The notes beneath the pieces are model-generated. The model did no database searches and was not told where the DNA came from. It saw nothing but the letters and a program-made list of their open reading frames with translations. From a virus, in IMG/VR virus record IMGVR_UViG_3300027823_000001, positions 1-64,000 of that record: a DNA stretch of 64,000 nt; one strand, written 5' to 3'. Numbering within the stretch: the stretch's first letter is position 1; every line of letters begins with the position of its first letter. Below, one piece after another: positions 1-64,000 of the stretch. Position numbers and translations under genes: made by a program.

Positions 1-6
1 AACAAG

Positions 7-2616
7 ATGCGCATCGTTCGTTGGGCCTCAAGTGAGCGCGTTGATCTTCCCGATCTCACCGCGATGTCGTTTCTCGCTCTTGGTGAGTTCCGCCGTTCGA
101 TACGTGCGCTGGTGACTGGCGAAGCGGCGTACATCATTCAAGGCTTCGAGGTCGAGCCCGAGTCGCCGGCAACGACACGCGTCATGGTGCAGTTCCAGCC
201 TCCCGGCGACGACAGGGGTGAGGTGCTCGGTGCCGAACAGACGACGGCAGGCACGGACTACGGACAGCTGATCGGCGGCCGTGATTCGTCGTTCCTCGAC
301 GAAGGTCTCGCGCAGCAGTTCATCGACCTCACCGCCGAACCTCCTGGCTCGTTCGTGGTCGAGATGCGCTTCGTCTACGCCAATGGCGTGAGCGACAACC
401 GAGCGTTCTGGAACCAAGGCACGCAGACCGAGTACGTAGGCGTCACCGAGACCCGACACGTCAGCGGCTGGCAGATCCAGCACGTTGCGGCGCCGACTGG
501 TGGACAGTGGATCCCGCTCGCCGTCGTAACGTGGGATGGCGTGTCGATCGATGCTGCGGACATCGCCGATGTGCGCACGTTCCTGTTCGAGGGCATCAGC
601 CCGTTCCGACGGGCAACGCAAACCAGCTCGGGTGGGGTCGAAGACTTCGATCGCAGCGTCGATCGCGATGTGGATGGTACCTTCCGCATCCGCGATGTCG
701 TGCGCGCGTTGATGCGCCAGGTGCAGGACTTGAAGGGTCAGCCGAACTTTGAGGGGGACTTCGACTGGTTCTCACGCGTCTTCAGCCCGTTCGATCCAGG
801 GGGTGACCTTTCACCGCAGCAGACCAAGACGCTCCGCTCGGTGGACACCGTGAGCTACACCGTTGGTGATGGCATCACGACATTCGGTGACTTCAACGGT
901 GTCACAGGCGTCGATGAGTGTCTCGATCTCATCGCGGCGATGCCCGCCGCACTGATGGCCGCGCGCATTGAAGTGCGCATCCACGGCGGCACGCTGCCGT
1001 ACACGTTGAGCAGCCAGAAGGTCATCACTCCGAGCCCTGGCTACCGCACCGTGGTCTGCATTCGCGCGGCGACACAGCACGACCAGACGAACGAGCTGGA
1101 GGGTCGTCCGATCATCACCATCGCCGCAGCCGACGTACCTGATGGAGGCTACGTGCTGCAAGGCGGCGCAGGTACCAGCTTCGAGCTGGACGACGTCCAG
1201 CTCGGGCTCTCAGGCTCGGCAGTGAACAAGGGGCTTATCTCCTGCGAGACCGGCTATGTGCGAGCGCGCCGGAGTCAGCTCGTGATCTCCGGCCCTGCGG
1301 TCGTGACTGACTCGTTGTTCTGCGTGATCACAGGTAGGGCGCAGCGTTCGTACCTGGAGAACTGCGCGACGTGGGGGCGCCTGTGCTTCTTCGATGAGAC
1401 CGTCGGCACCACGCGAGCAGAACGCAACTTCGGCGGCTACATCGAGAACTGCTCACTGCTCGCTTCGCAGTTGACGCTGCATCACCCTACTGCGGGTGCG
1501 GACACGAACGTCGCTGTCGGGTTCGAGGTGCGGAACTCGCTGGTTGCTGGTCGCGCGACCGCGCCCTTCGCAGGCTCGAAAGCGATGATCGACGGCGGCT
1601 CAGCGAGCTACATCACGTTCCGAGGGTGCACCCTTCAGTGGGGTCAATCGGAGAACTGCATCGACGCTCGCACCTACGTCTCGAACGCGCCCTACAAGTG
1701 GTCAGTCATCGACTGCGAGTTCGATGGTGATACCGTGTCGAACGGTACTCACACGTTCGGCGCTGGAATCAACAGCGTTGACGGTACGGGCTGGGCGATC
1801 AACGTTGAGGAAGGCACGTCGATCACGGTGCGAGGCTGCACCATGAGGAGCATCACCTCTACCGATGCAGGCGGTATCCGCCTGTTCGACGTGCTGCGCT
1901 ACACGATCGAAAGCACATCCTGGGATTCGTGCGGGCACACCGCTGGAGGCTCGGACCTCTTCCAGGGAGTGTTCCTCTCGGGCACCACGGATGGCTGCTT
2001 CTTCGGCGCGTTGAACGATCTTTCGTTCGATTCGTTCGTCACAGGCACCACGCGCGTTCGCTCAATCGACTTCGACCGCTGCGCGCAAACCTCGATGAAG
2101 GGCTGCAAGCTCTACGGCCGTAACGCAGCCTTCACGGCCATCACTCCGGCTGCGAGCTACTGTGCAGTGCGCATCGACACGACCGACGCGCTTCAGATCG
2201 AAGGCTGCTCGTTCAATGGCTGGGCTGCTGGTAGTGCAAACAGTCGCACCATCCTGTTCGACGGCTCGCCAACCTCGACCCAGATTCGAGGTTGTCAGTT
2301 CTCCGGGTGTGGAGGCTTCCCGATCGTGCGCACCAGCGGTTCGCCGCTCTCTGTGACGATCGACGCGTGCTTGCTCAACAGCTCCCACGCGAGCGAGGAT
2401 GGCTTCGATTGCTCTTCGCTGCTTCAGCTGACGGTCACGAACAGCCGATGGGACTTCTCGGCAGGCTCTCCCCACGTCGCGCTGCGCACGAGCACCAGCG
2501 GTTACGTGGTGATGGGCTGCGCGTCCGCAGCGGGGAACTACAACCGAACGGCAGGCACGGGGCGCGGCTACAGCGAAGCAGGGCAGGACCTGAACCTCTT
2601 CCTCGGATACACCTGA
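7..2616 (+). CDS. Tail fibre/tailspike protein with right-handed beta-helix
   Basis: This 869-residue protein is probably a receptor-binding tail fibre or spike. Residues 1 to about 280 form a non-repetitive N-terminal part that would attach to the tail. From about residue 300 the chain becomes short beta-strand repeats rich in Gly, Asn, Ser and Cys, with recurring phrases such as GCTLQWG, GCTMRS and GCSFNG. That pattern is typical of a parallel beta-helix of the pectate-lyase/tailspike type. No polysaccharide-cleaving residues can be assigned by eye. The ATG at 7 is the first in the window, but the two codons before it are open, so the true start may lie upstream. The family call rests on repeat pattern and on the adjacent lysis-like genes. 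Confidence 0.7.
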   Translation: MRIVRWASSERVDLPDLTAMSFLALGEFRRSIRALVTGEAAYIIQGFEVEPESPATTRVMVQFQPPGDDRGEVLGAEQTTAGTDYGQLIGGRDSSFLDEGLAQQFIDLTAEPPGSFVVEMRFVYANGVSDNRAFWNQGTQTEYVGVTETRHVSGWQIQHVAAPTGGQWIPLAVVTWDGVSIDAADIADVRTFLFEGISPFRRATQTSSGGVEDFDRSVDRDVDGTFRIRDVVRALMRQVQDLKGQPNFEGDFDWFSRVFSPFDPGGDLSPQQTKTLRSVDTVSYTVGDGITTFGDFNGVTGVDECLDLIAAMPAALMAARIEVRIHGGTLPYTLSSQKVITPSPGYRTVVCIRAATQHDQTNELEGRPIITIAAADVPDGGYVLQGGAGTSFELDDVQLGLSGSAVNKGLISCETGYVRARRSQLVISGPAVVTDSLFCVITGRAQRSYLENCATWGRLCFFDETVGTTRAERNFGGYIENCSLLASQLTLHHPTAGADTNVAVGFEVRNSLVAGRATAPFAGSKAMIDGGSASYITFRGCTLQWGQSENCIDARTYVSNAPYKWSVIDCEFDGDTVSNGTHTFGAGINSVDGTGWAINVEEGTSITVRGCTMRSITSTDAGGIRLFDVLRYTIESTSWDSCGHTAGGSDLFQGVFLSGTTDGCFFGALNDLSFDSFVTGTTRVRSIDFDRCAQTSMKGCKLYGRNAAFTAITPAASYCAVRIDTTDALQIEGCSFNGWAAGSANSRTILFDGSPTSTQIRGCQFSGCGGFPIVRTSGSPLSVTIDACLLNSSHASEDGFDCSSLLQLTVTNSRWDFSAGSPHVALRTSTSGYVVMGCASAAGNYNRTAGTGRGYSEAGQDLNLFLGYT

Positions 2617-2628
2617 TGTTTTGGTGAT

Positions 2629-2664
2629 CCTTTGCGAGCGGGCTACGATGTTCGTTCGCAAAGG
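2629..2664 (+). promoter_or_regulatory. Stem-loop overlapping a ribosome-binding site
   Basis: CCTTTGCGAGCG (2629-2640) pairs with CGTTCGCAAAGG (2653-2664) over 12 positions with one G-U wobble and a 12-nt loop. The right arm contains most of the AAAGGAG Shine-Dalgarno sequence of the gene starting at 2672. No U-tract follows, so it is a poor factor-independent terminator. It fits better as a translation-limiting hairpin in front of the lysis-like genes. Confidence 0.5.
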
Positions 2665-2671
2665 AGTTGCC

Positions 2672-3118
2672 ATGCCGCCCGTACCCGATCCGCTGATTGC
2701 GCATCTCACGTTCCTCCCCTTCGTCGTCGTCATGTTCGTGCTCGGAGCAGTGGGCGAGATGGCGCAGAAGCTCATCCGCGCCGAGGGAGGCGACACGGGC
2801 TGGCGCGGCATCTACTACATCACCAAGTCCTACCATTCGATCTTCATCGGGATGACGCTGTGGGCGGTGCCCAGCATGCCTCTGCCTGATGGTGACTTGA
2901 ACACGCTGACGACTCGCCTGATCGCAGGCGCAGGCGTCGGCGTCGCGACGATGATCGCGTACGAACTCACCGTGAAGACGATCCGCAAAGTGATCGTCAC
3001 GTTCGGAAAGCGCATGGGAGGAATGTTCGACGCTTGGGCTCAACGGCTCAACGGCTCAAGCAACACGCCCATCAAGTCCGACGATGAAGAGAGCAACGCA
3101 GACAGCCCGGAGGAATAA
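2672..3118 (+). CDS. Small membrane protein, holin candidate
   Basis: This 148-residue protein has about three hydrophobic segments (roughly residues 13-31, 56-72 and 85-105) and a charged, acidic C-terminal tail. That layout fits a class I holin, but no sequence family is recognised. The start at 2672 is chosen because AAAGGAG sits 5 nt upstream; an in-frame start at 2621 lacks this signal. It follows the tail fibre and opens a run of four membrane or exported proteins, the context expected for a lysis cassette. A hairpin covers its ribosome-binding site. It could equally be another kind of membrane protein. Confidence 0.5.
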   Translation: MPPVPDPLIAHLTFLPFVVVMFVLGAVGEMAQKLIRAEGGDTGWRGIYYITKSYHSIFIGMTLWAVPSMPLPDGDLNTLTTRLIAGAGVGVATMIAYELTVKTIRKVIVTFGKRMGGMFDAWAQRLNGSSNTPIKSDDEESNADSPEE

Positions 3119-3119
3119 G

Positions 3120-3593
3120 ATGCTGAAGCCCTGGTACCGCTACTTCTTGTACGTGTTCACGCTGCCCACCGATCTGATCGGCTGGGCCGTCATGCTGTTC
3201 GTCGGACTGGTGTGGGGCGATGGCACGCCCGCCTGGAACGACGGCGTACTCGTCACCACGATGCGCAGAGACTCTTGGCCGATACGCAGTTGGTACAAAC
3301 GCTGGGGCGGCACGACGATCGGACACGCGGTGATGCTCGCGCCGAACATGGCGAGCAGCGTCTACACGCATGAGCTGGTGCACGTCGAGCAGTGCGAAGC
3401 GAACGCGCTTTGTTCGGCCGCGCTTGCGCTAGTGCTTGTGTGGTGGTCGCCGCTCGCAGCGCTGCTCTTGTGGATCACCCTCCCCTGGTTGATCTACATC
3501 GCAGCAGGCCTGTGCGCGCTCCTGCGCGGCGAGAGCTACTACCGAGGCAACCACCTAGAAGAGGCCGCCTACGATCGCGCGGGCGAGCGGTGA
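3120..3593 (+). CDS. Membrane protein with HExxH metalloprotease motif
   Basis: The 157-residue product has an N-terminal hydrophobic segment, a zincin-like HELVH motif near residue 85, and one or two hydrophobic segments in its C-terminal half. The motif could bind zinc in a membrane-associated peptidase, but a third ligand is not certain. The start at 3120 follows GGAGGAATAAG and overlaps the end region of the gene before. An in-frame ATG at 3084 would lie inside that gene. It sits inside the lysis-like cluster, so a role in envelope processing or release is an inference. No named family is recognised. Confidence 0.5.
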   Translation: MLKPWYRYFLYVFTLPTDLIGWAVMLFVGLVWGDGTPAWNDGVLVTTMRRDSWPIRSWYKRWGGTTIGHAVMLAPNMASSVYTHELVHVEQCEANALCSAALALVLVWWSPLAALLLWITLPWLIYIAAGLCALLRGESYYRGNHLEEAAYDRAGER

Positions 3594-3952
3594 ACGTGCC
3601 CAAGCGTGAAGGCTTCGCAGTCGGGCTCGCCGTTGTCGGCGGGCTCGCGCTGCTTTTGCTGTTCGTCGTGCTCGCGTACTACGTCGGGCGCGGGTGCTCG
3701 CCTGCCCCGCTTCCCATCGAGTCGACAGACATCGACGCAGGCCCTGGTGATCGTGAGATCGCCACGAGGCTCGACGCTGCCGTGCACCACGCCGTTGTCG
3801 AGCTGGCGAGGATCGAACGCGAGCACGCAACGTCCATCGCTGAGTTCAACGAACTGCAACGCGAAAAGTACGATGCGATCCGCGAAGACCCCGGAGCTGC
3901 GGATGCGTTCATTCGAGACTTCAACCGAAGTCTGCGAGGCCGCCATGACTGA
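3590..3952 (+). CDS. Single-pass membrane protein, inner-membrane spanin candidate
   Basis: This 120-residue protein has a strong N-terminal transmembrane segment at about residues 12-32, then a mostly helical, charged region likely to form a coiled coil. This is the layout of an Rz-type inner-membrane spanin, which links inner and outer membranes at the last stage of lysis in Gram-negative hosts. The GTG at 3590 overlaps the previous TGA as GTGA, a junction used repeatedly in this genome. The next gene begins 8 nt before its end. Spanins share little sequence, so the call rests on topology and context. Confidence 0.4.
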   Translation: MNVPKREGFAVGLAVVGGLALLLLFVVLAYYVGRGCSPAPLPIESTDIDAGPGDREIATRLDAAVHHAVVELARIEREHATSIAEFNELQREKYDAIREDPGAADAFIRDFNRSLRGRHD

Positions 3953-4448
3953 CCGTCGATTGCCGACCCGTGGTGGCACGCTGACGGCGTTTCGAGCGCT
4001 GGTGGTACTTCTGGTCGTTTTGAGCACGTCGGCCCTCCTGACGGCACCAGCGGGCGCGCAAACGGTGGAGCTACCAGAACCGCTGCTTTTGCGGGAGGGC
4101 GCGCGGGCGCCGTTCACCGGGCAGCTGATGCCGCAGGAAGACCTGCTGCGCTGGGCGGGCGAGATCGAAGCGCTGAGGCATCAGCTGGCACTCGACGTGC
4201 GCACCGAGCGCGAACGCTGCGACGTGAGGCTCGACCTGGAGCGCGCCCGGACTACAGCGGCTGCTGAGACGCTCACGTTGCACGAGACGCTCTGGCGCAC
4301 CCGTGTCGAAGAACTCGCCACAGCGCTCACGCAGGCCCGGACCAACGCTGTTCGGGAATGGTGGGAGAGCCCTGTGTTGTGGTTCGCTCTCGGCGCTGTC
4401 GTCACGGCCGGCGCAGCCGTGGCTTTGGCTGTCGCCGTGAGCAACTGA
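3945..4448 (+). CDS. Exported coiled-coil protein with C-terminal membrane anchor
   Basis: The 167-residue product begins with a signal-peptide-like segment (about residues 17-38, ending in an AGAQ cleavage-like site). It continues with a long charged helix and ends with a hydrophobic segment near residues 143-162. The sequence before the helix (GARAPFTGQL) recalls a Pro-Phe-x-Gly element common in small lysis-region proteins of many phages; that recollection is not a firm family assignment. It overlaps the spanin candidate by 8 nt and closes the cluster. It may be the partner of that protein. Function is not known. Confidence 0.45.
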   Translation: MTDRRLPTRGGTLTAFRALVVLLVVLSTSALLTAPAGAQTVELPEPLLLREGARAPFTGQLMPQEDLLRWAGEIEALRHQLALDVRTERERCDVRLDLERARTTAAAETLTLHETLWRTRVEELATALTQARTNAVREWWESPVLWFALGAVVTAGAAVALAVAVSN

Positions 4449-4470
4449 CCCCGGTTACATTTCCCTACCA

Positions 4471-4510
4471 TACGCAGTTTTTTGCGTAGGGGTACGCAGT
4501 GTAGTGCGTA
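4471..4510. promoter_or_regulatory. Two tandem palindromic operator-like sites
   Basis: Two copies of TACGCA-N6-TGCGTA occur at 4471-4488 and 4493-4510, separated by GGGG. Their centres are 22 bp apart, about two helical turns, so dimers bound at both would lie on the same face. They sit in the gap between the lysis cluster and the replication block, upstream of a winged-helix gene. The arrangement is typical of repressor or activator operators. No factor can be named. Confidence 0.6.
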
Positions 4511-4605
4511 CGGTAAGAGATAGATCCTCTCTCTTCGTTCGAGGATCTCTCTCTCAACAAGAAGTAACCGAGATCGGGCTTCGCCGAGCTGAAACCGGAA
4601 GTACA

Positions 4606-4618
4606 CATCGGGTATATG
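4606..4618 (+). promoter_or_regulatory. Recurrent phage promoter-like motif (copy 1)
   Basis: CATCGGGTATATG lies 21 nt before the ATG at 4627, and no Shine-Dalgarno sequence lies between them. It supports 4627 as the start of the next gene. Confidence 0.5.
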
Positions 4619-4626
4619 CCAGGCAC

Positions 4627-5277
4627 ATGCAAGGCATCGGCTACTTCGTTCCTCACTTCCACATCGCAATCGACATGGGGGTGATCCAGGTGATCGGCGG
4701 AACAACGCTGCACGCGTACGATGTGCTGCGCCACGCGGTATGGCGCGACGAGACGCAGGGTCCTCACGGGCTTGTGCGCCGACGCAACGAAGGCAAGCTC
4801 TGCTGCTCGCTTTCGCAAGCGAGCATCGCCGCGTACCTAGGCGTGAAGCAACGCGCAGCCAATGGTTACATCGCTACGCTGAAGCGCTACGGGTGGCTAC
4901 AGACTGACGGCATGCTCGCGCACGACTCGTCTCTCGTTGTCTACCATCTCGGCAACTACGTCTCGGCCCGCAAGACTGCGGGCACGATCGGGACACACGA
5001 AGTGTTCTTTGCCGATGACTGGCTGGTGCGCGCGCATCGCAGCATGACGAAGCACTTTCGCAAAGCGAAGCGCCTCGGTGAGGTACCGTTCGCTGAGCGC
5101 GTCAGCTTCCTACGAACGTGGGCCGATGGCCTGAACACGAAAGCGCCCCGTGCGTCCGGGGAGGATGCGAAGCCCAACGACGACGAGACGCTAGGAGACG
5201 AACCGGACGCACGAGGCGACTCGGAGTCTGTCACGCGCAGCGCGCAGGTCACGAGCATCGGGTATGAACGCGAATGA
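4627..5277 (+). CDS. Winged-helix DNA-binding protein, replication-initiator-like
   Basis: The 216-residue protein opens with a segment (VPHFHIAIDMG) and a helix-turn-helix region around residues 57-93 (SLSQASIAAYLGVKQ, then KRYGWL). This resembles N-terminal winged-helix domains of phage replication proteins of the lambda O/DnaD-like kind. The C-terminal third is charged and probably disordered. The frame is open upstream to a GTG at 4504, but that would start inside the operator-like repeat. The motif at 4606 favours ATG 4627. Position at the head of the helicase/primase block supports replication initiation or autoregulation, as inference. It overlaps the next gene by ATGA. Confidence 0.5.
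   Translation: MQGIGYFVPHFHIAIDMGVIQVIGGTTLHAYDVLRHAVWRDETQGPHGLVRRRNEGKLCCSLSQASIAAYLGVKQRAANGYIATLKRYGWLQTDGMLAHDSSLVVYHLGNYVSARKTAGTIGTHEVFFADDWLVRAHRSMTKHFRKAKRLGEVPFAERVSFLRTWADGLNTKAPRASGEDAKPNDDETLGDEPDARGDSESVTRSAQVTSIGYERE
5256..5268 (+). promoter_or_regulatory. Recurrent phage promoter-like motif (copy 2)
   Basis: CATCGGGTATGAA lies inside the end of the winged-helix gene. Its TATGAA part ends 6 nt before the ATG at 5274, a leaderless spacing with no Shine-Dalgarno sequence. Confidence 0.5.
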
Positions 5278-6191
5278 GTGACGACAACGGAGCAGCAGCT
5301 GCGCGATGGAGCGAGGAGCAGACGATGGAGATCAGTGACCGAGTTGCGAGGTTGGAGGAGTACCACCGCGAGGATCGGATCCTCCGTGGCTCGTGGGACG
5401 ATGGTCATGGCCGCGTGTGCCTGCTCGCGGCGTACAGCCCCGAGGCGCAGCGGGAGCGCGCGTCGAGCGCGTGTCCCGCGGAGGCGATGCCTCGGTGGCT
5501 GGCCCACCTCACCCCGAGCCTCGACGACCACGTGAGCGACGAGGCGTGGCGGGGTGTGATCGATCGGTACGTGGCGGTGATCGGCAGGGTCGTGCTGCTC
5601 TCGCCCGCACGCCTCGACCGGCTGCACTACGAGGCGCGAGCGATCGCGGTGCGAGAGGCGAGGTCGCACTGCACCTCGCCCGAGGCGCTCGCGATCCTCG
5701 ATCGCGCGCTCGCGCAGCTCGACCGACGCGCGCTCGGCGCCACGGTCACCGACGAGGAACTGGCGGCCTGGCGCGTCGCGTCGCGAGAGGCGCGGTCGAA
5801 GCTGTGCGACACCTACCGTGCGAAGTACCACAACGCGAACCTCGCCTGGCAGCGGCGGCGCGAGCCCGAGTTCAGCCGTGCGGAGGCAGTGGCGGCGTCG
5901 GCGGCGGAGGCGTCGGCGGAGGCGGAGGTGGCAGCGGCGGCAGCGGCGGCGGAGGGTGCGGTGGCGTCTACGGCGGATCTGGCGGTAGATGCGGCGAAGT
6001 GGGCAGCGGCTGGGGCGGATCTGCTGGTGGCGGCGACGACGTGGATGTCGGCGTTGACGGGGGTGTCGGCGGAGATGACGGAGGCGAGAGCAGCGGCGAG
6101 AGCCTACCGGCGTGGTGCGTGGGACCGCCTCGCCGATGGCTGGTTGTCGTCGTGGGAGAGGGCTGTTTCGGAGGACTTCTTTTCCCAGTGA
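5274..6191 (+). CDS. Ala-rich helical protein of unknown function
   Basis: This 305-residue protein has a compact N-terminal part (residues 1 to about 200) with many Arg, Glu and Trp residues. A striking Ala/Glu-rich helix follows at about residues 205-235, then a helical C-terminus. The Ala-rich stretch is encoded by GCG/GCGGCG runs of very high GC, and long spurious frames on both strands result. No family is recognised. The start overlaps the preceding stop as ATGA, and the stop overlaps the helicase start as TGATG. Between a DNA-binding protein and a helicase, a replication accessory role is possible but unsupported. Confidence 0.6.
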   Translation: MSDDNGAAAARWSEEQTMEISDRVARLEEYHREDRILRGSWDDGHGRVCLLAAYSPEAQRERASSACPAEAMPRWLAHLTPSLDDHVSDEAWRGVIDRYVAVIGRVVLLSPARLDRLHYEARAIAVREARSHCTSPEALAILDRALAQLDRRALGATVTDEELAAWRVASREARSKLCDTYRAKYHNANLAWQRRREPEFSRAEAVAASAAEASAEAEVAAAAAAAEGAVASTADLAVDAAKWAAAGADLLVAATTWMSALTGVSAEMTEARAAARAYRRGAWDRLADGWLSSWERAVSEDFFSQ

Positions 6192-7591
6192 TGCAGATAT
6201 GGCGAGGCAACGCGTTCTCGGAGCTGCACAACGCGCCCCTCTTTTTCATCGCAGCCATCCGACGGCAGCTCGCGATACCACTCGCGCCGACGCGTGACGA
6301 AGCCGAGCGCCGACTGCGCGAGACGCGCTTCGGCGAGGTGTTCGTGCACGAGGGCAACCCGTGGGGATCGCTCGTGCGCATCGACAACCGAGTACCTGCT
6401 GGGCTCACGGCCTACGTGATCGCGCTCGCGGAGCATCACGGCGTTGCCTACGAGCTGCGCGACAACCGGATGCGACCAACGGAGAACGTGCCGTGGTGGT
6501 GCGTGAACGCGGCGTGGCGTCCGTACCAAGACCAAGTGCACCGCGCCATCCTTGACTACGGCTCGGGTGTGATCGACGCGCCTCCGCGTTCAGGCAAGAC
6601 ACTGATGGCAGCGCGCGCGATTGACGCGATCGCGCTCGACACCGTCTACGTCGCGCCAAGCGTCCAGATCGTCCGGCAGACCTACGAGGTGTTCTGCTCG
6701 CTGTGGGGAGAGCACATGGTGTCTCGACTCGACGGCACCGCGAAACCGGACCAGCGCGATGCGACCAAGAGCATCGTGGTGACTACAGCGGCAAGCGCGG
6801 TGCGTCAGTCCGAAGAGTGGTGGAAGACCCGCGACGTGTTGGTGATCGATGAGTTCCATCACGCTGCTGCTGAGACGTACCATCGCATCAGCGAGCTAGC
6901 GTCAGAGGCGTACTACAGGCTTTGCTTCACAGGTACTCACTTCCGCACTGCGGGCGACGACCTGGCGATGGCTGCGGTCTGCTCGCAGGTGTTGCACAAG
7001 ATCGAGATTCGAGAGCTGGTAGCAGGCGGCTACATCGCGGCACCTCGGATCGTGTTCGCGTCTACCGCGCATCTCGGTGATCCTGTGCCTGTAGGTACTT
7101 CGTGGGAGGACGCATACAACCAAGGCATCGTGCATCACCTCGGGCGCAACACGCTCATCGCACAGATCGCCGACGGGATCGGAAACCAGAACGCCATCCC
7201 TACGATCGTGCTGGTGAAGCGCCGCGAGCACGCAGACCTACTCGGGGAGATGATCCCTGACAGCGTGGTCGTGAAAGGCGGAGAGGGTGCGCTCACGAGT
7301 GCCGCAGTGAAGCGCTTCGCAGATGGTGAAGGGTACGTGCTAATCGGGACCTCTGTGATCGGAGAAGGCGTCGATCTACCAAGAGCCTCCGCGCTCATCT
7401 ACGCAGCTGGTGGCGACGCCAGTGTGCAGATGATGCAGTCGTACTTCAGGCCTCTCACCGCACACGCAGGCAAGAGCGTCGGTCTGATCTACGACTTCGA
7501 CGACGCTCACGGCACGACCACGATGCGGCGCCATGCGGCGTCGAGGCGTCGCTTCGTGCAAGCACGCATCGGCGAGCAGGTGGTGGTGTGA
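6191..7591 (+). CDS. SF2 DNA helicase, UvsW-like
   Basis: The 466-residue protein is a superfamily 2 DEAD/DEAH-type helicase. Walker A (PPRSGKT) is at about residues 131-137 and the DEAH-box equivalent DEFHH at 220-224. A motif III-like FTGTH follows near residue 248. A later GTSVIGEGVDLP fits motif V and MQSYFRP resembles motif VI. Phage enzymes of this size, such as T4 UvsW, process branched recombination and replication intermediates. ATG 6191 is chosen because it overlaps the upstream TGA; longer in-frame extensions run through the Ala-rich gene. The exact substrate cannot be read from sequence. Confidence 0.8.
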   Translation: MQIWRGNAFSELHNAPLFFIAAIRRQLAIPLAPTRDEAERRLRETRFGEVFVHEGNPWGSLVRIDNRVPAGLTAYVIALAEHHGVAYELRDNRMRPTENVPWWCVNAAWRPYQDQVHRAILDYGSGVIDAPPRSGKTLMAARAIDAIALDTVYVAPSVQIVRQTYEVFCSLWGEHMVSRLDGTAKPDQRDATKSIVVTTAASAVRQSEEWWKTRDVLVIDEFHHAAAETYHRISELASEAYYRLCFTGTHFRTAGDDLAMAAVCSQVLHKIEIRELVAGGYIAAPRIVFASTAHLGDPVPVGTSWEDAYNQGIVHHLGRNTLIAQIADGIGNQNAIPTIVLVKRREHADLLGEMIPDSVVVKGGEGALTSAAVKRFADGEGYVLIGTSVIGEGVDLPRASALIYAAGGDASVQMMQSYFRPLTAHAGKSVGLIYDFDDAHGTTTMRRHAASRRRFVQARIGEQVVV

Positions 7592-8217
7592 TGGTTCAGC
7601 CTGCCATCACGACCCACGTACATGACGTACTGTCGGAGTACGCCAAGCTCACCAAGAGACACACGGGCTACACGGGCACGCCTGAAGCGACGCGCGCCGC
7701 TGTGTCGTTCCTTCGATGGTGCAGAGACAACGAGGTCGAGCAACCGCTGCTCTTCATGTGGCTGCGCTTCCGCATCCTTCGCTCCGGCCGTCGCAACGCA
7801 CTCGCGCACCCGTCGCTACAGAACATGGCCAGCATGGCCATCCTGCCCAAGTACCGCGACCTGAATGCGAACTCTCAGGGTGAGCAGCAGATGCGGAGTC
7901 ACTTCGTGGGGCAATACGAGCGCACGCTCCTGGCCAACAGCGTGGGAGCTGAAGCGGTGCGACGCGACTACGTGATCAACGGGCGCACGGACATGTGCGA
8001 GGTGCAGCCCCGACTGTCTGAGAGCTACCATCCGTTTTCACAGTGGTGCCCTCAGTGCCCACGTGCGCAGTCGTGCGCAGAACGACTGAACAAGCGCGAG
8101 GGCTTCGATGTGGTGGCGCTGCGCTTGGGCAAGCTCTCGCCTGAACAAGCAGCGCAGGCACGCCGACAGCATCGGGTAGATCACACGAGCGGCGCCGTTG
8201 TACCGCGCAGGGAGTAG
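7591..8217 (+). CDS. Unknown protein with C-terminal Cys cluster
   Basis: The 208-residue protein has a helical N-terminal part and a C-terminal cluster CEVQ...WCPQCPRAQSC (about residues 134-160) that could bind a metal ion. It lies between the SF2 helicase and the DnaB-type helicase, overlapping the former as TGATG. A helicase loader or replication accessory role is possible from context alone. GTG 7588 is an alternative start. No family is recognised. Confidence 0.55.
   Translation: MVQPAITTHVHDVLSEYAKLTKRHTGYTGTPEATRAAVSFLRWCRDNEVEQPLLFMWLRFRILRSGRRNALAHPSLQNMASMAILPKYRDLNANSQGEQQMRSHFVGQYERTLLANSVGAEAVRRDYVINGRTDMCEVQPRLSESYHPFSQWCPQCPRAQSCAERLNKREGFDVVALRLGKLSPEQAAQARRQHRVDHTSGAVVPRRE
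8170..8182 (+). promoter_or_regulatory. Recurrent phage promoter-like motif (copy 3)
   Basis: CATCGGGTAGATC lies 50 nt before the helicase start at 8220; a GGGAG ribosome-binding site lies between. The same 15-nt string CATCGGGTAGATCAC recurs at 22449. Confidence 0.4.
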
Positions 8218-8219
8218 TC

Positions 8220-9578
8220 ATGTCTTCGGCGTTCCCCTTCGATGTGCAGTTTCAGAGATCGATTGCACGGCTCGCCATGCAAGACGAAGGCTTTGCATCG
8301 CGCGCGTTCAAGCACGTAGATGCGTCGTTCTTCACGACGCGTCCGCTCGGGTGGATCTGGACCACGATGCACGCGTACTGGCAGAAGTACATGGTGCGCA
8401 TGACCGAGGTGCCGTTGCGCGACTCGCTTCGCTACGTCGAGCCCGAGAACGTCACTGGTTACTCGAACGAGATCGACGCGACGTGCTCCATCCTCTCGGT
8501 GACCGAGCACGCCTACGTGCGAGAAGCGCTGACCGACTTCTGCAAGCGCAGCATCTTCGCGCAGACGCACAAGAAGGCGCAGGAGCTTTACAACGCAGGC
8601 CAACCCGTCGAGGCCTACGACGAGACGCAGCGCTCGCTTGATCGCATTCGAGAGATCACGTTCGAGGATGAGAACCGATCGTTCTTCTTCGAGGAGATCG
8701 AAGACCGACACCGCGCGCGCATCATCAAGAACGCGACAGGCTTTCAGCGCGTCTTCAGCACAGGTCTCGAACCCATCGACACCGCCACGGATGGGGGCGC
8801 GGTCGAAGGTGAGGTGTGGCTGGTGCAGGGCGTGGCCAAAGCAGGCAAGAGCACCTGGCTCACGCACAACGGCTTCCGTTGCTGCCGCGTGCATCGCGAG
8901 CCTGTTCTGCACATCCAGCTAGAAGGCAAGCGCGAGCAGGTTGAGGCCCGCTACGACGCGCGCTTCTCGGGAGAGTTCTACTCAGAGGTGCGCAAGGGCT
9001 CCATCACTCCGGCCCTCTACCGGGACATGCTTGATGAGTACCGGAGGCTGCGAGGTCTGTTGGTGATCCGCGCCATGACTGACTGGGACGTGACCGCGCT
9101 CGACATCGAGAGCGAGATCAAGACGCTCAAGGCGCGCGGCTTCGTGCCGAAGATGCTGATCTGTGACTACGTGGATCTGCTGCGCTCGCGCAACAAGCGC
9201 GTGGACAGCGAGATGCAACATCAACTCGACGCGACGCGAGATCTGAAGCGGCTGACGATGAACTGGGGTCTCGTCACGCACACGGTCTCGCAAACGCAGA
9301 GGCCCAAGGATGGTGACGACGAACATGAACACGTCATCCGCGCTTCACAGATCGCAGACGCTTACGCGAAGATCCGAGTGGTGGATTTTGTCGGCTCGCT
9401 GAACACAACGAGGCAAGAACGCGAGCAAGGGATCTCTCGCTTCTACGCCGAGATGCATCGCGACAACGCGATGGGGATCTACCTGCGCTTGCAGAACGAC
9501 ATCGCGCGGATGCAGATCGGCGTGAGCGCCGAAGTGATCGAGTTCAAGGAACGGCAAGCGGAGGGGCGGAGGCGATGA
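8220..9578 (+). CDS. DnaB-family replicative helicase
   Basis: This 452-residue protein is a superfamily 4 (RecA-fold) replicative helicase that would unwind DNA at the phage fork. Walker A GVAKAGKST is at about residues 204-212, and Walker B LICDYVDLL has its Asp near residue 316. The C-terminal part (HTVSQTQRP, then RASQIADAYAKIRVVDFV) matches the H3/H4 region of DnaB-like proteins. The N-terminal 190 residues are helical, as in DnaB. GGGAG lies 7 nt before ATG 8220. The primase gene starts 4 nt before its stop, as expected for a coupled primosome pair. Confidence 0.85.
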   Translation: MSSAFPFDVQFQRSIARLAMQDEGFASRAFKHVDASFFTTRPLGWIWTTMHAYWQKYMVRMTEVPLRDSLRYVEPENVTGYSNEIDATCSILSVTEHAYVREALTDFCKRSIFAQTHKKAQELYNAGQPVEAYDETQRSLDRIREITFEDENRSFFFEEIEDRHRARIIKNATGFQRVFSTGLEPIDTATDGGAVEGEVWLVQGVAKAGKSTWLTHNGFRCCRVHREPVLHIQLEGKREQVEARYDARFSGEFYSEVRKGSITPALYRDMLDEYRRLRGLLVIRAMTDWDVTALDIESEIKTLKARGFVPKMLICDYVDLLRSRNKRVDSEMQHQLDATRDLKRLTMNWGLVTHTVSQTQRPKDGDDEHEHVIRASQIADAYAKIRVVDFVGSLNTTRQEREQGISRFYAEMHRDNAMGIYLRLQNDIARMQIGVSAEVIEFKERQAEGRRR

Positions 9579-10600
9579 CTGACACTCTCGCACGCGCCAT
9601 CACCGCGTTCCAGATGGGCCCGTTCGCGCGAGCGGTCGGAGCGCGCAAAGAGTCGCCGAGCGCCTACTCCCACGAGTGGCTCTTCACCTGCCCGCGCTGC
9701 TCTTCGTCGCGTCTGCGCTTCAACGCCGCGAAGCGCGCGGGCGTCTGCTGGGGCTGCCGCCGGGGCTATGACACTTTCGCGCTCGTGCGTGACGTGCTCA
9801 AGATGGATGAACTCGCTGCGGTGCTGTGGTTCACGAGTCGCTACGTGGGCGGCGACTCATCGGCGGAGGCACTCACCTCGGCGCTCGTAGTCATGGCAGC
9901 GCCCAAGCCTGCCGTGCGCCGCCTACCGCAGGTGCAGTGGCCCGAGGGCGCCGAGATCCTCACCTCGCCATGCCTGCCCCACGAACGGGCGTGGGCGTAC
10001 CTCAGCGGGCGCGGAATCGATCTGCACATGGTGCGAGAGTTCGGGCTCGCCTACGGGCGCAGCGGGCGCGTGCGCGAGCGCATCGTGTTCCCGTGCCGAA
10101 TGGACGGCACGCTCGTCTACTGGCAGGCGCGCGCCATCTACGATCCGCCGCCGCTCCTCCAGGGCCACGACCTGCGCGGATGGAAAGAGAGGAACGCCTA
10201 CATCAAGTCGATCAACCCATCGCTGAGCAGCGCGGACGCTCCGCAAGCGCACGAGGTGATCTACAACTACGAGCGGGCAAGAGACGAGCCTCACGTCGTG
10301 ATTTGCGAGGGGCCCATCGACACGATCAAGATCGGCCTGCACGCAGTCGGCTTGCTGGGCAAGGCTGCCGGACCTGTGAAGCTTGAGCGCCTGAAGCGCA
10401 TGCGCGCGAGCCGCTTCACGATCTACCTGGACCACGGGCCTGAGGAGCTAGAGAGCGCGCGTCGCATCGCGAGCGAGCTATCAGCCATGGCGGAGGTGAG
10501 GATCTGCACGAGCCCTCCTGGCTACGACGCGGGCGCCCTGGACCGCGCGACGAACGCAGCCATCGTCGCAGCGGCGATTCCCTGGGTTCCGTGCCTCTGA
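9575..10600 (+). CDS. DNA primase (zinc finger plus TOPRIM)
   Basis: The 341-residue protein has a zinc-binding domain with C39, C42, C58 and C61, and a TOPRIM domain with VICEGPIDTIK (Glu at about 245) and a later DHG motif near 287. It would synthesise RNA primers for lagging-strand replication. It is shorter than bacterial DnaG and lacks a helicase-binding domain, as is common for phage primases. ATGA overlap with the helicase gene indicates translational coupling. The gap after it (10601-10763) is the longest AT-richer stretch nearby. Confidence 0.85.
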   Translation: MTDTLARAITAFQMGPFARAVGARKESPSAYSHEWLFTCPRCSSSRLRFNAAKRAGVCWGCRRGYDTFALVRDVLKMDELAAVLWFTSRYVGGDSSAEALTSALVVMAAPKPAVRRLPQVQWPEGAEILTSPCLPHERAWAYLSGRGIDLHMVREFGLAYGRSGRVRERIVFPCRMDGTLVYWQARAIYDPPPLLQGHDLRGWKERNAYIKSINPSLSSADAPQAHEVIYNYERARDEPHVVICEGPIDTIKIGLHAVGLLGKAAGPVKLERLKRMRASRFTIYLDHGPEELESARRIASELSAMAEVRICTSPPGYDAGALDRATNAAIVAAAIPWVPCL

Positions 10601-10763
10601 ACGAAAAAACGCATCCGAAACTGTAAGCAAAATCAGCTACTTGTCACTTTTTTCCGCGAACTCTGCATGACGAGCTTCGCTTGCACCTACTAGATGCACA
10701 TGGGCGGCAAGAACGCCGCCTACCACTACCTAGCCGGGCAACCCCGGACGATGGAGAGACCCC
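10601..10763. other. AT-richer intergenic gap after the primase
   Basis: This gap contains A/T runs unusual for the window (GAAAAAACG at its start, CACTTTTTTCC near 10637-10647) and a GGCGGC-AAGAAC-GCCGCC hairpin near 10704-10721. A TTGTCA near 10635 has no convincing downstream -10 box. No gene is seen. It could hold a promoter for the accessory island or an origin of replication; neither is proved. Confidence 0.4.
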
Positions 10764-11075
10764 ATGTACAAAGCGCGCACCAACACCACGACCTCGACGA
10801 CCCTGATCACCGGCAACACCTTCCCGGCCAAGGACGCGCTTCGCGCCCTTGGCGGCAGGTGGGACGCCCAGGCGAAGGGCTGGCGCGTGCCTACCGCGGC
10901 TGCGCCCCGCGCCTGGGCGCTAGTCAAGGCTGCGCCCGCCAAGGCTGCGCCCGGCACTGCTCGGGCCTACCGGAGCCGCGGCGTGTGGACTGGCTGCCCC
11001 TGCGGCGCGAGGGAGCTGCCCGGCGGAGGGCTCTCCAGCAACGCGTGCGCGGACTGCCGATACGACGACGAGTGA
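10764..11075 (+). CDS. Small hypothetical protein with a DUF5710-like N-terminus
   Basis: The 103-residue product contains FPAKDALRALGGRWDAQAKG near residues 20-40, a short pattern of the DUF5710 type found in many phage and plasmid proteins. It ends with a CPCG...CADC zinc-ribbon-like pair of cysteines. GGAGAG lies 6 nt before ATG 10764. It is the first gene of the accessory island and is followed by a strong GC hairpin. Function is unknown. Confidence 0.6.
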   Translation: MYKARTNTTTSTTLITGNTFPAKDALRALGGRWDAQAKGWRVPTAAAPRAWALVKAAPAKAAPGTARAYRSRGVWTGCPCGARELPGGGLSSNACADCRYDDE

Positions 11076-11089
11076 TCCTCGGCACCCTC

Positions 11090-11114
11090 CGGCGCCCGAC
11101 ACGATCGGGCGCCG
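11090..11114 (+). other. GC-rich intergenic hairpin
   Basis: CGGCGCCCG (11090-11098) and CGGGCGCCG (11106-11114) form a perfect 9-bp stem with a 7-nt loop. There is no U-tract. The sequence just before it, AGTGATCCTCGGCACC, overlaps the upstream stop codon and recurs after the gene ending at 44215. Confidence 0.55.
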
Positions 11115-11161
11115 CGGGGTGACGATGACCGCCACCGCTACCTACCACCCCAAGGATCACT

Positions 11162-11422
11162 ATGACCACCATGCACGACAAAAACACCACCCAGCCCTTC
11201 GTCGCGTGCCTTGTTTCGCGCGATGGGCCACACGTGCGCGTCCTCTACCGCGGCACCCTCGATCTGGACGCTGCGCTGGCGCTCGTAGGACGACCCGCGC
11301 AGCTGCTGTGCGACGCGCAACACAAGAGCAGTACGCTGCGCGTCGCACGGTTCTTCTCGGTGTCGCCGCCCGATCTGCCCGCCGACGCCATCCGCTCCGC
11401 GCTCGGGCTGGTGGTGTCATGA
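11162..11422 (+). CDS. Small accessory-island protein
   Basis: This 86-residue protein has no recognised domain. ATG 11162 is preceded by AAGGATCACT, a leader closely similar to those before 12545 and 44256; ATG 11171 is an alternative. It ends with the residues ALGLVVS, encoded by a GGTGGTGTCATGA junction that is nearly identical to four other junctions downstream. It overlaps the next gene by ATGA. Confidence 0.55.
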   Translation: MTTMHDKNTTQPFVACLVSRDGPHVRVLYRGTLDLDAALALVGRPAQLLCDAQHKSSTLRVARFFSVSPPDLPADAIRSALGLVVS

Positions 11423-11610
11423 GCAGCACCCTCAAGGACGACTTCGAGTCCTGCACTAGCGCACTGACCATCCGACACGGCTGGGGTCTCGACGGGCCCG
11501 GCCCAGCTCGCTTCGGCTGGTGGGCTGTGCACCCGTGCCGCGTGCGGTGGCTGGGTCGCACCCGTGCCGATGTCGTCGCTCGGATGATGGACGGGACGGT
11601 GGCGTCATGA
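11419..11610 (+). CDS. Accessory-island protein with RHGW/GRTRADVV domain
   Basis: The 63-residue protein is essentially one domain: an LTIRHGWGLDG segment, an RFGWW-like segment and a terminal LGRTRADVVAR. The same domain appears at the C-termini of the proteins at 13054-13446 and 13877-14221, so this is a stand-alone copy. ATG 11419 overlaps the previous stop, and the gene ends in the GTGGCGTCATGA junction. Function is unknown. The pattern indicates duplication and domain shuffling within the phage. Confidence 0.6.
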   Translation: MSSTLKDDFESCTSALTIRHGWGLDGPGPARFGWWAVHPCRVRWLGRTRADVVARMMDGTVAS

Positions 11611-11945
11611 GCACCATCGAAGGCCTGCTTGTCCGCCTCCGGGACGAGGACGACCTCGACGGCTGCGCCGAGGCCATCGACTGGCTAGCGGCACGCGAAG
11701 GCACGCTAGAGCAAGTGTGGGATGACTGCCCACGCGGCAACTGGCTGATGCGGCTGGCCGAGAGACTGCGGCGGCCACGCGGGGCCGCAGCGCACGTGCT
11801 GAGTGTCGCCTGGGACGTGGTCGCGCGCGACCAGCCGGGCTGGATGCAAGACTACACCAGGGCCGACGTGGTGCGTCAGCACATCACGGCTGCGATGATC
11901 GTCGCTGTGCTGGACGCTCACGCGGCCGCGGCGGTGAAGCCATGA
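11607..11945 (+). CDS. Accessory-island paralogue family A, copy 1
   Basis: The 112-residue protein starts with MSTIEGLLVRLRDEDDLDGC and continues AEAIDWLAAREGTLEQ. The first 40 residues are nearly identical to the next gene product and strongly similar to the protein at 44256-44705. All three end with a conserved RQHIT/RRHIT helix. The middle is divergent. It may be a small helical DNA- or protein-binding module, but no family is recognised. It is coupled to its neighbours by ATGA overlaps at both ends. Confidence 0.65.
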   Translation: MSTIEGLLVRLRDEDDLDGCAEAIDWLAAREGTLEQVWDDCPRGNWLMRLAERLRRPRGAAAHVLSVAWDVVARDQPGWMQDYTRADVVRQHITAAMIVAVLDAHAAAAVKP

Positions 11946-12265
11946 GCACCATCGAAGGCCTGCTTGTCCGCCTCCGGGACCCGTACGACCTCGACGGATG
12001 CGCCGAGGCCATCGACTGGCTAGCGGCACGCGAAGGCACGCTTGAACAGGCGTGGGCGGAGTGCGAGCGCGGAGACTGGATGGTATGGCTGGCAGAGGCG
12101 GCCGGTGTCTCCAACGCGATCTACATAGCCGCGGCCGATGCGCTGCCCGAATCCGAGACGCTGCGCGCGCAGCCCGCGGCCGCCATCGCGGTGCGCCAGC
12201 ACATCACAGGCGCGATGATCGTCGCTTTGCTGGACGATCACGCGGCCGAGAGGATCTCGCCTTGA
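11942..12265 (+). CDS. Accessory-island paralogue family A, copy 2
   Basis: The 107-residue protein is a tandem paralogue of the gene before it, sharing the N-terminal 40 residues and the ending VRQHITGAMIVALLDDH. Its stop is CCT TGA C. After a +1 shift at that point the reading frame stays open for 94 codons, to a stop that overlaps the next gene as ATGA. The protein may therefore be extended by frameshifting or be a truncated relic. Function is unknown. Confidence 0.65.
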   Translation: MSTIEGLLVRLRDPYDLDGCAEAIDWLAAREGTLEQAWAECERGDWMVWLAEAAGVSNAIYIAAADALPESETLRAQPAAAIAVRQHITGAMIVALLDDHAAERISP

Positions 12266-12548
12266 CGGCGACCGGGCCATCCGGGTCGCCATCACCGCTG
12301 GGCTCACCTCTGACCGGGCTGCGCAGATCTCCGCACGTGCGGCGCTCGATCTGGCGATCAAGAGCGCACATGCCTACCTCATGGCGCTGACGATCGAGCG
12401 CGATGCGGTTCTTGCGGCGCGCGCCGACGCGGAGGAGCACGGACAGGGAAGTCGCGAGGCGACCCGCCCTGGGTTCGAGTCCCAGGCATCTCAGGCATCT
12501 CACATGCGTTCCACTACTACCCCTACCACCCCAAGAGGATCACCATGA
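12264..12548 (+). pseudogene. Open frame without a start codon; possible +1 frameshift extension or gene relic
   Basis: This frame runs 94 codons from GAC 12264 to a TGA at 12546-12548 and has protein-like, helical composition (for example ALDLAIKSAHAYLMALTIER). Its stop overlaps ATG 12545 as ATGA, the junction used by real genes here. There is no in-frame ATG, GTG or TTG until ATG 12381, which lacks a ribosome-binding site. The upstream gene ends CCT TGA C, a plausible +1 slip site onto CTT. It may be a frameshift product, a 55-residue gene from 12381, or the tail of a gene broken by recombination. Confidence 0.4.
12451..12493 (+). other. tRNA 3'-half-like sequence
   Basis: CTGGG-TTCGAGT-CCCAG (12469-12485) is a perfect T-arm with a consensus T-loop. 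It is followed by GCATCTC and A, as an acceptor strand and discriminator would be. A 5-bp hairpin GTCGC-GAG-GCGAC (12451-12463) lies where an anticodon or variable arm would be, but no 7-nt anticodon loop or D-arm can be drawn. GGCATCTC(A) is repeated directly afterwards. It could be a tRNA relic, a phage attachment core, or chance within coding sequence. Confidence 0.3.
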
Positions 12549-13057
12549 CCACCCCGAAGACCCACTACGCACCTACGTTCTCTGGCCTCGCCTCGTGCGG
12601 CCCCGTAACGCCCTCTACCACCCCACGACGCGATGCCGTAACCTGTGAGCGTTGCCGCCGCACGGCGGCCTACCAGGCGGCCCCCGCATCGCCCCCGGGG
12701 CCGCTCGCCTTCGTCGTTCAGTCAATCTACGATGGTCGTTGGGCCAACGAGCCGGATGGCGCGTGTTCCTCGATGGAGGAGGCTAAGGACGTGATTGACT
12801 CCCTGGTTGAGACGTACGGCTACGAGCGCAACTCGATGCGCGTCACCATCGTTCGGCTCCCGACTGACTCCGTAGGGCATCTATCGATCACGCGCAAGCT
12901 CCGCGTCTCGGTGGTTGGCGCGCTCTCTCACGAGGCCCACGAGGTTGGCGACCACGCGATGGTCGCGATCTGCTCGCGCGCCCTCGATGGCGAGGCGCGC
13001 GCGGTCGAGGAAGTCGCGCGCGTCCTTGCGGCGGCGGCCAACGAGGTGGCGTCATGA
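12545..13057 (+). CDS. Accessory-island protein, CERC zinc motif plus DGxWAxEP domain
   Basis: This 170-residue protein has an N-terminal half with VTCERCRR, a possible half zinc site. A middle domain follows (FVVQSIYDGRWANEPDG, then IDSLVETYGYER). The middle domain is shared with the N-terminus of the protein at 13877-14221. The C-terminal part is helical and ends in the junction-encoded VAS. The start follows GAGGATCACC, a leader shared with 11162 and 44256. Function is unknown. Confidence 0.6.
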   Translation: MTTPKTHYAPTFSGLASCGPVTPSTTPRRDAVTCERCRRTAAYQAAPASPPGPLAFVVQSIYDGRWANEPDGACSSMEEAKDVIDSLVETYGYERNSMRVTIVRLPTDSVGHLSITRKLRVSVVGALSHEAHEVGDHAMVAICSRALDGEARAVEEVARVLAAAANEVAS

Positions 13058-13446
13058 GCTGTATGATCACCGAGTGGACCTCCGCGCCCTCGCCCGAAGT
13101 GCTCGAACGCATTGCGGACTACATCGCGATCGAGGCTCTGTCTGAGGGGCTTTCGATCGAAGGGCTCTCCGGCTATGACATCACGCCGGCGGACATCGAT
13201 TACATCACCACGGAGTACAGTGCGCGGGACGAGTTGGAACTGGCCTGGGTCAACCTCGTTGTTGAAGGGCTCGTACGTACGACGTTCGCGAGGCTGACGG
13301 AGGGGCTCGATCTACGCTACGGCTGGGCGTACGATGGGGGCTGTACGCGGTTCGGCTGGCATTCGCGCACGGCCGGCGGCGAGCGGTTCGTGGGTGCGAC
13401 GCGCGTCGATGTGCTGGTGCGTCTCGTCAAGTCGGTGGCGTCATGA
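13054..13446 (+). CDS. Accessory-island protein with C-terminal RYGW domain
   Basis: The 130-residue product has a distinct N-terminal helical part. Its C-terminal half (LDLRYGWAYDG, RFGW, GATRVDVLVR) is a diverged copy of the domain at 11419-11610. It overlaps the neighbours by ATGA at both ends, and its last codons belong to the repeated GGTGGCGTCATGA junction. No function is recognised. Confidence 0.6.
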   Translation: MSCMITEWTSAPSPEVLERIADYIAIEALSEGLSIEGLSGYDITPADIDYITTEYSARDELELAWVNLVVEGLVRTTFARLTEGLDLRYGWAYDGGCTRFGWHSRTAGGERFVGATRVDVLVRLVKSVAS

Positions 13447-13880
13447 ACATCCAACTCGCCCGCGCCGCGGAGGCGTTCTCGCAGCTTGAGACGGCCGAAG
13501 AATGGTACGCCGCGCTCGGATGGTGTACCGGGTGGTACGAGGCCGACGGGTCGGAGTCGGAGTGCGAGATCACGCACCCCGTCTGCGCCCCCGGGGACCT
13601 CGGGCTGTCCGACGGTGAGATCGCCCAGAACGTCGCGGGTGACGCCTCGGAGGAGGAGCGCGAGGCGATCGGTGAGGCCGTGACCTACGCGCGCCGAGCC
13701 TGGGCCGCGGCGCAGATCATCCGCGCGACCCTGGTAGAGGCGATAGAGCACTACGGTGCGGGGGACATCGCGGGCGCGCGGGCGTCTATCCTCCGCGCCT
13801 CGGCGCAGGAGTTGGAGTGGGGCGACGACCCTAGCACTGCTGCGGTGCGCACCGCGCTCGGGCTGTCGGTGGCGTCATGA
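13443..13880 (+). CDS. Accessory-island acidic helical protein
   Basis: The 145-residue protein is acidic and predicted helical, with several Trp residues in the first third (EEWYAALGWCTGWYE). It ends with ALGLSVAS, nearly the same tail as the protein at 11162-11422 (ALGLVVS). The shared tail and stop junction suggest these ends were copied by recombination. No domain is recognised. Confidence 0.55.
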   Translation: MNIQLARAAEAFSQLETAEEWYAALGWCTGWYEADGSESECEITHPVCAPGDLGLSDGEIAQNVAGDASEEEREAIGEAVTYARRAWAAAQIIRATLVEAIEHYGAGDIAGARASILRASAQELEWGDDPSTAAVRTALGLSVAS

Positions 13881-14221
13881 GCGACATCATCTACGTGATC
13901 CAGTACAGCAGCGACGGCTGCTGGGCGGACGAGCCCGAGGGGCGGTGCGCGACGCACGCCGAGGCGCGGTCCGGCATCGACTCGCTCGTGAGCGTGTGCG
14001 GCTACCGGCGCGACACGCTGCGGATCGTCGAGCGCGCTATCCGCCTGGCGGACGCCTTCAGGGCCTGCACCTCCGGCATGGACCTGCGCCACGGATGGGG
14101 CCTGACCGGCGCCGGTGAGGCTCGCCACGGCTGGTACGCTCTCAGCCCCTGCCGCGAGCGCTACCTCGGTAGGACTCGTGCCGATGTCGTCGCGCGATCG
14201 CCCGTGGTGAAAGAGACCTAG
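13877..14221 (+). CDS. Accessory-island two-domain protein (DGxWAxEP plus RHGW)
   Basis: The 114-residue protein joins both recurrent island domains. Residues 1 to about 50 (IYVIQYSSDGCWADEPEG, IDSLVSVCGYRRD) match the middle of the protein at 12545-13057. Residues from about 55 to the end (LRHGWGLTGAG, LGRTRADVVAR) match the protein at 11419-11610. It is direct evidence of modular exchange. Two tandem hairpins follow its stop. Confidence 0.6.
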   Translation: MSDIIYVIQYSSDGCWADEPEGRCATHAEARSGIDSLVSVCGYRRDTLRIVERAIRLADAFRACTSGMDLRHGWGLTGAGEARHGWYALSPCRERYLGRTRADVVARSPVVKET

Positions 14222-14227
14222 CCCGAA

Positions 14228-14261
14228 ACGCGCGCAAGCGCGTCGCTGCGTATGGCGCAGC
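14228..14261 (+). other. Two tandem hairpins at the end of the accessory island
   Basis: ACGCGC-GCAA-GCGCGT (14228-14243) is a perfect stem with a GNRA tetraloop. GCTGCG-TATGG-CGCAGC (14245-14261) follows one base later. No U-tract is present, so they may stabilise the mRNA 3' end or act in termination with a factor. Confidence 0.5.
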
Positions 14262-14308
14262 CTGACGATGGGCGTCGGTATCACCCCTCACTATCGAATG
14301 GAGACTCA

Positions 14309-14557
14309 ATGAAGACCAAGGATCTGATCGCAGAGCTGCTCAAGCAGAACCAGGACGCGGAGGTGCACTTCGCGTACGACTACGGCGACTATACGCGCAC
14401 TGAAGTTGCGTCGGCCGTGACCAACGTAGTGAACGGCTACGTGGCGCACTCTGCCTACCACGACATGCCAAAGGTTGTTGACGCGACCGAAGGCTCGCAG
14501 TGCGTCGTGGTGCTGCGAGCGACCGAAGGCTCGCAGCGCGTCATGGTGCTGCGATGA
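14309..14557 (+). CDS. Small protein with a 12-residue tandem repeat at its end
   Basis: The 82-residue product has a helical start and a beta-rich remainder. It ends in two copies of a 12-residue unit (ATEGSQCVVVLR and ATEGSQRVMVLR) encoded by a 36-bp direct repeat at 14483-14554. The unit looks like a C-terminal beta-strand copied by slippage. ATG 14309 is preceded by GGAGACTCA. It overlaps the next gene by ATGA. Function is unknown. Confidence 0.6.
   Translation: MKTKDLIAELLKQNQDAEVHFAYDYGDYTRTEVASAVTNVVNGYVAHSAYHDMPKVVDATEGSQCVVVLRATEGSQRVMVLR
14483..14554 (+). repeat. 36-bp tandem direct duplication
   Basis: Two in-frame 36-bp units differ at only two positions. They duplicate the last 12 residues of the small protein and keep the ATGA overlap with the next gene. 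Confidence 0.8.
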
Positions 14558-15024
14558 CGCGCTTCAAGATGTACACAGGACCAAACGTGCGGGCAGTTGC
14601 AGATGCGATCGCGCGTATCCCTGCCACGACCAACCTGCTCGCCGGCACTGACCATGTCTACTACGACTCGCCGCACTCGCTGCGCGAACAAGAGCGCTTG
14701 GCGCACCATGACGGTGCGTCGCGTAGTTGCTGGAACTACATCGAGGGCGCACGCGTGATCGAGAGTCGAGTCCGCCGCGTGGCAGATGCGCTCTACAGTG
14801 CTTGGCTGCCTCTCATGAGAAGAGAGGTCGAAGGCTTCAACGCCCCTGCGTCGATCAGCGAGTGCGCCAACAACAGCGTCATCGACAATGACGACTCGGT
14901 GGAGCTGCTTGCCAGCTTCGCCATCACCGCACGCGCACAGGATGGGCGCTGGCCTGCACTGACCGAACAACAGATCGAGCGCTTCGTGGCCGCGGCTGTC
15001 GAAGCAGAAAGAGAGACGCGATGA
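14554..15024 (+). CDS. Hypothetical protein
   Basis: This 156-residue protein has no recognised domain. It contains several Tyr/Trp residues near the middle (VYYDSPHSL, SCWNYIEGARVIESR) and a helical C-terminus (TEQQIERFVAAAVEAERE). It overlaps both neighbours by ATGA, so it belongs to the same transcript as 14309-15433. Confidence 0.55.
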   Translation: MTRFKMYTGPNVRAVADAIARIPATTNLLAGTDHVYYDSPHSLREQERLAHHDGASRSCWNYIEGARVIESRVRRVADALYSAWLPLMRREVEGFNAPASISECANNSVIDNDDSVELLASFAITARAQDGRWPALTEQQIERFVAAAVEAERETR

Positions 15025-15191
15025 AGAGGTCGTACACACCACTCTTTCCGGTGACGAAAGAGATTCCTGACTACGTACCTCCCGACAGGGAGTGCGCGTA
15101 CATCTGCGGCACGGGTGACCGCTGGCGCTTCATGCTGCTCTGGCAGCATGAGCCTCGTACTCAGTACACAGGCATCGAGGTGGTGCCGTGA
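15021..15191 (+). CDS. Small hypothetical protein, 56 residues
   Basis: The short frame starts at an ATGA overlap and ends in a GTGA overlap with the next gene, so it fits the coupled layout of the region. It contains ECAYICGTGDRWRFMLLWQH, with two cysteines and an aromatic strand. Function is unknown. Confidence 0.5.
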   Translation: MKRSYTPLFPVTKEIPDYVPPDRECAYICGTGDRWRFMLLWQHEPRTQYTGIEVVP

Positions 15192-15433
15192 GTACGAAGC
15201 TGCGCAACCGAGGGTTGCTCACTGAGGCCATCGCAAAGGGCCTGATGTCTCTTCACATCTCGAAACCAAGCGCGCAACTGCGAACACTGCGCGTCACGCT
15301 GTTCGACGCTCACGGTACGTTCATCGCGGATCTCACGCTGGCCGATGCCATTCACGCGACGACGTTCGATGTCTGTCGCAACGAGCGCGCGTCGTGGGCA
15401 CACGCCGCGAGCGCCGAGGTCTACGCAGACTGA
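15188..15433 (+). CDS. Small hypothetical protein, GTG start
   Basis: The 81-residue protein starts at GTG 15188, overlapping the previous TGA. It has a helical N-terminal third and a beta-like segment (LRVTLFDAHGTFIADLTL). No family is recognised. It ends the coupled run that began at 14309; a 48-nt gap with a repeated leader follows. Confidence 0.5.
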   Translation: MSTKLRNRGLLTEAIAKGLMSLHISKPSAQLRTLRVTLFDAHGTFIADLTLADAIHATTFDVCRNERASWAHAASAEVYAD

Positions 15434-15440
15434 TCACCAT

Positions 15441-15491
15441 TCAACCACCAACCCCAAGTACCTAGCTCAGGAGAAGAGACGATGGACATGA
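15441..15491 (+). repeat. Repeated 5' leader, copy 1
   Basis: The 51-nt leader from TCAACCACC through GAGACG and the first codons ATGGACATGA is nearly identical to 16519-16570, differing at a few positions near the ribosome-binding site. Both copies precede long genes with an MDM start. They may share a regulator or arose by recombination. Confidence 0.7.
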
Positions 15492-16513
15492 ACGACATCA
15501 ACAAGCACAGCATGATCGACGCGCCGAGCGTGCCCGTGGCCAACCCCGAGATGAAGAAGAAGCGCACGCGCAGCGCGACCAAGACACGTATGGCCGGACA
15601 CGAGGGGCCAGGCCTGCACTACAAACAAGTGCGCACGACCATCGCGCTGCTGAAGCACAGCACGATCTTTTTAGAGTTCTCGGTGGAAGAGCGAGCAGCC
15701 TTCAACGAGATCGCGAGGCTCAACTACGATCTCTCCGCTGCCAAGAGTCTCGCGCTAGAACACGCGTTCGCGAAGCTCGATGACGAGGTGATGGGCCGCG
15801 CGCGCGATGAGTTCGAGTTCGTGCGAGGGCGCACGTCGATCCGCAACCACGGGGCCTGCATCGCCAGCTGCGCGCTCTGCGGCAAGGGTGACTCCAAGGA
15901 CGATGGCACCAACCAGGACAAGCTCCAGTACGACTTCTGCCTGACGAACACCCAGGGAGGTACGGACCTGTGGGTAGGAAGCAACTGCATCCTGAACTTC
16001 GGGTTGAAGGTGCGCGGTGCAGCCACGAGCGAGGAAGCCCGCGCGATCCTCGAACGCAACCTGCGCGAGTGCATGTCGATCTGGAAGAAGGAAGCGTGGC
16101 GGAACGACAACCCCGAGCATGCGCGCATCGCTGAACACTTCGCCGCGCTCGAACGCCTGTGCCACGACTTCCGATGGTACGGGCGCTACGGCTCGATGAA
16201 GGGTGACATCCTCACACTCGGTCAGACGCAAGAGGGCGTGTTCCGGCGCTGCCAAGCCGCAGTCCAGCCCATGCGGAACGCGCTGCGCTTCTACGAGCGC
16301 GCCGACTACCTCACCGATGCAAAGGCGGTGGCGTGGAAAGAGGCACGCCGTCTGTTGCACTCGTTGCAGTGGCTCGTTGCGCAGCTCGACGCTGCGCAGA
16401 ACAAGAACGGCTACGAGCGCGAGCACTTTCTTCACCAGGCGCGCATCGCGCGAGAGAAGCTGCTCGCTGTACGCGTGCAGAAGCGCACGCCTCGCCCGAT
16501 GCCCGCCGCCTGA
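15482..16513 (+). CDS. Unknown protein with a central Cys cluster
   Basis: This 343-residue protein has a basic N-terminus (MKKKRTRSATKTR) and a central Cys region (CIASCALCGKGD, then a Cys pair around the phrase GSNCILNFG). A long helical C-terminal half follows. The Cys spacing could hold zinc and resembles zinc-ribbon modules of nucleic-acid-binding proteins. No family is recognised. It shares its 5' leader with the AAA+ gene that follows, which suggests co-regulation. Confidence 0.6.
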   Translation: MDMNDINKHSMIDAPSVPVANPEMKKKRTRSATKTRMAGHEGPGLHYKQVRTTIALLKHSTIFLEFSVEERAAFNEIARLNYDLSAAKSLALEHAFAKLDDEVMGRARDEFEFVRGRTSIRNHGACIASCALCGKGDSKDDGTNQDKLQYDFCLTNTQGGTDLWVGSNCILNFGLKVRGAATSEEARAILERNLRECMSIWKKEAWRNDNPEHARIAEHFAALERLCHDFRWYGRYGSMKGDILTLGQTQEGVFRRCQAAVQPMRNALRFYERADYLTDAKAVAWKEARRLLHSLQWLVAQLDAAQNKNGYEREHFLHQARIAREKLLAVRVQKRTPRPMPAA

Positions 16514-16518
16514 ACCGA

Positions 16519-16570
16519 TCAACCACCAACCCCAAGTACCCAGCTCAAAGAAAAGAGACGATGGACATGA
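16519..16570 (+). repeat. Repeated 5' leader, copy 2
   Basis: This is the second copy of the leader at 15441-15491. The AGGAG of copy 1 is AAAGAAAAG here, so the ribosome-binding sites differ in strength. Confidence 0.7.
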
Positions 16571-17538
16571 CTACTATTCGTAAGCCCAGAGGATTCGCAA
16601 ACGTGACGACGACAATCGCAGACGCAGCAGACCCGATCGAGTACGAAGACCGCACCGTAGGAGGCGCGGTCTTCGTCGCTCGGAAGGGCACGCATCCCAA
16701 CGTGCCGCTGCCGCGCCCCTACGTCTTCGATCAGAAGCAGTGCCAGGAGATCGCCGTAGGGGTCCGCCGCGGAATGAACGTGCTCCTCACGGGGCCCACG
16801 GGCTGCGGCAAGACCAGCGTGGTCTCGGCGATCGCGTCGCAGATCAATCAGCCGTTCGTGCGCTTCAACTGTGATGGCGAGACCCGGGTCTCGAACTTGC
16901 GAGGCATGATGAAGCCTACGTCGCAGGACGGCGTGCTGACGCTCACGTTCTCGCCTGGTGACCTGGCTCTCGCGATGGAGCAAGGCTACTGGGTGCTGCT
17001 CGACGAGATCGACGCAGCGCTACCGAGCGTGCTGTTCGTGCTCCAGCCTGTGCTGGAGGAAGACCGCCGCGAGCTGCATGTGCCTGAGATCAAGCGCACC
17101 ATCTCCGCGCATCCCGACTTCCGCATCTTCGCAACGGGTAACACGATCGGCTTCCGCTCGGCGTCCCGCGCGCGGCACGCAGGTACCAACCCCATGAACG
17201 CAGCGTTCGTCGATCGCTTCGGCATGCTGATCGCGTGCGACTACGCGAGCAAGGACGACGAGACCAACCGGATCAAGGTCAACGTGCCTGACCTCGACAA
17301 TGACTTCGCCGAGGGCGTGGCGCGCGTCGCAGACGCACTGCGACGTGATGAGAAGTTCAAGGCGGACTTCTCTACTCGTCGTTGCGTGCAGTGGGCACGC
17401 TTGATCGGCGACTTCGACAACGACGTGCTGCGCGCGGCTGAACTCGCGGTGCTACGCAAGTTGGAGAGCCCGACAGACGCAAAGGTCGCACGCGCGATGA
17501 TCCGTCGGATCTTTGGCTACGATGAGGAGAAGGTCTAA
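16561..17538 (+). CDS. CobS-like/MoxR-type AAA+ ATPase
   Basis: The 325-residue protein is a MoxR-branch AAA+ ATPase. Walker A GPTGCGKT is at residues 78-85 and Walker B LLDEIDAA has Asp148-Glu149. A sensor-1-like FATGNT and a downstream Arg-rich VDRF segment follow. It resembles the CobS subunit of cobaltochelatase and its phage homologues. Such ATPases work with a VWA partner as chaperone or metal-insertase machines. A CobT-like VWA gene lies one gene downstream. ATG 16561 has the repeated leader; longer in-frame starts would overlap the previous gene. The substrate is unknown, and a cobalamin role is not implied by the rest of the window. Confidence 0.75.
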   Translation: MDMTTIRKPRGFANVTTTIADAADPIEYEDRTVGGAVFVARKGTHPNVPLPRPYVFDQKQCQEIAVGVRRGMNVLLTGPTGCGKTSVVSAIASQINQPFVRFNCDGETRVSNLRGMMKPTSQDGVLTLTFSPGDLALAMEQGYWVLLDEIDAALPSVLFVLQPVLEEDRRELHVPEIKRTISAHPDFRIFATGNTIGFRSASRARHAGTNPMNAAFVDRFGMLIACDYASKDDETNRIKVNVPDLDNDFAEGVARVADALRRDEKFKADFSTRRCVQWARLIGDFDNDVLRAAELAVLRKLESPTDAKVARAMIRRIFGYDEEKV

Positions 17539-18413
17539 TGGCCACGCGCATCGTAGGCAAACGTATCAAGGTCGGCGGTGACCCTGCGGAGCTGTACCGT
17601 TTCGAAACGAGTGCTGCCCCACACACGGAGGTTCAGCGTTTCGCGTTCGGCCTCTGGCGCGGCTCGACGGAAACGTCTGTGCGTACCGTCATGAGTGTCA
17701 TCGGCGATGTTCAGCGCGGGCTGCTCGTTGATCTCCCGGTGGAGAGTTTCGACAAGCTCGACGCTGGGATCGCGCAAGTGGAAGCCGCGCTCTTCTCATT
17801 CTCCGATCAGCGCGTCTCCTCATTCTCCGAGTGCGAGCAGTGCGAGCCCTCCGATCCGTGCGCGCCTGAGAGCTGGCAGGTCTCGATTCGCAACCAGCAC
17901 GCGCGCGTGGTCACGAAGACAAAGTTCACCATGGGATGGCTGGGCTCCCACACATGGTGGATGATCGAAGGCGGTTGGCTGACCCCGATCGGAGGGCGCC
18001 CTCTTTCGGAGGGCTACATACAGAAGATGGAAACAGCGACGCTTGTTTCAACCGTTGAGTCCGCTGCAAACAAGGCGTTTGTGAATGAGATCAGGAACGT
18101 CGAGGCGATGCCTAATCGCATCGCCACGAAGATCACCTCGTACCTCGGTCCGAGCATCTCAGACGAAGACATCGCAGCTGGCATCGCCGCCACGTGGAGC
18201 AACCTGCACGCTGAGGAACAGAAGCGCCGCGTGATCGAACAGCGGCGCGCCGAAGAAGTTCGGCTCTTGCTCGCGCAGCAAGAGCATGCGACTCGGCTCA
18301 TCGAAGAAGAACGACAGCGACGGATCGCAGCAGGCGATGTGTCAGCTCTCGACGATCAAGGACTTGCATCAAAGCTTCGTGCTAAGCGCACGAAGGGAAT
18401 GGAACCGTCATGA
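17538..18413 (+). CDS. Unknown protein between the AAA+ and VWA genes
   Basis: This 291-residue protein has a beta-rich first half with a Cys/Ser stretch (FSECEQCEPSDPCAPESW). A second half is a long charged helix (EEQKRRVIEQRRAEEVRLLL) likely to be a coiled coil. It is coupled to the AAA+ gene by TAATG and to the VWA gene by ATGA. It is therefore probably part of the same complex, perhaps an adaptor. No homologue is recognised by eye. Confidence 0.6.
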   Translation: MATRIVGKRIKVGGDPAELYRFETSAAPHTEVQRFAFGLWRGSTETSVRTVMSVIGDVQRGLLVDLPVESFDKLDAGIAQVEAALFSFSDQRVSSFSECEQCEPSDPCAPESWQVSIRNQHARVVTKTKFTMGWLGSHTWWMIEGGWLTPIGGRPLSEGYIQKMETATLVSTVESAANKAFVNEIRNVEAMPNRIATKITSYLGPSISDEDIAAGIAATWSNLHAEEQKRRVIEQRRAEEVRLLLAQQEHATRLIEEERQRRIAAGDVSALDDQGLASKLRAKRTKGMEPS

Positions 18414-20458
18414 TCCAACACGAGATGGAAAGGCTCGGTCGGCTACTCGCCTACGACCGCGACCTGAAGGTAGATGTGCGAGGCACGCGCGCGTACTCGA
18501 CGCCCGGACGCGTCGTGATCCCCAACGCAGCGAAGTACGAGCACCTTGGCGACAACGCTGAGAGGATGTTGCACGCGCTCCTCGATCACGAGTGCGGTCA
18601 TGCGAAGCACACCGAGCACGCGTTCATGGAGCGCGCGCACAAGCATGGAGGCAGTGCGCTGCACAGCCTGGTGAACGGTCTGGAGGACGGTCGTGTCGAG
18701 CGCTTGATGGGCAACGAGTACATCGGCTGCCGGCAGAACCTGCACGCGAAGAATCGGTGGTTCTGGGAGGATGAGAAGTGGCGGGCAGGCTTTCTCGCGA
18801 AGGACGCGTGGGGCGCGTTTTGCGTCGCCGTGACGTTGCACACGCGGGGCTCGGTGAGCCTCGCAGAGATCGATGCTGCCCGCCCTGAGATCGGGAGCTT
18901 GCTTCGTGTTGCGCTGTCTCTCGGCGTAGATCGTGCGGCAGGGGCAGCATCGACTGCGGAGGTCTACAGGATCGCGCTCGAAGTGTGGGAGCACTTCAAG
19001 CAGCCTCCGCCGCCTCCGCCCGAAGCATCCGATGACGAGTCTGACGAGAACACCGAAGCGGAAGACACCGAAGCGGAAGACACCGAAGCGGAAGACACCG
19101 AAGCGGAAGACACCGAAGCGGAAGACACCGAAGCCGAGGACACCGAAGCCGAGGACACCGAAGGCGACGATACAGATGGTGCTGTTGGCGAAGGCGACGA
19201 CAACGAAGCCGAGGACAGCAACGAAGCCGGCGGTGACGAAGCCGAGGACAGCAACGAAGCCGGCGATGACGACGGCGATGCTGCTGAAGGCGGCGTGAGT
19301 GACGGCGGGCGCATCGACCCGTATGCAGCGCTTCGCGCCCTCGGGCCACTCGACAGTTGGAGCAAGGCGAACAGCGTGGTGGATCCTGAAGAGGCCATCT
19401 GTACGCTCATGGAACAGTCGTACGAAGGGCAGCAGCAGTACCGAGTGTTCTCACACGAGTTCGACATCGAGCGCGACTTCTACGCGCACCCTCTACCCGC
19501 GAGCACCGAGTGCACCGACACGCTGGAAGAGATTGAACACGATGCCATCGAGGCTAGCTCTGCGCTCACGCAAGCGTTCGAGGTCGCGCTGCGTGCGCGT
19601 CGCGAGAAGCGTCCTGTTGGCGGTAACGACGAAGGCGAAGTCGATCTCGACCTGATGGGCGAGTACGCAACAGGGTCTGTGTCGTCCGACACGATCTACC
19701 AGCAGTTCATCTCCGAGGATGATCGCGACGTGACGGTTGCGATCATGCTCGACTGCTCAGGCTCGATGTACTCTCGAAGCCGTCTCGCGAGGCGCACTGC
19801 CTACGCGCTGCATCTTGCGCTGGAAGCCTGCTCGATCCAGCACGAGATCACAGGCTTCACTACCATCTCGTCTGCGGACTTCAGAGAGAAGCTCTGGACG
19901 AGTGATCGGCCTGAACTCGGAGTGCACTTCGCCGCGATGCGCGCTGCCATGATTGAAGCCGAGAAGCACGGGGTGAACCCTATGCTCTTTGCCCGAGAGA
20001 TGTGGCGCGCAGGTGGTAGTAGTAACTCCTTGGCGCTCTCGCCGCTGTTCGTGCCGACGTACGCGGTCTTCAAGCCCTACGGAGTCTCCGACATGCAGGC
20101 ACTGAAGTACGCCCAAGGCATTCACGAAAATCTCGATGGTGAGGCCGTGCTCTGGCAGGCTCGGCGGCTTGCCTCACGACCTGAAAAGCGTCGCGTGATG
20201 TTCGTCCTCTCGGACGGCATGCCCGCAGGCACGCGGGACTCGCGCCTCGGCGTGGAACATCTGAAGGAAAGCGTTCAGCATGTGCTCGACGCAGGGATCG
20301 AGGTGTACGGCATCGGAATCGAAACGACGGCCGTGCAGCACTTCTACCCACGACACTGGGTCGCCAACTCGATCGACGAGCTGATGGCTGTCGCGTTCGC
20401 GAGCTTCGCGCAGGTGCTCACGGAAGGCCGCAGCGAGGTCGAATGCGTGAACTTGTAG
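18410..20458 (+). CDS. CobT-like VWA-domain protein
   Basis: The 682-residue protein has an N-terminal domain with HECGH (residues 60-64) and a CobT-like LEDGRVERLMG segment. An acidic, proline-flanked linker (about 205-300) contains a TEAED repeat. The C-terminal VWA domain has an intact MIDAS motif DCSGS at 448-452. With the MoxR/CobS-like ATPase it resembles a cobaltochelatase-type AAA+/VWA pair. Pairs like this occur in other phages, where their target is unclear. The C-terminus overlaps the sigma-like gene by 16 nt. The HExxH and MIDAS suggest two metal sites. Confidence 0.75.
   Translation: MIQHEMERLGRLLAYDRDLKVDVRGTRAYSTPGRVVIPNAAKYEHLGDNAERMLHALLDHECGHAKHTEHAFMERAHKHGGSALHSLVNGLEDGRVERLMGNEYIGCRQNLHAKNRWFWEDEKWRAGFLAKDAWGAFCVAVTLHTRGSVSLAEIDAARPEIGSLLRVALSLGVDRAAGAASTAEVYRIALEVWEHFKQPPPPPPEASDDESDENTEAEDTEAEDTEAEDTEAEDTEAEDTEAEDTEAEDTEGDDTDGAVGEGDDNEAEDSNEAGGDEAEDSNEAGDDDGDAAEGGVSDGGRIDPYAALRALGPLDSWSKANSVVDPEEAICTLMEQSYEGQQQYRVFSHEFDIERDFYAHPLPASTECTDTLEEIEHDAIEASSALTQAFEVALRARREKRPVGGNDEGEVDLDLMGEYATGSVSSDTIYQQFISEDDRDVTVAIMLDCSGSMYSRSRLARRTAYALHLALEACSIQHEITGFTTISSADFREKLWTSDRPELGVHFAAMRAAMIEAEKHGVNPMLFAREMWRAGGSSNSLALSPLFVPTYAVFKPYGVSDMQALKYAQGIHENLDGEAVLWQARRLASRPEKRRVMFVLSDGMPAGTRDSRLGVEHLKESVQHVLDAGIEVYGIGIETTAVQHFYPRHWVANSIDELMAVAFASFAQVLTEGRSEVECVNL
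19049..19163 (+). repeat. 15-bp tandem repeat encoding an acidic linker
   Basis: The unit GACACCGAAGCGGAA repeats about seven and a half times, drifting to GCCGAG in later units. It encodes TEAED repeats in the linker between the two domains of the VWA protein. The run is a likely site of length variation between isolates. Confidence 0.85.
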
Positions 20459-22362
20459 CGCCCGTCTCGAACTTCGGATCCTTCGACGACATCGTGTCCA
20501 GGGAAGTGCGCCGCATAGGTCGCGTCCCTGGACACGACACGGAGGACCTGAAGCAAGAGGCGCGCATCGCCGTCGTGAAGGCCCTGTCGCGCTACGATCG
20601 GAAGAGCACAGGGCGCACGTTCATCGCGGTGGCGGTGCGGAACAAGCTGATCAATCTGAAGAGGAACGCGTGCACGAACGGGCGCGTACCTCGCGATGCG
20701 CACGGACGCTTGGCGTCGCTGCACTCGCTCGACACTCCGGTACCTGGCGATGACGGCGAGCAGACCTGGCTCGATCGAATCGCTGATGAAGCATCCGACG
20801 CTGAGGAATCAGCATCTGCGCGCGAACTCGTGCGCGCGTTGGATGAGCGGCTCTCGGCACAGGAGATGTCGCTGCTCGTTACCGCGCTGGTCGAAGGCGC
20901 GAAGATCGGAACGGCTCGCGCCCGAGGCGAGCGAGTGAACGCAGGGGACGTGGATCGCGTGCGAGCAACTGCGCGCGATACGATCGCAAGGCTACTCGGC
21001 CAACGACGGATGTTGACGAGTGATGGACATCGTGTAGATACAAGACCGGAGGAACTGAAGATGACGACGACGAAAGTGACCCTGCCCATAGTGAAGACCG
21101 AAGAACTGCCCGACTGTCACGCGGCTCTGCCCACGGGGCCGGGCTACGACCCTGCCGATCTGCTGTGCCGTGACCAGTGCCGTGATAAGTTCTCGTGCGT
21201 GCGCGACCTTGTGAACGATCGGGCCAAGAACGAGAAGGGCTACACGCTGGCCGTGGACACCGAGGTCCAGGCCGTGCTCTCGGGCACGCTCTCGCACGAC
21301 GACGCCATCGCACGCATGAAGAAGCGCAACGCGATCGTGGAGAGCGGAGGTCAGATCACCGACGCTCTCTCGACGGTGCTGCCGCTCGCGAAGGCGCCTG
21401 CGCCCGCCGTGAAGGCACCTGCGGCGCCCCCGACGCTCGCGCCCGCCGCCGAACCCGCAGCACCCGCTGCGCCTGTTGTGGAGGCTCCTGCGCGCGTCCC
21501 CGAACCCGAACCGACCGACACCAAGACGAGCGACAAGACGAGCGACACCAAGACGAGCGAGGAAGACATGGGCACCAAGACGAGCGAGGAAGACATGGGC
21601 ACCAAGAAGAAGGCCGCCAACAAGCCTGAGAAGGCCGCCAAGAAGAAGGACGCACCGCCGCCTGAGAAGGCCGCCAAGAAGAAGGACGCACCGCCGCCCC
21701 CCAACAAGCCTGAGAAGGCCGCCAAGAAGAAGGACGCACCGCCGCCCCCCAACAAGCCTGAGACGAAGCCCGAGGGCGCCCCGAAGCGCAAGGGCAAGGC
21801 GCCCATCCCCACGGCGAACCGTGTGGCGATCTACGGGGCGGGCAAGGAGCGCTGGCTTCCTCAGCCGCGCGCGCTGACCGAGGATCAGATGGCTGCGGCG
21901 CTCGGGCGCGTGCGCCTCGGGCAGAGCTTCGACCTCGCGATCGGGATGGAGATCGTGCGCAAGAAGCGCGATGGCTCCGAGGTCGTGGTGAAGATCGCGA
22001 AGGATGGCTTCGCGATGGACGGTGTCACCTACCCGTCGCTCTCCGCCGCAGGTCAGTGGGCGTCGCGCCGCGCCGTCTCCGGCAACGACTTCTTCAACGT
22101 CGAGGTTTACTCGTGCACCGAGATCCGGGGCAAGGGCGTGCCACAGGCGGTCTACTCCAAGCAGGGAGAGGGCAAGGCAGCAGTGGTCGGCGCGCACGTC
22201 GAGAAGACGGTGCAGCCGAAGAAGGCCGCCGCACCGAAGGCTGCGAAGAAGGCGACCAAGAAGGATGCGAAGAAGGCGACCAAGAAGGCTGCGAAGAAGG
22301 CGACCAAGAAGGCCGCGCCGCCGCCCCCGAAGGCCGCGAAGAAGGCGACCAAGAAGAAGTGA
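20443..22362 (+). CDS. Sigma-70-like region fused in frame to a DUF2924/histone-H1-like protein
   Basis: This is one uninterrupted 639-codon frame. Residues 1 to about 205 look like a sigma factor: DTEDLKQEARIAVVKALSRY and an aromatic/Arg helix match region 2, and a later helix could be a reduced region 4. From residue 207 a different protein begins, with a Cys pair, a Pro/Lys linker, a DUF2924-like domain and a (KKATKKAA)n tail. A promoter-like motif at 21028 and GGAGGAACTGAAG before ATG 21061 suggest the second part is also made alone. Either a fusion or a lost stop codon explains the layout. The start overlaps the VWA gene by 16 nt. Confidence 0.65.
   Translation: MRELVAPVSNFGSFDDIVSREVRRIGRVPGHDTEDLKQEARIAVVKALSRYDRKSTGRTFIAVAVRNKLINLKRNACTNGRVPRDAHGRLASLHSLDTPVPGDDGEQTWLDRIADEASDAEESASARELVRALDERLSAQEMSLLVTALVEGAKIGTARARGERVNAGDVDRVRATARDTIARLLGQRRMLTSDGHRVDTRPEELKMTTTKVTLPIVKTEELPDCHAALPTGPGYDPADLLCRDQCRDKFSCVRDLVNDRAKNEKGYTLAVDTEVQAVLSGTLSHDDAIARMKKRNAIVESGGQITDALSTVLPLAKAPAPAVKAPAAPPTLAPAAEPAAPAAPVVEAPARVPEPEPTDTKTSDKTSDTKTSEEDMGTKTSEEDMGTKKKAANKPEKAAKKKDAPPPEKAAKKKDAPPPPNKPEKAAKKKDAPPPPNKPETKPEGAPKRKGKAPIPTANRVAIYGAGKERWLPQPRALTEDQMAAALGRVRLGQSFDLAIGMEIVRKKRDGSEVVVKIAKDGFAMDGVTYPSLSAAGQWASRRAVSGNDFFNVEVYSCTEIRGKGVPQAVYSKQGEGKAAVVGAHVEKTVQPKKAAAPKAAKKATKKDAKKATKKAAKKATKKAAPPPPKAAKKATKKK
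21028..21040 (+). promoter_or_regulatory. Recurrent phage promoter-like motif (copy 4), internal
   Basis: CATCGTGTAGATA lies inside the long fused frame, 33 nt before ATG 21061. A GGAGG ribosome-binding site lies between the two. It supports separate expression of the downstream domain. Confidence 0.5.
21061..22362 (+). CDS. DUF2924-like, Lys/Ala-rich DNA-binding protein (internal start)
   Basis: From ATG 21061 this frame encodes 433 residues. An N-terminal segment has CRDQCRDKFSCV. A Pro/Ala/Lys linker follows with repeated EKAAKKKDAPPP units. A folded domain around residues 245-340 (DGVTYPSLSAAGQWASRRAV) resembles DUF2924. The C-terminus of about 60 residues is made of AAKKATKK repeats like histone H1. 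It could condense phage or host DNA. The strong GGAGGAAC ribosome-binding site and the internal promoter-like motif argue that this is an independent product of the fused frame. Confidence 0.6.
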   Translation: MTTTKVTLPIVKTEELPDCHAALPTGPGYDPADLLCRDQCRDKFSCVRDLVNDRAKNEKGYTLAVDTEVQAVLSGTLSHDDAIARMKKRNAIVESGGQITDALSTVLPLAKAPAPAVKAPAAPPTLAPAAEPAAPAAPVVEAPARVPEPEPTDTKTSDKTSDTKTSEEDMGTKTSEEDMGTKKKAANKPEKAAKKKDAPPPEKAAKKKDAPPPPNKPEKAAKKKDAPPPPNKPETKPEGAPKRKGKAPIPTANRVAIYGAGKERWLPQPRALTEDQMAAALGRVRLGQSFDLAIGMEIVRKKRDGSEVVVKIAKDGFAMDGVTYPSLSAAGQWASRRAVSGNDFFNVEVYSCTEIRGKGVPQAVYSKQGEGKAAVVGAHVEKTVQPKKAAAPKAAKKATKKDAKKATKKAAKKATKKAAPPPPKAAKKATKKK

Positions 22363-22374
22363 TCAGCTGATCAC
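22359..22374. other. 16-bp perfect palindrome at the stop codon
   Basis: GTGATCAGCTGATCAC is fully self-complementary and contains the TGA of the H1-like gene. It may be an operator, or the stem of a small hairpin upstream of the terminator. A protein site cannot be named. Confidence 0.5.
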
Positions 22375-22384
22375 GCACACGATG

Positions 22385-22420
22385 AAGCCCGCCCAGCAAA
22401 CCAGCTGCGGCGGGCTTTTT
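22385..22420 (+). terminator. Factor-independent terminator
   Basis: AAGCCCGCC (22385-22393) pairs with GGCGGGCTT (22409-22417) around a 15-nt loop and is followed by a T-run. It ends the AAA+/VWA/sigma transcript. Confidence 0.85.
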
Positions 22421-22448
22421 CGTTTCTGCTTTTGGGCTTCCCGCACCG

Positions 22449-22461
22449 CATCGGGTAGATC
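22449..22461 (+). promoter_or_regulatory. Recurrent phage promoter-like motif (copy 5)
   Basis: CATCGGGTAGATC follows the terminator. Its TAGATC part ends 6 nt before ATG 22467, and no ribosome-binding site lies between, so the transcript would be leaderless. Confidence 0.6.
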
Positions 22462-22466
22462 ACAGT

Positions 22467-22736
22467 ATGTCCCCAGGTTGGATCGTGAACGTTTCACGCG
22501 ACGATGGTACGCACGAGGTCGAGCGCGATCACGCGCCCTGCCTCGTGCTCGACAACGGCGACTTCGTGTTCGAGGTCTGGTTCTGGCATAGCACTCTGCG
22601 CTGCTACTTCTGCCTGACGCGCGGTCCGCACGCAGCCCGCGCGATCGCGCAAGGCGTGATCTACTTCCATCCCGACGACGTACCGCACGCACTGCGCGCT
22701 CGCGTGGAAGCCGCGCAGCTGAAGCTCGCTAGCTGA
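22467..22736 (+). CDS. Small hypothetical protein ahead of DNA polymerase
   Basis: The 89-residue protein is beta-rich with many aromatics (FVFEVWFWHSTLRCYF) and a helical C-terminus. It has a leaderless-type promoter position and a TGATG overlap with the polymerase gene. No family is recognised. Confidence 0.55.
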   Translation: MSPGWIVNVSRDDGTHEVERDHAPCLVLDNGDFVFEVWFWHSTLRCYFCLTRGPHAARAIAQGVIYFHPDDVPHALRARVEAAQLKLAS

Positions 22737-24943
22737 TGGGCGAAACACTCACGCTCAACGGAGTCTCTCTGCACTCCGAGACTTGGCGGGACACCGAGCG
22801 CCTCAGCACGAAGCTGGGCATGGTGACCGTGCGCAATACGCTGGTCACCACGTTCGATCAGCTCAACACGATGGCGAGCATTCTGCGAGCTGCGCCACGC
22901 ATCCTCTACGACTCTGAGACGAGTGGCATGAACCCGCATCTCGGAGCACAGATCATCGGTTTCTGTTTCGCAGTGCGCCCGACGGTAGACTACATCGCTT
23001 GTTGGTACGTGCCCGTGCGGCACACGAACGACCTGACGATCCAGCAGCTACCCGTTGAGGCCGTCGTGCGCGTCGTGATCGACATCCTCACTGCGCCGGG
23101 CGAGTGTGGGATGCATAACGACAAGTTCGATCGAGGTCACCTGCGTAAGGAAGGCGTGGTGGTCACGCGCCGCGTGATCGACACAGCGCGCCTCGCCAAC
23201 GCAGCCAACGAGAACGAGCGATCGTTCTCGTTGAAGAACCTCGCCACGCGCTACGTGTTCGATGGCGCCAAGCATGAGGAAGCCGAAGTGTTCGACTTCA
23301 TGCGGCGCGACGCAGCCAAGCTGCGCATCCCGTTCCGCGACCGACGCAAGGACGACGCTGGCGATGAAGAGCCGAGTTACCTAGAGCGCTTCGGGTACGC
23401 GCGCCTGCCCATCGTTCTCTGCGGGCGCTACGGCTGTCGCGACGTGTTCTACACGGCGATGCTGCGCGACTTCTACGCGTGGACGATGGACACGTTTCCG
23501 CGACTCACAGAGCGCGAAGAGCGCGTGAGTGACGCGCTACACGAGATGGAGTGGTACGGGCTACCACTGGACACTGACGAAGTGCGCCGTGCGCAAGGCA
23601 TCGCATCGACGGAGGTGGACTACTACAACGGACAGGTCAGCCGCATGCTCGGCGGCACGTTCGAGATCAACGACAACACGTTGCGTGATCTCTTCTTCAC
23701 GCATCTGAAGATGGAGCCCCCGAAGCTGACCAAGAGCGGAGAGAAAGCGCAGCGCGCGCTGCGCGATGCTGGGGACGACTACGCGCCCGACAAGAAGCAC
23801 TGCGCCGTAGACAAGGAGGTTCGCGAGATCCTTGCCGCGAAGTACCCGCAGCATCGACCACTGATCCTCGCGCTCTCCGGTGAAGCGCGCGCGAAGAAGA
23901 TCGCGACGACGTACACGAGTGCGTTCCTCCGCTACTACTCGCCGACCACGGGCAACATCCATCCGGTCTACAACCAGCTGGAACAGCGCGAAGAGGGCGG
24001 TGTGCCTGTGACGGGGCGCCTGAGTTCAGCGGACCCGAACATTCAGAACATCGCCAAGAAGCCCGTACACCTGCACAGCTGCGGCTGCAAGAAGTGCATC
24101 AAGGCACGCGCCGAAGGGGAGATATGGGATTCGGGTGTAGCAGCTGGTGACGAGGTCTCGCTCTCCGTACGGAGGTACTTCCCAGTGCGTCCGGGCTACG
24201 TGCGCGCGTTCATCGACTTCTCGCAGATCGAGCTGAGGATCCTTGCGTGGCTCTCGCGCGATCCCACGCTGCTGCACTGCTACGCCAACGATCTCGACGT
24301 GCACAAGATCACGAGCGATGAGGTGACGGGCGGTGATCGCGATGTCGCGAAGCAGGTCAACTTCGGCAACAGCTACGGCATGACCGAGCACGGTCTTGCG
24401 AAGCGGATGAATGGCTACGCCAAGAACCCCGATGCGACGAAGGTGCTCGCGAAGGCGTACCTCGAAGCGTTCTTCAGGAAGTACCACGGGATCCCCCGCT
24501 TCAGAGACACGCTTGCTGCGCAGATGCGCAAGCATCCTGAGTGCATGTTCGTCTCTCCGTTTGATCGTCCTCGGCGGATCGTGGAAGTGGGCGCGAAGGA
24601 GCGCTGGATACGCGCGCGCGGCGAACGCATGATGATGAGTTCGATCGTCTCAGGCAGTGCGGCTGACCTGATGAAGGAAGTGCTGGTGATGGTTCATGCG
24701 TGGCTGAAGCAGGCGTGTCCCGAGGTGATCATCAACCAGACGATCCACGACGAGATCATCTACGAGATCCCCGTGCGCTACGCCCACATCCTGCTGCACC
24801 CGATCATGCAGATCACGACGAACTGGCCCATGTTCGAGGTCGGCGGCGTGCCTATTCGCGCGAACTGCGCCGTCACCACAACGACGTGGGAAGACAAGCG
24901 CGAAGTGATCGTGGAGCCTGGCGCGTACCGCTACGCAGCTTGA
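22736..24943 (+). CDS. Family A DNA polymerase with 3'-5' exonuclease
   Basis: The 735-residue enzyme replicates the phage genome. The exonuclease domain begins with D59-x-E61 (LYDSETSGM), and a second Asp lies in the HNDKFD segment. The polymerase palm has motif A DFSQIELR (Asp at 494), motif B KQVNFGNSYG near 540 and motif C HDE at 671-673. There is no 5'-3' exonuclease domain. An insertion between the QNI segment and motif A contains CGCKKC and lengthens the fingers/palm boundary. The gene overlaps its small upstream partner by TGATG. The call is firm. Confidence 0.9.
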   Translation: MGETLTLNGVSLHSETWRDTERLSTKLGMVTVRNTLVTTFDQLNTMASILRAAPRILYDSETSGMNPHLGAQIIGFCFAVRPTVDYIACWYVPVRHTNDLTIQQLPVEAVVRVVIDILTAPGECGMHNDKFDRGHLRKEGVVVTRRVIDTARLANAANENERSFSLKNLATRYVFDGAKHEEAEVFDFMRRDAAKLRIPFRDRRKDDAGDEEPSYLERFGYARLPIVLCGRYGCRDVFYTAMLRDFYAWTMDTFPRLTEREERVSDALHEMEWYGLPLDTDEVRRAQGIASTEVDYYNGQVSRMLGGTFEINDNTLRDLFFTHLKMEPPKLTKSGEKAQRALRDAGDDYAPDKKHCAVDKEVREILAAKYPQHRPLILALSGEARAKKIATTYTSAFLRYYSPTTGNIHPVYNQLEQREEGGVPVTGRLSSADPNIQNIAKKPVHLHSCGCKKCIKARAEGEIWDSGVAAGDEVSLSVRRYFPVRPGYVRAFIDFSQIELRILAWLSRDPTLLHCYANDLDVHKITSDEVTGGDRDVAKQVNFGNSYGMTEHGLAKRMNGYAKNPDATKVLAKAYLEAFFRKYHGIPRFRDTLAAQMRKHPECMFVSPFDRPRRIVEVGAKERWIRARGERMMMSSIVSGSAADLMKEVLVMVHAWLKQACPEVIINQTIHDEIIYEIPVRYAHILLHPIMQITTNWPMFEVGGVPIRANCAVTTTTWEDKREVIVEPGAYRYAA

Positions 24944-24950
24944 TCGATCA

Positions 24951-24963
24951 CATCGGGTATAGA
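24951..24963 (+). promoter_or_regulatory. Recurrent phage promoter-like motif (copy 6)
   Basis: CATCGGGTATAGA follows the polymerase gene and lies 25 nt before ATG 24976. A weak AGAGAGGA ribosome-binding site lies between them. Confidence 0.6.
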
Positions 24964-24975
24964 GAGAGGAACGGC

Positions 24976-25245
24976 ATGGACAGCTACACCGAACAGATTA
25001 CATCTCTTCTAGGCATGATCGAGAAACACACAGGCGCGCCTGCGTTGCTCACGACCGTACTCGCAGCGTCCGGCACATGCCTCGTGCGCGTGAGCTACTG
25101 CTACCAGTGCGAAGGAAGCCTTGCCTCACGCACGCTGGACACCGACGTGTCAGTCGGGAGTGTTGAGAAACGTCAGGATGCGGTGCTGGTACTGCTCCGA
25201 CGTTCGCTGATGGCTGCCCGAGCCGACGAGAAGGTGACGCGATGA
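24976..25245 (+). CDS. Small hypothetical protein
   Basis: This 89-residue protein has a helical start and an aromatic/Cys segment (VSYCYQCEGS) that could be a half zinc site. It is the first gene after a promoter-like motif and overlaps the next gene by ATGA. It heads the recombination operon, but its function is unknown. Confidence 0.5.
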   Translation: MDSYTEQITSLLGMIEKHTGAPALLTTVLAASGTCLVRVSYCYQCEGSLASRTLDTDVSVGSVEKRQDAVLVLLRRSLMAARADEKVTR

Positions 25246-25919
25246 GTCTGACTGCTGTTTACGGCACCATGAGCGAGATCGTGAAGAGCTTGAAGCTCCA
25301 CATGCCTGTGAAGGTCACGATCCACGATCCCATCACAGGTCAAGAGGTCCAGCTCGACCGAGAGAACCTGCTGGCGATGCTGGTGATCGACACGCCCAAC
25401 ATCGTCTATGACTCGCAGTGGCTGAGTGCGCTCTACATGGAGATGGCGCGTGCCCGTCGAGCGAGCGAGCGCGCCAGCGCGCACGCTGAACGGCAGTTCG
25501 TGAAGTGGAAGGCGGAGATCGCGTCAATCGCGCGAGCCAAAGCAGACAAGAAGATCACGGGCGCGGAGGCTGAAGAGGCATACCGCACGCACGCCGAGTA
25601 CGAGATGCGCGCGAGCGTGAGTGCCTACTACAAGACGCTCGCGGATCTGTTCGAGGATGCGATGCAGGCGTTCACGCTCAAGGCACGCATGATCGAGGCA
25701 CAGTCTCGCATCCTGAATGGTGACTTCCACGCTCGGCGAGTCGAAGACCACACGAGCGAGAACGAGAAGCCGGGAGGCTACGAGACCACGGCTGAACTCT
25801 CCGAACGCGCAGCGCAGACCATGTTCGCTGCGCAGCCGAAGAATCCCACGCTGCCCGGCTTACCCACGCTGCCTGAACTACCGCCCGCGCCTCCTGCGCG
25901 TGCGCCGCGCAAGATGTGA
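25242..25919 (+). CDS. Helical protein upstream of ssDNA-binding protein, recombination-mediator candidate
   Basis: The 225-residue protein has a long charged helical middle (ARRASERASAHAERQFVKWK) and a Pro-rich tail (LPGLPTLPELPPAPPARAP). Its place before gp32-like and RecA-like genes, and its helical make-up, recall mediators such as T4 UvsY, which load recombinase on ssDNA. The sequence itself does not prove this. It is coupled to the gene before it by ATGA. Confidence 0.4.
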   Translation: MSLTAVYGTMSEIVKSLKLHMPVKVTIHDPITGQEVQLDRENLLAMLVIDTPNIVYDSQWLSALYMEMARARRASERASAHAERQFVKWKAEIASIARAKADKKITGAEAEEAYRTHAEYEMRASVSAYYKTLADLFEDAMQAFTLKARMIEAQSRILNGDFHARRVEDHTSENEKPGGYETTAELSERAAQTMFAAQPKNPTLPGLPTLPELPPAPPARAPRKM

Positions 25920-25947
25920 TCCTGAGAACGACGAAAGAGAGAATGAG

Positions 25948-27639
25948 ATGAGCTACCCGACGGTACAGACCCCTCCCGCAGGCTGGCAGGCGCATCCCCA
26001 AGCGCCGGGCTACTACTACAACCCGCAGCAGCCCTCGGAGATGGTGCTGGTGAATCCGAGTGCTGCGCCTCCGCCGCCCGCGGCACCTGTCGAGACGTGG
26101 CAGGACCATCCGCAGGCTCCAGGTTGGGAGTGGAACCCTCAGACGAACGCCACAAGGCAGAAGGGTGCGCCTGCCGCACCGCCTACCGTCGCTGCGCAGG
26201 CGGATACGGGCCTGCCCGCGCCGAGCTACGGATCGATCGATCCCGACCTCGCCAAGCGCGAAGCGGAGAAGGCCGCACGCGGTAAGCGCAGCTACGACGA
26301 CGACATCTACCTCGACTTCCCCGAGCTGCCTCGCGAGGTCGGTAGCGAGGTGCGAATGAACGTGCGCCTGCTGCCTCCATGGTCCCCCGACGAGAAGAGC
26401 GCGTGGGTCATCGGCGCGCGTCATCGCCTGTACGCGGAGATGGACCCCAAGTACCAGGACAACTGGAAGTCGAAGCTGTTTTTTCCCGAGTGCTACGGCG
26501 CGCATGATGCCAAGGGCGGTGACTGCGAGATCTGCGATGCGGTGAGCGAGTGCATGACCTCGGACAACGAGGAAGCGAATGCGTTCGGAGACGACGCGAA
26601 GGCTTCGGAGCGCCACTACTGGCAGGCGCTGCATCTCGACGACCTTCAGAAGCACATCAAGCAGTACACGCGCGATGGTCAGCCCGTAGTCAATCCGGCG
26701 ACTGGTGAAGTGCTCTGGATCGTGCAGCCTGGCATTCTCGCGATCCGGCCGACGCTCGGCCGCAAGCTGCTGAACCTCGTAGGCATCGCGCCGCGTCTCG
26801 CGGATCCCGATCGCGGAGTGAACATCACGCTCATCAAGAAGCGCACGAGTCGAGGGTCGTTCCCGATGAACGTGGAGTACGATGCGATCGGCGACATGGG
26901 CGGACCGTCTGCGCTCGATCCGCAGCTACGCTCGGTGCTCGGCAACCTGATCAACCTGCAAGAGAGCTGCGTGCGCCTCCGCCCCCGCGAGGACATGGCG
27001 AAGATCGCGCAGAACATCCGCGATCGCTTCAAGCTCGGCCGCGCCGCGTTTTCTGGCGGTACTCCTCCCGCGCTGCCTCCGACCGATTCGTGGATCAGGC
27101 ATCCCAACAACCCCGCGTACGAGTACAACCCCACGACGCAAGCCGTTCGGCAGGCCAGCGCTCCCGCACTGCCGCCTGTACCGCCTACGGTGCCCAGCGT
27201 GCCCGCCGTCGTCGCGCCGCCGCCCGTCGCACCTCCTGGGCCCGTCGCAGCCCCTGCGGGCTTCTACGGACCGGCTGGGAGCCCGCCCCTGATGCCGGCT
27301 CCGCCGCCCCCGTCCGCAGTCGCACCGCCACCACCTGTCAAGATGCCCCCTGTGCCCGGCTACGCGCCCCCGGCGGGCGGTGCGCTGCCGCCTCCCAGCG
27401 CTCCCGGTCTTGCGAGCGGTGCGGTCGTGCCACCGCCATTCCAGCCTCCGGGCGTCGGGATGGCCCCGCAGCCCGGTCTGCCTGCGTTACCCTCGCTACC
27501 CTCGCTGCCTCCGATGATCGGCGGTCCTGTGGGGGGAGTTGCGCCGCCTCCGCCGCCTGTTGGCGCGCTGGGTGCGGCGATGACTCCCGCGCAGATCGAA
27601 GCGGCGATCAAGGCGAGCCCGACAGGCACTCCTTTCTGA
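25948..27639 (+). CDS. gp32-like ssDNA-binding protein with HPxxP repeats and Pro-rich tail
   Basis: The 563-residue protein would coat single-stranded DNA. The core (about residues 110-375) includes FFPECYG, then CEICDAVSEC, a zinc-binding region like that of T4 gp32. Outside the core it carries three copies of a short aromatic unit, W-x2-HP-x2-P-x-Y/W-x-Y/W-NP: two before the core and one after. A Pro-rich tail of about 170 residues follows. Such flanks are unusual for gp32 and might recruit partners. ATG 25948 was chosen since longer starts overlap the previous gene; AAAGAGAGAATGAG lies before it. Confidence 0.7.
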   Translation: MSYPTVQTPPAGWQAHPQAPGYYYNPQQPSEMVLVNPSAAPPPPAAPVETWQDHPQAPGWEWNPQTNATRQKGAPAAPPTVAAQADTGLPAPSYGSIDPDLAKREAEKAARGKRSYDDDIYLDFPELPREVGSEVRMNVRLLPPWSPDEKSAWVIGARHRLYAEMDPKYQDNWKSKLFFPECYGAHDAKGGDCEICDAVSECMTSDNEEANAFGDDAKASERHYWQALHLDDLQKHIKQYTRDGQPVVNPATGEVLWIVQPGILAIRPTLGRKLLNLVGIAPRLADPDRGVNITLIKKRTSRGSFPMNVEYDAIGDMGGPSALDPQLRSVLGNLINLQESCVRLRPREDMAKIAQNIRDRFKLGRAAFSGGTPPALPPTDSWIRHPNNPAYEYNPTTQAVRQASAPALPPVPPTVPSVPAVVAPPPVAPPGPVAAPAGFYGPAGSPPLMPAPPPPSAVAPPPPVKMPPVPGYAPPAGGALPPPSAPGLASGAVVPPPFQPPGVGMAPQPGLPALPSLPSLPPMIGGPVGGVAPPPPPVGALGAAMTPAQIEAAIKASPTGTPF

Positions 27640-27674
27640 TCGATCGCCGCGTTTGCATCCCATGCACAGGACTA

Positions 27675-27752
27675 GTGCACGGCTTGAACTACATCTGCGA
27701 ATGGTGTGGCGAGCCGTGCACGAGCGCGCCTGCTGAACCTTGTTACCCTTGA
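27675..27752 (+). CDS. Tiny Cys-rich peptide candidate
   Basis: From GTG 27675 this frame encodes 25 residues with CEWCGEPC and a last Cys. The frame stays open upstream of the GTG and adds another CIPC pair, so a zinc ribbon of about 35 residues starting at a non-standard codon is possible. It lies in the gap between the ssDNA-binding and RecA genes. Coding status is uncertain. Confidence 0.3.
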   Translation: MHGLNYICEWCGEPCTSAPAEPCYP

Positions 27753-27765
27753 TCGAAAGAGAACG

Positions 27766-28986
27766 ATGCAACGCAAGCCCCGCAGCATGAAGGAAGCGCT
27801 GGCTCCTTCTCCGAAAGAAGAAGAGCCGACGAAACGCAAGAAGAAAGCCGCTGCACCAGTGAACGATGCAGAACGCTTTTTGGAGCTGCTGAAGGGCCTG
27901 AATCCGAAGGACGAGAACGCGTTCGGGTTCTTCGGGCGTGATGGGCTCGACACTCCGATCAACGAGTTCATCTCAACAGGCTCTCTCGCGATCGACAAGC
28001 TGATCGGCGGACCCACCGGAGGATGGCCCATTGGGCGCTTGTCGGAGTGCGCGTCGTGGGAGGGCGTGGGCAAGAGCACCTTGCTCGACCAGTCGATCGC
28101 GCAGGTGCAACGCATGGGAGGCATCGCGGCAGTGATCGACTCGGAACACTCACGCGATGCGAGCTACACGCGCAGGCTCGGCGTGGACACTGACACTCTG
28201 ATCGCGAAGCCCGTCGAGACAGTAGAGGATGTTTTCTCTGCCACAGACACTGTGCTCTCCGTGCAAGAGAGGCTCACCGCGGAGTACGCGAAGCGCAAAC
28301 AGAAGCCACCGCCGCTCTTGCTCGTGTGGGATTCGCTTGGAGCGACACCGACGAAGCGCGAGCTGTTGGGTGAGCCTGATGACAAGCACGTCGCGGAAGC
28401 TGCCAAGGTGATCAAGATGAACTTCCGCCGCATCTGCGCGCGGATTGCTGATCTGCGCATCGCGTTCGTGTTCGTGAATCACTTTTACACAGACATCGGG
28501 CCGTTCGCGACAATGAAGACGAGCGGCGGTAGCGGTGTTCGGTATTTCACATCGCTTCGGCTGTGGCTGACGAACAAGGGCCAGATCAAGATCGGCAACA
28601 CGGTGTTCGGACATGAGGTCGAAGCCAAGACCAAGAAGACACGCGTACGCTCGCCACGACCTCCGGCACAAGCAGGGCTCATCTACGGCGCCGGCTTTGA
28701 CAACGCCTACACGCTCTACAGCTGGGGCAAGACCGCAGGCCTGTCGAGCGATCACAAGTGGATCGTCGAGACACCGCAGTGGCAGTATCTCATGCTGCCG
28801 GATGGCACGCACATCGCCTTTCAGCAGAGGTTCATCGGGCTCGGTAAAGCGTTCGCGGAGCGTCCCGATGCATACGCCATGATGGCTGATCACTTCATGC
28901 GCGATGGTGAAGACATCCTCGGCGAGCCCGAGGAAGACGATGAAGAAGAAGAGAACGAAGACGACGCAGAGGAGAAGACCACATGA
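27766..28986 (+). CDS. RecA/UvsX-like recombinase
   Basis: The 406-residue protein is a RecA-fold strand-exchange ATPase. Walker A EGVGKST is at residues 99-105, a Walker B-like LLLVWDSLG near 185, and a VNHFYTDIG segment resembles RecA loop regions. The N-terminus is basic, and the C-terminus ends in a run of Asp/Glu as in RecA and UvsX. GAGAACG precedes ATG 27766. It overlaps the Mre11-Rad50 gene by ATGA, so recombination genes are translated together. Confidence 0.85.
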   Translation: MQRKPRSMKEALAPSPKEEEPTKRKKKAAAPVNDAERFLELLKGLNPKDENAFGFFGRDGLDTPINEFISTGSLAIDKLIGGPTGGWPIGRLSECASWEGVGKSTLLDQSIAQVQRMGGIAAVIDSEHSRDASYTRRLGVDTDTLIAKPVETVEDVFSATDTVLSVQERLTAEYAKRKQKPPPLLLVWDSLGATPTKRELLGEPDDKHVAEAAKVIKMNFRRICARIADLRIAFVFVNHFYTDIGPFATMKTSGGSGVRYFTSLRLWLTNKGQIKIGNTVFGHEVEAKTKKTRVRSPRPPAQAGLIYGAGFDNAYTLYSWGKTAGLSSDHKWIVETPQWQYLMLPDGTHIAFQQRFIGLGKAFAERPDAYAMMADHFMRDGEDILGEPEEDDEEEENEDDAEEKTT

Positions 28987-31900
28987 GCAAGCCGAAGAAG
29001 AGCACGAAGAAGACCGCAGCAGTCACCACGACGACTGTGCGCAAGCCGCGAGGTCTCACGACAGCACCTGTGACGCCGACGTTGAAGTTGCCCGAGTTGA
29101 AGCCTGCGGAGTGGCGTTACATCCTGTTCAGCGATCTCCACGTCTGCGGCAAGACGATCGATCGAGCGCTCGTCTTGCTCGACCGCGTGCGCGAGACGGC
29201 GCTGCACTACCAGTGCTCTGTGATCTGCCTCGGAGACTTCTGGGACCAGCGCGCAGCACTCGCAGTGCGCCACCTGGATCTGATCCAGCGCGAGTTCGAG
29301 AAGTGGGGGCAGCAGGGCGTGGAGCTGATCATCGTGCCCGGTAACCATGACCAAGTCTCGCTCGATGGTAGCGTGAACGCCGTTCGGATCTTCGACGGGT
29401 TCGAGCACATCACGGTTGCGACCGAACCGTACGCAGACCCGATCAACAAGCTCGCGTTCATCCCTTGGCGTGAAGAAGCGAACAAGCAGGCTGCGGCGTT
29501 CGAGATGCTGCCGGGTGAAGGCTGGACGGTCTTCGCACACGCGGAGATCGAGGGCGCCATCGCCAACTCCGGCAAGGCTGCGACGGGGCGCGTGAAGACC
29601 GCACTGATCGAGGCTCACGCTCGCGCTTGCTACGTGGGCCACTACCACAAGAGGCAGCAGCTCGGCGACCGCACTTGGTACATCGGCAGTCCGTTCGAAA
29701 TGAACTTCGGTGAGCGCGATGAGCCTCACGGCATCGCGATCGTGGACAGCGAGAACCCCGAGCCCTGCTTTCTCGATCTGGACGATATGCCGAAGCACCA
29801 TCGCTTCGTGTGGCCTGACGATGGTGCGAAGCTGAACACCGCGCGTCCGCAGGACATCGTGGAGCTGTACTTCAAGCCGGATGACCTTGGTGGACCAGGG
29901 CTGAAGCAAGCACTCGGTAGCTTGCTCGCTCGCGACGTGCGCCCACTGCCGCTCGCGCAGTCCGCAGATCAGGAGACGGTGCCTCAGTTTGCGCTCACCA
30001 TCACCGAAGGCTGCAAGCTGTTCGTGGCTGAGTACGCGAGAGCAGAAGCGGCGCTCGGCTCGCCCGTACCTGAAGACAGGATCGAGCGCTTGACGTCGTT
30101 GGGGCGCAAGTACCTGATGCAGGTGCCTGACGCGCGCGTGATCGCACCGATCTCTCCGACGGTGCGCATCCTGAACGTGCGCGCGCAGAACTTCTGCGCC
30201 GTCAGAGGCGCGCACTCATTCAATCTGCGCGAGCTGGGCCCTGCGCTCATCCGCGGACCCATGGGTATCGGCAAGACTTCGATCTGCGACGCGATTACAT
30301 GGGCTCTCTTCGATGAGACCACGCCTCGCAAGCCCGGCGCGCGTACGGGTTCCCTTCGTGCTGACGACGTGATTCATGATGAAGCGGAAGAGACGATGGT
30401 GCGTGTGGAGGTCACCTTTGATCCTCCGGAAGCTGTCGTCGAGAACGTCATCACCATCGAACGCACGAAGCGCCGCGGACAGGGCACCAAGCTCAAGCTG
30501 TATGGCATCGATGCCATACACGACCTGAACGGGATCGCAGACACGCAGGACGCGGTGCATCGGATCATCGGACTCGATCTCGATCTGTGGCGCGCTACCG
30601 TCTACCTCGGTCAGGGTGCTGTTGCGAACTTCGTCACGGACGCCGACAAGAAGCGCAAGGAGCTGCTCTCTCAGGCCTTCGGGCTTGGCGCGTGCGAGCC
30701 CGCGCAGAAGCTCGTGCGAGAGGAGATGAAGAAGCGAGATGCTTCGCTGTCGCTCTTTGCTATGCGTGAGAACGAAGCGCGCACAGGCCTGGAAGCGCTC
30801 ACGCACGCGGACTTCGCAACGCAAGCGGGACAGTGGGATGCAGCGAAGGAAGCATCGCTGGCGGCGCTCGTGAATGAAGGGAAGGATCTGCAAGCGCGCA
30901 TCGAGCAGATCACTCCGCACCTCGCGGTCGAGCAGACCTGGACCGAGCACCGCACTGCGTTCGACGCGCACATCAGCGACCTCACCAAGAGCCTCTCAGC
31001 TGGAGGCAACGAGGTAGCGACGCGCAAGCTGGCCGGCGAACTAGGCGCGTGTGAGGCAGAGCTGGGCTTGGAGCAGCGCACGCTCGCGAAGCTGCAAGCC
31101 GAGTATCAGGCGATGATGGCCGCGCGTGATCAAGGGACAGCGCTGCCGTGCGGCGCGTGCGGTCAGCTCATGCCTGCGGCGAACATGGATGCGCACCTGG
31201 AAGAGTGCGAAGAAAAGCTCGCGACGAAGCAGCGCGAGATCGAGTCGTTGAACATGCGCGCGCTGAACCTACGCGGTCAGCTCGACGCATTCAAGATGGG
31301 TCCTGCGGTCGACAAGACCGGGCTGCTCGCGCAGCTGGAAGATGCCCGCGCGCAACACACCAAGTGCATTGAAGCGCTCGGCGCGATCGCGCAGATGAAG
31401 GCCGCGAAGCAAGACGCAGCGCAGCGCCTGATGCTCGCGCGCACGCAGTGGACTGCGAAGAACGTGGAGCTGAACCCGTTCACGCAGAAGGCGTCTGAAG
31501 TCGCGGCGTCGAGGCAGAGCTACCAGGGCGCGCTCAACGACGCACTGGGCGGCGCAGCAGAGGCACAGCGCGCGCTCGCGGACCTGCGCGTGTGGGAAGA
31601 CGGCTTCGGCCAGAAGGGCGTGCCTGTGCTCGTTCTACGCACCGCGCTCTACGAGCTGGAGCTGCACGCCAACGCCGCGCTTGGCACCATGCTCTCCGGT
31701 CGCCTCTACACGAGGCTCGCGATGGACGGTGATGACTTGGTGATCAAGTACTACGAGTACAAGGCGGAGAAGAGCACGCACATCGAGCGCACGTTCTACC
31801 AGCTCTCGGGCGGGCAACGGCGCTGCATCGAGCTGGCGTTCTCACCCTTCGCACTGTCTGAGATGATCTTCACGCGATGCGGTGTGCGAGTGAAGCTCTT

Positions 31901-32090
31901 GGTGGTCGACGAACTCACCACGCATCTCGATCCCGAGACCAAGCCTCTGCTCTGCAATCTGCTGCGTGGTCTCGATCGAGAGACCGTGCTCGTGATCGAT
32001 CACGACTCGGGTGTGCAAGGAGAGTTCGACTGCGTGCTTGATGCAGGCACGGGCGCCGATGGAAACTTCCAACTGACGAGGGCATTGTGA
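28983..32090 (+). CDS. Single-chain Mre11-Rad50 (SbcD-SbcC, gp47-gp46) fusion
   Basis: The 1035-residue protein joins two normally separate subunits. Residues about 45-330 are a metallophosphoesterase nuclease with DLH (51-53), GDFWD (84-88), GNHD (120-123) and a GHYHKR segment. Residues about 395-1035 are a Rad50/SbcC ATPase: Walker A GPMGIGKT (425-432), coiled-coil arms, signature LSGGQ (941-945) and Walker B VVDEL with Asp976-Glu977. The arm apex has C723, C726, H738 and C742, a C2HC pattern rather than the usual lone CxxC hook. It would process DNA ends for recombination. No stop or ribosome-binding site separates the halves. Confidence 0.9.
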   Translation: MSKPKKSTKKTAAVTTTTVRKPRGLTTAPVTPTLKLPELKPAEWRYILFSDLHVCGKTIDRALVLLDRVRETALHYQCSVICLGDFWDQRAALAVRHLDLIQREFEKWGQQGVELIIVPGNHDQVSLDGSVNAVRIFDGFEHITVATEPYADPINKLAFIPWREEANKQAAAFEMLPGEGWTVFAHAEIEGAIANSGKAATGRVKTALIEAHARACYVGHYHKRQQLGDRTWYIGSPFEMNFGERDEPHGIAIVDSENPEPCFLDLDDMPKHHRFVWPDDGAKLNTARPQDIVELYFKPDDLGGPGLKQALGSLLARDVRPLPLAQSADQETVPQFALTITEGCKLFVAEYARAEAALGSPVPEDRIERLTSLGRKYLMQVPDARVIAPISPTVRILNVRAQNFCAVRGAHSFNLRELGPALIRGPMGIGKTSICDAITWALFDETTPRKPGARTGSLRADDVIHDEAEETMVRVEVTFDPPEAVVENVITIERTKRRGQGTKLKLYGIDAIHDLNGIADTQDAVHRIIGLDLDLWRATVYLGQGAVANFVTDADKKRKELLSQAFGLGACEPAQKLVREEMKKRDASLSLFAMRENEARTGLEALTHADFATQAGQWDAAKEASLAALVNEGKDLQARIEQITPHLAVEQTWTEHRTAFDAHISDLTKSLSAGGNEVATRKLAGELGACEAELGLEQRTLAKLQAEYQAMMAARDQGTALPCGACGQLMPAANMDAHLEECEEKLATKQREIESLNMRALNLRGQLDAFKMGPAVDKTGLLAQLEDARAQHTKCIEALGAIAQMKAAKQDAAQRLMLARTQWTAKNVELNPFTQKASEVAASRQSYQGALNDALGGAAEAQRALADLRVWEDGFGQKGVPVLVLRTALYELELHANAALGTMLSGRLYTRLAMDGDDLVIKYYEYKAEKSTHIERTFYQLSGGQRRCIELAFSPFALSEMIFTRCGVRVKLLVVDELTTHLDPETKPLLCNLLRGLDRETVLVIDHDSGVQGEFDCVLDAGTGADGNFQLTRAL

Positions 32091-32575
32091 GCAAGCACGC
32101 GCGCAAACACAGTAGCCGGCGTGATGATGGCTGGTATGAGGTGATGGATACAGCCGTCGATGCAAAGCTCATCCCTCGCAGTGTGAAAGAGACCGACGGC
32201 CATCGTTGCTTCGTGCGCGGACCTGTCGGTCAGATCGAGATCATAGAGGTGCCTGAGAGCATGCCCGAAGTCGCGAGACAGGCCCTTGGCCAGCGCCTTT
32301 CGTCGATGGGCGCGACGGTGCTGCTCGTCAACGAGCACATCAAGTTCTATCGGCTGCGGCGCGCGAGCGCGGAAGAGAAGAGGTCACTTGATGCCTTCGA
32401 GAAGCAAGATGGTGAGGCGCCCGCGAGCCCTTCCCCCGGCGACGAGGCTGCCGACGGTGCTGTCTCTGGATCTGTCACTCACGGCGACGGGCGTGGGGGT
32501 GATCAACCCGATGGGGGAGCTGGTGCACTGGGAGACGATCAAGAGCGTGCGCAAGGCGGCATCAAGGATCGCTGA
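32087..32575 (+). CDS. Hypothetical protein overlapping the resolvase gene
   Basis: The 162-residue frame starts at an ATGA-type overlap with the Mre11-Rad50 gene. Residues 1 to about 105 look like a real domain (VRGPVGQIEIIEVPESMPEVA). The last 60 residues are low-complexity Gly/Asp sequence that reads the resolvase gene out of frame. The overlap with the next gene is therefore long, up to 185 bp. Function is unknown. Confidence 0.55.
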   Translation: MSKHARKHSSRRDDGWYEVMDTAVDAKLIPRSVKETDGHRCFVRGPVGQIEIIEVPESMPEVARQALGQRLSSMGATVLLVNEHIKFYRLRRASAEEKRSLDAFEKQDGEAPASPSPGDEAADGAVSGSVTHGDGRGGDQPDGGAGALGDDQERAQGGIKDR

Positions 32576-33011
32576 GGTCCGCGATCGCGTCGTTGCCATC
32601 GCACGCGAGTACAAGCCTGATGAGATCGGCTGTGAGTATTTCGGTGTGGCAGCGGGCAACAAGCAACGCGCGAGCGCGATCGAGATAGTCTGGCTGCACG
32701 GCAACGTGCACGTAGCGCTTGTCGAGGCAGGCTTCGTCGCGCCGATCTTCATCGCGCCTGCGACGCTGAAGAAGTGGTACACGGGTCGCGGGAACAAGGT
32801 TGAGAAGGCAGAGGTGATCGCGGCTCTTCACGCGCGCTATGGCATCAGCGTGCCTGAGCACAACGCCGCAGACGCGGCGGCCGTCGGCTTCATGCTGCAT
32901 GAGCGCGCGCGGTACTACGCAGGCTTGGTCGCGCTGCGCAAGACTGACTCATCCGACTTCAGCGACTACGAGATCGAGAAGATGGAGAGCTGGCAGCGCG
33001 CGTTCACATGA
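32391..33011 (+). CDS. RuvC-like Holliday junction resolvase
   Basis: The 206-residue protein has an RNase H-like fold. VLSLDLSLTATGVGVI near residues 23-38 carries the first catalytic Asp, IGCEYFG near 83 the Glu, and HNAADAAAVGFMLHE near 165-180 the last Asp pair. It would cleave branched DNA before packaging. Start options are ATG 32391 and ATG 32409, both inside the upstream gene. It overlaps the next gene by ATGA. It completes the recombination block. Confidence 0.75.
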   Translation: MPSRSKMVRRPRALPPATRLPTVLSLDLSLTATGVGVINPMGELVHWETIKSVRKAASRIAEVRDRVVAIAREYKPDEIGCEYFGVAAGNKQRASAIEIVWLHGNVHVALVEAGFVAPIFIAPATLKKWYTGRGNKVEKAEVIAALHARYGISVPEHNAADAAAVGFMLHERARYYAGLVALRKTDSSDFSDYEIEKMESWQRAFT

Positions 33012-33346
33012 CCGGGCAGCGCAAAGAGGCCTTGAAGCTGGTCGTGTGTCACATAGAGATGGTGTTACGCGCGGGCTTCACTCTTGCGGTGAACGAGCTG
33101 TCAATCGATCCACAAGAAGATGGTCGCGGCGACATCACGCTTGCGGTCAGCGTGAGTGGTCTCGGGCGCGCCATTCCAGAACACAAACTCGATGCTGCGT
33201 TGATCGTCGAGCACGACAGACACGCTGATGTGCTCACTGCGGAAGGCTGGGAAGCGCGGCTCGTAGCGGAAGGTGATGTGCAGCCTCTCGCGGAGATGCC
33301 TGCTGATGTCTTCGCAGCTAGGATGCGACGAAAGGTGCGGCCGTAG
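33008..33346 (+). CDS. Hypothetical protein after the resolvase
   Basis: The 112-residue product has no recognised domain. It appears mixed alpha/beta, with a repeating pattern of Asp, Gly and hydrophobic residues (GRGDITLAVSVSGLG). It overlaps the resolvase gene by ATGA, and its TAG shares a base with the GTG start of the next gene. Confidence 0.5.
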   Translation: MTGQRKEALKLVVCHIEMVLRAGFTLAVNELSIDPQEDGRGDITLAVSVSGLGRAIPEHKLDAALIVEHDRHADVLTAEGWEARLVAEGDVQPLAEMPADVFAARMRRKVRP

Positions 33347-34089
33347 TGGTACCTCGCAAGCCAAGGCCCATGCCATCACCGACGCTGACAGTCACTGCAA
33401 AGGCGCTGGAGCTGCGCTCACACGCGCTATGGGTTCAGATCCGTACTGACTACGTCACAAGTCCAGAAGCCCCGCAGGCCGCCATGCTCGCGCAGCAGTA
33501 CGAGGGCAAAACGACAGTGCATGCGATCACCAAGAGGATCGCGGTGGAGGGCTGGGTCGCGCTGCGCGAAGCGTACTGGACGCGCGCCGAGACCGTGCTG
33601 CTCGAACGCATCCAAGATGAGTACCTCGCCGAACGGCTCGCAGAGATGCGGGCCATTCGCAAGGCGATGCCTTTTGTGTTCGAGCACCTCTTGCCTGTCA
33701 TGGAGTCTGATCCTGAGCATCCAGGGGAGATACGACCGAAGCGCGATCCTGCGACAGGCATGCCTGTCTTCAGCCAACCGTTCCGGTCCTACGAGGGCGT
33801 CACGAAGTCTTGGCTTCAGCTGCAAGAGAGGCAGATGCTTCTGCGTGGCGAAGCCACCATGCGTACAGAGTCTGCGCTTGCGGATCGCACCGACACGACG
33901 GCGGTGGACGTGCACGATCCTATCGCTCAGATGGCAGCACGCGCCAACTTCTCACCGGACGAGATCCGGGCTCTCGCACGGGAGATGGTAACCAAACGAC
34001 TGCGTGCACAGGGCCAGCTATCGACGACTGAAGACGTGGTGATCGAAGCCGAAAAGGAAGACGATGGCGACGCCGACGAAGAAGTCTGA
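33346..34089 (+). CDS. Terminase small subunit candidate
   Basis: The 247-residue protein has an N-terminal segment (IRTDYVTSPEAPQAAMLAQQ, then VEGWVALREAYW) that resembles the helix-turn-helix region found near the start of many phage small terminase-like proteins. A long helical region and an acidic C-terminus follow. Small terminases recognise phage DNA and activate the large subunit. The large terminase is far away at 52164, which weakens the call. GTG 33346 overlaps the previous stop; ATG 33370 is an alternative. It might instead be another DNA-binding protein. Confidence 0.45.
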   Translation: MVPRKPRPMPSPTLTVTAKALELRSHALWVQIRTDYVTSPEAPQAAMLAQQYEGKTTVHAITKRIAVEGWVALREAYWTRAETVLLERIQDEYLAERLAEMRAIRKAMPFVFEHLLPVMESDPEHPGEIRPKRDPATGMPVFSQPFRSYEGVTKSWLQLQERQMLLRGEATMRTESALADRTDTTAVDVHDPIAQMAARANFSPDEIRALAREMVTKRLRAQGQLSTTEDVVIEAEKEDDGDADEEV

Positions 34090-34312
34090 AGTTCAGCCCG
34101 ACAGGGTGCGCGGTAACCTAGAGCCTGCGACGCGTGAGGGCTTCACGCGCCTGGTCGATGGCGCGAACACCTTTCTCGCGAAAGAAGAGAATGCAGGCTA
34201 CCGTCTGCTGACCATCGTACGTTTGGAAAAGGCCATCGCCGCGGTGTTCGTACGAGTGAGTGCGAAGCCAACCATCACCGAGTTCTGGGAAGAGGATGAC
34301 CGTGAAGTCTGA
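34064..34312 (+). CDS. Small hypothetical protein
   Basis: The 82-residue protein begins inside the previous gene (26-bp overlap) and ends in an acidic WEEDDREV tail. The N-terminal third is basic. No family is recognised. The following secreted-protein gene starts 17 nt before its end, so it is part of the same coupled run. Confidence 0.5.
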   Translation: MATPTKKSEVQPDRVRGNLEPATREGFTRLVDGANTFLAKEENAGYRLLTIVRLEKAIAAVFVRVSAKPTITEFWEEDDREV

Positions 34313-34862
34313 GATCAAGCTACTGCTCCCCACGCTGCTTTGCATCTTGCTAGCAGGGCACGTCAACGCGCAGCGCCGCGTGAGCGATGAGACCATGCTT
34401 TTCCGCATCTGCGCGCATGAGAGCACGCGGTTCTCGCTGGCAGACTGCGACGGTGTCTACTCCGTGCTCCGCAGCTTTGCCGAGCTGCGGGACCATTCCT
34501 TCGCGCGGTCGGCCATCTTGCACTCTCCGACGTTCTTCGCGGCGGCAGGGGTCGCACCCGATGCGCGCAACGCATGGACGGCCGTGCTCGAAATGGATTG
34601 TGCCCGACCTCCCGGCTTGCATGCGTCGTGGACTAGACCTCTCACCGCGCTGGAGGGGCGTAGTAGGCAGGAGGCTTGCTTGGCGCTGGCTGCGCACGTT
34701 CGCGCCCTTGTACTCGCTCCTGCGCCTTGCGCTGCGACAGTATGGGGATCGGTCGCTGACTGGCGCCGACGCCAACGCGTAGGCTGCCACTGGGAAGTCG
34801 CCGACTGCGGCGCAACGAGCAACATCTTTGCGTCGAGGATGGCCTGTCCACGAAGGCCATGA
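34296..34862 (+). CDS. Exported protein, possible peptidoglycan-hydrolase relative
   Basis: The 188-residue product has a clear signal peptide (hydrophobic residues 9-21, cleavage after VNA near residue 25). A segment after it, ICAHESTRFSLADCDGVYSVL, has an isolated Glu in a helix and recalls transglycosylase or spore-cortex-hydrolase active sites, but the match is loose. Several Cys residues suggest disulphides. It sits two genes upstream of a TIM-barrel hydrolase candidate and may belong to a second lysis-related module. Confidence 0.4.
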   Translation: MTVKSEIKLLLPTLLCILLAGHVNAQRRVSDETMLFRICAHESTRFSLADCDGVYSVLRSFAELRDHSFARSAILHSPTFFAAAGVAPDARNAWTAVLEMDCARPPGLHASWTRPLTALEGRSRQEACLALAAHVRALVLAPAPCAATVWGSVADWRRRQRVGCHWEVADCGATSNIFASRMACPRRP

Positions 34863-35038
34863 CTCGCGAGGAAGCGTCTGCGGCACTGCTCGAAGTGTTC
34901 CCCGAGCTTCCTGCTACGATCGACAGATTGATCGGTAGCGCCGATGCGCGCATCATGAGTCGCGCAGACCTTCGCAGACTGCTCGCCGAGTTTGCGGTGG
35001 ATGTTCTCTGGATCACTTGGCGAAAGAGGAAGTCATGA
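34859..35038 (+). CDS. Small helical protein, 59 residues
   Basis: The frame starts at an ATGA overlap with the exported-protein gene and ends at an ATGA overlap with the hydrolase gene. It encodes a helical protein with an amphipathic end (EFAVDVLWITWRKRKS) that might associate with membrane. Its perfect placement between two coupled genes supports it as real. Function is unknown. Confidence 0.5.
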   Translation: MTREEASAALLEVFPELPATIDRLIGSADARIMSRADLRRLLAEFAVDVLWITWRKRKS

Positions 35039-35850
35039 ACACCACCACCTGCAAAACGAACATCGTCGAAGGAACAGCCCTCTACCTGCGCGCCATGCGC
35101 GGGCACAAGGCATCGGACATCGCCATCAACTGCAAGGCGATGGGCTTGTCGTGGGCGGCGATCGGTGCGGTGTGGCAAGACGCTGCCACCAAGACTCGCT
35201 TGCTCAACACCGTCAAGTCGTGTCGCGAGATCGCGAAGGCGCTGCGTGACGTTGGCATCACGCCGTACGTGTGGGGCTACCCGTGGCTCGGCGGTGAGTC
35301 TGAGTTCATCTCGCGCATGATCGACTGCGCGGGTGACGACAGGCTGCATCTGCTCGATCCTGAGCTGGGCATGAACCCGACGCGATCGAAGACTCCTGCA
35401 CGAATGGCGCGCTCGAACTTGTCCGCGGCAACCATCGTCTCAGGCCTTCGTGCGAATGGCGCAAAGGTCATCGGGCTTTCGACCTACGGAGGGCTACCGC
35501 CGTGGTTCCCGCTTGATGCGTTCCTACGCGCAGACGTGGACTTCGCAGGCGGCCAGACGTACACGGACGACGCTACGATCGACACGTCGATCGCGAGCTA
35601 CCTCAAGCGCATGCAGGCCGCAGGTAGCACTGCGCAGCTCGTGCCGAACTTCGGGCTCTACTCACGCACGCTCGGCAAGGTGCGATCGAAGCGCCCGCTC
35701 GAACTGCGCGCGCATCTCGACGAGTTCATCAACGAGAGCGAGCCTGTGAAGGCTGTGATCGGATGGGCCGAGAACTTCTCGAATCCCGCACTCGTCGGCG
35801 AGCTGGCGGTCTTCTCGCGCCGCCTCGCGGAGTACCACGGCGGGCGCTGA
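35035..35850 (+). CDS. TIM-barrel hydrolase, endolysin candidate
   Basis: The 271-residue protein alternates helices and strands like a TIM barrel. Phrases such as DVGITPYVWGYPWLGGE, LHLLDPELG (residues 105-112) and DVDFAGGQTY sit at strand ends, as in glycoside hydrolase family 25-like enzymes. Asp/Glu of DPE could be catalytic. A role as endolysin or wall-degrading enzyme fits the neighbouring exported protein. There is no signal peptide. AGAGGAAG precedes ATG 35035. A non-lytic glycoside hydrolase is an alternative. Confidence 0.45.
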   Translation: MNTTTCKTNIVEGTALYLRAMRGHKASDIAINCKAMGLSWAAIGAVWQDAATKTRLLNTVKSCREIAKALRDVGITPYVWGYPWLGGESEFISRMIDCAGDDRLHLLDPELGMNPTRSKTPARMARSNLSAATIVSGLRANGAKVIGLSTYGGLPPWFPLDAFLRADVDFAGGQTYTDDATIDTSIASYLKRMQAAGSTAQLVPNFGLYSRTLGKVRSKRPLELRAHLDEFINESEPVKAVIGWAENFSNPALVGELAVFSRRLAEYHGGR

Positions 35851-35856
35851 TCAAAG

Positions 35857-35869
35857 CATCGGGTATAGA
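35857..35869 (+). promoter_or_regulatory. Recurrent phage promoter-like motif (copy 7)
   Basis: CATCGGGTATAGA lies 29 nt before ATG 35886. A TTTGGAGG ribosome-binding site lies between, so this copy would give a leadered transcript. Confidence 0.6.
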
Positions 35870-35885
35870 GAGGTTTGGAGGTTAT

Positions 35886-36167
35886 ATGAACGAGTTCGGA
35901 CGACGGTCTTACGTGGTGCAGGAGGAGGGCAAGGACATCGCGAGCGCGAAAGCGCGCGTCACGATCGAGATCGACGGCAAGGTACACACGCGCGTCGAGC
36001 TACGCGCTCCGGGCATGATCGCGATCATCGTGAGCCCAGAGACGCCCGATCGCTTTGCCATCGAGATGGTGGAACAGGGCGGCCGACGTTTCACGGATCT
36101 CAGGCTGCCGCCCGAAGCAGGGGAGCCTCTCGACTGGCAGATCACCGCGCTCGGCTTGAGGAAGTGA
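35886..36167 (+). CDS. Small beta-rich hypothetical protein
   Basis: The 93-residue protein appears beta-rich (ARVTIEIDGKVHTRVELRAP) and has a good ribosome-binding site, GGAGGTTAT. It is the first gene after a promoter-like motif and overlaps the next gene by GTGA. No family is recognised. Confidence 0.55.
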   Translation: MNEFGRRSYVVQEEGKDIASAKARVTIEIDGKVHTRVELRAPGMIAIIVSPETPDRFAIEMVEQGGRRFTDLRLPPEAGEPLDWQITALGLRK

Positions 36168-36346
36168 CCACCACCACGCAGCAGAAGGCGGTGCACAGCA
36201 GGTTCTTTGCGATGCTGCCGCCCGTGGCAGCGCATCTACGCACGAAGCAGCTGCTTCGTGCTGACGTGACCCCGCAAGAGATCCGCGATGCCAGTGATGA
36301 GGCACTCGCCGCGCGCATGCGAGAGAAGCGAGAGAAGCGTGGCTGA
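36164..36346 (+). CDS. Small helical hypothetical protein
   Basis: The 60-residue frame starts at GTG 36164, overlapping the previous TGA, and ends in a run of Arg/Glu/Lys. It overlaps the methyltransferase start by 8 nt. Its existence rests on these junctions. Confidence 0.45.
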   Translation: MTTTTQQKAVHSRFFAMLPPVAAHLRTKQLLRADVTPQEIRDASDEALAARMREKREKRG

Positions 36347-37244
36347 TCGATGGTGGCCTGAGACAATCAAGCGCGAGCCCGTCTATTCTGACGATGCTGT
36401 CGTCTTGTTCTACTGCGACGCGCGCGAGATCATGCAGGCGATGCCTGACCGATCAGTGGACCACACGATCACCGATCCTCCCTACGAGGAAGCCTCACAC
36501 ACCTACGGCAAGCTGCGGGATGCGAAGGGGCGCATCACTCTGTCGAAGCTCTCCTTCGCGAGGATTGAAGAGACGCTCGGTCGCGAGTTCTCAGCAAAGC
36601 ATCTCGTGCGCACCACGCGCGAGTGGCTGCTTTCGTTCTGTGAGACGGAGGCTGTCGGCGAATGGAAGCGCGCGCTCGAAAAGTGGGGCGCAGGCTGGTC
36701 ACGCGCGCAGTGGTGGGAGAAGCCTGATGGCGCGCCGCAGATCACAGGCCACAAGCCGGGCGTCCCGGGCGAGGCCATTGCTACCGCGTGGTGCAGCCCT
36801 GGTACCATGAGCACCTGGAACGGTGGCGGAATGCGAGGCTTTCACTCAGTGCCTGTGCGCGAGAGCGAGGGCCGCCTGCACGAAACGCAGAAGCCCATCG
36901 CGCTCTACGTGAAGCTGCTCGAACTCTTCACTCGCCGAGGTCAGATCATCTTCGATCCGTTCGCAGGTGCGGCGACGATGGGCAAGGCCTGCAAGCTGAG
37001 GGGCCGACGTGCGATCCTGGTCGAGCGCGGACCTCACTCAGGCATTGGTGCCGAAGCCAAGAACGACGAGTTCATACACAGGGTGATCAACCGACTCTCG
37101 GTCACGAACGAGCAGCCATCGCTCTTCTCTGAGGCGACACTGATCTCGTCTCCGACCGAGCGCACTCCACGCGTCAAGACGGATGCCTTCGTTGTCGACG
37201 GCGTCCGTCTCACTCGCAAGCGCAAGCCTAGAGCGATGGTCTAA
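36339..37244 (+). CDS. DNA methyltransferase (DPPY type)
   Basis: The 301-residue enzyme has DPPY at residues 46-49 and an S-adenosylmethionine-binding FDPFAGAATMG at 205-215. The catalytic motif precedes the AdoMet motif, which is the beta-class order of amino-methyltransferases (N6-adenine or N4-cytosine). The target sequence cannot be read. GTG 36339 is chosen because it overlaps the previous gene and begins the first plausible residues (VADRWWPE). No restriction enzyme is next to it, so protection of phage DNA or regulation is likely. Confidence 0.8.
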   Translation: MADRWWPETIKREPVYSDDAVVLFYCDAREIMQAMPDRSVDHTITDPPYEEASHTYGKLRDAKGRITLSKLSFARIEETLGREFSAKHLVRTTREWLLSFCETEAVGEWKRALEKWGAGWSRAQWWEKPDGAPQITGHKPGVPGEAIATAWCSPGTMSTWNGGGMRGFHSVPVRESEGRLHETQKPIALYVKLLELFTRRGQIIFDPFAGAATMGKACKLRGRRAILVERGPHSGIGAEAKNDEFIHRVINRLSVTNEQPSLFSEATLISSPTERTPRVKTDAFVVDGVRLTRKRKPRAMV

Positions 37245-37254
37245 TCTGCGCGCC

Positions 37255-37725
37255 ATGCCTGACGACACCACACGCCGCTACGACTCCCGCACCATGCCCT
37301 TCTCGCTCGGAGGCGCCGGAGATCACACCGCAGGCGCGCTCAAGCCTGAAGGCCCTGACGCGCTCTACCTCGTGCCGATCGAGGCGCCGGACATCAAGGG
37401 ACTGCCATGGGATCGGCGCACCTACGACGCGTGGACCACGGTAGCGTTTCGGGTGCTCGCGCGCGCATGGATCGTGGATATGTTCATCGCGAACCCTTGG
37501 ATGTACCTGTGGCGCATCCGCGAGCGCTCGACGCAAGCGCGTCTCTCGACGCTGCGACTCACCGAACCGATCCTGCTAGTCGTGGTGACTCGCCGCTCTG
37601 ATGGTCGGGAGTTCGAGACCTCGATCTCTTGGACAGCGCGAGAGCGCGATGACGCTGCGCTCGCGCAGCGCAAGCTAGATGACGCGCGCACCGTGCTCGA
37701 AACGTTGCACGCCCAGAACCCATGA
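37255..37725 (+). CDS. Hypothetical protein
   Basis: The 156-residue protein has a Trp-rich hydrophobic middle (AWIVDMFIANPWMYLWRIRE) that may be amphipathic or membrane-associated, and a helical C-terminus. It lies between the methyltransferase and a deoxyribosyltransferase-like gene. No family is recognised. Confidence 0.5.
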   Translation: MPDDTTRRYDSRTMPFSLGGAGDHTAGALKPEGPDALYLVPIEAPDIKGLPWDRRTYDAWTTVAFRVLARAWIVDMFIANPWMYLWRIRERSTQARLSTLRLTEPILLVVVTRRSDGREFETSISWTARERDDAALAQRKLDDARTVLETLHAQNP

Positions 37726-37735
37726 GAGGCTCCAC

Positions 37736-38239
37736 ATGAACATCTACATTGCAGGCCGTGGTGATACCCTAGGCATCAAGCGCTACCGCGCGCTGCAAGC
37801 ACTCGTGCTTCAAGCTGGTCACTTCATCACACACGACTGGACCGTGGCCATCGAGCGTGCGGGCGAGAGCGACAGGGACCTCACGCTGGAGCAGCGACGC
37901 CCGTATGCGGACACAGATGCGGAGGGGGTGCTGCACGCCGACGTGCTCGTCTACCAAGCTCCGCACGAGAAGAGCGAAGGCGCTGCGTACGAGATGGGAG
38001 CGCACCACATGAAGCGCGACTTGATCCTCTCGCTGGTTCCGAGCTTTCCCATTCTGCGCGCCTTGCTGCCTATCGCGTCCATCTGCGTGGGCGCTGCGGA
38101 CTGTCTATTCGCCTCGCGCTGTGATCATCATGTCGAGACGAACGACGAAGTGATCGCGCTGCTCGTAGAGATCGCAAAGCAGGATCAGGCTGGCGCCGTG
38201 CTGACTGCACACGCGCTCGGCATGGTCTCGAAGCACTGA
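37736..38239 (+). CDS. Nucleoside 2-deoxyribosyltransferase-like protein
   Basis: The 167-residue protein starts with a Rossmann-like NIYIAGRGDTLG. An acidic ADVLVYQAPHEKSEGAAYEMG follows (about residues 70-90); the SEG(A)xYE part matches the active-site region of this family, in which the Glu is the nucleophile. Enzymes of this fold swap bases on deoxynucleosides or cleave nucleotides. Nearby dCTP-deaminase-like and ThyX genes suggest a set that reshapes the nucleotide pool. GAGAGGCTCCAC precedes the ATG. Confidence 0.6.
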   Translation: MNIYIAGRGDTLGIKRYRALQALVLQAGHFITHDWTVAIERAGESDRDLTLEQRRPYADTDAEGVLHADVLVYQAPHEKSEGAAYEMGAHHMKRDLILSLVPSFPILRALLPIASICVGAADCLFASRCDHHVETNDEVIALLVEIAKQDQAGAVLTAHALGMVSKH

Positions 38240-38242
38240 GGA

Positions 38243-38255
38243 CATCGGGTATAGG
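38243..38255 (+). promoter_or_regulatory. Recurrent phage promoter-like motif (copy 8)
   Basis: CATCGGGTATAGG follows the deoxyribosyltransferase-like gene. Its TATAGG part ends 6 nt before GTG 38261, the leaderless spacing. Confidence 0.6.
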
Positions 38256-38260
38256 GAAGG

Positions 38261-38497
38261 GTGACTGACTATCAATGCGTGCTCGCCGATGACGTGTGGC
38301 ATGCGACTCAAGAGCAAGCCGTGGCGCCGCCTCTCAACAGGGGCGGTGCCTACACCATCTGCGCTGTGTGGACGCCGTTCAAGGCAGGCTACGAGCGACG
38401 CAGGCCTACGTGCCCCGAGTGCTTGCACGCCGTCGAGAAGGACGAGGCGCGGCGCGCCAAGCCGACCGCCGTACGCCGTCCCAGGGTGATGCCGTGA
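38261..38497 (+). CDS. Small protein with CPEC motif
   Basis: The 78-residue product has a single CPEC pair near residue 52, followed by a basic tail, plus one earlier Cys. It may bind zinc. It starts at GTG immediately after a promoter-like motif and overlaps the next gene by GTGA. No family is recognised. Confidence 0.5.
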   Translation: MTDYQCVLADDVWHATQEQAVAPPLNRGGAYTICAVWTPFKAGYERRRPTCPECLHAVEKDEARRAKPTAVRRPRVMP

Positions 38498-38796
38498 AAC
38501 GACCTCCTGTCATAGGCGAGAGCGGCTACTCGAACGAGCACTACTGGTACGAGGAGGCACCGCGCTGCGGCCTCGGCGCTGTCAACGAACTCACAGGTCA
38601 GGGCGTAGGCTTGTGCAGGCATCCGAAAGAGCCCGGACTGCCGTGGTGCAACAGACACACCTTTCTCTTTGAGAAGCAGATGCGAGCATCGGGGTACACA
38701 AGCGACAACGCGCGAGCGGCCCTTCCTGCGATGGGCTTCAACGCGAAAGCCATAGAGACGTTCGTGGCGCGCTACGAGCGCGAGGAGAAGACATGA
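38494..38796 (+). CDS. Small Cys/His-containing hypothetical protein
   Basis: The 100-residue protein from GTG 38494 contains C-G-L-G, LCRHP and WCNRHT groups (residues 28-55) whose spacing suggests zinc binding, and a helical C-terminus. It overlaps both neighbours. Function is unknown. Confidence 0.5.
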   Translation: MKRPPVIGESGYSNEHYWYEEAPRCGLGAVNELTGQGVGLCRHPKEPGLPWCNRHTFLFEKQMRASGYTSDNARAALPAMGFNAKAIETFVARYEREEKT

Positions 38797-39095
38797 AAAG
38801 CGGATCACCGAAGAAGCGCAAAGCCAACATGAAGCCCGGTGCAACGAAACCTCGGCGCGAGACGCAAGCGTACGCGCAGCGGATGCAGGCCAACGCTGCG
38901 CTGCTCTTGCGTGTGGTCGCGTACCTCGTGCAGCACTCTGCGGAAGTCGCAGAGCAGTTCGCTCGCAACGGCGATGCTCGCATCCCACTCGCCGCGTTCG
39001 ACTCCGACGTGGACGTGGGTATGGTGGTCGAGAACGACGAGCTGATCATCGCGCCCGCGCCGTTGCCTCCTTCAACTGCGGAGACGACGCCATGA
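38793..39095 (+). CDS. Basic/helical hypothetical protein
   Basis: The 100-residue product has a strongly basic N-terminus (KSGSPKKRKANMKPGATKPR) and a helical middle, then an acidic and Pro-rich end. A basic tail could contact nucleic acid. It overlaps the dCTP-deaminase-like gene by ATGA. Confidence 0.5.
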   Translation: MKSGSPKKRKANMKPGATKPRRETQAYAQRMQANAALLLRVVAYLVQHSAEVAEQFARNGDARIPLAAFDSDVDVGMVVENDELIIAPAPLPPSTAETTP

Positions 39096-39892
39096 TGACC
39101 GACGGCGAGATCGTGAGGGCACTCGAATCAGGCGAGATCAGCATCTCACCACTCGGCTCGCGCGCCGAGCAGATCCAGCCTTGCAGCGTGGACCTGCGCC
39201 TCTCGCGTGAGGTGATGCGCTACAGAGACGCATCGACCTATCTCACGAGCGTACCCAACATTCGACTTGGGAATGCGCAGCAGAATGAGATGGAAGAAGT
39301 GAACGTGGGGGCGCGCCCGTACTTCACGTTGGAGCCTGGTAGCTTCGCACTGGGTGTGACGATGGAAAGGGTCAAGCTACCGCCTCACATCCTCGGGCGC
39401 GTAGAAGGGCGCAGCTCGATCGGGCGCGTAGGTTTGTTCGTGCACATCACTGCCGGCTTCATCGATCCCGGCTTCGACGGGCGGATCACGCTGGAGTTCT
39501 ACAACGGCGCTCGTAGGCCGATCGAGATCCCCTTCGGTTTCCGTGTGTGCCAGCTGGCGCTCCAGCGCCTCTCAGAGCCCTGCGAGCGCCCGTACGGGCA
39601 GGAACGTGGGTCGAAGTACGTGGGGGCCTCCAGCGACGGCGTACAGCCCGCGCGCCGCGAAGCGCCGACGCCCGAGCCCCGCACGGTAGGCGAGGTCGCA
39701 CGCGCGACGACGAATCCTCCCGAGCGGATTCCTGTGCAGTGCCACGCGTGCCCGTACATAGGCGCGACGTACCGCTACGACTTCAGTAGCGGCAAGGCTG
39801 GTTACGCCTGCGCGAGCTGCGATGCAGTCATCCCACCTGAGACCGAGTACATCCCCAAGCAAGTAGTGAAGAGGACACGATGGATACGATGA
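39092..39892 (+). CDS. dCTP deaminase-like protein with C-terminal zinc ribbon
   Basis: Residues 1 to about 175 match the dCTP deaminase/dUTPase fold: QPCSVDLRLSREV, GRVEGRSSIGRVGL and ITAGFIDPGFDGRITLEFYN, where the last Glu corresponds to the deaminase general base. It would deaminate dCTP or act on a modified pyrimidine. A linker follows, and residues about 215-250 have CHAC and CASC pairs forming a probable zinc ribbon. This extra domain is unusual for the family. The gene is ATGA-coupled upstream. Deaminase versus diphosphatase activity is not settled. Confidence 0.7.
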   Translation: MMTDGEIVRALESGEISISPLGSRAEQIQPCSVDLRLSREVMRYRDASTYLTSVPNIRLGNAQQNEMEEVNVGARPYFTLEPGSFALGVTMERVKLPPHILGRVEGRSSIGRVGLFVHITAGFIDPGFDGRITLEFYNGARRPIEIPFGFRVCQLALQRLSEPCERPYGQERGSKYVGASSDGVQPARREAPTPEPRTVGEVARATTNPPERIPVQCHACPYIGATYRYDFSSGKAGYACASCDAVIPPETEYIPKQVVKRTRWIR

Positions 39893-40197
39893 ACGACGAG
39901 CAGTTGACCATGCGCCAGGTGAAAGCGGAGGCGGACAAGCGCATCCGCGACGCCTTTCAAGAGAAGCACCCTCACTACACACCGCCTCCCGATGCGAAGC
40001 CGTTGCAGTGGGCGCGCTGGGCGATCGCGAACTACAGGATGCACACCGAGATCGGCTTCAAGGCGCGCTTCCCTGCACAGGAGGCGGTGCTGACTGAAGA
40101 GCTGACCGTAGCAGAGCTGGCGCACAACGAGCGCAGGGTCTACGCGAAACTGCATCACATGACCTACCCGCACATTCCACGCGCGTGGGCAGCGTGA
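39889..40197 (+). CDS. Hypothetical helical protein
   Basis: The 102-residue protein is charged and helical, with an aromatic region (WARWAIANYRMHTEIGF). ATG 39889 overlaps the previous stop; ATG 39880 is an in-frame alternative. The stop overlaps the next GTG as GTGA. No family is recognised. Confidence 0.5.
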   Translation: MNDEQLTMRQVKAEADKRIRDAFQEKHPHYTPPPDAKPLQWARWAIANYRMHTEIGFKARFPAQEAVLTEELTVAELAHNERRVYAKLHHMTYPHIPRAWAA

Positions 40198-40418
40198 AGT
40201 TGCCGTCGTACGCCTCGCTCTCGTTCTCAGCGAGCGCAGCGGAGCTTCCACACGTCACGCGAGATCCAGGGCTACGCACGCCGCGTGGAACGATGGTGCA
40301 ACCCTCAAGCACTCAGTTCCGCATCGGACCTCTCGCGCTCACGCTCGTATGGGGGAACGATCACGCCGCACATCCGCTTCAGCACGAAACCGTCGCGGGC
40401 TACGACGAAGAAGTCTGA
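40194..40418 (+). CDS. Small hypothetical protein
   Basis: The 74-residue frame starts at GTG 40194 and ends one base before the next GTG. Its composition (GTMVQPSSTQFRIGPLALTL) is compatible with a beta-rich domain. Support is mainly from the tight junctions at both ends. Confidence 0.4.
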   Translation: MKLPSYASLSFSASAAELPHVTRDPGLRTPRGTMVQPSSTQFRIGPLALTLVWGNDHAAHPLQHETVAGYDEEV

Positions 40419-40419
40419 A

Positions 40420-40845
40420 GTGATCGTCGGGTTCACAGGCACACGCGTAGGCATGACCGACGCGCAGAAGGGAGCGATCGAGAGCTTCCTTCGCGCGTGG
40501 TACGTCTTGGCGTTCGTCCACGGCGACTGCATCGGTAGTGACGATCAAGCAGACGAGATCGCTGTGAAGCTAGGTCTCGCTCGTGTGCTCCGGCCATGCA
40601 CGATCGAAGCGCTACGAGCACACGGCGAACGCCGAGGTGGGCACGTCCTGAAGGTTTACGCACCCGAGGCGCCGTTGCTGCGCAACGATCGAATCGTTCG
40701 AGACACGCACATCCTGATCGCCGCACCGAACGGACCCGAACAGCAGCGATCTGGGACGTGGTACACGATCCGCCGCGCACGCGATGCGAAGCGCCACCTT
40801 GTGATCATCTTCCCGAGCGGGCAGGTGAGGCACGAGGGCAACTGA
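40420..40845 (+). CDS. SLOG/DprA-like Rossmann protein
   Basis: The 141-residue protein starts VIVGFTGTRVG and has FVHGDCIGSDDQAD, a basic RNDRIVRDTHILIAAPNG, and RSGTWYTIRRAR. These are the nucleotide-binding features of the SLOG family (DprA, LOG, YpsA relatives). Phage members are thought to bind nucleotides or nucleotide-derived signals. GTG 40420 gives the shortest complete domain; longer in-frame starts run into the previous gene. It sits between deaminase-like and ThyX genes. Confidence 0.6.
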   Translation: MIVGFTGTRVGMTDAQKGAIESFLRAWYVLAFVHGDCIGSDDQADEIAVKLGLARVLRPCTIEALRAHGERRGGHVLKVYAPEAPLLRNDRIVRDTHILIAAPNGPEQQRSGTWYTIRRARDAKRHLVIIFPSGQVRHEGN

Positions 40846-40856
40846 GGAGGACTGAG

Positions 40857-41750
40857 ATGGAAGTCGTACTGCTAACTTTTGGGATGTACTACGCACGCGT
40901 GCTCGCCGACTCGATCGCGCACGGCGTGCGACTCACGACGCTGGAGGTGTGCTTCCCGCGCTTCATTCTCGCTGAGTTCAACACGCATCGCGTGTTCTCT
41001 CGCAACAGCGCGTCGAGCCGAGCCATCCCGGTTGCCACACGCATCGCGCAGGTGCGGAACAACCCCTTCGTGCCCGAAGCGTTCGGCGTGAACAAGAGTG
41101 GGATGCAAGCGAGCACAACGCACGGCGGTTGTGTAGGCACCGTGACGCGCTGGCTATGGATCCTCGCCGCTCGCATCTGCTGCGTGATCGCGTGGTGCCT
41201 GATGAAGCTCGACATTCACAAGCAGCATGCCAACCGGGTGATCGAGCTGTGGGCTTGGCACACCGTGGTGGTGAGCGCGACCGAATGGGAGAACTTCCTC
41301 AACCTCCGCACGCACAAGGCCGCGCAGCCTGAGATCCAGATCGTCGCGAAGCTCATTCGCGATGCACTCGCAGCCTCGACGCCTCGCAAGCTGCACGACG
41401 GCGACTGGCATCTGCCATACGCGACAAACGATGACCACGACGGCCGCTTGATAGCGGACAACATCCTCACGTCGGTCGTGCGCAGTGCTGCGGTCTCGTT
41501 CGAGAGGCAGAACGCACCGCGTAGCTCCGAGGCGGTCAAGAAGCGCCACGACGACATGATGCGTCTCGCGCACTGGTCACCGTTCGAGCACGCGGCATGC
41601 GTCGCGACCGATGCAGAGCTGCGCAAGTACGCACTCTACACGTACACGGGCGAGCCTGCGTTCATCGGCAACTTCCGCGCGCCATGGCTCCAGTACCGCA
41701 AGACGTTCGAGAACGAGAGCGTTTGGCAGGGAGGAAAAGAAGATGTCTAA
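40857..41750 (+). CDS. ThyX-like flavin-dependent thymidylate synthase
   Basis: The 297-residue protein has FNTHRVFSRNSASSRAIP (residues 41-58), the phage form of the ThyX signature in which RHR is replaced by THR. A later Arg-rich RHDDMMRLAHWSPFEHAA also fits the family. It would make dTMP or a modified pyrimidine from dUMP with FAD and methylene-tetrahydrofolate. An inserted hydrophobic stretch (WLWILAARICCVIAWCLM, about residues 98-115) is unusual. GGAGGACTGAG precedes ATG 40857. Confidence 0.75.
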   Translation: MEVVLLTFGMYYARVLADSIAHGVRLTTLEVCFPRFILAEFNTHRVFSRNSASSRAIPVATRIAQVRNNPFVPEAFGVNKSGMQASTTHGGCVGTVTRWLWILAARICCVIAWCLMKLDIHKQHANRVIELWAWHTVVVSATEWENFLNLRTHKAAQPEIQIVAKLIRDALAASTPRKLHDGDWHLPYATNDDHDGRLIADNILTSVVRSAAVSFERQNAPRSSEAVKKRHDDMMRLAHWSPFEHAACVATDAELRKYALYTYTGEPAFIGNFRAPWLQYRKTFENESVWQGGKEDV

Positions 41751-41985
41751 CAAGGTCGATCACCCCTCGCACTACGGCGGCGCCGCGAACCCCTACGAGG
41801 CGATCAAGGTCATCCGCGTATGGCTCGGACCCACCGCCGCTCAAGGCTTCACGCTCGGCAACGCGATCAAGTACATCTCCCGCGCCGGCAAGAAGAGGGG
41901 GGAGAGCACGCTCGACGATCTCAAGAAGGCACGCTGGTACCTGGACAACGAGATCGCAGCCATCGAAGCACAGGAGAAGCCGTGA
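41743..41985 (+). CDS. DUF3310 family protein
   Basis: The 80-residue protein has VDHPSHYGG near the start and LGNAIKYISRAGKK, then DDLKKARWYLDNEI. This is the DUF3310 pattern seen in many phage nucleotide-metabolism clusters; some members are described as nucleotide-kinase-like, without a confirmed activity known to me. GGGAGGAAAAGAAG is a strong ribosome-binding site. It starts 8 nt before the end of ThyX. Confidence 0.8.
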   Translation: MSNKVDHPSHYGGAANPYEAIKVIRVWLGPTAAQGFTLGNAIKYISRAGKKRGESTLDDLKKARWYLDNEIAAIEAQEKP

Positions 41986-42026
41986 TGCTGTGGTGGACAT
42001 TCTTCGCAGGCTTGAAGCTCGCCTAA
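41982..42026 (+). CDS. Micro-ORF candidate, 14 residues
   Basis: GTG 41982 overlaps the DUF3310 stop as GTGA and opens a short hydrophobic peptide containing LWWTFFAGLKL. It fits the coupling style but is too short to judge. A promoter-like motif starts 5 nt after its stop. Confidence 0.25.
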   Translation: MMLWWTFFAGLKLA

Positions 42027-42030
42027 CACA

Positions 42031-42043
42031 CATCGTGTAGAGA
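42031..42043 (+). promoter_or_regulatory. Recurrent phage promoter-like motif (copy 9)
   Basis: CATCGTGTAGAGA ends 7 nt before ATG 42050, the leaderless spacing; no ribosome-binding site is visible between. Confidence 0.6.
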
Positions 42044-42049
42044 ACGAGC

Positions 42050-43279
42050 ATGGTCAAAAACAAGCGCGGCTCGATGGCGTTCAGTGCCGAGTTCCTCAAG
42101 AGCACCGCCATCTCCGGCACCAGCGTCATGCACATAGTCACAGACGATCCCTACCAAGAGAAGCCCATGACCAACCCCAACACCACGAAGATCAAGAACT
42201 TGGTGGTGAAGACGATCATGAGGGATGACCTCCTACGACTCCTGAGAGGGCACAGCATCGAGCAGACCACGAGAGAAGGCATGGTGGACACAGAGGTACG
42301 CTTGGGCCTAGTGCCGCTGAGCGCGATGGAGCGCCGCACAATATGTGATGCACTTACTAGAGATGTACTAGGGGAGTACCAACACGGCTACTGCATCTCA
42401 GGATGGAAGCCGAGCGAAGTCGTACCAGGCACGAGCGAGTGGTTGTCGCAGATCGCAGCCAACGCAGACCGCATCAGGATCCAGGTGACCGACGTAGGAG
42501 GGACCACGCGAACCGTGATGCTCGCGGACGCCAGCCCCGAGGACGCGCAAGCGAGTGTGTCGCACTGGCTCAAGGAAGGCATCACGCCTGCATGGGAGGC
42601 GTACCAGGACGCTGCGGCGATCATCGCGGACTACGAGCGCAGCCGCTCTCTACCAGGCGTGTCCGCGCGAGTGAGGCCGCCGAGCTACAGGACGGTCGAC
42701 GTCGATCAGTGCTCGCCGTGTGAGCTGGACGAGGTGGGCGCCCACTTCGGCCTCCCGCGCCGCAACGTCGCGCTTGGCGGCTTGTTCGATCAACTCTCGT
42801 TGGAGAGCGACGATGCGTACCGTCGGCGGCTATCCGCATCACACCAGCGAGTGGACGACCACTTCGACCTCCCGTGTCGCACCGTCGCGCTGCCGGTCAA
42901 CGACCCGCAAGCGGATGCAAAGCTCCACAGCAGCTCCGGCGTCGAGACTGAGATCGACGTGCGCGACTGCATAGGCTCCGACCTGGACCAGCCCGCTAAG
43001 ATGGCGCCTGTGAGCGCGGCGATCCCCCTGAAGGTCAACACCACCACACCAGCGAAGAAGCTCGACTTCATCTTGTGGGTGATGCAGTGGTCGGAAAAGG
43101 CTGGCTCGGCTTGGTACGCAGGCCGCGATATCACGGCGATGGTGACGCGCTACCGAGAGGGCAAGCTCGGCGACTACGGGCGGACACCTGGTGAAAGCAC
43201 AGCGTTGGACAAGATGGTCTCGTCTGCAAAGCAGAAGGCGAGTACGATCGCGCACCTGCTTCCGCCATACCCCGGATGA
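42050..43279 (+). CDS. Unknown 409-residue protein with a repeated segment
   Basis: This protein has no recognised family. The first 200 residues are mixed. Residues about 215-300 contain two related pieces, DEVGAHFGLPRRNVAL with ESDDAYRRRL, and DDHFDLPCRTVAL, that look like a decayed internal repeat. The ESDDAYRRRL phrase is common in phage structural proteins, so a virion role is possible. ATG 42050 is favoured by the leaderless promoter spacing; ATG 42167 with a weak GAGAAG leader is an alternative. Confidence 0.55.
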   Translation: MVKNKRGSMAFSAEFLKSTAISGTSVMHIVTDDPYQEKPMTNPNTTKIKNLVVKTIMRDDLLRLLRGHSIEQTTREGMVDTEVRLGLVPLSAMERRTICDALTRDVLGEYQHGYCISGWKPSEVVPGTSEWLSQIAANADRIRIQVTDVGGTTRTVMLADASPEDAQASVSHWLKEGITPAWEAYQDAAAIIADYERSRSLPGVSARVRPPSYRTVDVDQCSPCELDEVGAHFGLPRRNVALGGLFDQLSLESDDAYRRRLSASHQRVDDHFDLPCRTVALPVNDPQADAKLHSSSGVETEIDVRDCIGSDLDQPAKMAPVSAAIPLKVNTTTPAKKLDFILWVMQWSEKAGSAWYAGRDITAMVTRYREGKLGDYGRTPGESTALDKMVSSAKQKASTIAHLLPPYPG

Positions 43280-43282
43280 ACA

Positions 43283-43657
43283 ATGCCCACGCACACGATC
43301 GACCTCCTTCGCTGCGCCTCGCACATCTCCCGCACGACGTGGCTCACGCTCACGCACGGTGGTCGCGTGACCGAGGGTACGTGCACCATCGTCTCGACTG
43401 ACGCCGCTCACGGGTCACTGCTCGTGCAAGTGGACCACGACGGCCAGCTATTCGTGTTCACGGCGCCGGCAGTTGCAGTCGAGCTGATCGACCCTCCGAC
43501 GAGGCCGATCCCCAAGCCTGCGACCACGCGTCCCGCGCCTCCCGCGTGTGACACCTGCGGCGCTGCCCTCCCCGCATCGGGTAGCTGCATCAATGCGTCG
43601 TGCTCCACAGCCCCCGGGACGCCCGCAGCGCCCTCGGACGGGTACGACAACGACTGA
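43283..43657 (+). CDS. Hypothetical protein with C-terminal zinc-ribbon motif
   Basis: The 124-residue product has a beta-rich N-terminal half (TIVSTDAAHGSLLVQVDHDG), a Pro-rich linker and a terminal CDTCGAALPASGSCINASC, probably a zinc ribbon. It begins the second accessory region. No function is recognised. Confidence 0.5.
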   Translation: MPTHTIDLLRCASHISRTTWLTLTHGGRVTEGTCTIVSTDAAHGSLLVQVDHDGQLFVFTAPAVAVELIDPPTRPIPKPATTRPAPPACDTCGAALPASGSCINASCSTAPGTPAAPSDGYDND

Positions 43658-43696
43658 GACCCCCACGGCGCCACAGGGCGCGACTGAGAGCCCGCC

Positions 43697-44215
43697 ATGG
43701 ACGACGACAGCAAGCCCGCGACCGAAGGCGCCAGCCCCGCGCACGGACCCGTACCGAACACGGTCTGCCACACCTGCGAGTTCTACGCAGGCGCGATGGA
43801 CGCGCTGGCCTACGACCCGCGCACGCAGTTCCGCAACGGCACCTGTCTCTGCATCGACGCGGAGGTCCTGGGCCCGCACTACGGCTTCTCGATCTGCGCG
43901 GACAAGCACGTCCACCTGAAGCTCGGGATGGAGGTAGAGATCGGCACCGTCTCTGCCATCACCGTCGCGGCGTACGCACTCGCGCTCTCCTACGACCGCG
44001 AAGGATGGGTCGCAGGCTTCGTGCCTGGCACCGAGCAAGCCAAGAGCGCGCTGCGCGATTGCATCGCTGTGCTCCGCACACGCACGCCCAACACCGACTT
44101 TGCAGACTGGCTGGCGAAGCACTCGGCTCGCGACCTCTCGCGATGGATCAAAGAGATCTGCAAGGCCGTCGCACGCGTCGAGGATGGTAAGTTCGAGCTG
44201 TCCACCATCGAGTGA
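43697..44215 (+). CDS. Hypothetical protein with Cys-rich N-terminus
   Basis: The 172-residue protein has CHTCEFYAG and CLCIDAE groups in its first 60 residues, then a helical C-terminal half. Its stop region AGTGATCCTCGGCACC is the same as that after the gene ending at 11075, linking the two accessory islands. The 39-nt gap before it shows nothing clear. Confidence 0.5.
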   Translation: MDDDSKPATEGASPAHGPVPNTVCHTCEFYAGAMDALAYDPRTQFRNGTCLCIDAEVLGPHYGFSICADKHVHLKLGMEVEIGTVSAITVAAYALALSYDREGWVAGFVPGTEQAKSALRDCIAVLRTRTPNTDFADWLAKHSARDLSRWIKEICKAVARVEDGKFELSTIE

Positions 44216-44255
44216 TCCTCGGCACCACCGCGACTCCAGACCATAGAGGATCACC

Positions 44256-44705
44256 ATGACCACCACCATCACCGATCTGCTAGTCCGACTCCGGGACGAG
44301 GACGACCTCGACGGGTGTAGTGACGCCATCGACTATCTGGTCGCGTACGACGGCACGCTCGGGCAGGCGTGGGAGGACTGCCCCCGCGGCGACTGGCTGC
44401 TCTGGCTCGCACTCCGGGTCGGTGTCCCCGACGCGGCCTACACAGCAGCGTCCGAGGTCTTCGCGCGCGTGGCCTACGCGGCCACCTACGAGGCCGAGGC
44501 CGAGGTCGAGGCTGAGGAGGAGATACTGGGCGCGACCGAATCCGAGACGCTGCGCGCGTTTCTGCGTGCGAGCGCCATCGCAGTGCGCCGGCACATCACA
44601 GCCGAGATGGTCGTCGATGCGCTGGACGCTCACGCCGACACTGTGGCGGCCTTCGATGCCGTGGTGGGGTCGGTCGTCGCAGGGTGCAAGCGGTCTACTA
44701 CCTGA
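44256..44705 (+). CDS. Accessory-island paralogue family A, copy 3
   Basis: The 149-residue protein begins TTTITDLLVRLRDEDDLDGC, closely matching the two tandem copies at 11607 and 11942, and it shares the RRHIT segment near residue 111. It has an extra Glu/Ala-rich insert (EAEAEVEAEEEILGA). Its leader GAGGATCACC also matches the one at 12545. The copy is about 32 kb from the others, which shows duplication or recombination between islands. Confidence 0.65.
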   Translation: MTTTITDLLVRLRDEDDLDGCSDAIDYLVAYDGTLGQAWEDCPRGDWLLWLALRVGVPDAAYTAASEVFARVAYAATYEAEAEVEAEEEILGATESETLRAFLRASAIAVRRHITAEMVVDALDAHADTVAAFDAVVGSVVAGCKRSTT

Positions 44706-44768
44706 GCCTGTACAATCCTCCTTCGGCACAATGCCGCCTCGCCAACCATCACAAACAAACGGAGTCCA
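44706..44768 (+). promoter_or_regulatory. Possible host-type promoter of the lipoprotein moron
   Basis: The gap contains TACAAT near 44710, a reasonable -10 hexamer, but no good -35 box. An ACGGAGTCCA ribosome-binding site precedes ATG 44769. The recurrent phage motif is absent here, unlike at other operon starts. Confidence 0.3.
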
Positions 44769-45818
44769 ATGCTAATGCGTCTCACGATCCTTTCTCTGCT
44801 GATCCTCGGCCTTCCTGCCTGCTCTCCTGCCGATGATCCTACTGCCAGTGCGGAGGGTGCTCTGAGCATCTCCAACGGCCTTGTCCGCCAAAGCATCGAC
44901 ATGTGGACGACCGAGGGAGTGATCCACACTTCGGCTGTCTATGCTGTCGGCGCGCGCCTTCGCCCTACCCGGCGAGTGATCCTGTTGGTGCCCGGCACGC
45001 TGGCCAATGGCGGCGGATACTACGATATTGATCGCGGTGGTGGATTCAACGCCGCCGAGATCTTGGCGCGAAACGGGTTCATCGTGGGCATCGTGGATCT
45101 GCCCGGCAGTGGGCTGAGCTACCGCCCCGCCAACGGTGCGGACGCAACCGCTGAGCGCGGCGGCCGTGCCGTTGCTCGCGCGGCCCTGGCCTACCGGATT
45201 CGCTTCCGCGTGCCGACCGTGGACGTCTACGGCGAGACCGGCGTGGGGGGCAACATCGCGCTGCTGATGGCGCGAGAGGACTACGTGCGCGCGGTGGTGA
45301 TCACCGCGCCGGCCTACGTGCAGTTCGGCCCGGCGACGGCGCCTACTCTGTTCGATCCAGGCTTCTACGGGTTCCTCGACTCCATCCCCGACGGCTATCT
45401 GCCGCAAGACCCAGCCTTCGTTGGGTTCTTCTTGAGCACAGCAGACCCGTCCATTGTCGCCGAGGCAGTCCCTGCCATCGTCGGCCCTGCGCCCATGACC
45501 CTGGGTGTGGGGCCCTACTTCGATCTTCGTGACCATGGGGCCCTGGGCCCATCAGGAGCCATGCTGCGCCTGGAGACCCCCGTCGTCGACGCCGCACCTG
45601 CGCGGGCTGACGCACTCATCATCGGGAGTGATCCCGATGTTGTGGGTGACCCCGCGGGCACCATCGAGATGGTAGACGCCTACGGCACTACCGGAGGCGG
45701 AGACGCGGATGCGCTGGTCATCCCCGGAGCATCACACATCATGCGCTTCGACACCCTGGCGGACGGGCCCACTAGCCTGTTCTGGTCAGCGGTGCTGAGC
45801 TACCTCGCCGCGCACTGA
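44769..45818 (+). CDS. Secreted lipoprotein with alpha/beta-hydrolase fold
   Basis: The 349-residue protein has a lipoprotein signal with lipobox ending LPAC (Cys18). The mature part looks like an alpha/beta hydrolase: VILLVPGTLANGGGY, VDLPGSGLSYRP, an elbow region YGETGVGGNIAL, a late GSDPD and GASHIMRF with a possible catalytic His. At the elbow the expected Ser is not present; a Thr and Gly-rich loop replace GxSxG. It may be inactive or divergent. It is flanked by its own promoter-like sequence and a terminator, the layout of a moron that alters the host surface. Confidence 0.6.
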   Translation: MLMRLTILSLLILGLPACSPADDPTASAEGALSISNGLVRQSIDMWTTEGVIHTSAVYAVGARLRPTRRVILLVPGTLANGGGYYDIDRGGGFNAAEILARNGFIVGIVDLPGSGLSYRPANGADATAERGGRAVARAALAYRIRFRVPTVDVYGETGVGGNIALLMAREDYVRAVVITAPAYVQFGPATAPTLFDPGFYGFLDSIPDGYLPQDPAFVGFFLSTADPSIVAEAVPAIVGPAPMTLGVGPYFDLRDHGALGPSGAMLRLETPVVDAAPARADALIIGSDPDVVGDPAGTIEMVDAYGTTGGGDADALVIPGASHIMRFDTLADGPTSLFWSAVLSYLAAH

Positions 45819-45838
45819 TCAGATTCACCACTGGCCGA

Positions 45839-45872
45839 GAAAGACCGTTTCGCAAGAGACGGTCTTTCTTTT
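45839..45872 (+). terminator. Factor-independent terminator after the lipoprotein gene
   Basis: GAAAGACCGT (45839-45848) pairs perfectly with ACGGTCTTTC (45859-45868) around a 10-nt loop, and TTTT follows. It separates the lipoprotein gene from the next operon. Confidence 0.9.
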
Positions 45873-45895
45873 GCCCTCAAGTCACGCGAAGCACA

Positions 45896-45908
45896 CATCG
45901 GGTATGGC
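45896..45908 (+). promoter_or_regulatory. Recurrent phage promoter-like motif (copy 10)
   Basis: CATCGGGTATGGC lies just after the terminator and 62 nt before ATG 45958, which has an AGGAG ribosome-binding site. An in-frame ATG at 45904 overlaps the motif and is unlikely to be the start. Confidence 0.55.
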
Positions 45909-45957
45909 TTCAGCTGGAACCGTGAGACAAACAACAACCGACGACAGGAGATGCACA

Positions 45958-46266
45958 ATGGGTGACAAGAAAGCCGCGCACGCGCTTTTCATGCCGCGCG
46001 CCATGAAGGCTGGAGCGGTTCACCCGCTCGTAGCTACCAACGAGCTGCTCGTAGCTACCAACGAGCAGCTACGGAAGGACCTGTACGAGGCGCTCAACCA
46101 GCGCGACGTGTGGATGACGAAGGCCGTCGATGCGCAGAAGCAAAAGACCGTGCTGAACGACGCGCTGATACTCAAGGCACACACGTTGGAAATGCAGCGC
46201 GACGAAGCACGCGATGTGATCGTCAAGTTCGCAGCGGCGTCGCTCAACAAGGACTCGGTGCTCTGA
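45958..46266 (+). CDS. Coiled-coil hypothetical protein
   Basis: The 102-residue protein is mostly a charged helix (QLRKDLYEALNQRDVWMTKA). It has two copies of a seven-residue unit (LVATNEL/LVATNEQ) encoded by a 21-bp tandem repeat at 46026-46065. ACAGGAGATGCACA precedes the start. Its stop overlaps the next start as TGATG. Function is unknown. Confidence 0.55.
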   Translation: MGDKKAAHALFMPRAMKAGAVHPLVATNELLVATNEQLRKDLYEALNQRDVWMTKAVDAQKQKTVLNDALILKAHTLEMQRDEARDVIVKFAAASLNKDSVL

Positions 46267-46694
46267 TGGTCCGCAAGCCCAGAGGTCACTCATCCACTGC
46301 ATCGAACTCTTTCAACGAAGCCGAGATCGGCGCGCTGAACTCACTCCTCAACGTGCTCACGCGCGGAGGCGATGGAAAGCTGATCCTACGCTCACCGCCC
46401 ATGGCTTCGCTACACCGCAAGTTCCGCCGCATGCATCACAACCTTCTCGTTACCAAGGCGATCGACGACAAGACCAGCAAGGAGCGGGCAGCGGGCAGCG
46501 CGTGCACTTGCCAAGACCAGATGGCAGCGCGCTTCGATTTTAACCCGACAGGGCACTACGTCTCGTGCTCGCACTGGGGCACGACGCTACCCAATACCGC
46601 ATCGTTCCCTTTGGGCAGCGCCGAGCCGACGTGCATCACAGCTGGAGGCGAAGACCCCTCAGCAGCTCCGGCGCAAGAGAGCGGTGATGAATGA
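46266..46694 (+). CDS. Hypothetical protein
   Basis: The 142-residue product has a basic region (LHRKFRRMHHNLLV) and a CTCQ group followed by SCSHWG in its second half, possibly a weak metal site. The phrase VRKPRGHSS at its start echoes the RKPRG at the starts of the AAA+ and Mre11-Rad50 proteins. It overlaps both neighbours. No family is recognised. Confidence 0.5.
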   Translation: MVRKPRGHSSTASNSFNEAEIGALNSLLNVLTRGGDGKLILRSPPMASLHRKFRRMHHNLLVTKAIDDKTSKERAAGSACTCQDQMAARFDFNPTGHYVSCSHWGTTLPNTASFPLGSAEPTCITAGGEDPSAAPAQESGDE

Positions 46695-47065
46695 CCGAGC
46701 GAAAGCCTGGACCGGGCCAGCTAGGTCTGTTCGGACATCCGGCACCTCCCGATCCTGTCGAGCGTCGCAAGGTCGAGCACAAGAAGCGCGATGAGGTGCT
46801 CGATGCGTTGGGGCAGACTCGCGCGGCCCTCATACGCAAGGCGGGCGAGATCGCGCTTCGCATCGCACACAGGAAGGGCAACGTGACTAGCGTCGAGGTG
46901 TTCGACGAGCTGAAGCGCGAAGGCCTAGGCCCCATGCTCACGCTGTACGACCCTCGCTGGATCGGTGCGGTCTTCCGATCGGGTAACGGCTGGCGCAAGC
47001 AGGGCTACAGTACCGATGGCTCGCACGGGCGCCCTGTGTCCGTGTGGGAGCGAGGACAACGATGA
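46691..47065 (+). CDS. Winged-helix-like hypothetical protein
   Basis: The 124-residue protein has a Pro/Gly-rich start, a basic helix and a C-terminal segment (VTSVEVFDELKREG, then WIGAVFRSGNGW and GRPVSVWE) with the look of a small winged helix. Similar segments occur in phage proteins of unknown role. A DNA-binding role is an inference. ATGA overlaps both neighbours. Confidence 0.5.
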   Translation: MTERKPGPGQLGLFGHPAPPDPVERRKVEHKKRDEVLDALGQTRAALIRKAGEIALRIAHRKGNVTSVEVFDELKREGLGPMLTLYDPRWIGAVFRSGNGWRKQGYSTDGSHGRPVSVWERGQR

Positions 47066-47817
47066 GACCGAAGGGCCCCACACCGCAGCCGTGCTGCCCG
47101 CGTTGCGAGGAGATCGCACGGGCGCACGGTTGGACACCTGCATCGGGTATTACTGTCGAAGCGTACATGCGTGCGCACGACTTGGAGGATCACGAGATGG
47201 ACGACACGACAGACGAAGCGAAGGTCGCGCGAGCACAGCTGGTAGCGAAGCTCAACGAGCAGCGGCTGATGACCAGAGAGCAAGCGATGGACAAGGCGCT
47301 CGAACTCTTGGGCGGCGGTGATGGCGCACTCATGGTGGCCGTCCTCGACGCAGACGAAGGACACAGCGGCGAAGGTTGGTACGGCTGGCGCGAAGGCGGC
47401 GAGGGCGCCGTGCTGCTGGAGGAGATGACTGCCGAGGACAGACGGGCACTGATGGCGAAGCAAGCTCTCGACTCGATGGGGCTGACCTCTGAAGAAGTCG
47501 AGCTGAACGCCGAGTTCACCAGCGCGTCCGATCCGTCGGACGCGCGCTGGCAGATCATCACCATCCGCACGCCGCGCGTACACAACCTCAAGGATCGTAA
47601 GCTGCACGGCGCCGATGCCCAGTGGATGGCGATGAGCTTCTTCGTCTCGTCTACGATCGGCGTGCTGGAGATGCTTCAGCTGTCACTGCCTCTTGCGGTG
47701 ACCAGTGCGCTTCACACCGAGGCCGTGATCAGCGGCCTGAGCATGACCCAGATCACCGTGGCTGCGATCGACGAACGCCGTCGGGAGCAGGCCGCGAAGA
47801 AGAAAGAGCAGCACTGA
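47062..47817 (+). CDS. Hypothetical protein
   Basis: The 251-residue protein has an N-terminal CCPRCEE group and a helical, acidic middle. Its C-terminal half contains a hydrophobic stretch (MSFFVSSTIGVLEMLQL). A recurrent promoter-like motif at 47141 lies inside the gene upstream of in-frame ATG 47168 and ATG 47198. A shorter product starting at one of them is possible. The stop overlaps the GroES-like gene as TGATG. Confidence 0.5.
   Translation: MRPKGPTPQPCCPRCEEIARAHGWTPASGITVEAYMRAHDLEDHEMDDTTDEAKVARAQLVAKLNEQRLMTREQAMDKALELLGGGDGALMVAVLDADEGHSGEGWYGWREGGEGAVLLEEMTAEDRRALMAKQALDSMGLTSEEVELNAEFTSASDPSDARWQIITIRTPRVHNLKDRKLHGADAQWMAMSFFVSSTIGVLEMLQLSLPLAVTSALHTEAVISGLSMTQITVAAIDERRREQAAKKKEQH
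47141..47153 (+). promoter_or_regulatory. Recurrent phage promoter-like motif (copy 11), intragenic
   Basis: CATCGGGTATTAC lies inside the previous reading frame. It is 27 nt before ATG 47168 and 57 nt before ATG 47198, the latter with a GGAGGATCACGAG leader. Confidence 0.35.
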
Positions 47818-48161
47818 TGGGACACGCGAGAATCAACAACGAGTCGAAGGTCAAGCCTCTGGGGCGCAACGTCCTGCTGCGTGTCCACGCGCGCCCCGAC
47901 AAGACCGCCAGCGGGATCATCCTCGCCGAGCGTCGTGGGCGCGCGGAGATGGGTGAAGTGCTCGCGGTGGGTGCGGAGGTGCAGTCAGTCACTCCGGGCG
48001 AGTTGGCGAACTTCGATCCCTACACCCTCAAGCTCGTCATCACGCCCGCAGGTCCTGATACGACGAATAGCGTGAGCGCGAGCGCAGGTGACCTCGCCAT
48101 CGTGCACGAGGATTCGCTGCGCTACGTGATGACGACGTCCGTGGATCGGGGGTCGCGATGA
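47817..48161 (+). CDS. GroES-like co-chaperonin
   Basis: The 114-residue protein reads VKPLGRNVLLRVHARPD, then a mobile-loop-like TASGIILAE, MGEVLAVGAEV and GDLAIVHEDSLRYVM. This follows the Cpn10 fold strand by strand. Phage co-chaperonins such as T4 gp31 replace host GroES during capsid folding. The roof and loop regions are diverged. The gene is coupled to its upstream neighbour by TGATG and to a 30-residue membrane peptide by ATGA. Confidence 0.65.
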   Translation: MGHARINNESKVKPLGRNVLLRVHARPDKTASGIILAERRGRAEMGEVLAVGAEVQSVTPGELANFDPYTLKLVITPAGPDTTNSVSASAGDLAIVHEDSLRYVMTTSVDRGSR

Positions 48162-48250
48162 CGTTCTTCGACTTCGCCTGGCGCATGCTCGTGATGGGCT
48201 CCGCCTTCCTGATCGCCGGTGTCGCGTTACTGTGGATCTGGCTCTCGTGA
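48158..48250 (+). CDS. Very small single-pass membrane protein, 30 residues
   Basis: The frame starts at an ATGA overlap with the GroES-like gene and encodes one hydrophobic helix (MLVMGSAFLIAGVALLWIW). It ends just before a terminator. The clean junction and uniform hydrophobicity support it as real. It may act in the inner membrane. Confidence 0.55.
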   Translation: MTFFDFAWRMLVMGSAFLIAGVALLWIWLS

Positions 48251-48276
48251 AGAAGCCCGCGTGAGTGCCAGACAGG

Positions 48277-48320
48277 AAGCCCCCGAGGGTTCACGCTCTC
48301 GGGGGCTTTCATCTCTTTTG
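48277..48320 (+). terminator. Factor-independent terminator
   Basis: AAGCCCCCGAG (48277-48287) pairs with CTCGGGGGCTT (48298-48308) around a 10-nt loop and is followed by a T-rich tail. It ends the operon that starts near 45896. Confidence 0.85.
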
Positions 48321-48379
48321 GGTCTTGACGGATGCAAAGCACCAACACATCCTCTCCGCTGTAAAAGGAGGATGTCATC

Positions 48380-48565
48380 ATGTCCACGACTCACGAACTC
48401 TCTGTGCTTGGTGCCGCTGTCCTGGTGACGGTGAGCGAACGCGACGAACTCTTCACCGCGAAGGTGAACGGCATGCCTGAGGTGCAGGCCGTCGCGACAA
48501 CGCGAGAGGGCGTGCTGCGCAAGATCGCGCATCAGCTCACCTACGCGGTCGATCAAGCCGCCTGA
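48380..48565 (+). CDS. Small hypothetical protein with strong ribosome-binding site
   Basis: The 61-residue product looks beta-alpha (VLVTVSERDELFTAKVNG, then a helix). AAAAGGAGGATGTCATC is one of the best Shine-Dalgarno sequences in the window, so high expression is likely. It stands alone between a terminator and a hairpin. No family is recognised. Confidence 0.6.
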   Translation: MSTTHELSVLGAAVLVTVSERDELFTAKVNGMPEVQAVATTREGVLRKIAHQLTYAVDQAA

Positions 48566-48622
48566 AGAACCTGCACCGTGACGCCGTGGAGGCTTGCGAC
48601 CCCCACAGCACGTGATGCACTA

Positions 48623-48666
48623 GAGAGCCCCGTCGCCGCGTTGTTACCGCGAGCTGACGGGCTCTC
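48623..48666 (+). terminator. Bulged hairpin, terminator candidate
   Basis: GAGAGCCCCGTC (48623-48634) pairs with GACGGGCTCTC (48656-48666) with one bulged base and a long loop. There is no T-run. The recurrent promoter-like motif starts 2 nt after the stem, so it separates two transcripts. Confidence 0.45.
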
Positions 48667-48667
48667 G

Positions 48668-48680
48668 CATCGGGTATGTA
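48668..48680 (+). promoter_or_regulatory. Recurrent phage promoter-like motif (copy 12)
   Basis: CATCGGGTATGTA ends 7 nt before ATG 48687, the leaderless spacing. Confidence 0.55.
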
Positions 48681-48686
48681 CAGGGC

Positions 48687-48758
48687 ATGAAACTCAGCAG
48701 CGCGATCCAGGCCTTCGTGATCGAAGTGCACAACGTGAACGAGGTGCCTCGTGGCTGA
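48687..48758 (+). CDS. Micro-ORF, 23 residues
   Basis: The frame starts at the leaderless position after the promoter-like motif and overlaps the next GTG start by 8 nt. It encodes a short peptide beginning MKLSSAIQAFVIEVHN. It may be a leader peptide that couples translation to the next gene. Confidence 0.35.
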   Translation: MKLSSAIQAFVIEVHNVNEVPRG

Positions 48759-48957
48759 TGACTGGCACAGACTCTCGCCCGCAGACACGCGCACGATGCT
48801 AGCGAACAAAGGCGTGCGTCGTATCCGCGACCACGACATGACTCGCCAGATCCTGAACTGGAGATGTTGCCGACACTGCGGACTGCTGGGTTTGAAGAAC
48901 GAAGCAACGCGACAAGCGCTGCGCGCCAAGTGCATCACCTACGAGGATGCGAAATGA
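48751..48957 (+). CDS. Small CxxC protein
   Basis: The 68-residue protein has CCRHCGLLGLKN near residues 39-50 and a later Cys, a pattern of small phage zinc proteins. It starts at GTG 48751 within the micro-ORF and overlaps the next gene by ATGA. Function is unknown. Confidence 0.55.
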   Translation: MADDWHRLSPADTRTMLANKGVRRIRDHDMTRQILNWRCCRHCGLLGLKNEATRQALRAKCITYEDAK

Positions 48958-49496
48958 AACGAGCCGAACGACTGCGCCTCGACACCGCGCGCCACGCAAA
49001 CATCACAGGTTGGTTCGCGCGCCACGCCCTCGTGCGCAAACTGGAAGTGGACGGCGTGGTGACGAGCGCGCGCTTCCAACGCATCCGAACGCAGCCGCCC
49101 GACTTCTTCGGACGGTGGGATAGCGCCTACTGGTTCGAGGTCGTGATGCTCCAGAATGGCAGGCTGCTCGTGCATGGGGACTTTGAGATGGTGATGTTCG
49201 CGCAGCACCATTGCTCCAACCTCAACGGCGCCGTCAACTGGCTCGGGCAGTCCGGGCTCGGCGATCCCTACGTCTACGAGAAGGCGAACATGGGCATGCA
49301 CATGAGGATGCTCGCTCACGATCGCGTGGACGTGGCGCATGCGGCACTGCGCACTGCGCGCGCTCTCTTGTTCGCCAACCAGTGCCCAGTGCTGAACCCT
49401 CTGCACATGGAGCCGTGCTGCTTCATGGCAGGGCACCCGGCCGATTGCGTCGTGCGCACAGACGATAGGCTCGGGACGCCTGGTCAGGGCGCCTGA
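48954..49496 (+). CDS. Hypothetical protein
   Basis: The 180-residue product has a basic N-terminus and a beta-rich aromatic middle (DSAYWFEVVMLQNGRLLVHG). The C-terminus has clustered Cys/His residues (MEPCCFMAGHPADC). No family is recognised. A promoter-like motif starts 6 nt after its stop. Confidence 0.5.
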   Translation: MKRAERLRLDTARHANITGWFARHALVRKLEVDGVVTSARFQRIRTQPPDFFGRWDSAYWFEVVMLQNGRLLVHGDFEMVMFAQHHCSNLNGAVNWLGQSGLGDPYVYEKANMGMHMRMLAHDRVDVAHAALRTARALLFANQCPVLNPLHMEPCCFMAGHPADCVVRTDDRLGTPGQGA

Positions 49497-49501
49497 CCAC
49501 G

Positions 49502-49514
49502 CATCGTGTATAGT
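49502..49514 (+). promoter_or_regulatory. Recurrent phage promoter-like motif (copy 13)
   Basis: CATCGTGTATAGT lies 31 nt before ATG 49533. GTGGAGGTTCCGACC, with a good ribosome-binding site, lies between. Confidence 0.6.
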
Positions 49515-49532
49515 ATGGTGGAGGTTCCGACC

Positions 49533-50069
49533 ATGACTCGCATCGCACTCACCCTCGCACTTCTCACGCTGGCCTGCTGCGGCGAGCGCATCGTCTACGT
49601 CTACCCTGACACCAGCGCAGAGGACGCAGGCCCAACGGCGGACGCAGGCGCCCCTCAGCGCGACGCGGAGGTCGCGCCCGACGCCGAGGGTGTGGATGCC
49701 CCTCGTGGCACCTGTGAGCCCGACAGGACGCCCGGCACGGTGAGCCACAGTGACTGCCGCTCGGTGAGCGGTCGCACGATCTGCGACGCGGTCAGCGAAC
49801 AGTGCGTGTCAGAGCCCGTGGACTTCTGCGGCGCATGCGCGAGCAACGCGGACTGCGCCAACTTCGACTTGACCGCGCGCTGCACGTTCATCGAAGGCGG
49901 TGGGCGCTCCAACAACGACTCGGCGTGCCTCTCACCGTGCACCGTCGCAGCGGACTGCGACTTCTTGCGCCGCGACTGGATCAACGTCGCATGCATGCCG
50001 CTCGGCGCAGGGTCGTTCTGCTTGCCGGACTTTGGCCACTGCCGCGACCATTCAGGCTCGCGCCGCTGA
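49533..50069 (+). CDS. Cys-rich secreted lipoprotein
   Basis: The 178-residue protein has a lipoprotein-type signal (ALLTLAC, Cys15). An Asp/Ala/Pro-rich spacer and a Cys-rich domain with about twelve Cys follow (NADCANFDLTARC, CTVAADCDF). The layout resembles disulphide-rich surface lipoproteins common in myxobacteria and relatives. As a phage gene it may change the host envelope, for example in superinfection exclusion. ATG 49533 has a GGAGG leader; GTG 49506 and ATG 49515 are alternatives. Confidence 0.6.
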   Translation: MTRIALTLALLTLACCGERIVYVYPDTSAEDAGPTADAGAPQRDAEVAPDAEGVDAPRGTCEPDRTPGTVSHSDCRSVSGRTICDAVSEQCVSEPVDFCGACASNADCANFDLTARCTFIEGGGRSNNDSACLSPCTVAADCDFLRRDWINVACMPLGAGSFCLPDFGHCRDHSGSRR

Positions 50070-50908
50070 TGCTGAGTGATGAGGAGTTCGCCGTGCGCAT
50101 GAGGGTGCTGCGCGGCGATGCACCACTCAAGCGCACGGCACCGTGGCAGCAGCTGATGGACATCTCGATCGCGAACGTGCGCGACATGATCTACACGCCT
50201 GGCATCGCAGACAACGAAGGTAACGTCGAGCCCTTGCAATGCGTGAGCTTCGGCGAAGCAACGGCGGACACTGGTGCCGGCGCGCTGATCAGGCCTTTCG
50301 TGGTCAGCTCGACGCGCGCGGATTACGGTGCGAAGCGCTCGATGGTCGAGAAGACGGTGCGCTCTGATGGTGAAGAGCTGACGAGCTGGCTTGTGCAACA
50401 GCCAGGCGCCGATCAGTTCCTCTCGGTCGAGTTCTGCACATCACTCTACGAGAACACGGTGAGGCTGCTGCTCAAGAGCGTCTTGACACCACATCGTGCA
50501 ATCCAATACTGGCAAGACGCCTTCGATGCAGGACTGCTGCGCCAAGGCATGCACCCGCGGTGGCGTCACCTGGCAGAGCCTCGCGCTTACGGCTGGCAGG
50601 TGACAACCATCGAGTGTCCAAAGGGTGAAGACCGCGCGGTCTTCACGCTGCGCAAAGAAGCCGTTTGGATCGATCACGATGGCAAGCTCGCAACACCGTG
50701 GGGCGCGGTCGACAGTGCCTACACCGATCCGATGGTGATCTCAGGTAGCAGTCTCGAACGCCTGATCGAGAAGTACAGTGACGCCATGGAGATGGTGGAC
50801 AGCAGGACGTGCATTGAAGGATTGCAGATGCCCTCTTACGATCGGGCCCGTGTTGCGAGTATCCTCGCGGCGCAGACCGTGCTCGTGGAGGTACCGCTTG
50901 CCCCGTGA
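50069..50908 (+). CDS. Hypothetical protein
   Basis: The 279-residue protein has no recognised domain. It is mixed alpha/beta, with segments such as AYGWQVTTIECPKGEDRAVF. It starts at a TGATG overlap with the lipoprotein gene. Together with the next three genes it leads into the packaging region, so a virion or head-completion role is possible but unsupported. Confidence 0.5.
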   Translation: MLSDEEFAVRMRVLRGDAPLKRTAPWQQLMDISIANVRDMIYTPGIADNEGNVEPLQCVSFGEATADTGAGALIRPFVVSSTRADYGAKRSMVEKTVRSDGEELTSWLVQQPGADQFLSVEFCTSLYENTVRLLLKSVLTPHRAIQYWQDAFDAGLLRQGMHPRWRHLAEPRAYGWQVTTIECPKGEDRAVFTLRKEAVWIDHDGKLATPWGAVDSAYTDPMVISGSSLERLIEKYSDAMEMVDSRTCIEGLQMPSYDRARVASILAAQTVLVEVPLAP

Positions 50909-51455
50909 ACGACCGAAGACCTACGGAGAGGAGCTACGCCGCTGGCCTCCTGAGATGCTCTCCAGCGGAGAGCTGAAGCAGCTCGCCGATGAACGTGCGT
51001 GGGAGCGCACGCACCCGCAAGAGGTCGCCGCGCTCGACGCGCTACTCGGCGAGCGCGTGGTGCTCGTTGCAAAGCAGGAGGGCCTCTATGCGACGTGGGC
51101 AGAGGAACTACCGCCACGCGAGCGCCGCATCCCCGGAGTGACTGGGATCCTCATCCCGACGCACCTACGCGCAGGGCTCGCGTTCGTGGTCCAGGCAAGG
51201 CTCGGCTCACGGCTGCTGGGAGTCGATGCAGTTGGAGAGCCGTGGCTCTTGCGTCGCGAGTGGCTGCGAGTCTCACATCGTGTAGAGAGTGCGCATGGTA
51301 CTGAAGAAGGGCCGAACAGTACGAGTAGGACCGCCGATCAGCAACGCGACGCGAGAGGCGCTAGCGCGAGCGACAGCTGCACAGCCCGAGCCCCCGAAGC
51401 AGCGCCGCGACATCCTGGTTTCGTCGAACGTCACCCCCGACCAATGCTCCGATGA
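50898..51455 (+). CDS. Hypothetical protein with TTG start
   Basis: The 185-residue frame starts at TTG 50898, chosen because GTGGAGG ends 6 nt upstream and no better start exists. Residues 1 to about 130 are protein-like (EEGLY-type helices, VTGILIPTHLRAGLAFVVQA). The last 50 residues are low-complexity and read the next gene out of frame, giving a 161-bp overlap. No family is recognised. Confidence 0.45.
   Translation: MPRERPKTYGEELRRWPPEMLSSGELKQLADERAWERTHPQEVAALDALLGERVVLVAKQEGLYATWAEELPPRERRIPGVTGILIPTHLRAGLAFVVQARLGSRLLGVDAVGEPWLLRREWLRVSHRVESAHGTEEGPNSTSRTADQQRDARGASASDSCTARAPEAAPRHPGFVERHPRPMLR
51276..51288 (+). promoter_or_regulatory. Recurrent phage promoter-like motif (copy 14)
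   Basis: CATCGTGTAGAGA ends 7 nt before ATG 51295, the leaderless spacing; no ribosome-binding site is visible. Confidence 0.6.
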
Positions 51456-52113
51456 CCAGCTCGCGCGCCGCCTACGCCTGAAGCGCGGTGAGCTGGTCGC
51501 AGCGGAAGGCAACGAGCACGACATCGCGTCGATCACTGCGACGATGCGCGAGATCAACGGGTTCCTGTGCGGACGCATGCGCACCGATCACCCGTGGCAC
51601 AGGACTCCGAACGCATTACTGAACGCACTACACGGCATCACGCGTGGCGCAGGGCGCAGCGTGCAGGGCTTCTTTGGATCGCTCGCAAAGCCTCAGCAAA
51701 TAGTGTCATCGGGGTGTATCCGGGTCGACGAGATCGGCTACACGACAGGCCCGATGGCGCTCTCGGAGCACGAGGTCGGTTGGTTCAACGGAGGCACGTT
51801 GATCCTCGCGTGGGATGTGTTTGAGCACCGCAACGCGATCCGCCAACTGCGCGCGGTGGACGTTGATGGCTACGGCGTGCAAGGCCTCATACTCGATCGA
51901 GTGCTTCGCGTCCCCATCACCTCGGACTACCGCTTTCAGACTGAGTACCCTACACGATCAGCAGTGGATGCAGAGCGCCATGCGCTGCGCATCTTCTCGC
52001 GAGTCAGCAACGCACCTCAAGATCAACACACCGTGTGGGGCCCTGCGGGCGGTGCAGCGATCGATCTGATCGCCGAGCTGAACGCAGTGCACGGCTTCAC
52101 CGCGTACGTCTGA
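51295..52113 (+). CDS. Hypothetical protein upstream of terminase
   Basis: The 272-residue product has a basic N-terminus (VLKKGRTVRVGPP), a helical segment with DDQLARRLRLKRGELVAA, and a beta-rich second half. The motif at 51276 supports ATG 51295 rather than GTG 51289. Its position directly before the large terminase makes a packaging-related role possible, but the sequence does not show one. Confidence 0.5.
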   Translation: MVLKKGRTVRVGPPISNATREALARATAAQPEPPKQRRDILVSSNVTPDQCSDDQLARRLRLKRGELVAAEGNEHDIASITATMREINGFLCGRMRTDHPWHRTPNALLNALHGITRGAGRSVQGFFGSLAKPQQIVSSGCIRVDEIGYTTGPMALSEHEVGWFNGGTLILAWDVFEHRNAIRQLRAVDVDGYGVQGLILDRVLRVPITSDYRFQTEYPTRSAVDAERHALRIFSRVSNAPQDQHTVWGPAGGAAIDLIAELNAVHGFTAYV

Positions 52114-52163
52114 AAGCAGAGCGCTGTTGCGCGTTCCGGCAAGTGCGCGCACTCTGATGGTGA

Positions 52164-53885
52164 ATGCACTCCTTCCCTGCGACGGCTTCTCGCAAGGGTA
52201 CGACGCGATCGGTACCAGCTGCGAAAGCCACCGTCACCGCGTCGCACCTTGGTCATGATCCAACGTGGGGACCGCTGTACGCGAACATGCTCGCGCAGTC
52301 GCTGTGTCTGTTCGCGAGAGACATACTCGGACTGACCATCGCCGAGTTCATGCTGGAGTGGGAGGACATGGTCCACTCTCACGATCGGATCGCGACGCTC
52401 GCTGCTCGTGACCACGGCAAGAGCACTTGGTGGACCTACGCCTACCCGATCTGGCGCGCCGTGTTCGAGCCAGGCGCTGAGGTTTACATCTTCGGCAAGA
52501 CGCAGGAGAGCGCGCAGGAGTACATTGACATCATCCTCTATGGGAAGGGCAACCTCCGAGGCATGGTGGACATCGCGTCGCTCTCGGACTTGGTGCCGAC
52601 GCGCGAGCAGACGATGCGAGACCCGCGTCTGCGCCTGAACAAGAGCGACGTGCGCTTTCACAATGGCTCGCGCATCCGCGCCGTGTCGTGGGGCAAGAGC
52701 ACGCGTGGTCGCCACCCGAAGTACGTAGTGTGCGACGACGTACTCTCCGATGAGGACATGTGGTCGGAGACGACGCGCAAAAAGAACATCGAGTACTTCA
52801 AGGGCGCGATCACGAACATGCCGCCGCCCAACGGTCAGCTGATCGTGGTGGGCACGCCCTTCCATGCAGCGGACCTATACAACTGGCTGCGTATCAACAA
52901 GCGCTACACGTTCAAGAAGTTCCCGGGCATCGTGCGAGAGGGGGGCACTGAGCGCGCTCTCTTCCCAGGGCGATGGTCTCTGAAGCTGCTCTACATGAAG
53001 CGGGAGGAGATCGGCTCTGTCGCGTTCGCGCGAGAGATCCTGTGCGAGCCCATCACAGACGACCTCTCGATCTTCCCCTCGCACCTGTTCCCGCCGCTGC
53101 ACGATGCAGGCATGCGACTGCGCCCCAAGCGCAGCGTGATCAAGCAACTGGGCTGGCAGGTCTACATGGGCGTGGACCTCGCGCTCTCTGCGAGCGTCGG
53201 CGCCGACTTCACCGTGATCTTCGTGATCGCCAAAGATCACGATGGTCAGCGCTACATTCTGGACATCGTACGCACCAAGGGGCTCGCGTTTCGCAAGCAG
53301 CTCGAACTGATCGAACGCGTCGCCAAGCGATACGACCCGAACCTGATCTTCATTGAGGCCAACCTCTTCCAACGCATCTACAGCGACGAGATGCGCCGCA
53401 CGACCGACCTCCCGGTCAAGCCGTTCATCACGCACGCGCACAACAAGAACCCACTCGACAAGGGCATTCCCTCGCTGCGCATCCTGCTGGAGAACGAGAA
53501 GTACACGATCCCGTACGACACCAAGGATGCTTACACCGTCGAGAACATCGTAACGTGGGAGAGCGAGGCGAGCCAGTTCGGCTTCGTCGATGGGAAGCTA
53601 CAGGGGATCGGCGAACACGACGATACGGTGATGGCGTGGTGGCTCGCTGAAGAAGCCTGCAAGGCCGGCGGCTTCACGTTCGCGATGGGTGACGACGAGG
53701 AGACGGGCGAGGGAGGCGACATCGTTGGTGACGACTCTCCTGGCGGCGCTGAGGAAGATGCACACTGGAAGCGCGAGATGGGGCTCACTGATGAGGGTGA
53801 CGAGAAGGAGGACGCGGCTGAAGACGATCGCTTCGAGGACTACGACGATCCGTTCGGCATCGGACCACCGAAGCGCCCTTCGTGA
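52164..53885 (+). CDS. terL: Terminase large subunit
   Basis: The 573-residue protein is the DNA-packaging motor. Its ATPase domain has Walker A ARDHGKST (residues 81-88) and Walker B YVVCDD (187-192), plus a coupling VVGTP near 228-232. The RNase H-like nuclease domain has the first Asp in MGVDLALS (Asp338), a Glu in IFIEAN near 398, and HDD at 485-487. An acidic C-terminal tail follows. It would cut and pump concatemeric DNA into proheads. The start at ATG 52164 lacks a strong ribosome-binding site. Confidence 0.9.
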   Translation: MHSFPATASRKGTTRSVPAAKATVTASHLGHDPTWGPLYANMLAQSLCLFARDILGLTIAEFMLEWEDMVHSHDRIATLAARDHGKSTWWTYAYPIWRAVFEPGAEVYIFGKTQESAQEYIDIILYGKGNLRGMVDIASLSDLVPTREQTMRDPRLRLNKSDVRFHNGSRIRAVSWGKSTRGRHPKYVVCDDVLSDEDMWSETTRKKNIEYFKGAITNMPPPNGQLIVVGTPFHAADLYNWLRINKRYTFKKFPGIVREGGTERALFPGRWSLKLLYMKREEIGSVAFAREILCEPITDDLSIFPSHLFPPLHDAGMRLRPKRSVIKQLGWQVYMGVDLALSASVGADFTVIFVIAKDHDGQRYILDIVRTKGLAFRKQLELIERVAKRYDPNLIFIEANLFQRIYSDEMRRTTDLPVKPFITHAHNKNPLDKGIPSLRILLENEKYTIPYDTKDAYTVENIVTWESEASQFGFVDGKLQGIGEHDDTVMAWWLAEEACKAGGFTFAMGDDEETGEGGDIVGDDSPGGAEEDAHWKREMGLTDEGDEKEDAAEDDRFEDYDDPFGIGPPKRPS

Positions 53886-53920
53886 CGATGCCACACGCGC
53901 ACGCTACGCTGCGCGCACTA

Positions 53921-53941
53921 CGCAGGTGGGGTCCACCTGCG
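53921..53941 (+). other. Perfect 9-bp hairpin before a head gene
   Basis: CGCAGGTGG and CCACCTGCG flank a three-base loop. The hairpin lies 8 nt before a GAAAGGA ribosome-binding site and could stabilise the mRNA or attenuate transcription after terminase. Confidence 0.55.
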
Positions 53942-53963
53942 CAACTGAAAGGAACGGACCATC

Positions 53964-54389
53964 ATGGGTATTCGCACTCTCTACTCGGACATCTATCTCA
54001 ACACGCAGAACGGCAAGACCGACGTACCGTACGCGAGCAAGCTCGAACTCGTGCGCGCGATCATGCTGCACGCGGCCGAGGCGTACTCGGGACGCTTCAC
54101 CGGAACGGGCGCAGCGCTGGAGGTCGTGACCCCCTTCGCTCCGGGCTTCGTGATCCTCTTCAATCGCACGGCGCCATGCTTGGTGGTGAAGATGCCTGGC
54201 ATGGCTGCGGCTGCGTCGATGAAGCTCAACGGCACGCCCGCGCTGACGTACACGGGCACCAACATGGTCACACTCGGCGTGGTGGCTGGTCCGCTGGGCT
54301 TCACGGTCGGCACGGATGCCGACCTCAACACGGCCGCCGAAGTGGTCGAGTGGGTGGCGCTCGGCTTCCGTGATCAGGCCTCTCTCTGA
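53964..54389 (+). CDS. Putative virion protein
   Basis: The 141-residue protein is beta-rich with many small residues (VVTPFAPGFVILFNRTAP, TNMVTLGVVAGPLGFTVG). It resembles small capsid-decoration or head proteins in general character only. A good ribosome-binding site (GAAAGGAACGG) suggests strong expression. It lies between terminase and the large head genes. A similar small protein follows the portal gene at 61639. Confidence 0.5.
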   Translation: MGIRTLYSDIYLNTQNGKTDVPYASKLELVRAIMLHAAEAYSGRFTGTGAALEVVTPFAPGFVILFNRTAPCLVVKMPGMAAAASMKLNGTPALTYTGTNMVTLGVVAGPLGFTVGTDADLNTAAEVVEWVALGFRDQASL

Positions 54390-54418
54390 TCGCGTGAACA
54401 GGCTCTGACGCGCGACAC

Positions 54419-54431
54419 CATCGCGTAGAGG
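54419..54431 (+). promoter_or_regulatory. Recurrent phage promoter-like motif (copy 15)
   Basis: CATCGCGTAGAGG lies 99 nt before ATG 54518, with a strong hairpin in between. It is the most distant copy from its gene and varies at the sixth base. Confidence 0.4.
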
Positions 54432-54439
54432 AGCGGGAT

Positions 54440-54468
54440 ACCCTGGCAGGTGGAGCCCCTGCCAGGGT
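54440..54468 (+). other. Perfect 11-bp hairpin in a 5' leader
   Basis: ACCCTGGCAGG (54440-54450) pairs with CCTGCCAGGGT (54458-54468) around a 7-nt loop. There is no T-run. It lies just downstream of promoter-like copy 15, so it would form in the leader RNA of the 918-residue protein gene. Confidence 0.65.
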
Positions 54469-54517
54469 CGCATCCTCGTGTGGGCGGGACGCGGATGCAC
54501 TACTCTTGAGGTGAACG

Positions 54518-57274
54518 ATGCCTGAACGCGCGAACCCGTCTCTGCAACTCCCTGGCTACAGTGCTGGGGGCGACATCCCTGGCCAGGCGAAGCACGCAGC
54601 TACGCGAGCCGCACAGGGACGCGGCGAGATGGGCGCCGAGCAAGCCGAGGCGAACCGTCTCTTTCGCACGCACGAAGCAGACGAGTACACCGCGCCGCTC
54701 GCGCGCCGAGCACGCACCCCGGAAGATGTGACCGCAGGGCTTGGACTCGATCTAGTGACCGAGCGACGCGTTCAGCAGATCGTGACCGAGCAGCGCGCCG
54801 ACTTCAGCAAGAAGGGCGCGACTCAGCGATCGTTCCTCGCAGCGAATGGGCTGGTCGAGACGCTACGCCGCATTGACGTGCCTGCTGATACGCGGATGGA
54901 GATCACCAAGCGAGCGCGCGCGTTCTGGCAGAACACGCAGCCCACGGACTACTCGAAGGAGCCGACAGTGCGCGCACGACAAGGGACGCAGATGCGAAGT
55001 AACGCGAAGGTACACAAGAGCGGTGTGCGCTACGTGCGCCCGTTGTCGAAGGCCCTGCCCAACAAGAAGCCCGCCTTCGCGCCACCCGCCCCCGTGCCAG
55101 GCGGCGGTGCTGCGAAGCCTCCGCCGTTGCCCTCACCCGCTCCTGCGATGGCCGCACCCGCCTCCGCTGCGAACGTGCGACAGCCTCCCTCTGGCTATGC
55201 GCCGATCCCGAACAGCAAGATCGGCGGCTACAGGATGAAGGCCGCGAAGGGCTGGACGTACTGGTACCCAGGGGCAGGCCTCACGAGCACGCCGCATCCG
55301 GCCGACGCCGGCAAGGCTCGCGCACAGCGTGCCGCAGGTGAGTCAGCTGCCCCTGTGAAGGCAGGCAAGGGCGCCAAGCCGCCGAAGCCAGCCGCTGGGC
55401 CTCCTGGCGCGCCCGCTGCACCTACGCAGGCTGGTGCCGGGCCTCCGGCCCCCGCAGGACCTCCCGCAGCTCCTGGGGGCGCCCCGAAGCCTCCTGCTGC
55501 ACCGCCACACCCCGCAGGCGCCGCACCTCCGCAGGCTGGTGCAGCTCCTCCGCAGGCTGGTGCAGCTCCTGGACCTTCGGGCGGAGCGCCGCAGGCAGCA
55601 GGGGCGCCGCAGGCAACAGGTCCGTCGAAGGCGAACGCGCAAGCGCAGGTCACCAAGGATCACACGGGCGAGAAGCGGCAGTTCCATCCGGAGGTGCAGG
55701 CGCACACGCCTGCTGGCAAAGAGAACGATCAACAGCATCACGCTGACGAGTTCCAGCGCCATCGCGCCGAGAGGGCGGCGGCGATGCGCGGCGGCGATCA
55801 AGAGAAGGCGAAGGCGCACACGTTTGCGATGAACTTCCACGCGGACAAGCACAACCGCTTGCGAGCTGCATCGCAAGGCAAAGACTACAAGCCGAAGGGC
55901 ACCTACCCAGGGGCGGACGCTGGCGAGGACGGCATGGGTGGTGGTGCCGATACCGTCGCTGCGTCGTACGACCGCGCAGGCAAGCCGGGCAAGGACGGCA
56001 AGTCGAGCAGCGCAGCCGATCCTCGTGAGCGCTTCGTGCCCGAGAGCAAGAGCGTCAGTCAGATGCGCGAGACGTTGGGCAAGGCAGTCAACATCATGGC
56101 GGACCTCTCGCAGGCACACGATCACCTGTCGGCACTCAAGGCGAAGCGCTTGGAGGCGAAGCGCAGCGGGCATCCGCTCGCGCGACGCATGATCTCGCAG
56201 ATCGATGCAGAGGTGGCTGCGACCAAACACGACATCGTGCAGCTAGAAGACGCACACGGGCACGCCATGAAGGAAGTGCTCGCGCATCAGTCGCTGCTGC
56301 GCAACGAGCGCATCCGTGCAAACCCGATCTTCCGGGCGTTCATGAATGCGATGCAGTCGCTCTCAGGACTCTCGGACAAGATCGGCGCGAAGCTCGGCGA
56401 GAAGGCAGGGCAAGCGCTGGAAGGCGCAAAGGGTGCCGTCGAAGACTTCAAGAACCGAGGCGCCAAGGCAGAGCAAGACGCAGCGCGCGGTCAGCTCGAT
56501 TCGTCGCTCGCGGCTGCCGGCGAAGGGGACGATCCCGAGAACGGTGAGGTGAAGCCGCTCGGCGTGACCAAGGACGACATCGCGGCGCAGTACGGCGACC
56601 CCGAAGCAGAAGAGCAAGGGCAGGCACGCACCGCGGAAGCGATGGACGTGCTGAAGAAGCTCGGACAGGCGCAGGGCGATGAGCCGCAAGATGCAAGCGC
56701 AGATGACGTGGAATCGATACCCGACGACGAAGCTGCCGCGGCTGGTGGAGACGACGCAGGCGGCGAGAGCGAAGCCGACGGTGCGATCAAAGACATCTTC
56801 GGCATGCGGGACCAGCGCGAGCAGCAAGGCGCCGCGAACAAGCAGCGCGCCGAGGAGAGTGCGGGCTTCGATCGCGAACTCGCATCGGCGCGCAACAAGC
56901 GTGACGCGATCGAGCAGAAGGCCGCGGCGCAGGCTGACCATTTCGAGCAGCGCAACAAGGGTCGCAGCGAGAAGAGCGTGATGCGTGAGTCGCTCGGCGG
57001 CGGCGACGAAGACACGCAGGTCGCATCGGGCGTGCGCAAGAAGCAGGCGCCTTCAACGCGAGAGCAGAGCACCGTCTCCGTCACAGGTGCGAAGCGCAAG
57101 CAAGCCGTCGCCGTCGAGAAGAGCATGCGACTCGTGAAGAGCGCGCAGTGGCAAGCGGTGATGCGTCTCGCGCCCAAGCTTGATAACACGCTGCGCAAGA
57201 GCACGCGCTACGTCGCACCGCTCGCCCACGTCGCGCGTGCACCCATGACGTTCCTCGATCTCTACGGAGGCTGA
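54518..57274 (+). CDS. Large Pro/Ala-rich head-region protein
   Basis: The 918-residue protein has a helical N-terminal part (1-170) and a long Pro/Ala/Gly-rich linker (about 185-370). That linker is interrupted by GGYRMKAAKGWTYWYPG near 235-251. A helical C-terminal half follows, with a long coiled-coil-like segment around 510-600. The GGYR...YWYP piece is a relative of the KYxxR...YxY units in the protein at 57741. Its place between terminase and portal suggests a virion, scaffold or internal protein. No enzyme motif is seen. Confidence 0.55.
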   Translation: MPERANPSLQLPGYSAGGDIPGQAKHAATRAAQGRGEMGAEQAEANRLFRTHEADEYTAPLARRARTPEDVTAGLGLDLVTERRVQQIVTEQRADFSKKGATQRSFLAANGLVETLRRIDVPADTRMEITKRARAFWQNTQPTDYSKEPTVRARQGTQMRSNAKVHKSGVRYVRPLSKALPNKKPAFAPPAPVPGGGAAKPPPLPSPAPAMAAPASAANVRQPPSGYAPIPNSKIGGYRMKAAKGWTYWYPGAGLTSTPHPADAGKARAQRAAGESAAPVKAGKGAKPPKPAAGPPGAPAAPTQAGAGPPAPAGPPAAPGGAPKPPAAPPHPAGAAPPQAGAAPPQAGAAPGPSGGAPQAAGAPQATGPSKANAQAQVTKDHTGEKRQFHPEVQAHTPAGKENDQQHHADEFQRHRAERAAAMRGGDQEKAKAHTFAMNFHADKHNRLRAASQGKDYKPKGTYPGADAGEDGMGGGADTVAASYDRAGKPGKDGKSSSAADPRERFVPESKSVSQMRETLGKAVNIMADLSQAHDHLSALKAKRLEAKRSGHPLARRMISQIDAEVAATKHDIVQLEDAHGHAMKEVLAHQSLLRNERIRANPIFRAFMNAMQSLSGLSDKIGAKLGEKAGQALEGAKGAVEDFKNRGAKAEQDAARGQLDSSLAAAGEGDDPENGEVKPLGVTKDDIAAQYGDPEAEEQGQARTAEAMDVLKKLGQAQGDEPQDASADDVESIPDDEAAAAGGDDAGGESEADGAIKDIFGMRDQREQQGAANKQRAEESAGFDRELASARNKRDAIEQKAAAQADHFEQRNKGRSEKSVMRESLGGGDEDTQVASGVRKKQAPSTREQSTVSVTGAKRKQAVAVEKSMRLVKSAQWQAVMRLAPKLDNTLRKSTRYVAPLAHVARAPMTFLDLYGG

Positions 57275-57279
57275 TCGCG

Positions 57280-57714
57280 ATGGCTCGCAAGCACACGCTC
57301 AAGCTCGCAGCTCACGTCGAGATCGAACGTGGGCTTCGCAGCATCTACGGCAAGAGCAAAGCCTTCGGCGGCAGCGGTGCAGGTGCTACTCCGGCACCCT
57401 ACGATCCGATCCCCGACTACCAGGACATCTGGTATCAGCCCGACGGCGATCCTCGCAAAGAAGATGAGACAGCGGCGCGCCTGAATCGGCGCAAGGCAGT
57501 GAGCGTCGCGAACAAGGGCAAGTACGGCTTCCATGGCACTGCCGACGCGAACGACACTCCCATCCTCCGCTACGATGCAGAGGACTATCCGCAGAACGAG
57601 ATCCAGCGCGCGCCGAGCCCCAACCGACGGCGTGAAGTCATCGTGACGCCGAACAAGTACCCTCAGACGCTCAAGACAGGCCCGATCAAGCACTCGATCC
57701 CCAAGGGGAAGTGA
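57280..57714 (+). CDS. Hypothetical head-region protein
   Basis: The 144-residue protein is rich in Pro, Asp, Tyr and Arg with little regular structure (APYDPIPDYQDIWYQPDGDP). It starts 5 nt after its neighbour's stop. It may be a flexible virion component. No family is recognised. Confidence 0.5.
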   Translation: MARKHTLKLAAHVEIERGLRSIYGKSKAFGGSGAGATPAPYDPIPDYQDIWYQPDGDPRKEDETAARLNRRKAVSVANKGKYGFHGTADANDTPILRYDAEDYPQNEIQRAPSPNRRREVIVTPNKYPQTLKTGPIKHSIPKGK

Positions 57715-57740
57715 CATGCCCGTGGTAGGATGGTGACCGC

Positions 57741-59828
57741 ATGGATCTCAACGACATCCCGACGCTCGAACTCGACGTAGAAGAGCCCCTCGACAAGGGC
57801 GATGCGCGTGGTGGGAAATACTACCGTCGCATCCCCAAGGCAGGGGGAGGCTACCGCTACTTCTACACGAAGGCAGCGTACGAGAAAGAGCACGGGCCCA
57901 GCGCACATCTGCATGGGCCCGAGGTGCAACAGCACCGCTTCGATGCTCACGTCGCCACGCCGCACTGGCCCGAGGGCGGAACAAGTCAGCTCGACGGCGC
58001 TCGGTTCCTCTCCGAGGCCACGCACGCGATGAAAATCAAGGACTACAAGAAGACGAACGAACTCGCCGCGCGCGTGACGCAGCTGCTCGCGCACGGGGCG
58101 CCTGATGGTGTGGTGGACGACGAGAAGTCGTTGCGCAGTGCGTGGCGCAAGCTCAATCCCGGTAGCACGAAGGACGATCTGAACGAGGCCATCGATCTCG
58201 CCCGCGGCATCCACAAGGGGCAGCGCTTCGTCGTCAGCTCCGATCTGTTCTTCAAGGCCGCAGGTCACAAGTACATCTCGCGCAAGCCGGACGGCAAGGG
58301 CGGCTGGGTCTACAGCTACGCGGACGATGGCGAGCAGATCAAGATCGCAAGCAAGAGGGCGCCATTCGACATCAAGACCCGCGACGGCACCGAGAGCCGC
58401 GAGGGCGTGCACGCTGGCGACTACGCACTGCATCGCGAGAAGGGCTACGGTGGGATGCGGTATCACGTGACTCACAAGCCTTCTGGGATGTCCGTGGACA
58501 GCTCGTTCCATCGCGGTGAGGGTGAAGCCCTACTGCACCATTTCGCGGACCACGGTGGGGGGATCGGCGCAGACATCTCGAACGAAGACCAGCGCAAGAT
58601 CACTGCGGCGAAGGTCAGCTTCAAGCACGACTTCGACCACAGGGATGCAAGCAAGCATCGGCGCGCGCCCAAGCTGGAAGCGGGCGAGGCTGTGAAGTCG
58701 ATGAGAGGAGAGCGCATGACGAACCTGTCGAAGGGCGCAGGCCACAAGTACACGTCGAAGAAGGCCGATGGACGCGGAGGCTACACGTACATCTACGCGC
58801 ACCCCGAGAGCGGTGAGCAAGTACGGGTGAACACCCACGACGCGCGCGTCAGCAACGACGGGCCTACCACCTTCGCGCATCACCACGTCGATCAGAAGAT
58901 CGGGACTGCCGGCGCGCAGATCACCGGGTCAGAGGCGGAGCCTCGACTCCGCGTGGGAGGTGCCGCCGGCACGAGCGATCCACACATTCACTCGATGCTC
59001 ATCGACGCTGCGAAGGACCATCACAAGAGGGCCCTCGCGCAGAGCGCGAAGCGAGCAGCCAAGCAGGGCATGTTCACAACGAAGAAGTCGATGCAACACG
59101 AAGGAGAGACTGAGATGATGGAGAGCACCCCCCACCTGCGAGCGCAGGTGAAGATGGTCATCGAGCAGATGGATCCGCTGGCGAAGGGCATCTACGCCTT
59201 CGAGGGCGGCATGAACCAAGCGCCCAAGATCCCCGACGAGTATCTGCTCGCCTACCTCGATGCGTTCATCGAGGAGGCGTTTGAGCACGAGCGCCGCGAG
59301 AAGGGTCACGACGAGAACGCTGTAGTGGTCGGCATCTCGCAGCCTGAGGTCGGCAGTGCAAACGGTGGCATCGGCGGAGACTCCGCCGACTACTGGGCGC
59401 AGTGGGTGTTAAACGAACTCATCACGTACTGCGGCAAGAACGCGAACCTCATGCGCGCCGTCGAGAAGGCGCACGCGAACAAGGACTTCGTGGCGTCACG
59501 GCTGCGCGCGATGGGCCTCGTGAAGCCGTCGATGAACGGTGGCGAGGTCAACGGCGACTTCATGGAGGGCTACCAGTACAGCGAGCAGCAGACCGCCGCG
59601 GGGATCGGCAAGTCGGTCGGCTACGATCGCGGTGCGTTCTCGACCAGCGATGAGTTGCACAAGGCGCTCGAACGCACGCAGAGCATCCGCGCCGAGGAAG
59701 AGGCGACGGTCAAGCTGGAAGACGACGGGATCAACCCGATCGAGATGCTAGCCAACGTCCACCGCGCGCGCTTCAACCTCATGGAGGATGTCTTCGGGAT
59801 CGATCTCGGCATGAAGGCGAAGCGCTGA
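57741..59828 (+). CDS. Head-region protein with repeated KYxxR...YxY units
   Basis: The 695-residue protein has three related units: GGKYYRRIPKAGGGYRYFY near residues 24-42, GHKYISRKPDGKGGWVYSY near 174-192, and GHKYTSKKADGRGGYTYIY near 334-352. Such KYxxR/K...G(G)xYxY elements are found in many phage head-cluster proteins and may be short beta hairpins used for assembly. The C-terminal 250 residues are helical. Length and position between terminase and portal suggest a structural or maturation role. No protease motif is evident. Confidence 0.55.
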   Translation: MDLNDIPTLELDVEEPLDKGDARGGKYYRRIPKAGGGYRYFYTKAAYEKEHGPSAHLHGPEVQQHRFDAHVATPHWPEGGTSQLDGARFLSEATHAMKIKDYKKTNELAARVTQLLAHGAPDGVVDDEKSLRSAWRKLNPGSTKDDLNEAIDLARGIHKGQRFVVSSDLFFKAAGHKYISRKPDGKGGWVYSYADDGEQIKIASKRAPFDIKTRDGTESREGVHAGDYALHREKGYGGMRYHVTHKPSGMSVDSSFHRGEGEALLHHFADHGGGIGADISNEDQRKITAAKVSFKHDFDHRDASKHRRAPKLEAGEAVKSMRGERMTNLSKGAGHKYTSKKADGRGGYTYIYAHPESGEQVRVNTHDARVSNDGPTTFAHHHVDQKIGTAGAQITGSEAEPRLRVGGAAGTSDPHIHSMLIDAAKDHHKRALAQSAKRAAKQGMFTTKKSMQHEGETEMMESTPHLRAQVKMVIEQMDPLAKGIYAFEGGMNQAPKIPDEYLLAYLDAFIEEAFEHERREKGHDENAVVVGISQPEVGSANGGIGGDSADYWAQWVLNELITYCGKNANLMRAVEKAHANKDFVASRLRAMGLVKPSMNGGEVNGDFMEGYQYSEQQTAAGIGKSVGYDRGAFSTSDELHKALERTQSIRAEEEATVKLEDDGINPIEMLANVHRARFNLMEDVFGIDLGMKAKR

Positions 59829-59854
59829 AGCGCGAGAGGCTGTAGGCTCCGCAC

Positions 59855-61642
59855 ATGGGATTCTTCGACGACATCCGTTCCGGCATCGGTGGCGCCTTCC
59901 GCAACCTCGGCGACTCGCTGGGAGGCGGAGGCTCTGACGTGTCTGCCGAGGACATGCAGAAGGCCATGGCAGGCGCAGGGCTCGCCGCAGACGGATCTGG
60001 CGGCATGCCCGAGCCGACTGACGAGAAGCCACGCGCTCTCTTCCACGACCCTTACAGCGTCGTCGACTGGGGCGGATGGCGCGAGCGTCCATCGTCTCTG
60101 ACGTACGAGACGCTGCGTCAGATGACGCTGAAGAACACCGTGATCGCTGCGCTGATCACGCTGCGCTGCAATCAGGTCGCGCAGTTCGCACGCCCGCAGC
60201 AAGGGAAGTACGATCGCGGCTATCGCGTGATCAAGCGAGACAGGCGCGACCGCTGGAAGAGCATGACGCCCGTCGAGCAGAAGCGGGCGAACGCGATCGA
60301 GCGGATGATCGAGACCACTGGCATTCTCGGCGACGACGAGCGCGCAGCGGACCGCGACAGCTTCGCGCTTTTCTGCAAGAAGGCCGTGCGCGACATCCTC
60401 ACTTACGACCAGTGGTGCTTCGAGAAGCAGCGCGACCGTCGTGGGATGGTCTCACGCTTCATCGCACTGCCGAGTGAGACGCTGCGCCCCGCAGTGGCGG
60501 ATACCGAGCACCTCAGCGCGGAAGACCTGCACTCACGCGTGGCCTACGTGCAGGTCTACGAAGACTCTGTGATCGCCGAGTTCTCTCCCGAGGATCTTGC
60601 GTGGTGCATCATGAACCCGCGCAGCGATCTGCGCGTGAACGGCTTCGGCTTCTCGCCTGTCGAACAGCTAATGCATCTGGTGACCGCGTGGTTGTTCGGG
60701 TTCGAATACAACCAGCGCTTCTTCTCGCAGGGCTCGGCGATCAAAGGCATCCTGAACATCAAGGGCGCCATTCCCGATCGGCAGCTCCGCGCGTTCCGAC
60801 GCATGTGGTACTCCCAGGTGACCGGCGTCACGAACGCGTGGCGCACTCCCATCTTGAACTCCGAAGACATCCAGTGGCAGTCGCTGCATTCGACGAACCG
60901 TGAGATGGAGTTCAGCTCGTGGATGGACTGGCTGACCAAGCTCACATGCGCGGTGTACGGAGCCGATCCCGTCGAGATCAACTTCCAGTTCGGCAACACG
61001 GGGCAGTCGCATTCCATGAACGAGGGTAAGCAGGAATCGAAGCTCACCGAGTCGAAGGACAAGGGACTGCGCCCGCTGATGGACCACATCACGGAGAACC
61101 TGAATCGTCATCTCGTGTGGGAGATCGAGGAAGACTTCGAGTTCGCGTACGTGGGCCTCGACTCCGGCGATGAGGAGAAGGAGCGTGAAGCGCGTATCAA
61201 GGAAGTGGGCGCCTACCGCATGGTCGATGAGGTGCGCGCGGATGACGAGCTACCTCCGCTCGCGGACGGCATGGGCCAGTGCGTGAACAATCCGACGTGG
61301 CTCCAGTTCTCGCAGGCGAAGCAGCAAGAGAAGCAGGCGGCTGATCAGCAGGCCGCTGCCGCCGCAGGTATGGATCCTGGGGCAGCCGCGCCACCTGGAG
61401 GGTCTGCCGGCGGACCGGACGGGTTCGAGGGCACAGACGACGACGATGGCGCGCCAGAGCCGCCTGATGAGGAAGAGCTGCAAGCGGGTGACGTGGACGA
61501 CGAGATGCCCCCTGAGGCACAGCTCGAACGTGCCATGCGCAACGTGCGCGATGTGGATCGCCTGCTGAAGAGCGTGTCTCGCCGCAAGTCGCGAGGTAGG
61601 ATGCTGATCGAAGTCGATCTGGACGAAGGAGACCTGCGATGA
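59855..61642 (+). CDS. Portal protein
   Basis: The 595-residue protein has the portal layout: a disordered Gly-rich start, a helical region LTYETLRQMTLKNTVIAAL and a long core with WRERPSSL. LTKLTCAVYGADPVEINFQFG and HSMNEGKQES are segments conserved in portals, and a Pro/Asp-rich tail follows. Portals form the dodecameric DNA entry ring and hold terminase during packaging. It lies downstream of terL and upstream of a minor head protein, the usual order. GTAGGCTCCGCAC precedes ATG 59855, a weak ribosome-binding site. Confidence 0.85.
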   Translation: MGFFDDIRSGIGGAFRNLGDSLGGGGSDVSAEDMQKAMAGAGLAADGSGGMPEPTDEKPRALFHDPYSVVDWGGWRERPSSLTYETLRQMTLKNTVIAALITLRCNQVAQFARPQQGKYDRGYRVIKRDRRDRWKSMTPVEQKRANAIERMIETTGILGDDERAADRDSFALFCKKAVRDILTYDQWCFEKQRDRRGMVSRFIALPSETLRPAVADTEHLSAEDLHSRVAYVQVYEDSVIAEFSPEDLAWCIMNPRSDLRVNGFGFSPVEQLMHLVTAWLFGFEYNQRFFSQGSAIKGILNIKGAIPDRQLRAFRRMWYSQVTGVTNAWRTPILNSEDIQWQSLHSTNREMEFSSWMDWLTKLTCAVYGADPVEINFQFGNTGQSHSMNEGKQESKLTESKDKGLRPLMDHITENLNRHLVWEIEEDFEFAYVGLDSGDEEKEREARIKEVGAYRMVDEVRADDELPPLADGMGQCVNNPTWLQFSQAKQQEKQAADQQAAAAAGMDPGAAAPPGGSAGGPDGFEGTDDDDGAPEPPDEEELQAGDVDDEMPPEAQLERAMRNVRDVDRLLKSVSRRKSRGRMLIEVDLDEGDLR

Positions 61643-62052
61643 GCTTGCGTACGAAGGTAGACATTCAGGTCGCCGTCGGGTTCGACAACGACCTGGACGA
61701 CACGGGGTTCGAGCGCGCACTCACCGAACTGCTCGACACCACCGAGCGCTTGGTGACGCAGACGATCTCGCTGGCCGCAGCCGAGACCGACTACGAGGTC
61801 AGCTTCGCCGACGTGGCCGAAGCGCGACTGATCTACATCGAGGCCGACGGTGCGTTGACGTACCGCATCGGCTTCAACGGATCGGAGCGCGCACTGGTGC
61901 CGATGGCCCCTACCGCGAGTACGCAGCTCTCGACGCTCAAGGCGTACTCGCTTGCGACCGAGGTCGCCGCGCCGCCCCTCTACCTCACCAACCCGAGCAG
62001 TACCGACGCCCGCAAGGTGAAGGTATGTATCGTCGGCGACCTCACGACGTGA
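61639..62052 (+). CDS. Putative virion protein
   Basis: The 137-residue protein is beta-rich and acidic (LIYIEADGALTYRIGFNG, YLTNPSSTDARKVKVCIVGD). It recalls small head-fibre or decoration proteins in composition only. It overlaps the portal gene by ATGA. Confidence 0.5.
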   Translation: MSLRTKVDIQVAVGFDNDLDDTGFERALTELLDTTERLVTQTISLAAAETDYEVSFADVAEARLIYIEADGALTYRIGFNGSERALVPMAPTASTQLSTLKAYSLATEVAAPPLYLTNPSSTDARKVKVCIVGDLTT

Positions 62053-62055
62053 TCG

Positions 62056-63870
62056 GTGAACGAACCCAACGAGCACAAGCCTGGATGTGAGCCAGGGTGC
62101 GAGCACGATCACTCAGCGGGTCGTGCGCGGGTACGCATCGACGCGCCTGAAGGCACTGACCCGCTGTTGCTCGCGCAGGTCGTGCTTGGTCGGCAGTGGT
62201 TGGTGAAGGCGGAGCGCCGAGAGAGCGACAACCCGTTCGAGGTGCACAAGCCGCTTGGTGAGATGTACGATCTCGCCGTTGGTGAGTACCGCGCGCAGTA
62301 CACGCGCATGCTCGCGCGCATCGATCGTTACGTCGCGCGGCACACGACGTTGACCAAGGCGACGCGCCAGCGCGCGCTGTTCACGGTGACACAGCTTCAG
62401 GAGCTGGCGCAGATCATCCGCGACCACCACACGGCGATCGCAATCGGCTTCTTCGGTGAGACGAGCGTGCCTCCCGCTGAAGTGCAGCGACTCGTTGCGA
62501 TGAACATTCTCCCCAAGGCTGCGCTTGGGATCATCGACGACGCGTTCGCGTACGGGCAGCTGCTCGCAGCTATCAACGCGCAAGTGGAGCGCGGCGTCAC
62601 GCGCATCCCCGAGATGACTCTGACCAACATCAAGAAACGCTTGAAGTCACGCCCGCTGCCACTCACCACAGGTGAGGAGATGGCGCGTGAGTGGGCACGT
62701 CAGAGCGCAGCCACGCACGTTCGCGGGCTCGGCAACCGCGTCGCTCACGACTTCGAGACAACGGCGATCGAAGCAGACCGCGCGTTGCAGCAACGGATGC
62801 AGAACGCAATACGAGAGACGCTCGACGCGAACATCGAGCGCGCCGAGACGTGGCGCAAGCTCAAGAGCGACCTCGGACACAAGACCGACGACTGGGCTCG
62901 CGACTTCGGGCGGATCGCCGCGACTGAGAAGACGCGAGCGATGCAGGAGGGGCAGGTGCAAGCGCTGGTCAAGCGCGAAGGCGACCCGAAGCACGTGCTC
63001 GTCGCGAAGATCCCGACGCCCGCTGCGTGTGACCACTGCGTGCGCCTGCATCTCACATCAGGCGTAGGCTCACGCCCCCGCGTCTTCCGGCTCGCTGACT
63101 TGCAGTCGAACGGCTCGAACGTAGGGCGCAAAGCGCGTGAGTGGAAAGCCGTTGTCGGGCCCACGCATCCGTGGTGCGAGTGCGCGTTGGTGCATGTACC
63201 GGAGGGCTGGGGCTTCGACTCGACAGGCAACCTCGTACCCAAGCGCGCGCGCAAGTCGTGGACGCTGGACCACGATCTGAGCAAGGCGCTCTCCTACGGT
63301 GACTCGGTGCCCGAAGCGCTCACGGTGCGCGTCGGCGATCCTGAACGCCTCGCGGTGATCGATGATGTGATCGCGCGGACACCGAAGACACTGTTCACGC
63401 GCAAGACGGGCGTCACGCTCATCACCACCGATCACCCGACGCAGAACTCACACCTCGACGATCACGACTTCGCGTACTGGACAGGTAACGAGATCCGCTT
63501 GATGCAAAACCTCCCGCTGGAGAAGCTGAGGGCAGTGCTCGAACACGAGATCGGGCACACGCCGAACGTCTATCTGTTCCACAGGTTCGGCAGCATCGCG
63601 AAGGTGCGCGCGTGGCACGAGCATCTCTTCAAGATCGGCAACGAAGAGGGTCACGTCAGCGACTATGCATCGAAGCTCGCGATCGAGTGCGCTGCTGAGG
63701 TCACGAGGATGTACCTCTACGACCGCGCAAACCTCATGTTGAACTTCCCGCGGCAGTTCACGTGGGTCCATCGCTACTACAAGCCGCTCATCCGACGCGT
63801 CTCGCAGCGCACGATGCCGAACCCCGCAGCGACGCAGCTACTACCCAAGCAAGCGAGGCTCGACCAATGA
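62056..63870 (+). CDS. Minor head protein (Mu gpF/SPP1 gp7-like) with C-terminal zincin motif
   Basis: The 604-residue protein starts at GTG 62056. The N-terminal half is helical. Around residues 310-376 it has ACDHCVRLH and HPWCEC (371-376), features of the phage head-morphogenesis family that follows the portal in many genomes. Beyond that it carries an extra domain with EHEIGH (H497-E498-x-x-H501) and a downstream Glu-rich helix, the zinc-binding pattern of metallopeptidases. Such a tail might cleave head proteins or be injected into the host. It is coupled to the next gene by ATGA. Confidence 0.7.
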   Translation: MNEPNEHKPGCEPGCEHDHSAGRARVRIDAPEGTDPLLLAQVVLGRQWLVKAERRESDNPFEVHKPLGEMYDLAVGEYRAQYTRMLARIDRYVARHTTLTKATRQRALFTVTQLQELAQIIRDHHTAIAIGFFGETSVPPAEVQRLVAMNILPKAALGIIDDAFAYGQLLAAINAQVERGVTRIPEMTLTNIKKRLKSRPLPLTTGEEMAREWARQSAATHVRGLGNRVAHDFETTAIEADRALQQRMQNAIRETLDANIERAETWRKLKSDLGHKTDDWARDFGRIAATEKTRAMQEGQVQALVKREGDPKHVLVAKIPTPAACDHCVRLHLTSGVGSRPRVFRLADLQSNGSNVGRKAREWKAVVGPTHPWCECALVHVPEGWGFDSTGNLVPKRARKSWTLDHDLSKALSYGDSVPEALTVRVGDPERLAVIDDVIARTPKTLFTRKTGVTLITTDHPTQNSHLDDHDFAYWTGNEIRLMQNLPLEKLRAVLEHEIGHTPNVYLFHRFGSIAKVRAWHEHLFKIGNEEGHVSDYASKLAIECAAEVTRMYLYDRANLMLNFPRQFTWVHRYYKPLIRRVSQRTMPNPAATQLLPKQARLDQ

Positions 63871-64000
63871 GGTACATCATTCCTGAGCTGGCCAAAGCAG
63901 CTCGCAAGCTGCACGGGCGCTGCGAAGTGCACGGCATGCAGATCAGCATCGAGAACGCGAAGGGCTCGACGCGACACTGGTACGACGAGCACGACAACGA
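63867..64000 (+). CDS. Head-cluster protein, 5' part only
   Basis: The gene starts at an ATGA overlap and runs off the window. The visible 44 residues include a CEVHGMQISIENAKGS segment followed by RHWYDEHDN. That recalls a short domain (IEN-x-x-GS-x-R) of proteins found after the portal and minor head genes in Mu-like and other phages. Its function cannot be judged from this fragment. Confidence 0.5.
   Translation, partial: MRYIIPELAKAARKLHGRCEVHGMQISIENAKGSTRHWYDEHDN

Follow-up and report, generated by a model that had tools for sequence, protein, structure and literature searches.

An ECF-type phage sigma factor in one reading frame with a long C-terminal extension that carries internal start signals

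The window analyzed here, the whole stretch of 64,000 nucleotides of viral DNA from a 100-kb record, carries on its plus strand an open reading frame of 639 codons. In this frame, a sigma domain is followed without a stop codon by a DUF2924-like and Lys/Ala-rich protein, as the preliminary description of this DNA had stated. The locus was compared with that of L003 and L004, two near-identical contigs found via the DNA polymerase, and with that of G017, a 105-kb distant phage found via the major capsid protein. Over the fusion gene L003 and L004 do not differ, hence the independent lineages with the fusion are two, not three. The features of the locus are:

18410–20458, plus strand: CobT-like VWA protein, the upstream neighbour (CobT_C, 1.8e-21; TIGR01651, 1.1e-14)
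20443–20458, plus strand: start of the sigma gene inside the end of the CobT-like gene; overlap also in L003 and G017 (GTGA)
20443–22362, plus strand: 639-codon ORF (sigma factor, cysteine domain, linker, DUF2924-like domain, Lys/Ala tail)
20443–21012, plus strand: sigma factor, probably two-domain, residues 1-190 (region 2, residues 21-75; sigma4-like helices, residues 120-186)
21013–21018, plus strand: TTGACG, a possible -35 element, kept in L003; the other motif copies have no shared -35
21028–21040, plus strand: CATCGTGTAGATA, a copy of the putative promoter motif, at the joint and within the ORF; identical in L003/L004, absent there in G017
21048–21052, plus strand: GGAGG ribosome-binding site, 8 nt before ATG 21061
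21061–22362, plus strand: nested in-phase gene for a 433-residue cysteine/DUF2924/tail protein; internal Met kept in three of three phages
21061–21375, plus strand: four-cysteine domain (C225, C242, C246, C252); these Cys and H226 do not vary among the three phages
21376–21807, plus strand: low-complexity linker, disordered and here rich in Lys, Pro and Ala
21808–22197, plus strand: DUF2924-like domain (profile match 21925–22101)
22198–22359, plus strand: Lys/Ala repeat tail, residues 586-639, net charge +20; missing in G017
22467–22736, plus strand: downstream gene of 89 aa, syntenic in three of three phages

The gene order CobT, fusion, 89-aa gene and PolA is common to all three phages, and the overlap of the CobT-like and sigma genes likely reflects translational coupling. 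A CobS-like AAA ATPase and the CobT-like VWA protein form a pair directly upstream of the fusion (window 16588-20458), and 15-bp acidic repeats lie within the CobT-like gene (19050-19163). The first 127 bp of the window are repeated exactly at the end of the record (G000 99969-100095), so that the record is probably a complete genome, circular or terminally redundant. Its structural module encodes a 2289-aa protein with an SNF2-type helicase domain (L005:3312-10181, equal to G000 67312-74181, outside the window).

When residues 1-206 were compared with Pfam, Sigma-70 region 2 (PF04542) was matched at residues 21-75 (6.6e-7; 29.5 bits vs a cut-off of 24). The NCBIfam sigma70-ECF model (TIGR02937) matched residues 22-151 at 1.8e-9, its 37.4 bits being under the cut-off of 42.9, and the sigma factor family PHROG 351 matched residues 29-190 (1.9e-9). 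The first 190 residues are matched to sigma factors by all three collections, whereas the preliminary description had named a lack of sigma matches over the first 205 residues in profile searches as evidence against its reading. Pfam region 4 gave no match; the PHROG 351 match reaches residue 190, and the models place helices at residues 120-186. Two AlphaFold models, both of low confidence (pLDDT 62 and 58), showed helices as expected for a sigma factor. With these low-confidence models as queries, nearly all top Foldseek matches in the PDB were sigma chains, and region 2 of SigE was matched with an rmsd of 2.3-2.7 and a TMt of up to 0.71. We conclude that the N-terminus is a sigma factor, probably of the two-domain kind (sigma2 plus sigma4-like, ECF-type). 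The region-2-like domain first described is upheld and refined, as region 2 probably does not stand alone. Such a protein should work with the host RNA polymerase. Standalone sigmas of the same two-domain class, of 166-218 aa, were found in four more distant phages (L065, L066, L067 and L002), but there a stop directly follows the sigma domain and the extension is lacking. Because these sigmas end right after the sigma domain, we regard the sigma as a domain that occurs alone elsewhere and is fused here; their existence places the joint just after it.

The reading frame is open across the joint in L003/L004, where the product is 62% identical to the window protein over residues 4-314, and in G017, with 38% identity over the sigma plus cysteine domain. 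A stop before 21061 in relatives had been named beforehand as the finding that speaks against the fusion, and none was present. The G017 gene spans the contig ends, with both pieces open in frame: one encodes the sigma, the cysteine domain and a Lys/Ala linker, and the other the final linker repeats again, followed by the DUF2924-like domain. Hence, PF04542 and PF11149 are both in the same gene in three of three phages (across the contig ends in G017), and an extra domain follows sigma4 in frame in three phages of two independent lineages. At the joint, insertions and deletions comprise whole codons. The protein sequence of the sigma body is conserved (60% and about 37% identity), and its codons carry many synonymous changes. 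As judged from the genomes compared, the in-frame sigma fusion is real and kept in two independent, related lineages, and since the sigma frame lacks a separate stop codon, its translation should give the fusion. Single-protein searches of viral contigs returned almost no relatives, small alignments used as queries returned close relatives again and nothing further, and no fusion was found in the genome collection searched. Annotated phages gave weak hits only, and the other capsid relatives were mostly fragments. One capsid relative (L068, 71%), which lies on a contig of 66 kb in a Gammaproteobacteria MAG, is the sole, and weak, hint of a host.

The division into a sigma and an extension that was described initially stands, but it missed the conserved four-cysteine domain that follows the internal ATG. 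The cysteines of this domain are spaced C-x16-C-x3-C-x5-C; it had no Pfam match and belongs to no known family. WhiB-like proteins, which act via sigma region 4, also have four cysteines with a similar spacing, with C-x2-C there vs C-x3-C here. A WhiB identity was rejected (no match to PF02467 at E up to 10, control positive), and so was a RAMA identity (no match to PF18755 at E up to 10, control positive). The linker that follows flips from basic in the window (21376-21807) to strongly acidic in the close relative L003 (net charge -78), while the flanking domains both stay conserved. The DUF2924 profile (PF11149) matched residues 495-553 at 1.6e-4 and 22.4 bits, under the Pfam curated cut-off of 31.2. 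A weak match recurs in all three phages, at 22-25 bits and each time under that cut-off, so the DUF2924-like label holds as a likeness below the curated threshold. The Lys/Ala tail is present here, but G017 has Lys/Ala repeats in its linker instead. 'H1-like' describes composition only, and DNA binding by the tail is putative. Because G017 lacks the C-terminal tail and the linker of the close relative is acidic, a sigma tethered to an H1-like tail, as first proposed, is not a conserved feature, and DNA tethering by charge may be a feature of some members at most.

The strong ribosome-binding site and putative internal start noted earlier at ATG 21061 were confirmed as sequence signals. Only 5.2% of the internal in-frame ATGs in the genome have a ribosome-binding site match as good. 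Its counterpart is GGAGGAGG in L003 and a weaker AGGGG in G017, so that the site is strong in two of the three phages. Upstream, conservation of TTGACG may stem from coding constraint. At the joint, eight of the 10 comparable codons are identical in DNA vs 49 of 110 in the sigma body, which, with such small numbers, is compatible with an overlap between the code and a DNA element. The G017 joint has no CATCG motif; a 40-nt stretch there is among the most AT-rich of the G017 genome (0.02% quantile). A short product from ATG 21061 is likely, because the motif at 21028 precedes the ribosome-binding site and this ATG, and we infer that both proteins are made.

The motif at the joint, earlier called promoter-like, is not a chance occurrence but a member of a phage-wide set. 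Up to three mismatches, CATCGTGTAGATA was seen 26 times vs 8.6 expected, and none of 100 shuffles had as many. In an unsupervised word count over the whole 100-kb record, CATCGGGTA was among the most over-represented 9-mers, with 11 seen, 0.29 expected and none on the minus strand. The 11 strong copies of CATCGKGTAKAKM all lie on the plus strand and within the non-structural half; the minus strand and the structural half contain no strong copy. Further copies of this putative promoter motif in the window are:

4606–4618, plus strand: ATG 8 nt after; counterpart at 51016 in relative G2
8170–8182, plus strand: upstream of a DnaB-like helicase; the matching interval has copies in G2 (53716) and G017 (90601)
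22449–22461, plus strand: ATG of the next gene 5 nt after; counterparts at this place in G2 and G017
24951–24963, plus strand: directly behind the DNA polymerase gene; syntenic copies in G2 and G017
35857–35869, plus strand: ATG 16 nt after; counterpart at 12945 in G017
38243–38255, plus strand: one mismatch
42031–42043, plus strand: ATG 6 nt after
48668–48680, plus strand: one mismatch; ATG 6 nt after (short ORF)
49502–49514, plus strand: one mismatch
51276–51288, plus strand: ATG 6 nt after

The relative G2 has six strong sites, each of them on the gene strand and outside the structural half; their positions correspond to sites in the window phage, in one case to a weaker site. In G017 the motif has diverged to AATCGKGTAAG, AATCGTGTAA heads the list of over-represented words, and several sites correspond, among them those before the 89-aa gene and after PolA. 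The next ATG lies 5-8 nt past several copies, a distance as expected for the -10 element of leaderless mRNAs, and 12-37 nt past others, often with a ribosome-binding site. Because several copies are so close to an ATG, CATCGKGTAKAKM is probably the early/middle promoter of the phage, with some leaderless mRNAs. No -35 partner is common to the motif copies, TTGACG-N16-TAGATA was not enriched (12 seen vs 19 expected), and no standard sigma-70 promoters were found in 14-30 kb. A search for a T7-type RNA polymerase as reader of the motif gave no match, but the control was equally silent. No separate late promoter motif was established. Two other conserved blocks were observed. An TATACTCG block conserved with G2 precedes a late gene (L006; G000 92540-92629, outside the window) and is a possible late promoter. 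A hairpin-like GCAGGTGGGGTCCACCTGC at 53880-53964, upstream of gene 53964, is strongly conserved between the window phage and G2.

What the DNA itself shows is the sigma, its conserved fusion, the signals for an internal start and the repeated motif; we place modest confidence in the following account of them. The phage would encode a two-domain ECF-type sigma whose long C-terminal extension starts with the conserved four-cysteine domain, continues with the disordered linker and the DUF2924-like domain and ends here in a basic tail. Translation coupled to that of the CobT-like gene would yield only the fusion of 639 residues, as no stop codon interrupts the frame between the sigma and the last codon of the extension, and the motif at the joint, the ribosome-binding site and ATG 21061 would yield the 433-residue extension alone. 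Most likely, the fusion would direct the host RNA polymerase to phage promoters. The extension would regulate the sigma, via the cysteine domain, or hold it on phage DNA, and the separately made extension would compete with the fusion or serve as a DNA-associated protein. That the motif acts as a promoter, that the sigma reads it, and that any DNA binding or regulation takes place are predictions from sequence. A narrower version, which we put forward as speculation with little expectation that it holds, is that a single ORF supplies a sigma factor together with its regulator or anchor: the sigma would read CATCGKGTA, and the internal copy would make the extension alone, which would restrain or compete with the fusion in a self-limiting switch.

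Which polymerase partner reads CATCGKGTAKAKM is almost evenly balanced in our judgement: a host sigma or other machinery might well read it, with the phage sigma reserved for other, possibly late, promoters. In favour of this reading, the motif is confined to the non-structural half, where the sigma gene itself sits; against it, the motif diverges between phages in parallel with the sigma (one comparison only), and an alternative late motif was not found. The cysteine domain, for its part, might be an on-board sensor of metal or redox state as in CorE and OrbS, with the DUF2924 and basic parts secondary. This somewhat unlikely reading is a special case of the favoured account and compatible with it. 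It draws on the invariance of the four Cys and the His next to sigma4 in three phages and on the CorE and OrbS precedents (PMC8999054, PMC9023288), but the spacing is unlike that of CorE, CorE2 and OrbS, and the cysteine domain has its own start codon and is therefore probably made without the sigma.

We consider it unlikely that the locus is in effect two genes, in which the protein from ATG 21061 would be the only abundant product, the sigma would be split off by cleavage or frameshifting, and the fusion would have no function. The motif, ribosome-binding site and ATG at the joint would suit such an arrangement, as would the standalone sigmas of other phages. One stop codon would, however, suffice for a simple separation, and two independent lineages have no in-frame stop despite whole-codon indels at the joint. 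That the sigma part has degenerated and persists only because the downstream gene has its promoter at the joint is highly improbable: it would account for joint DNA conserved beyond coding need, but not for a sigma body that is conserved as protein while its codons change synonymously, nor for a G017 sigma that still matches sigma families.

From the recurring single-block motif and the ATGs that follow it at 5-8 nt, phage promoters and leaderless mRNAs are predicted for an uncultured phage group, and the pairing of sigma and promoter becomes directly testable in vitro. In the literature searched, which covered few subscription journals, there was no report of a phage sigma whose large extension is partly DNA-binding-like and is expressed internally as well. 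In phage lambda, C and Nu3 are in-phase nested genes, and a second product arises from an internal in-frame start as proposed here; unlike in C/Nu3, a separate promoter motif accompanies the internal start here, and a sigma factor forms the N-terminal part. The phages phiEco32 and 7-11 have a sigma that is a distant relative of the sigmaA family and a one-block promoter motif, TAATGTATA, according to the portion of the published account available (PMC4331800). A phage sigma with a one-block motif is thus shared with the present phage, but the motif is different, and structural genes use the phage motif there whereas the structural half is without it here; that portion mentions no fusion. Sigma factors with fused regulatory domains are already known in bacteria: in CorE and OrbS, C-terminal extensions after the sigma2-sigma4 core are cysteine-based regulators (PMC8999054, PMC9023288, PMC3426412). 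The cysteine patterns of CorE (C-x4-C-x2-C-x1-C), CorE2 and OrbS (C196/199/203/209) were considered for the present domain and rejected. By our comparison, the domain recalls CorE and OrbS by position, not spacing, and WhiB by spacing, not profile. As in the bacterial ECF sigmas with a C-terminal extension, a sigma2-sigma4 core is followed by an extra domain; unlike them, the present protein is phage-borne, its cysteines are spaced differently, its extension of ~430 residues comprises a linker, a DUF2924-like domain and a basic tail, and it has an internal start with its own promoter motif.
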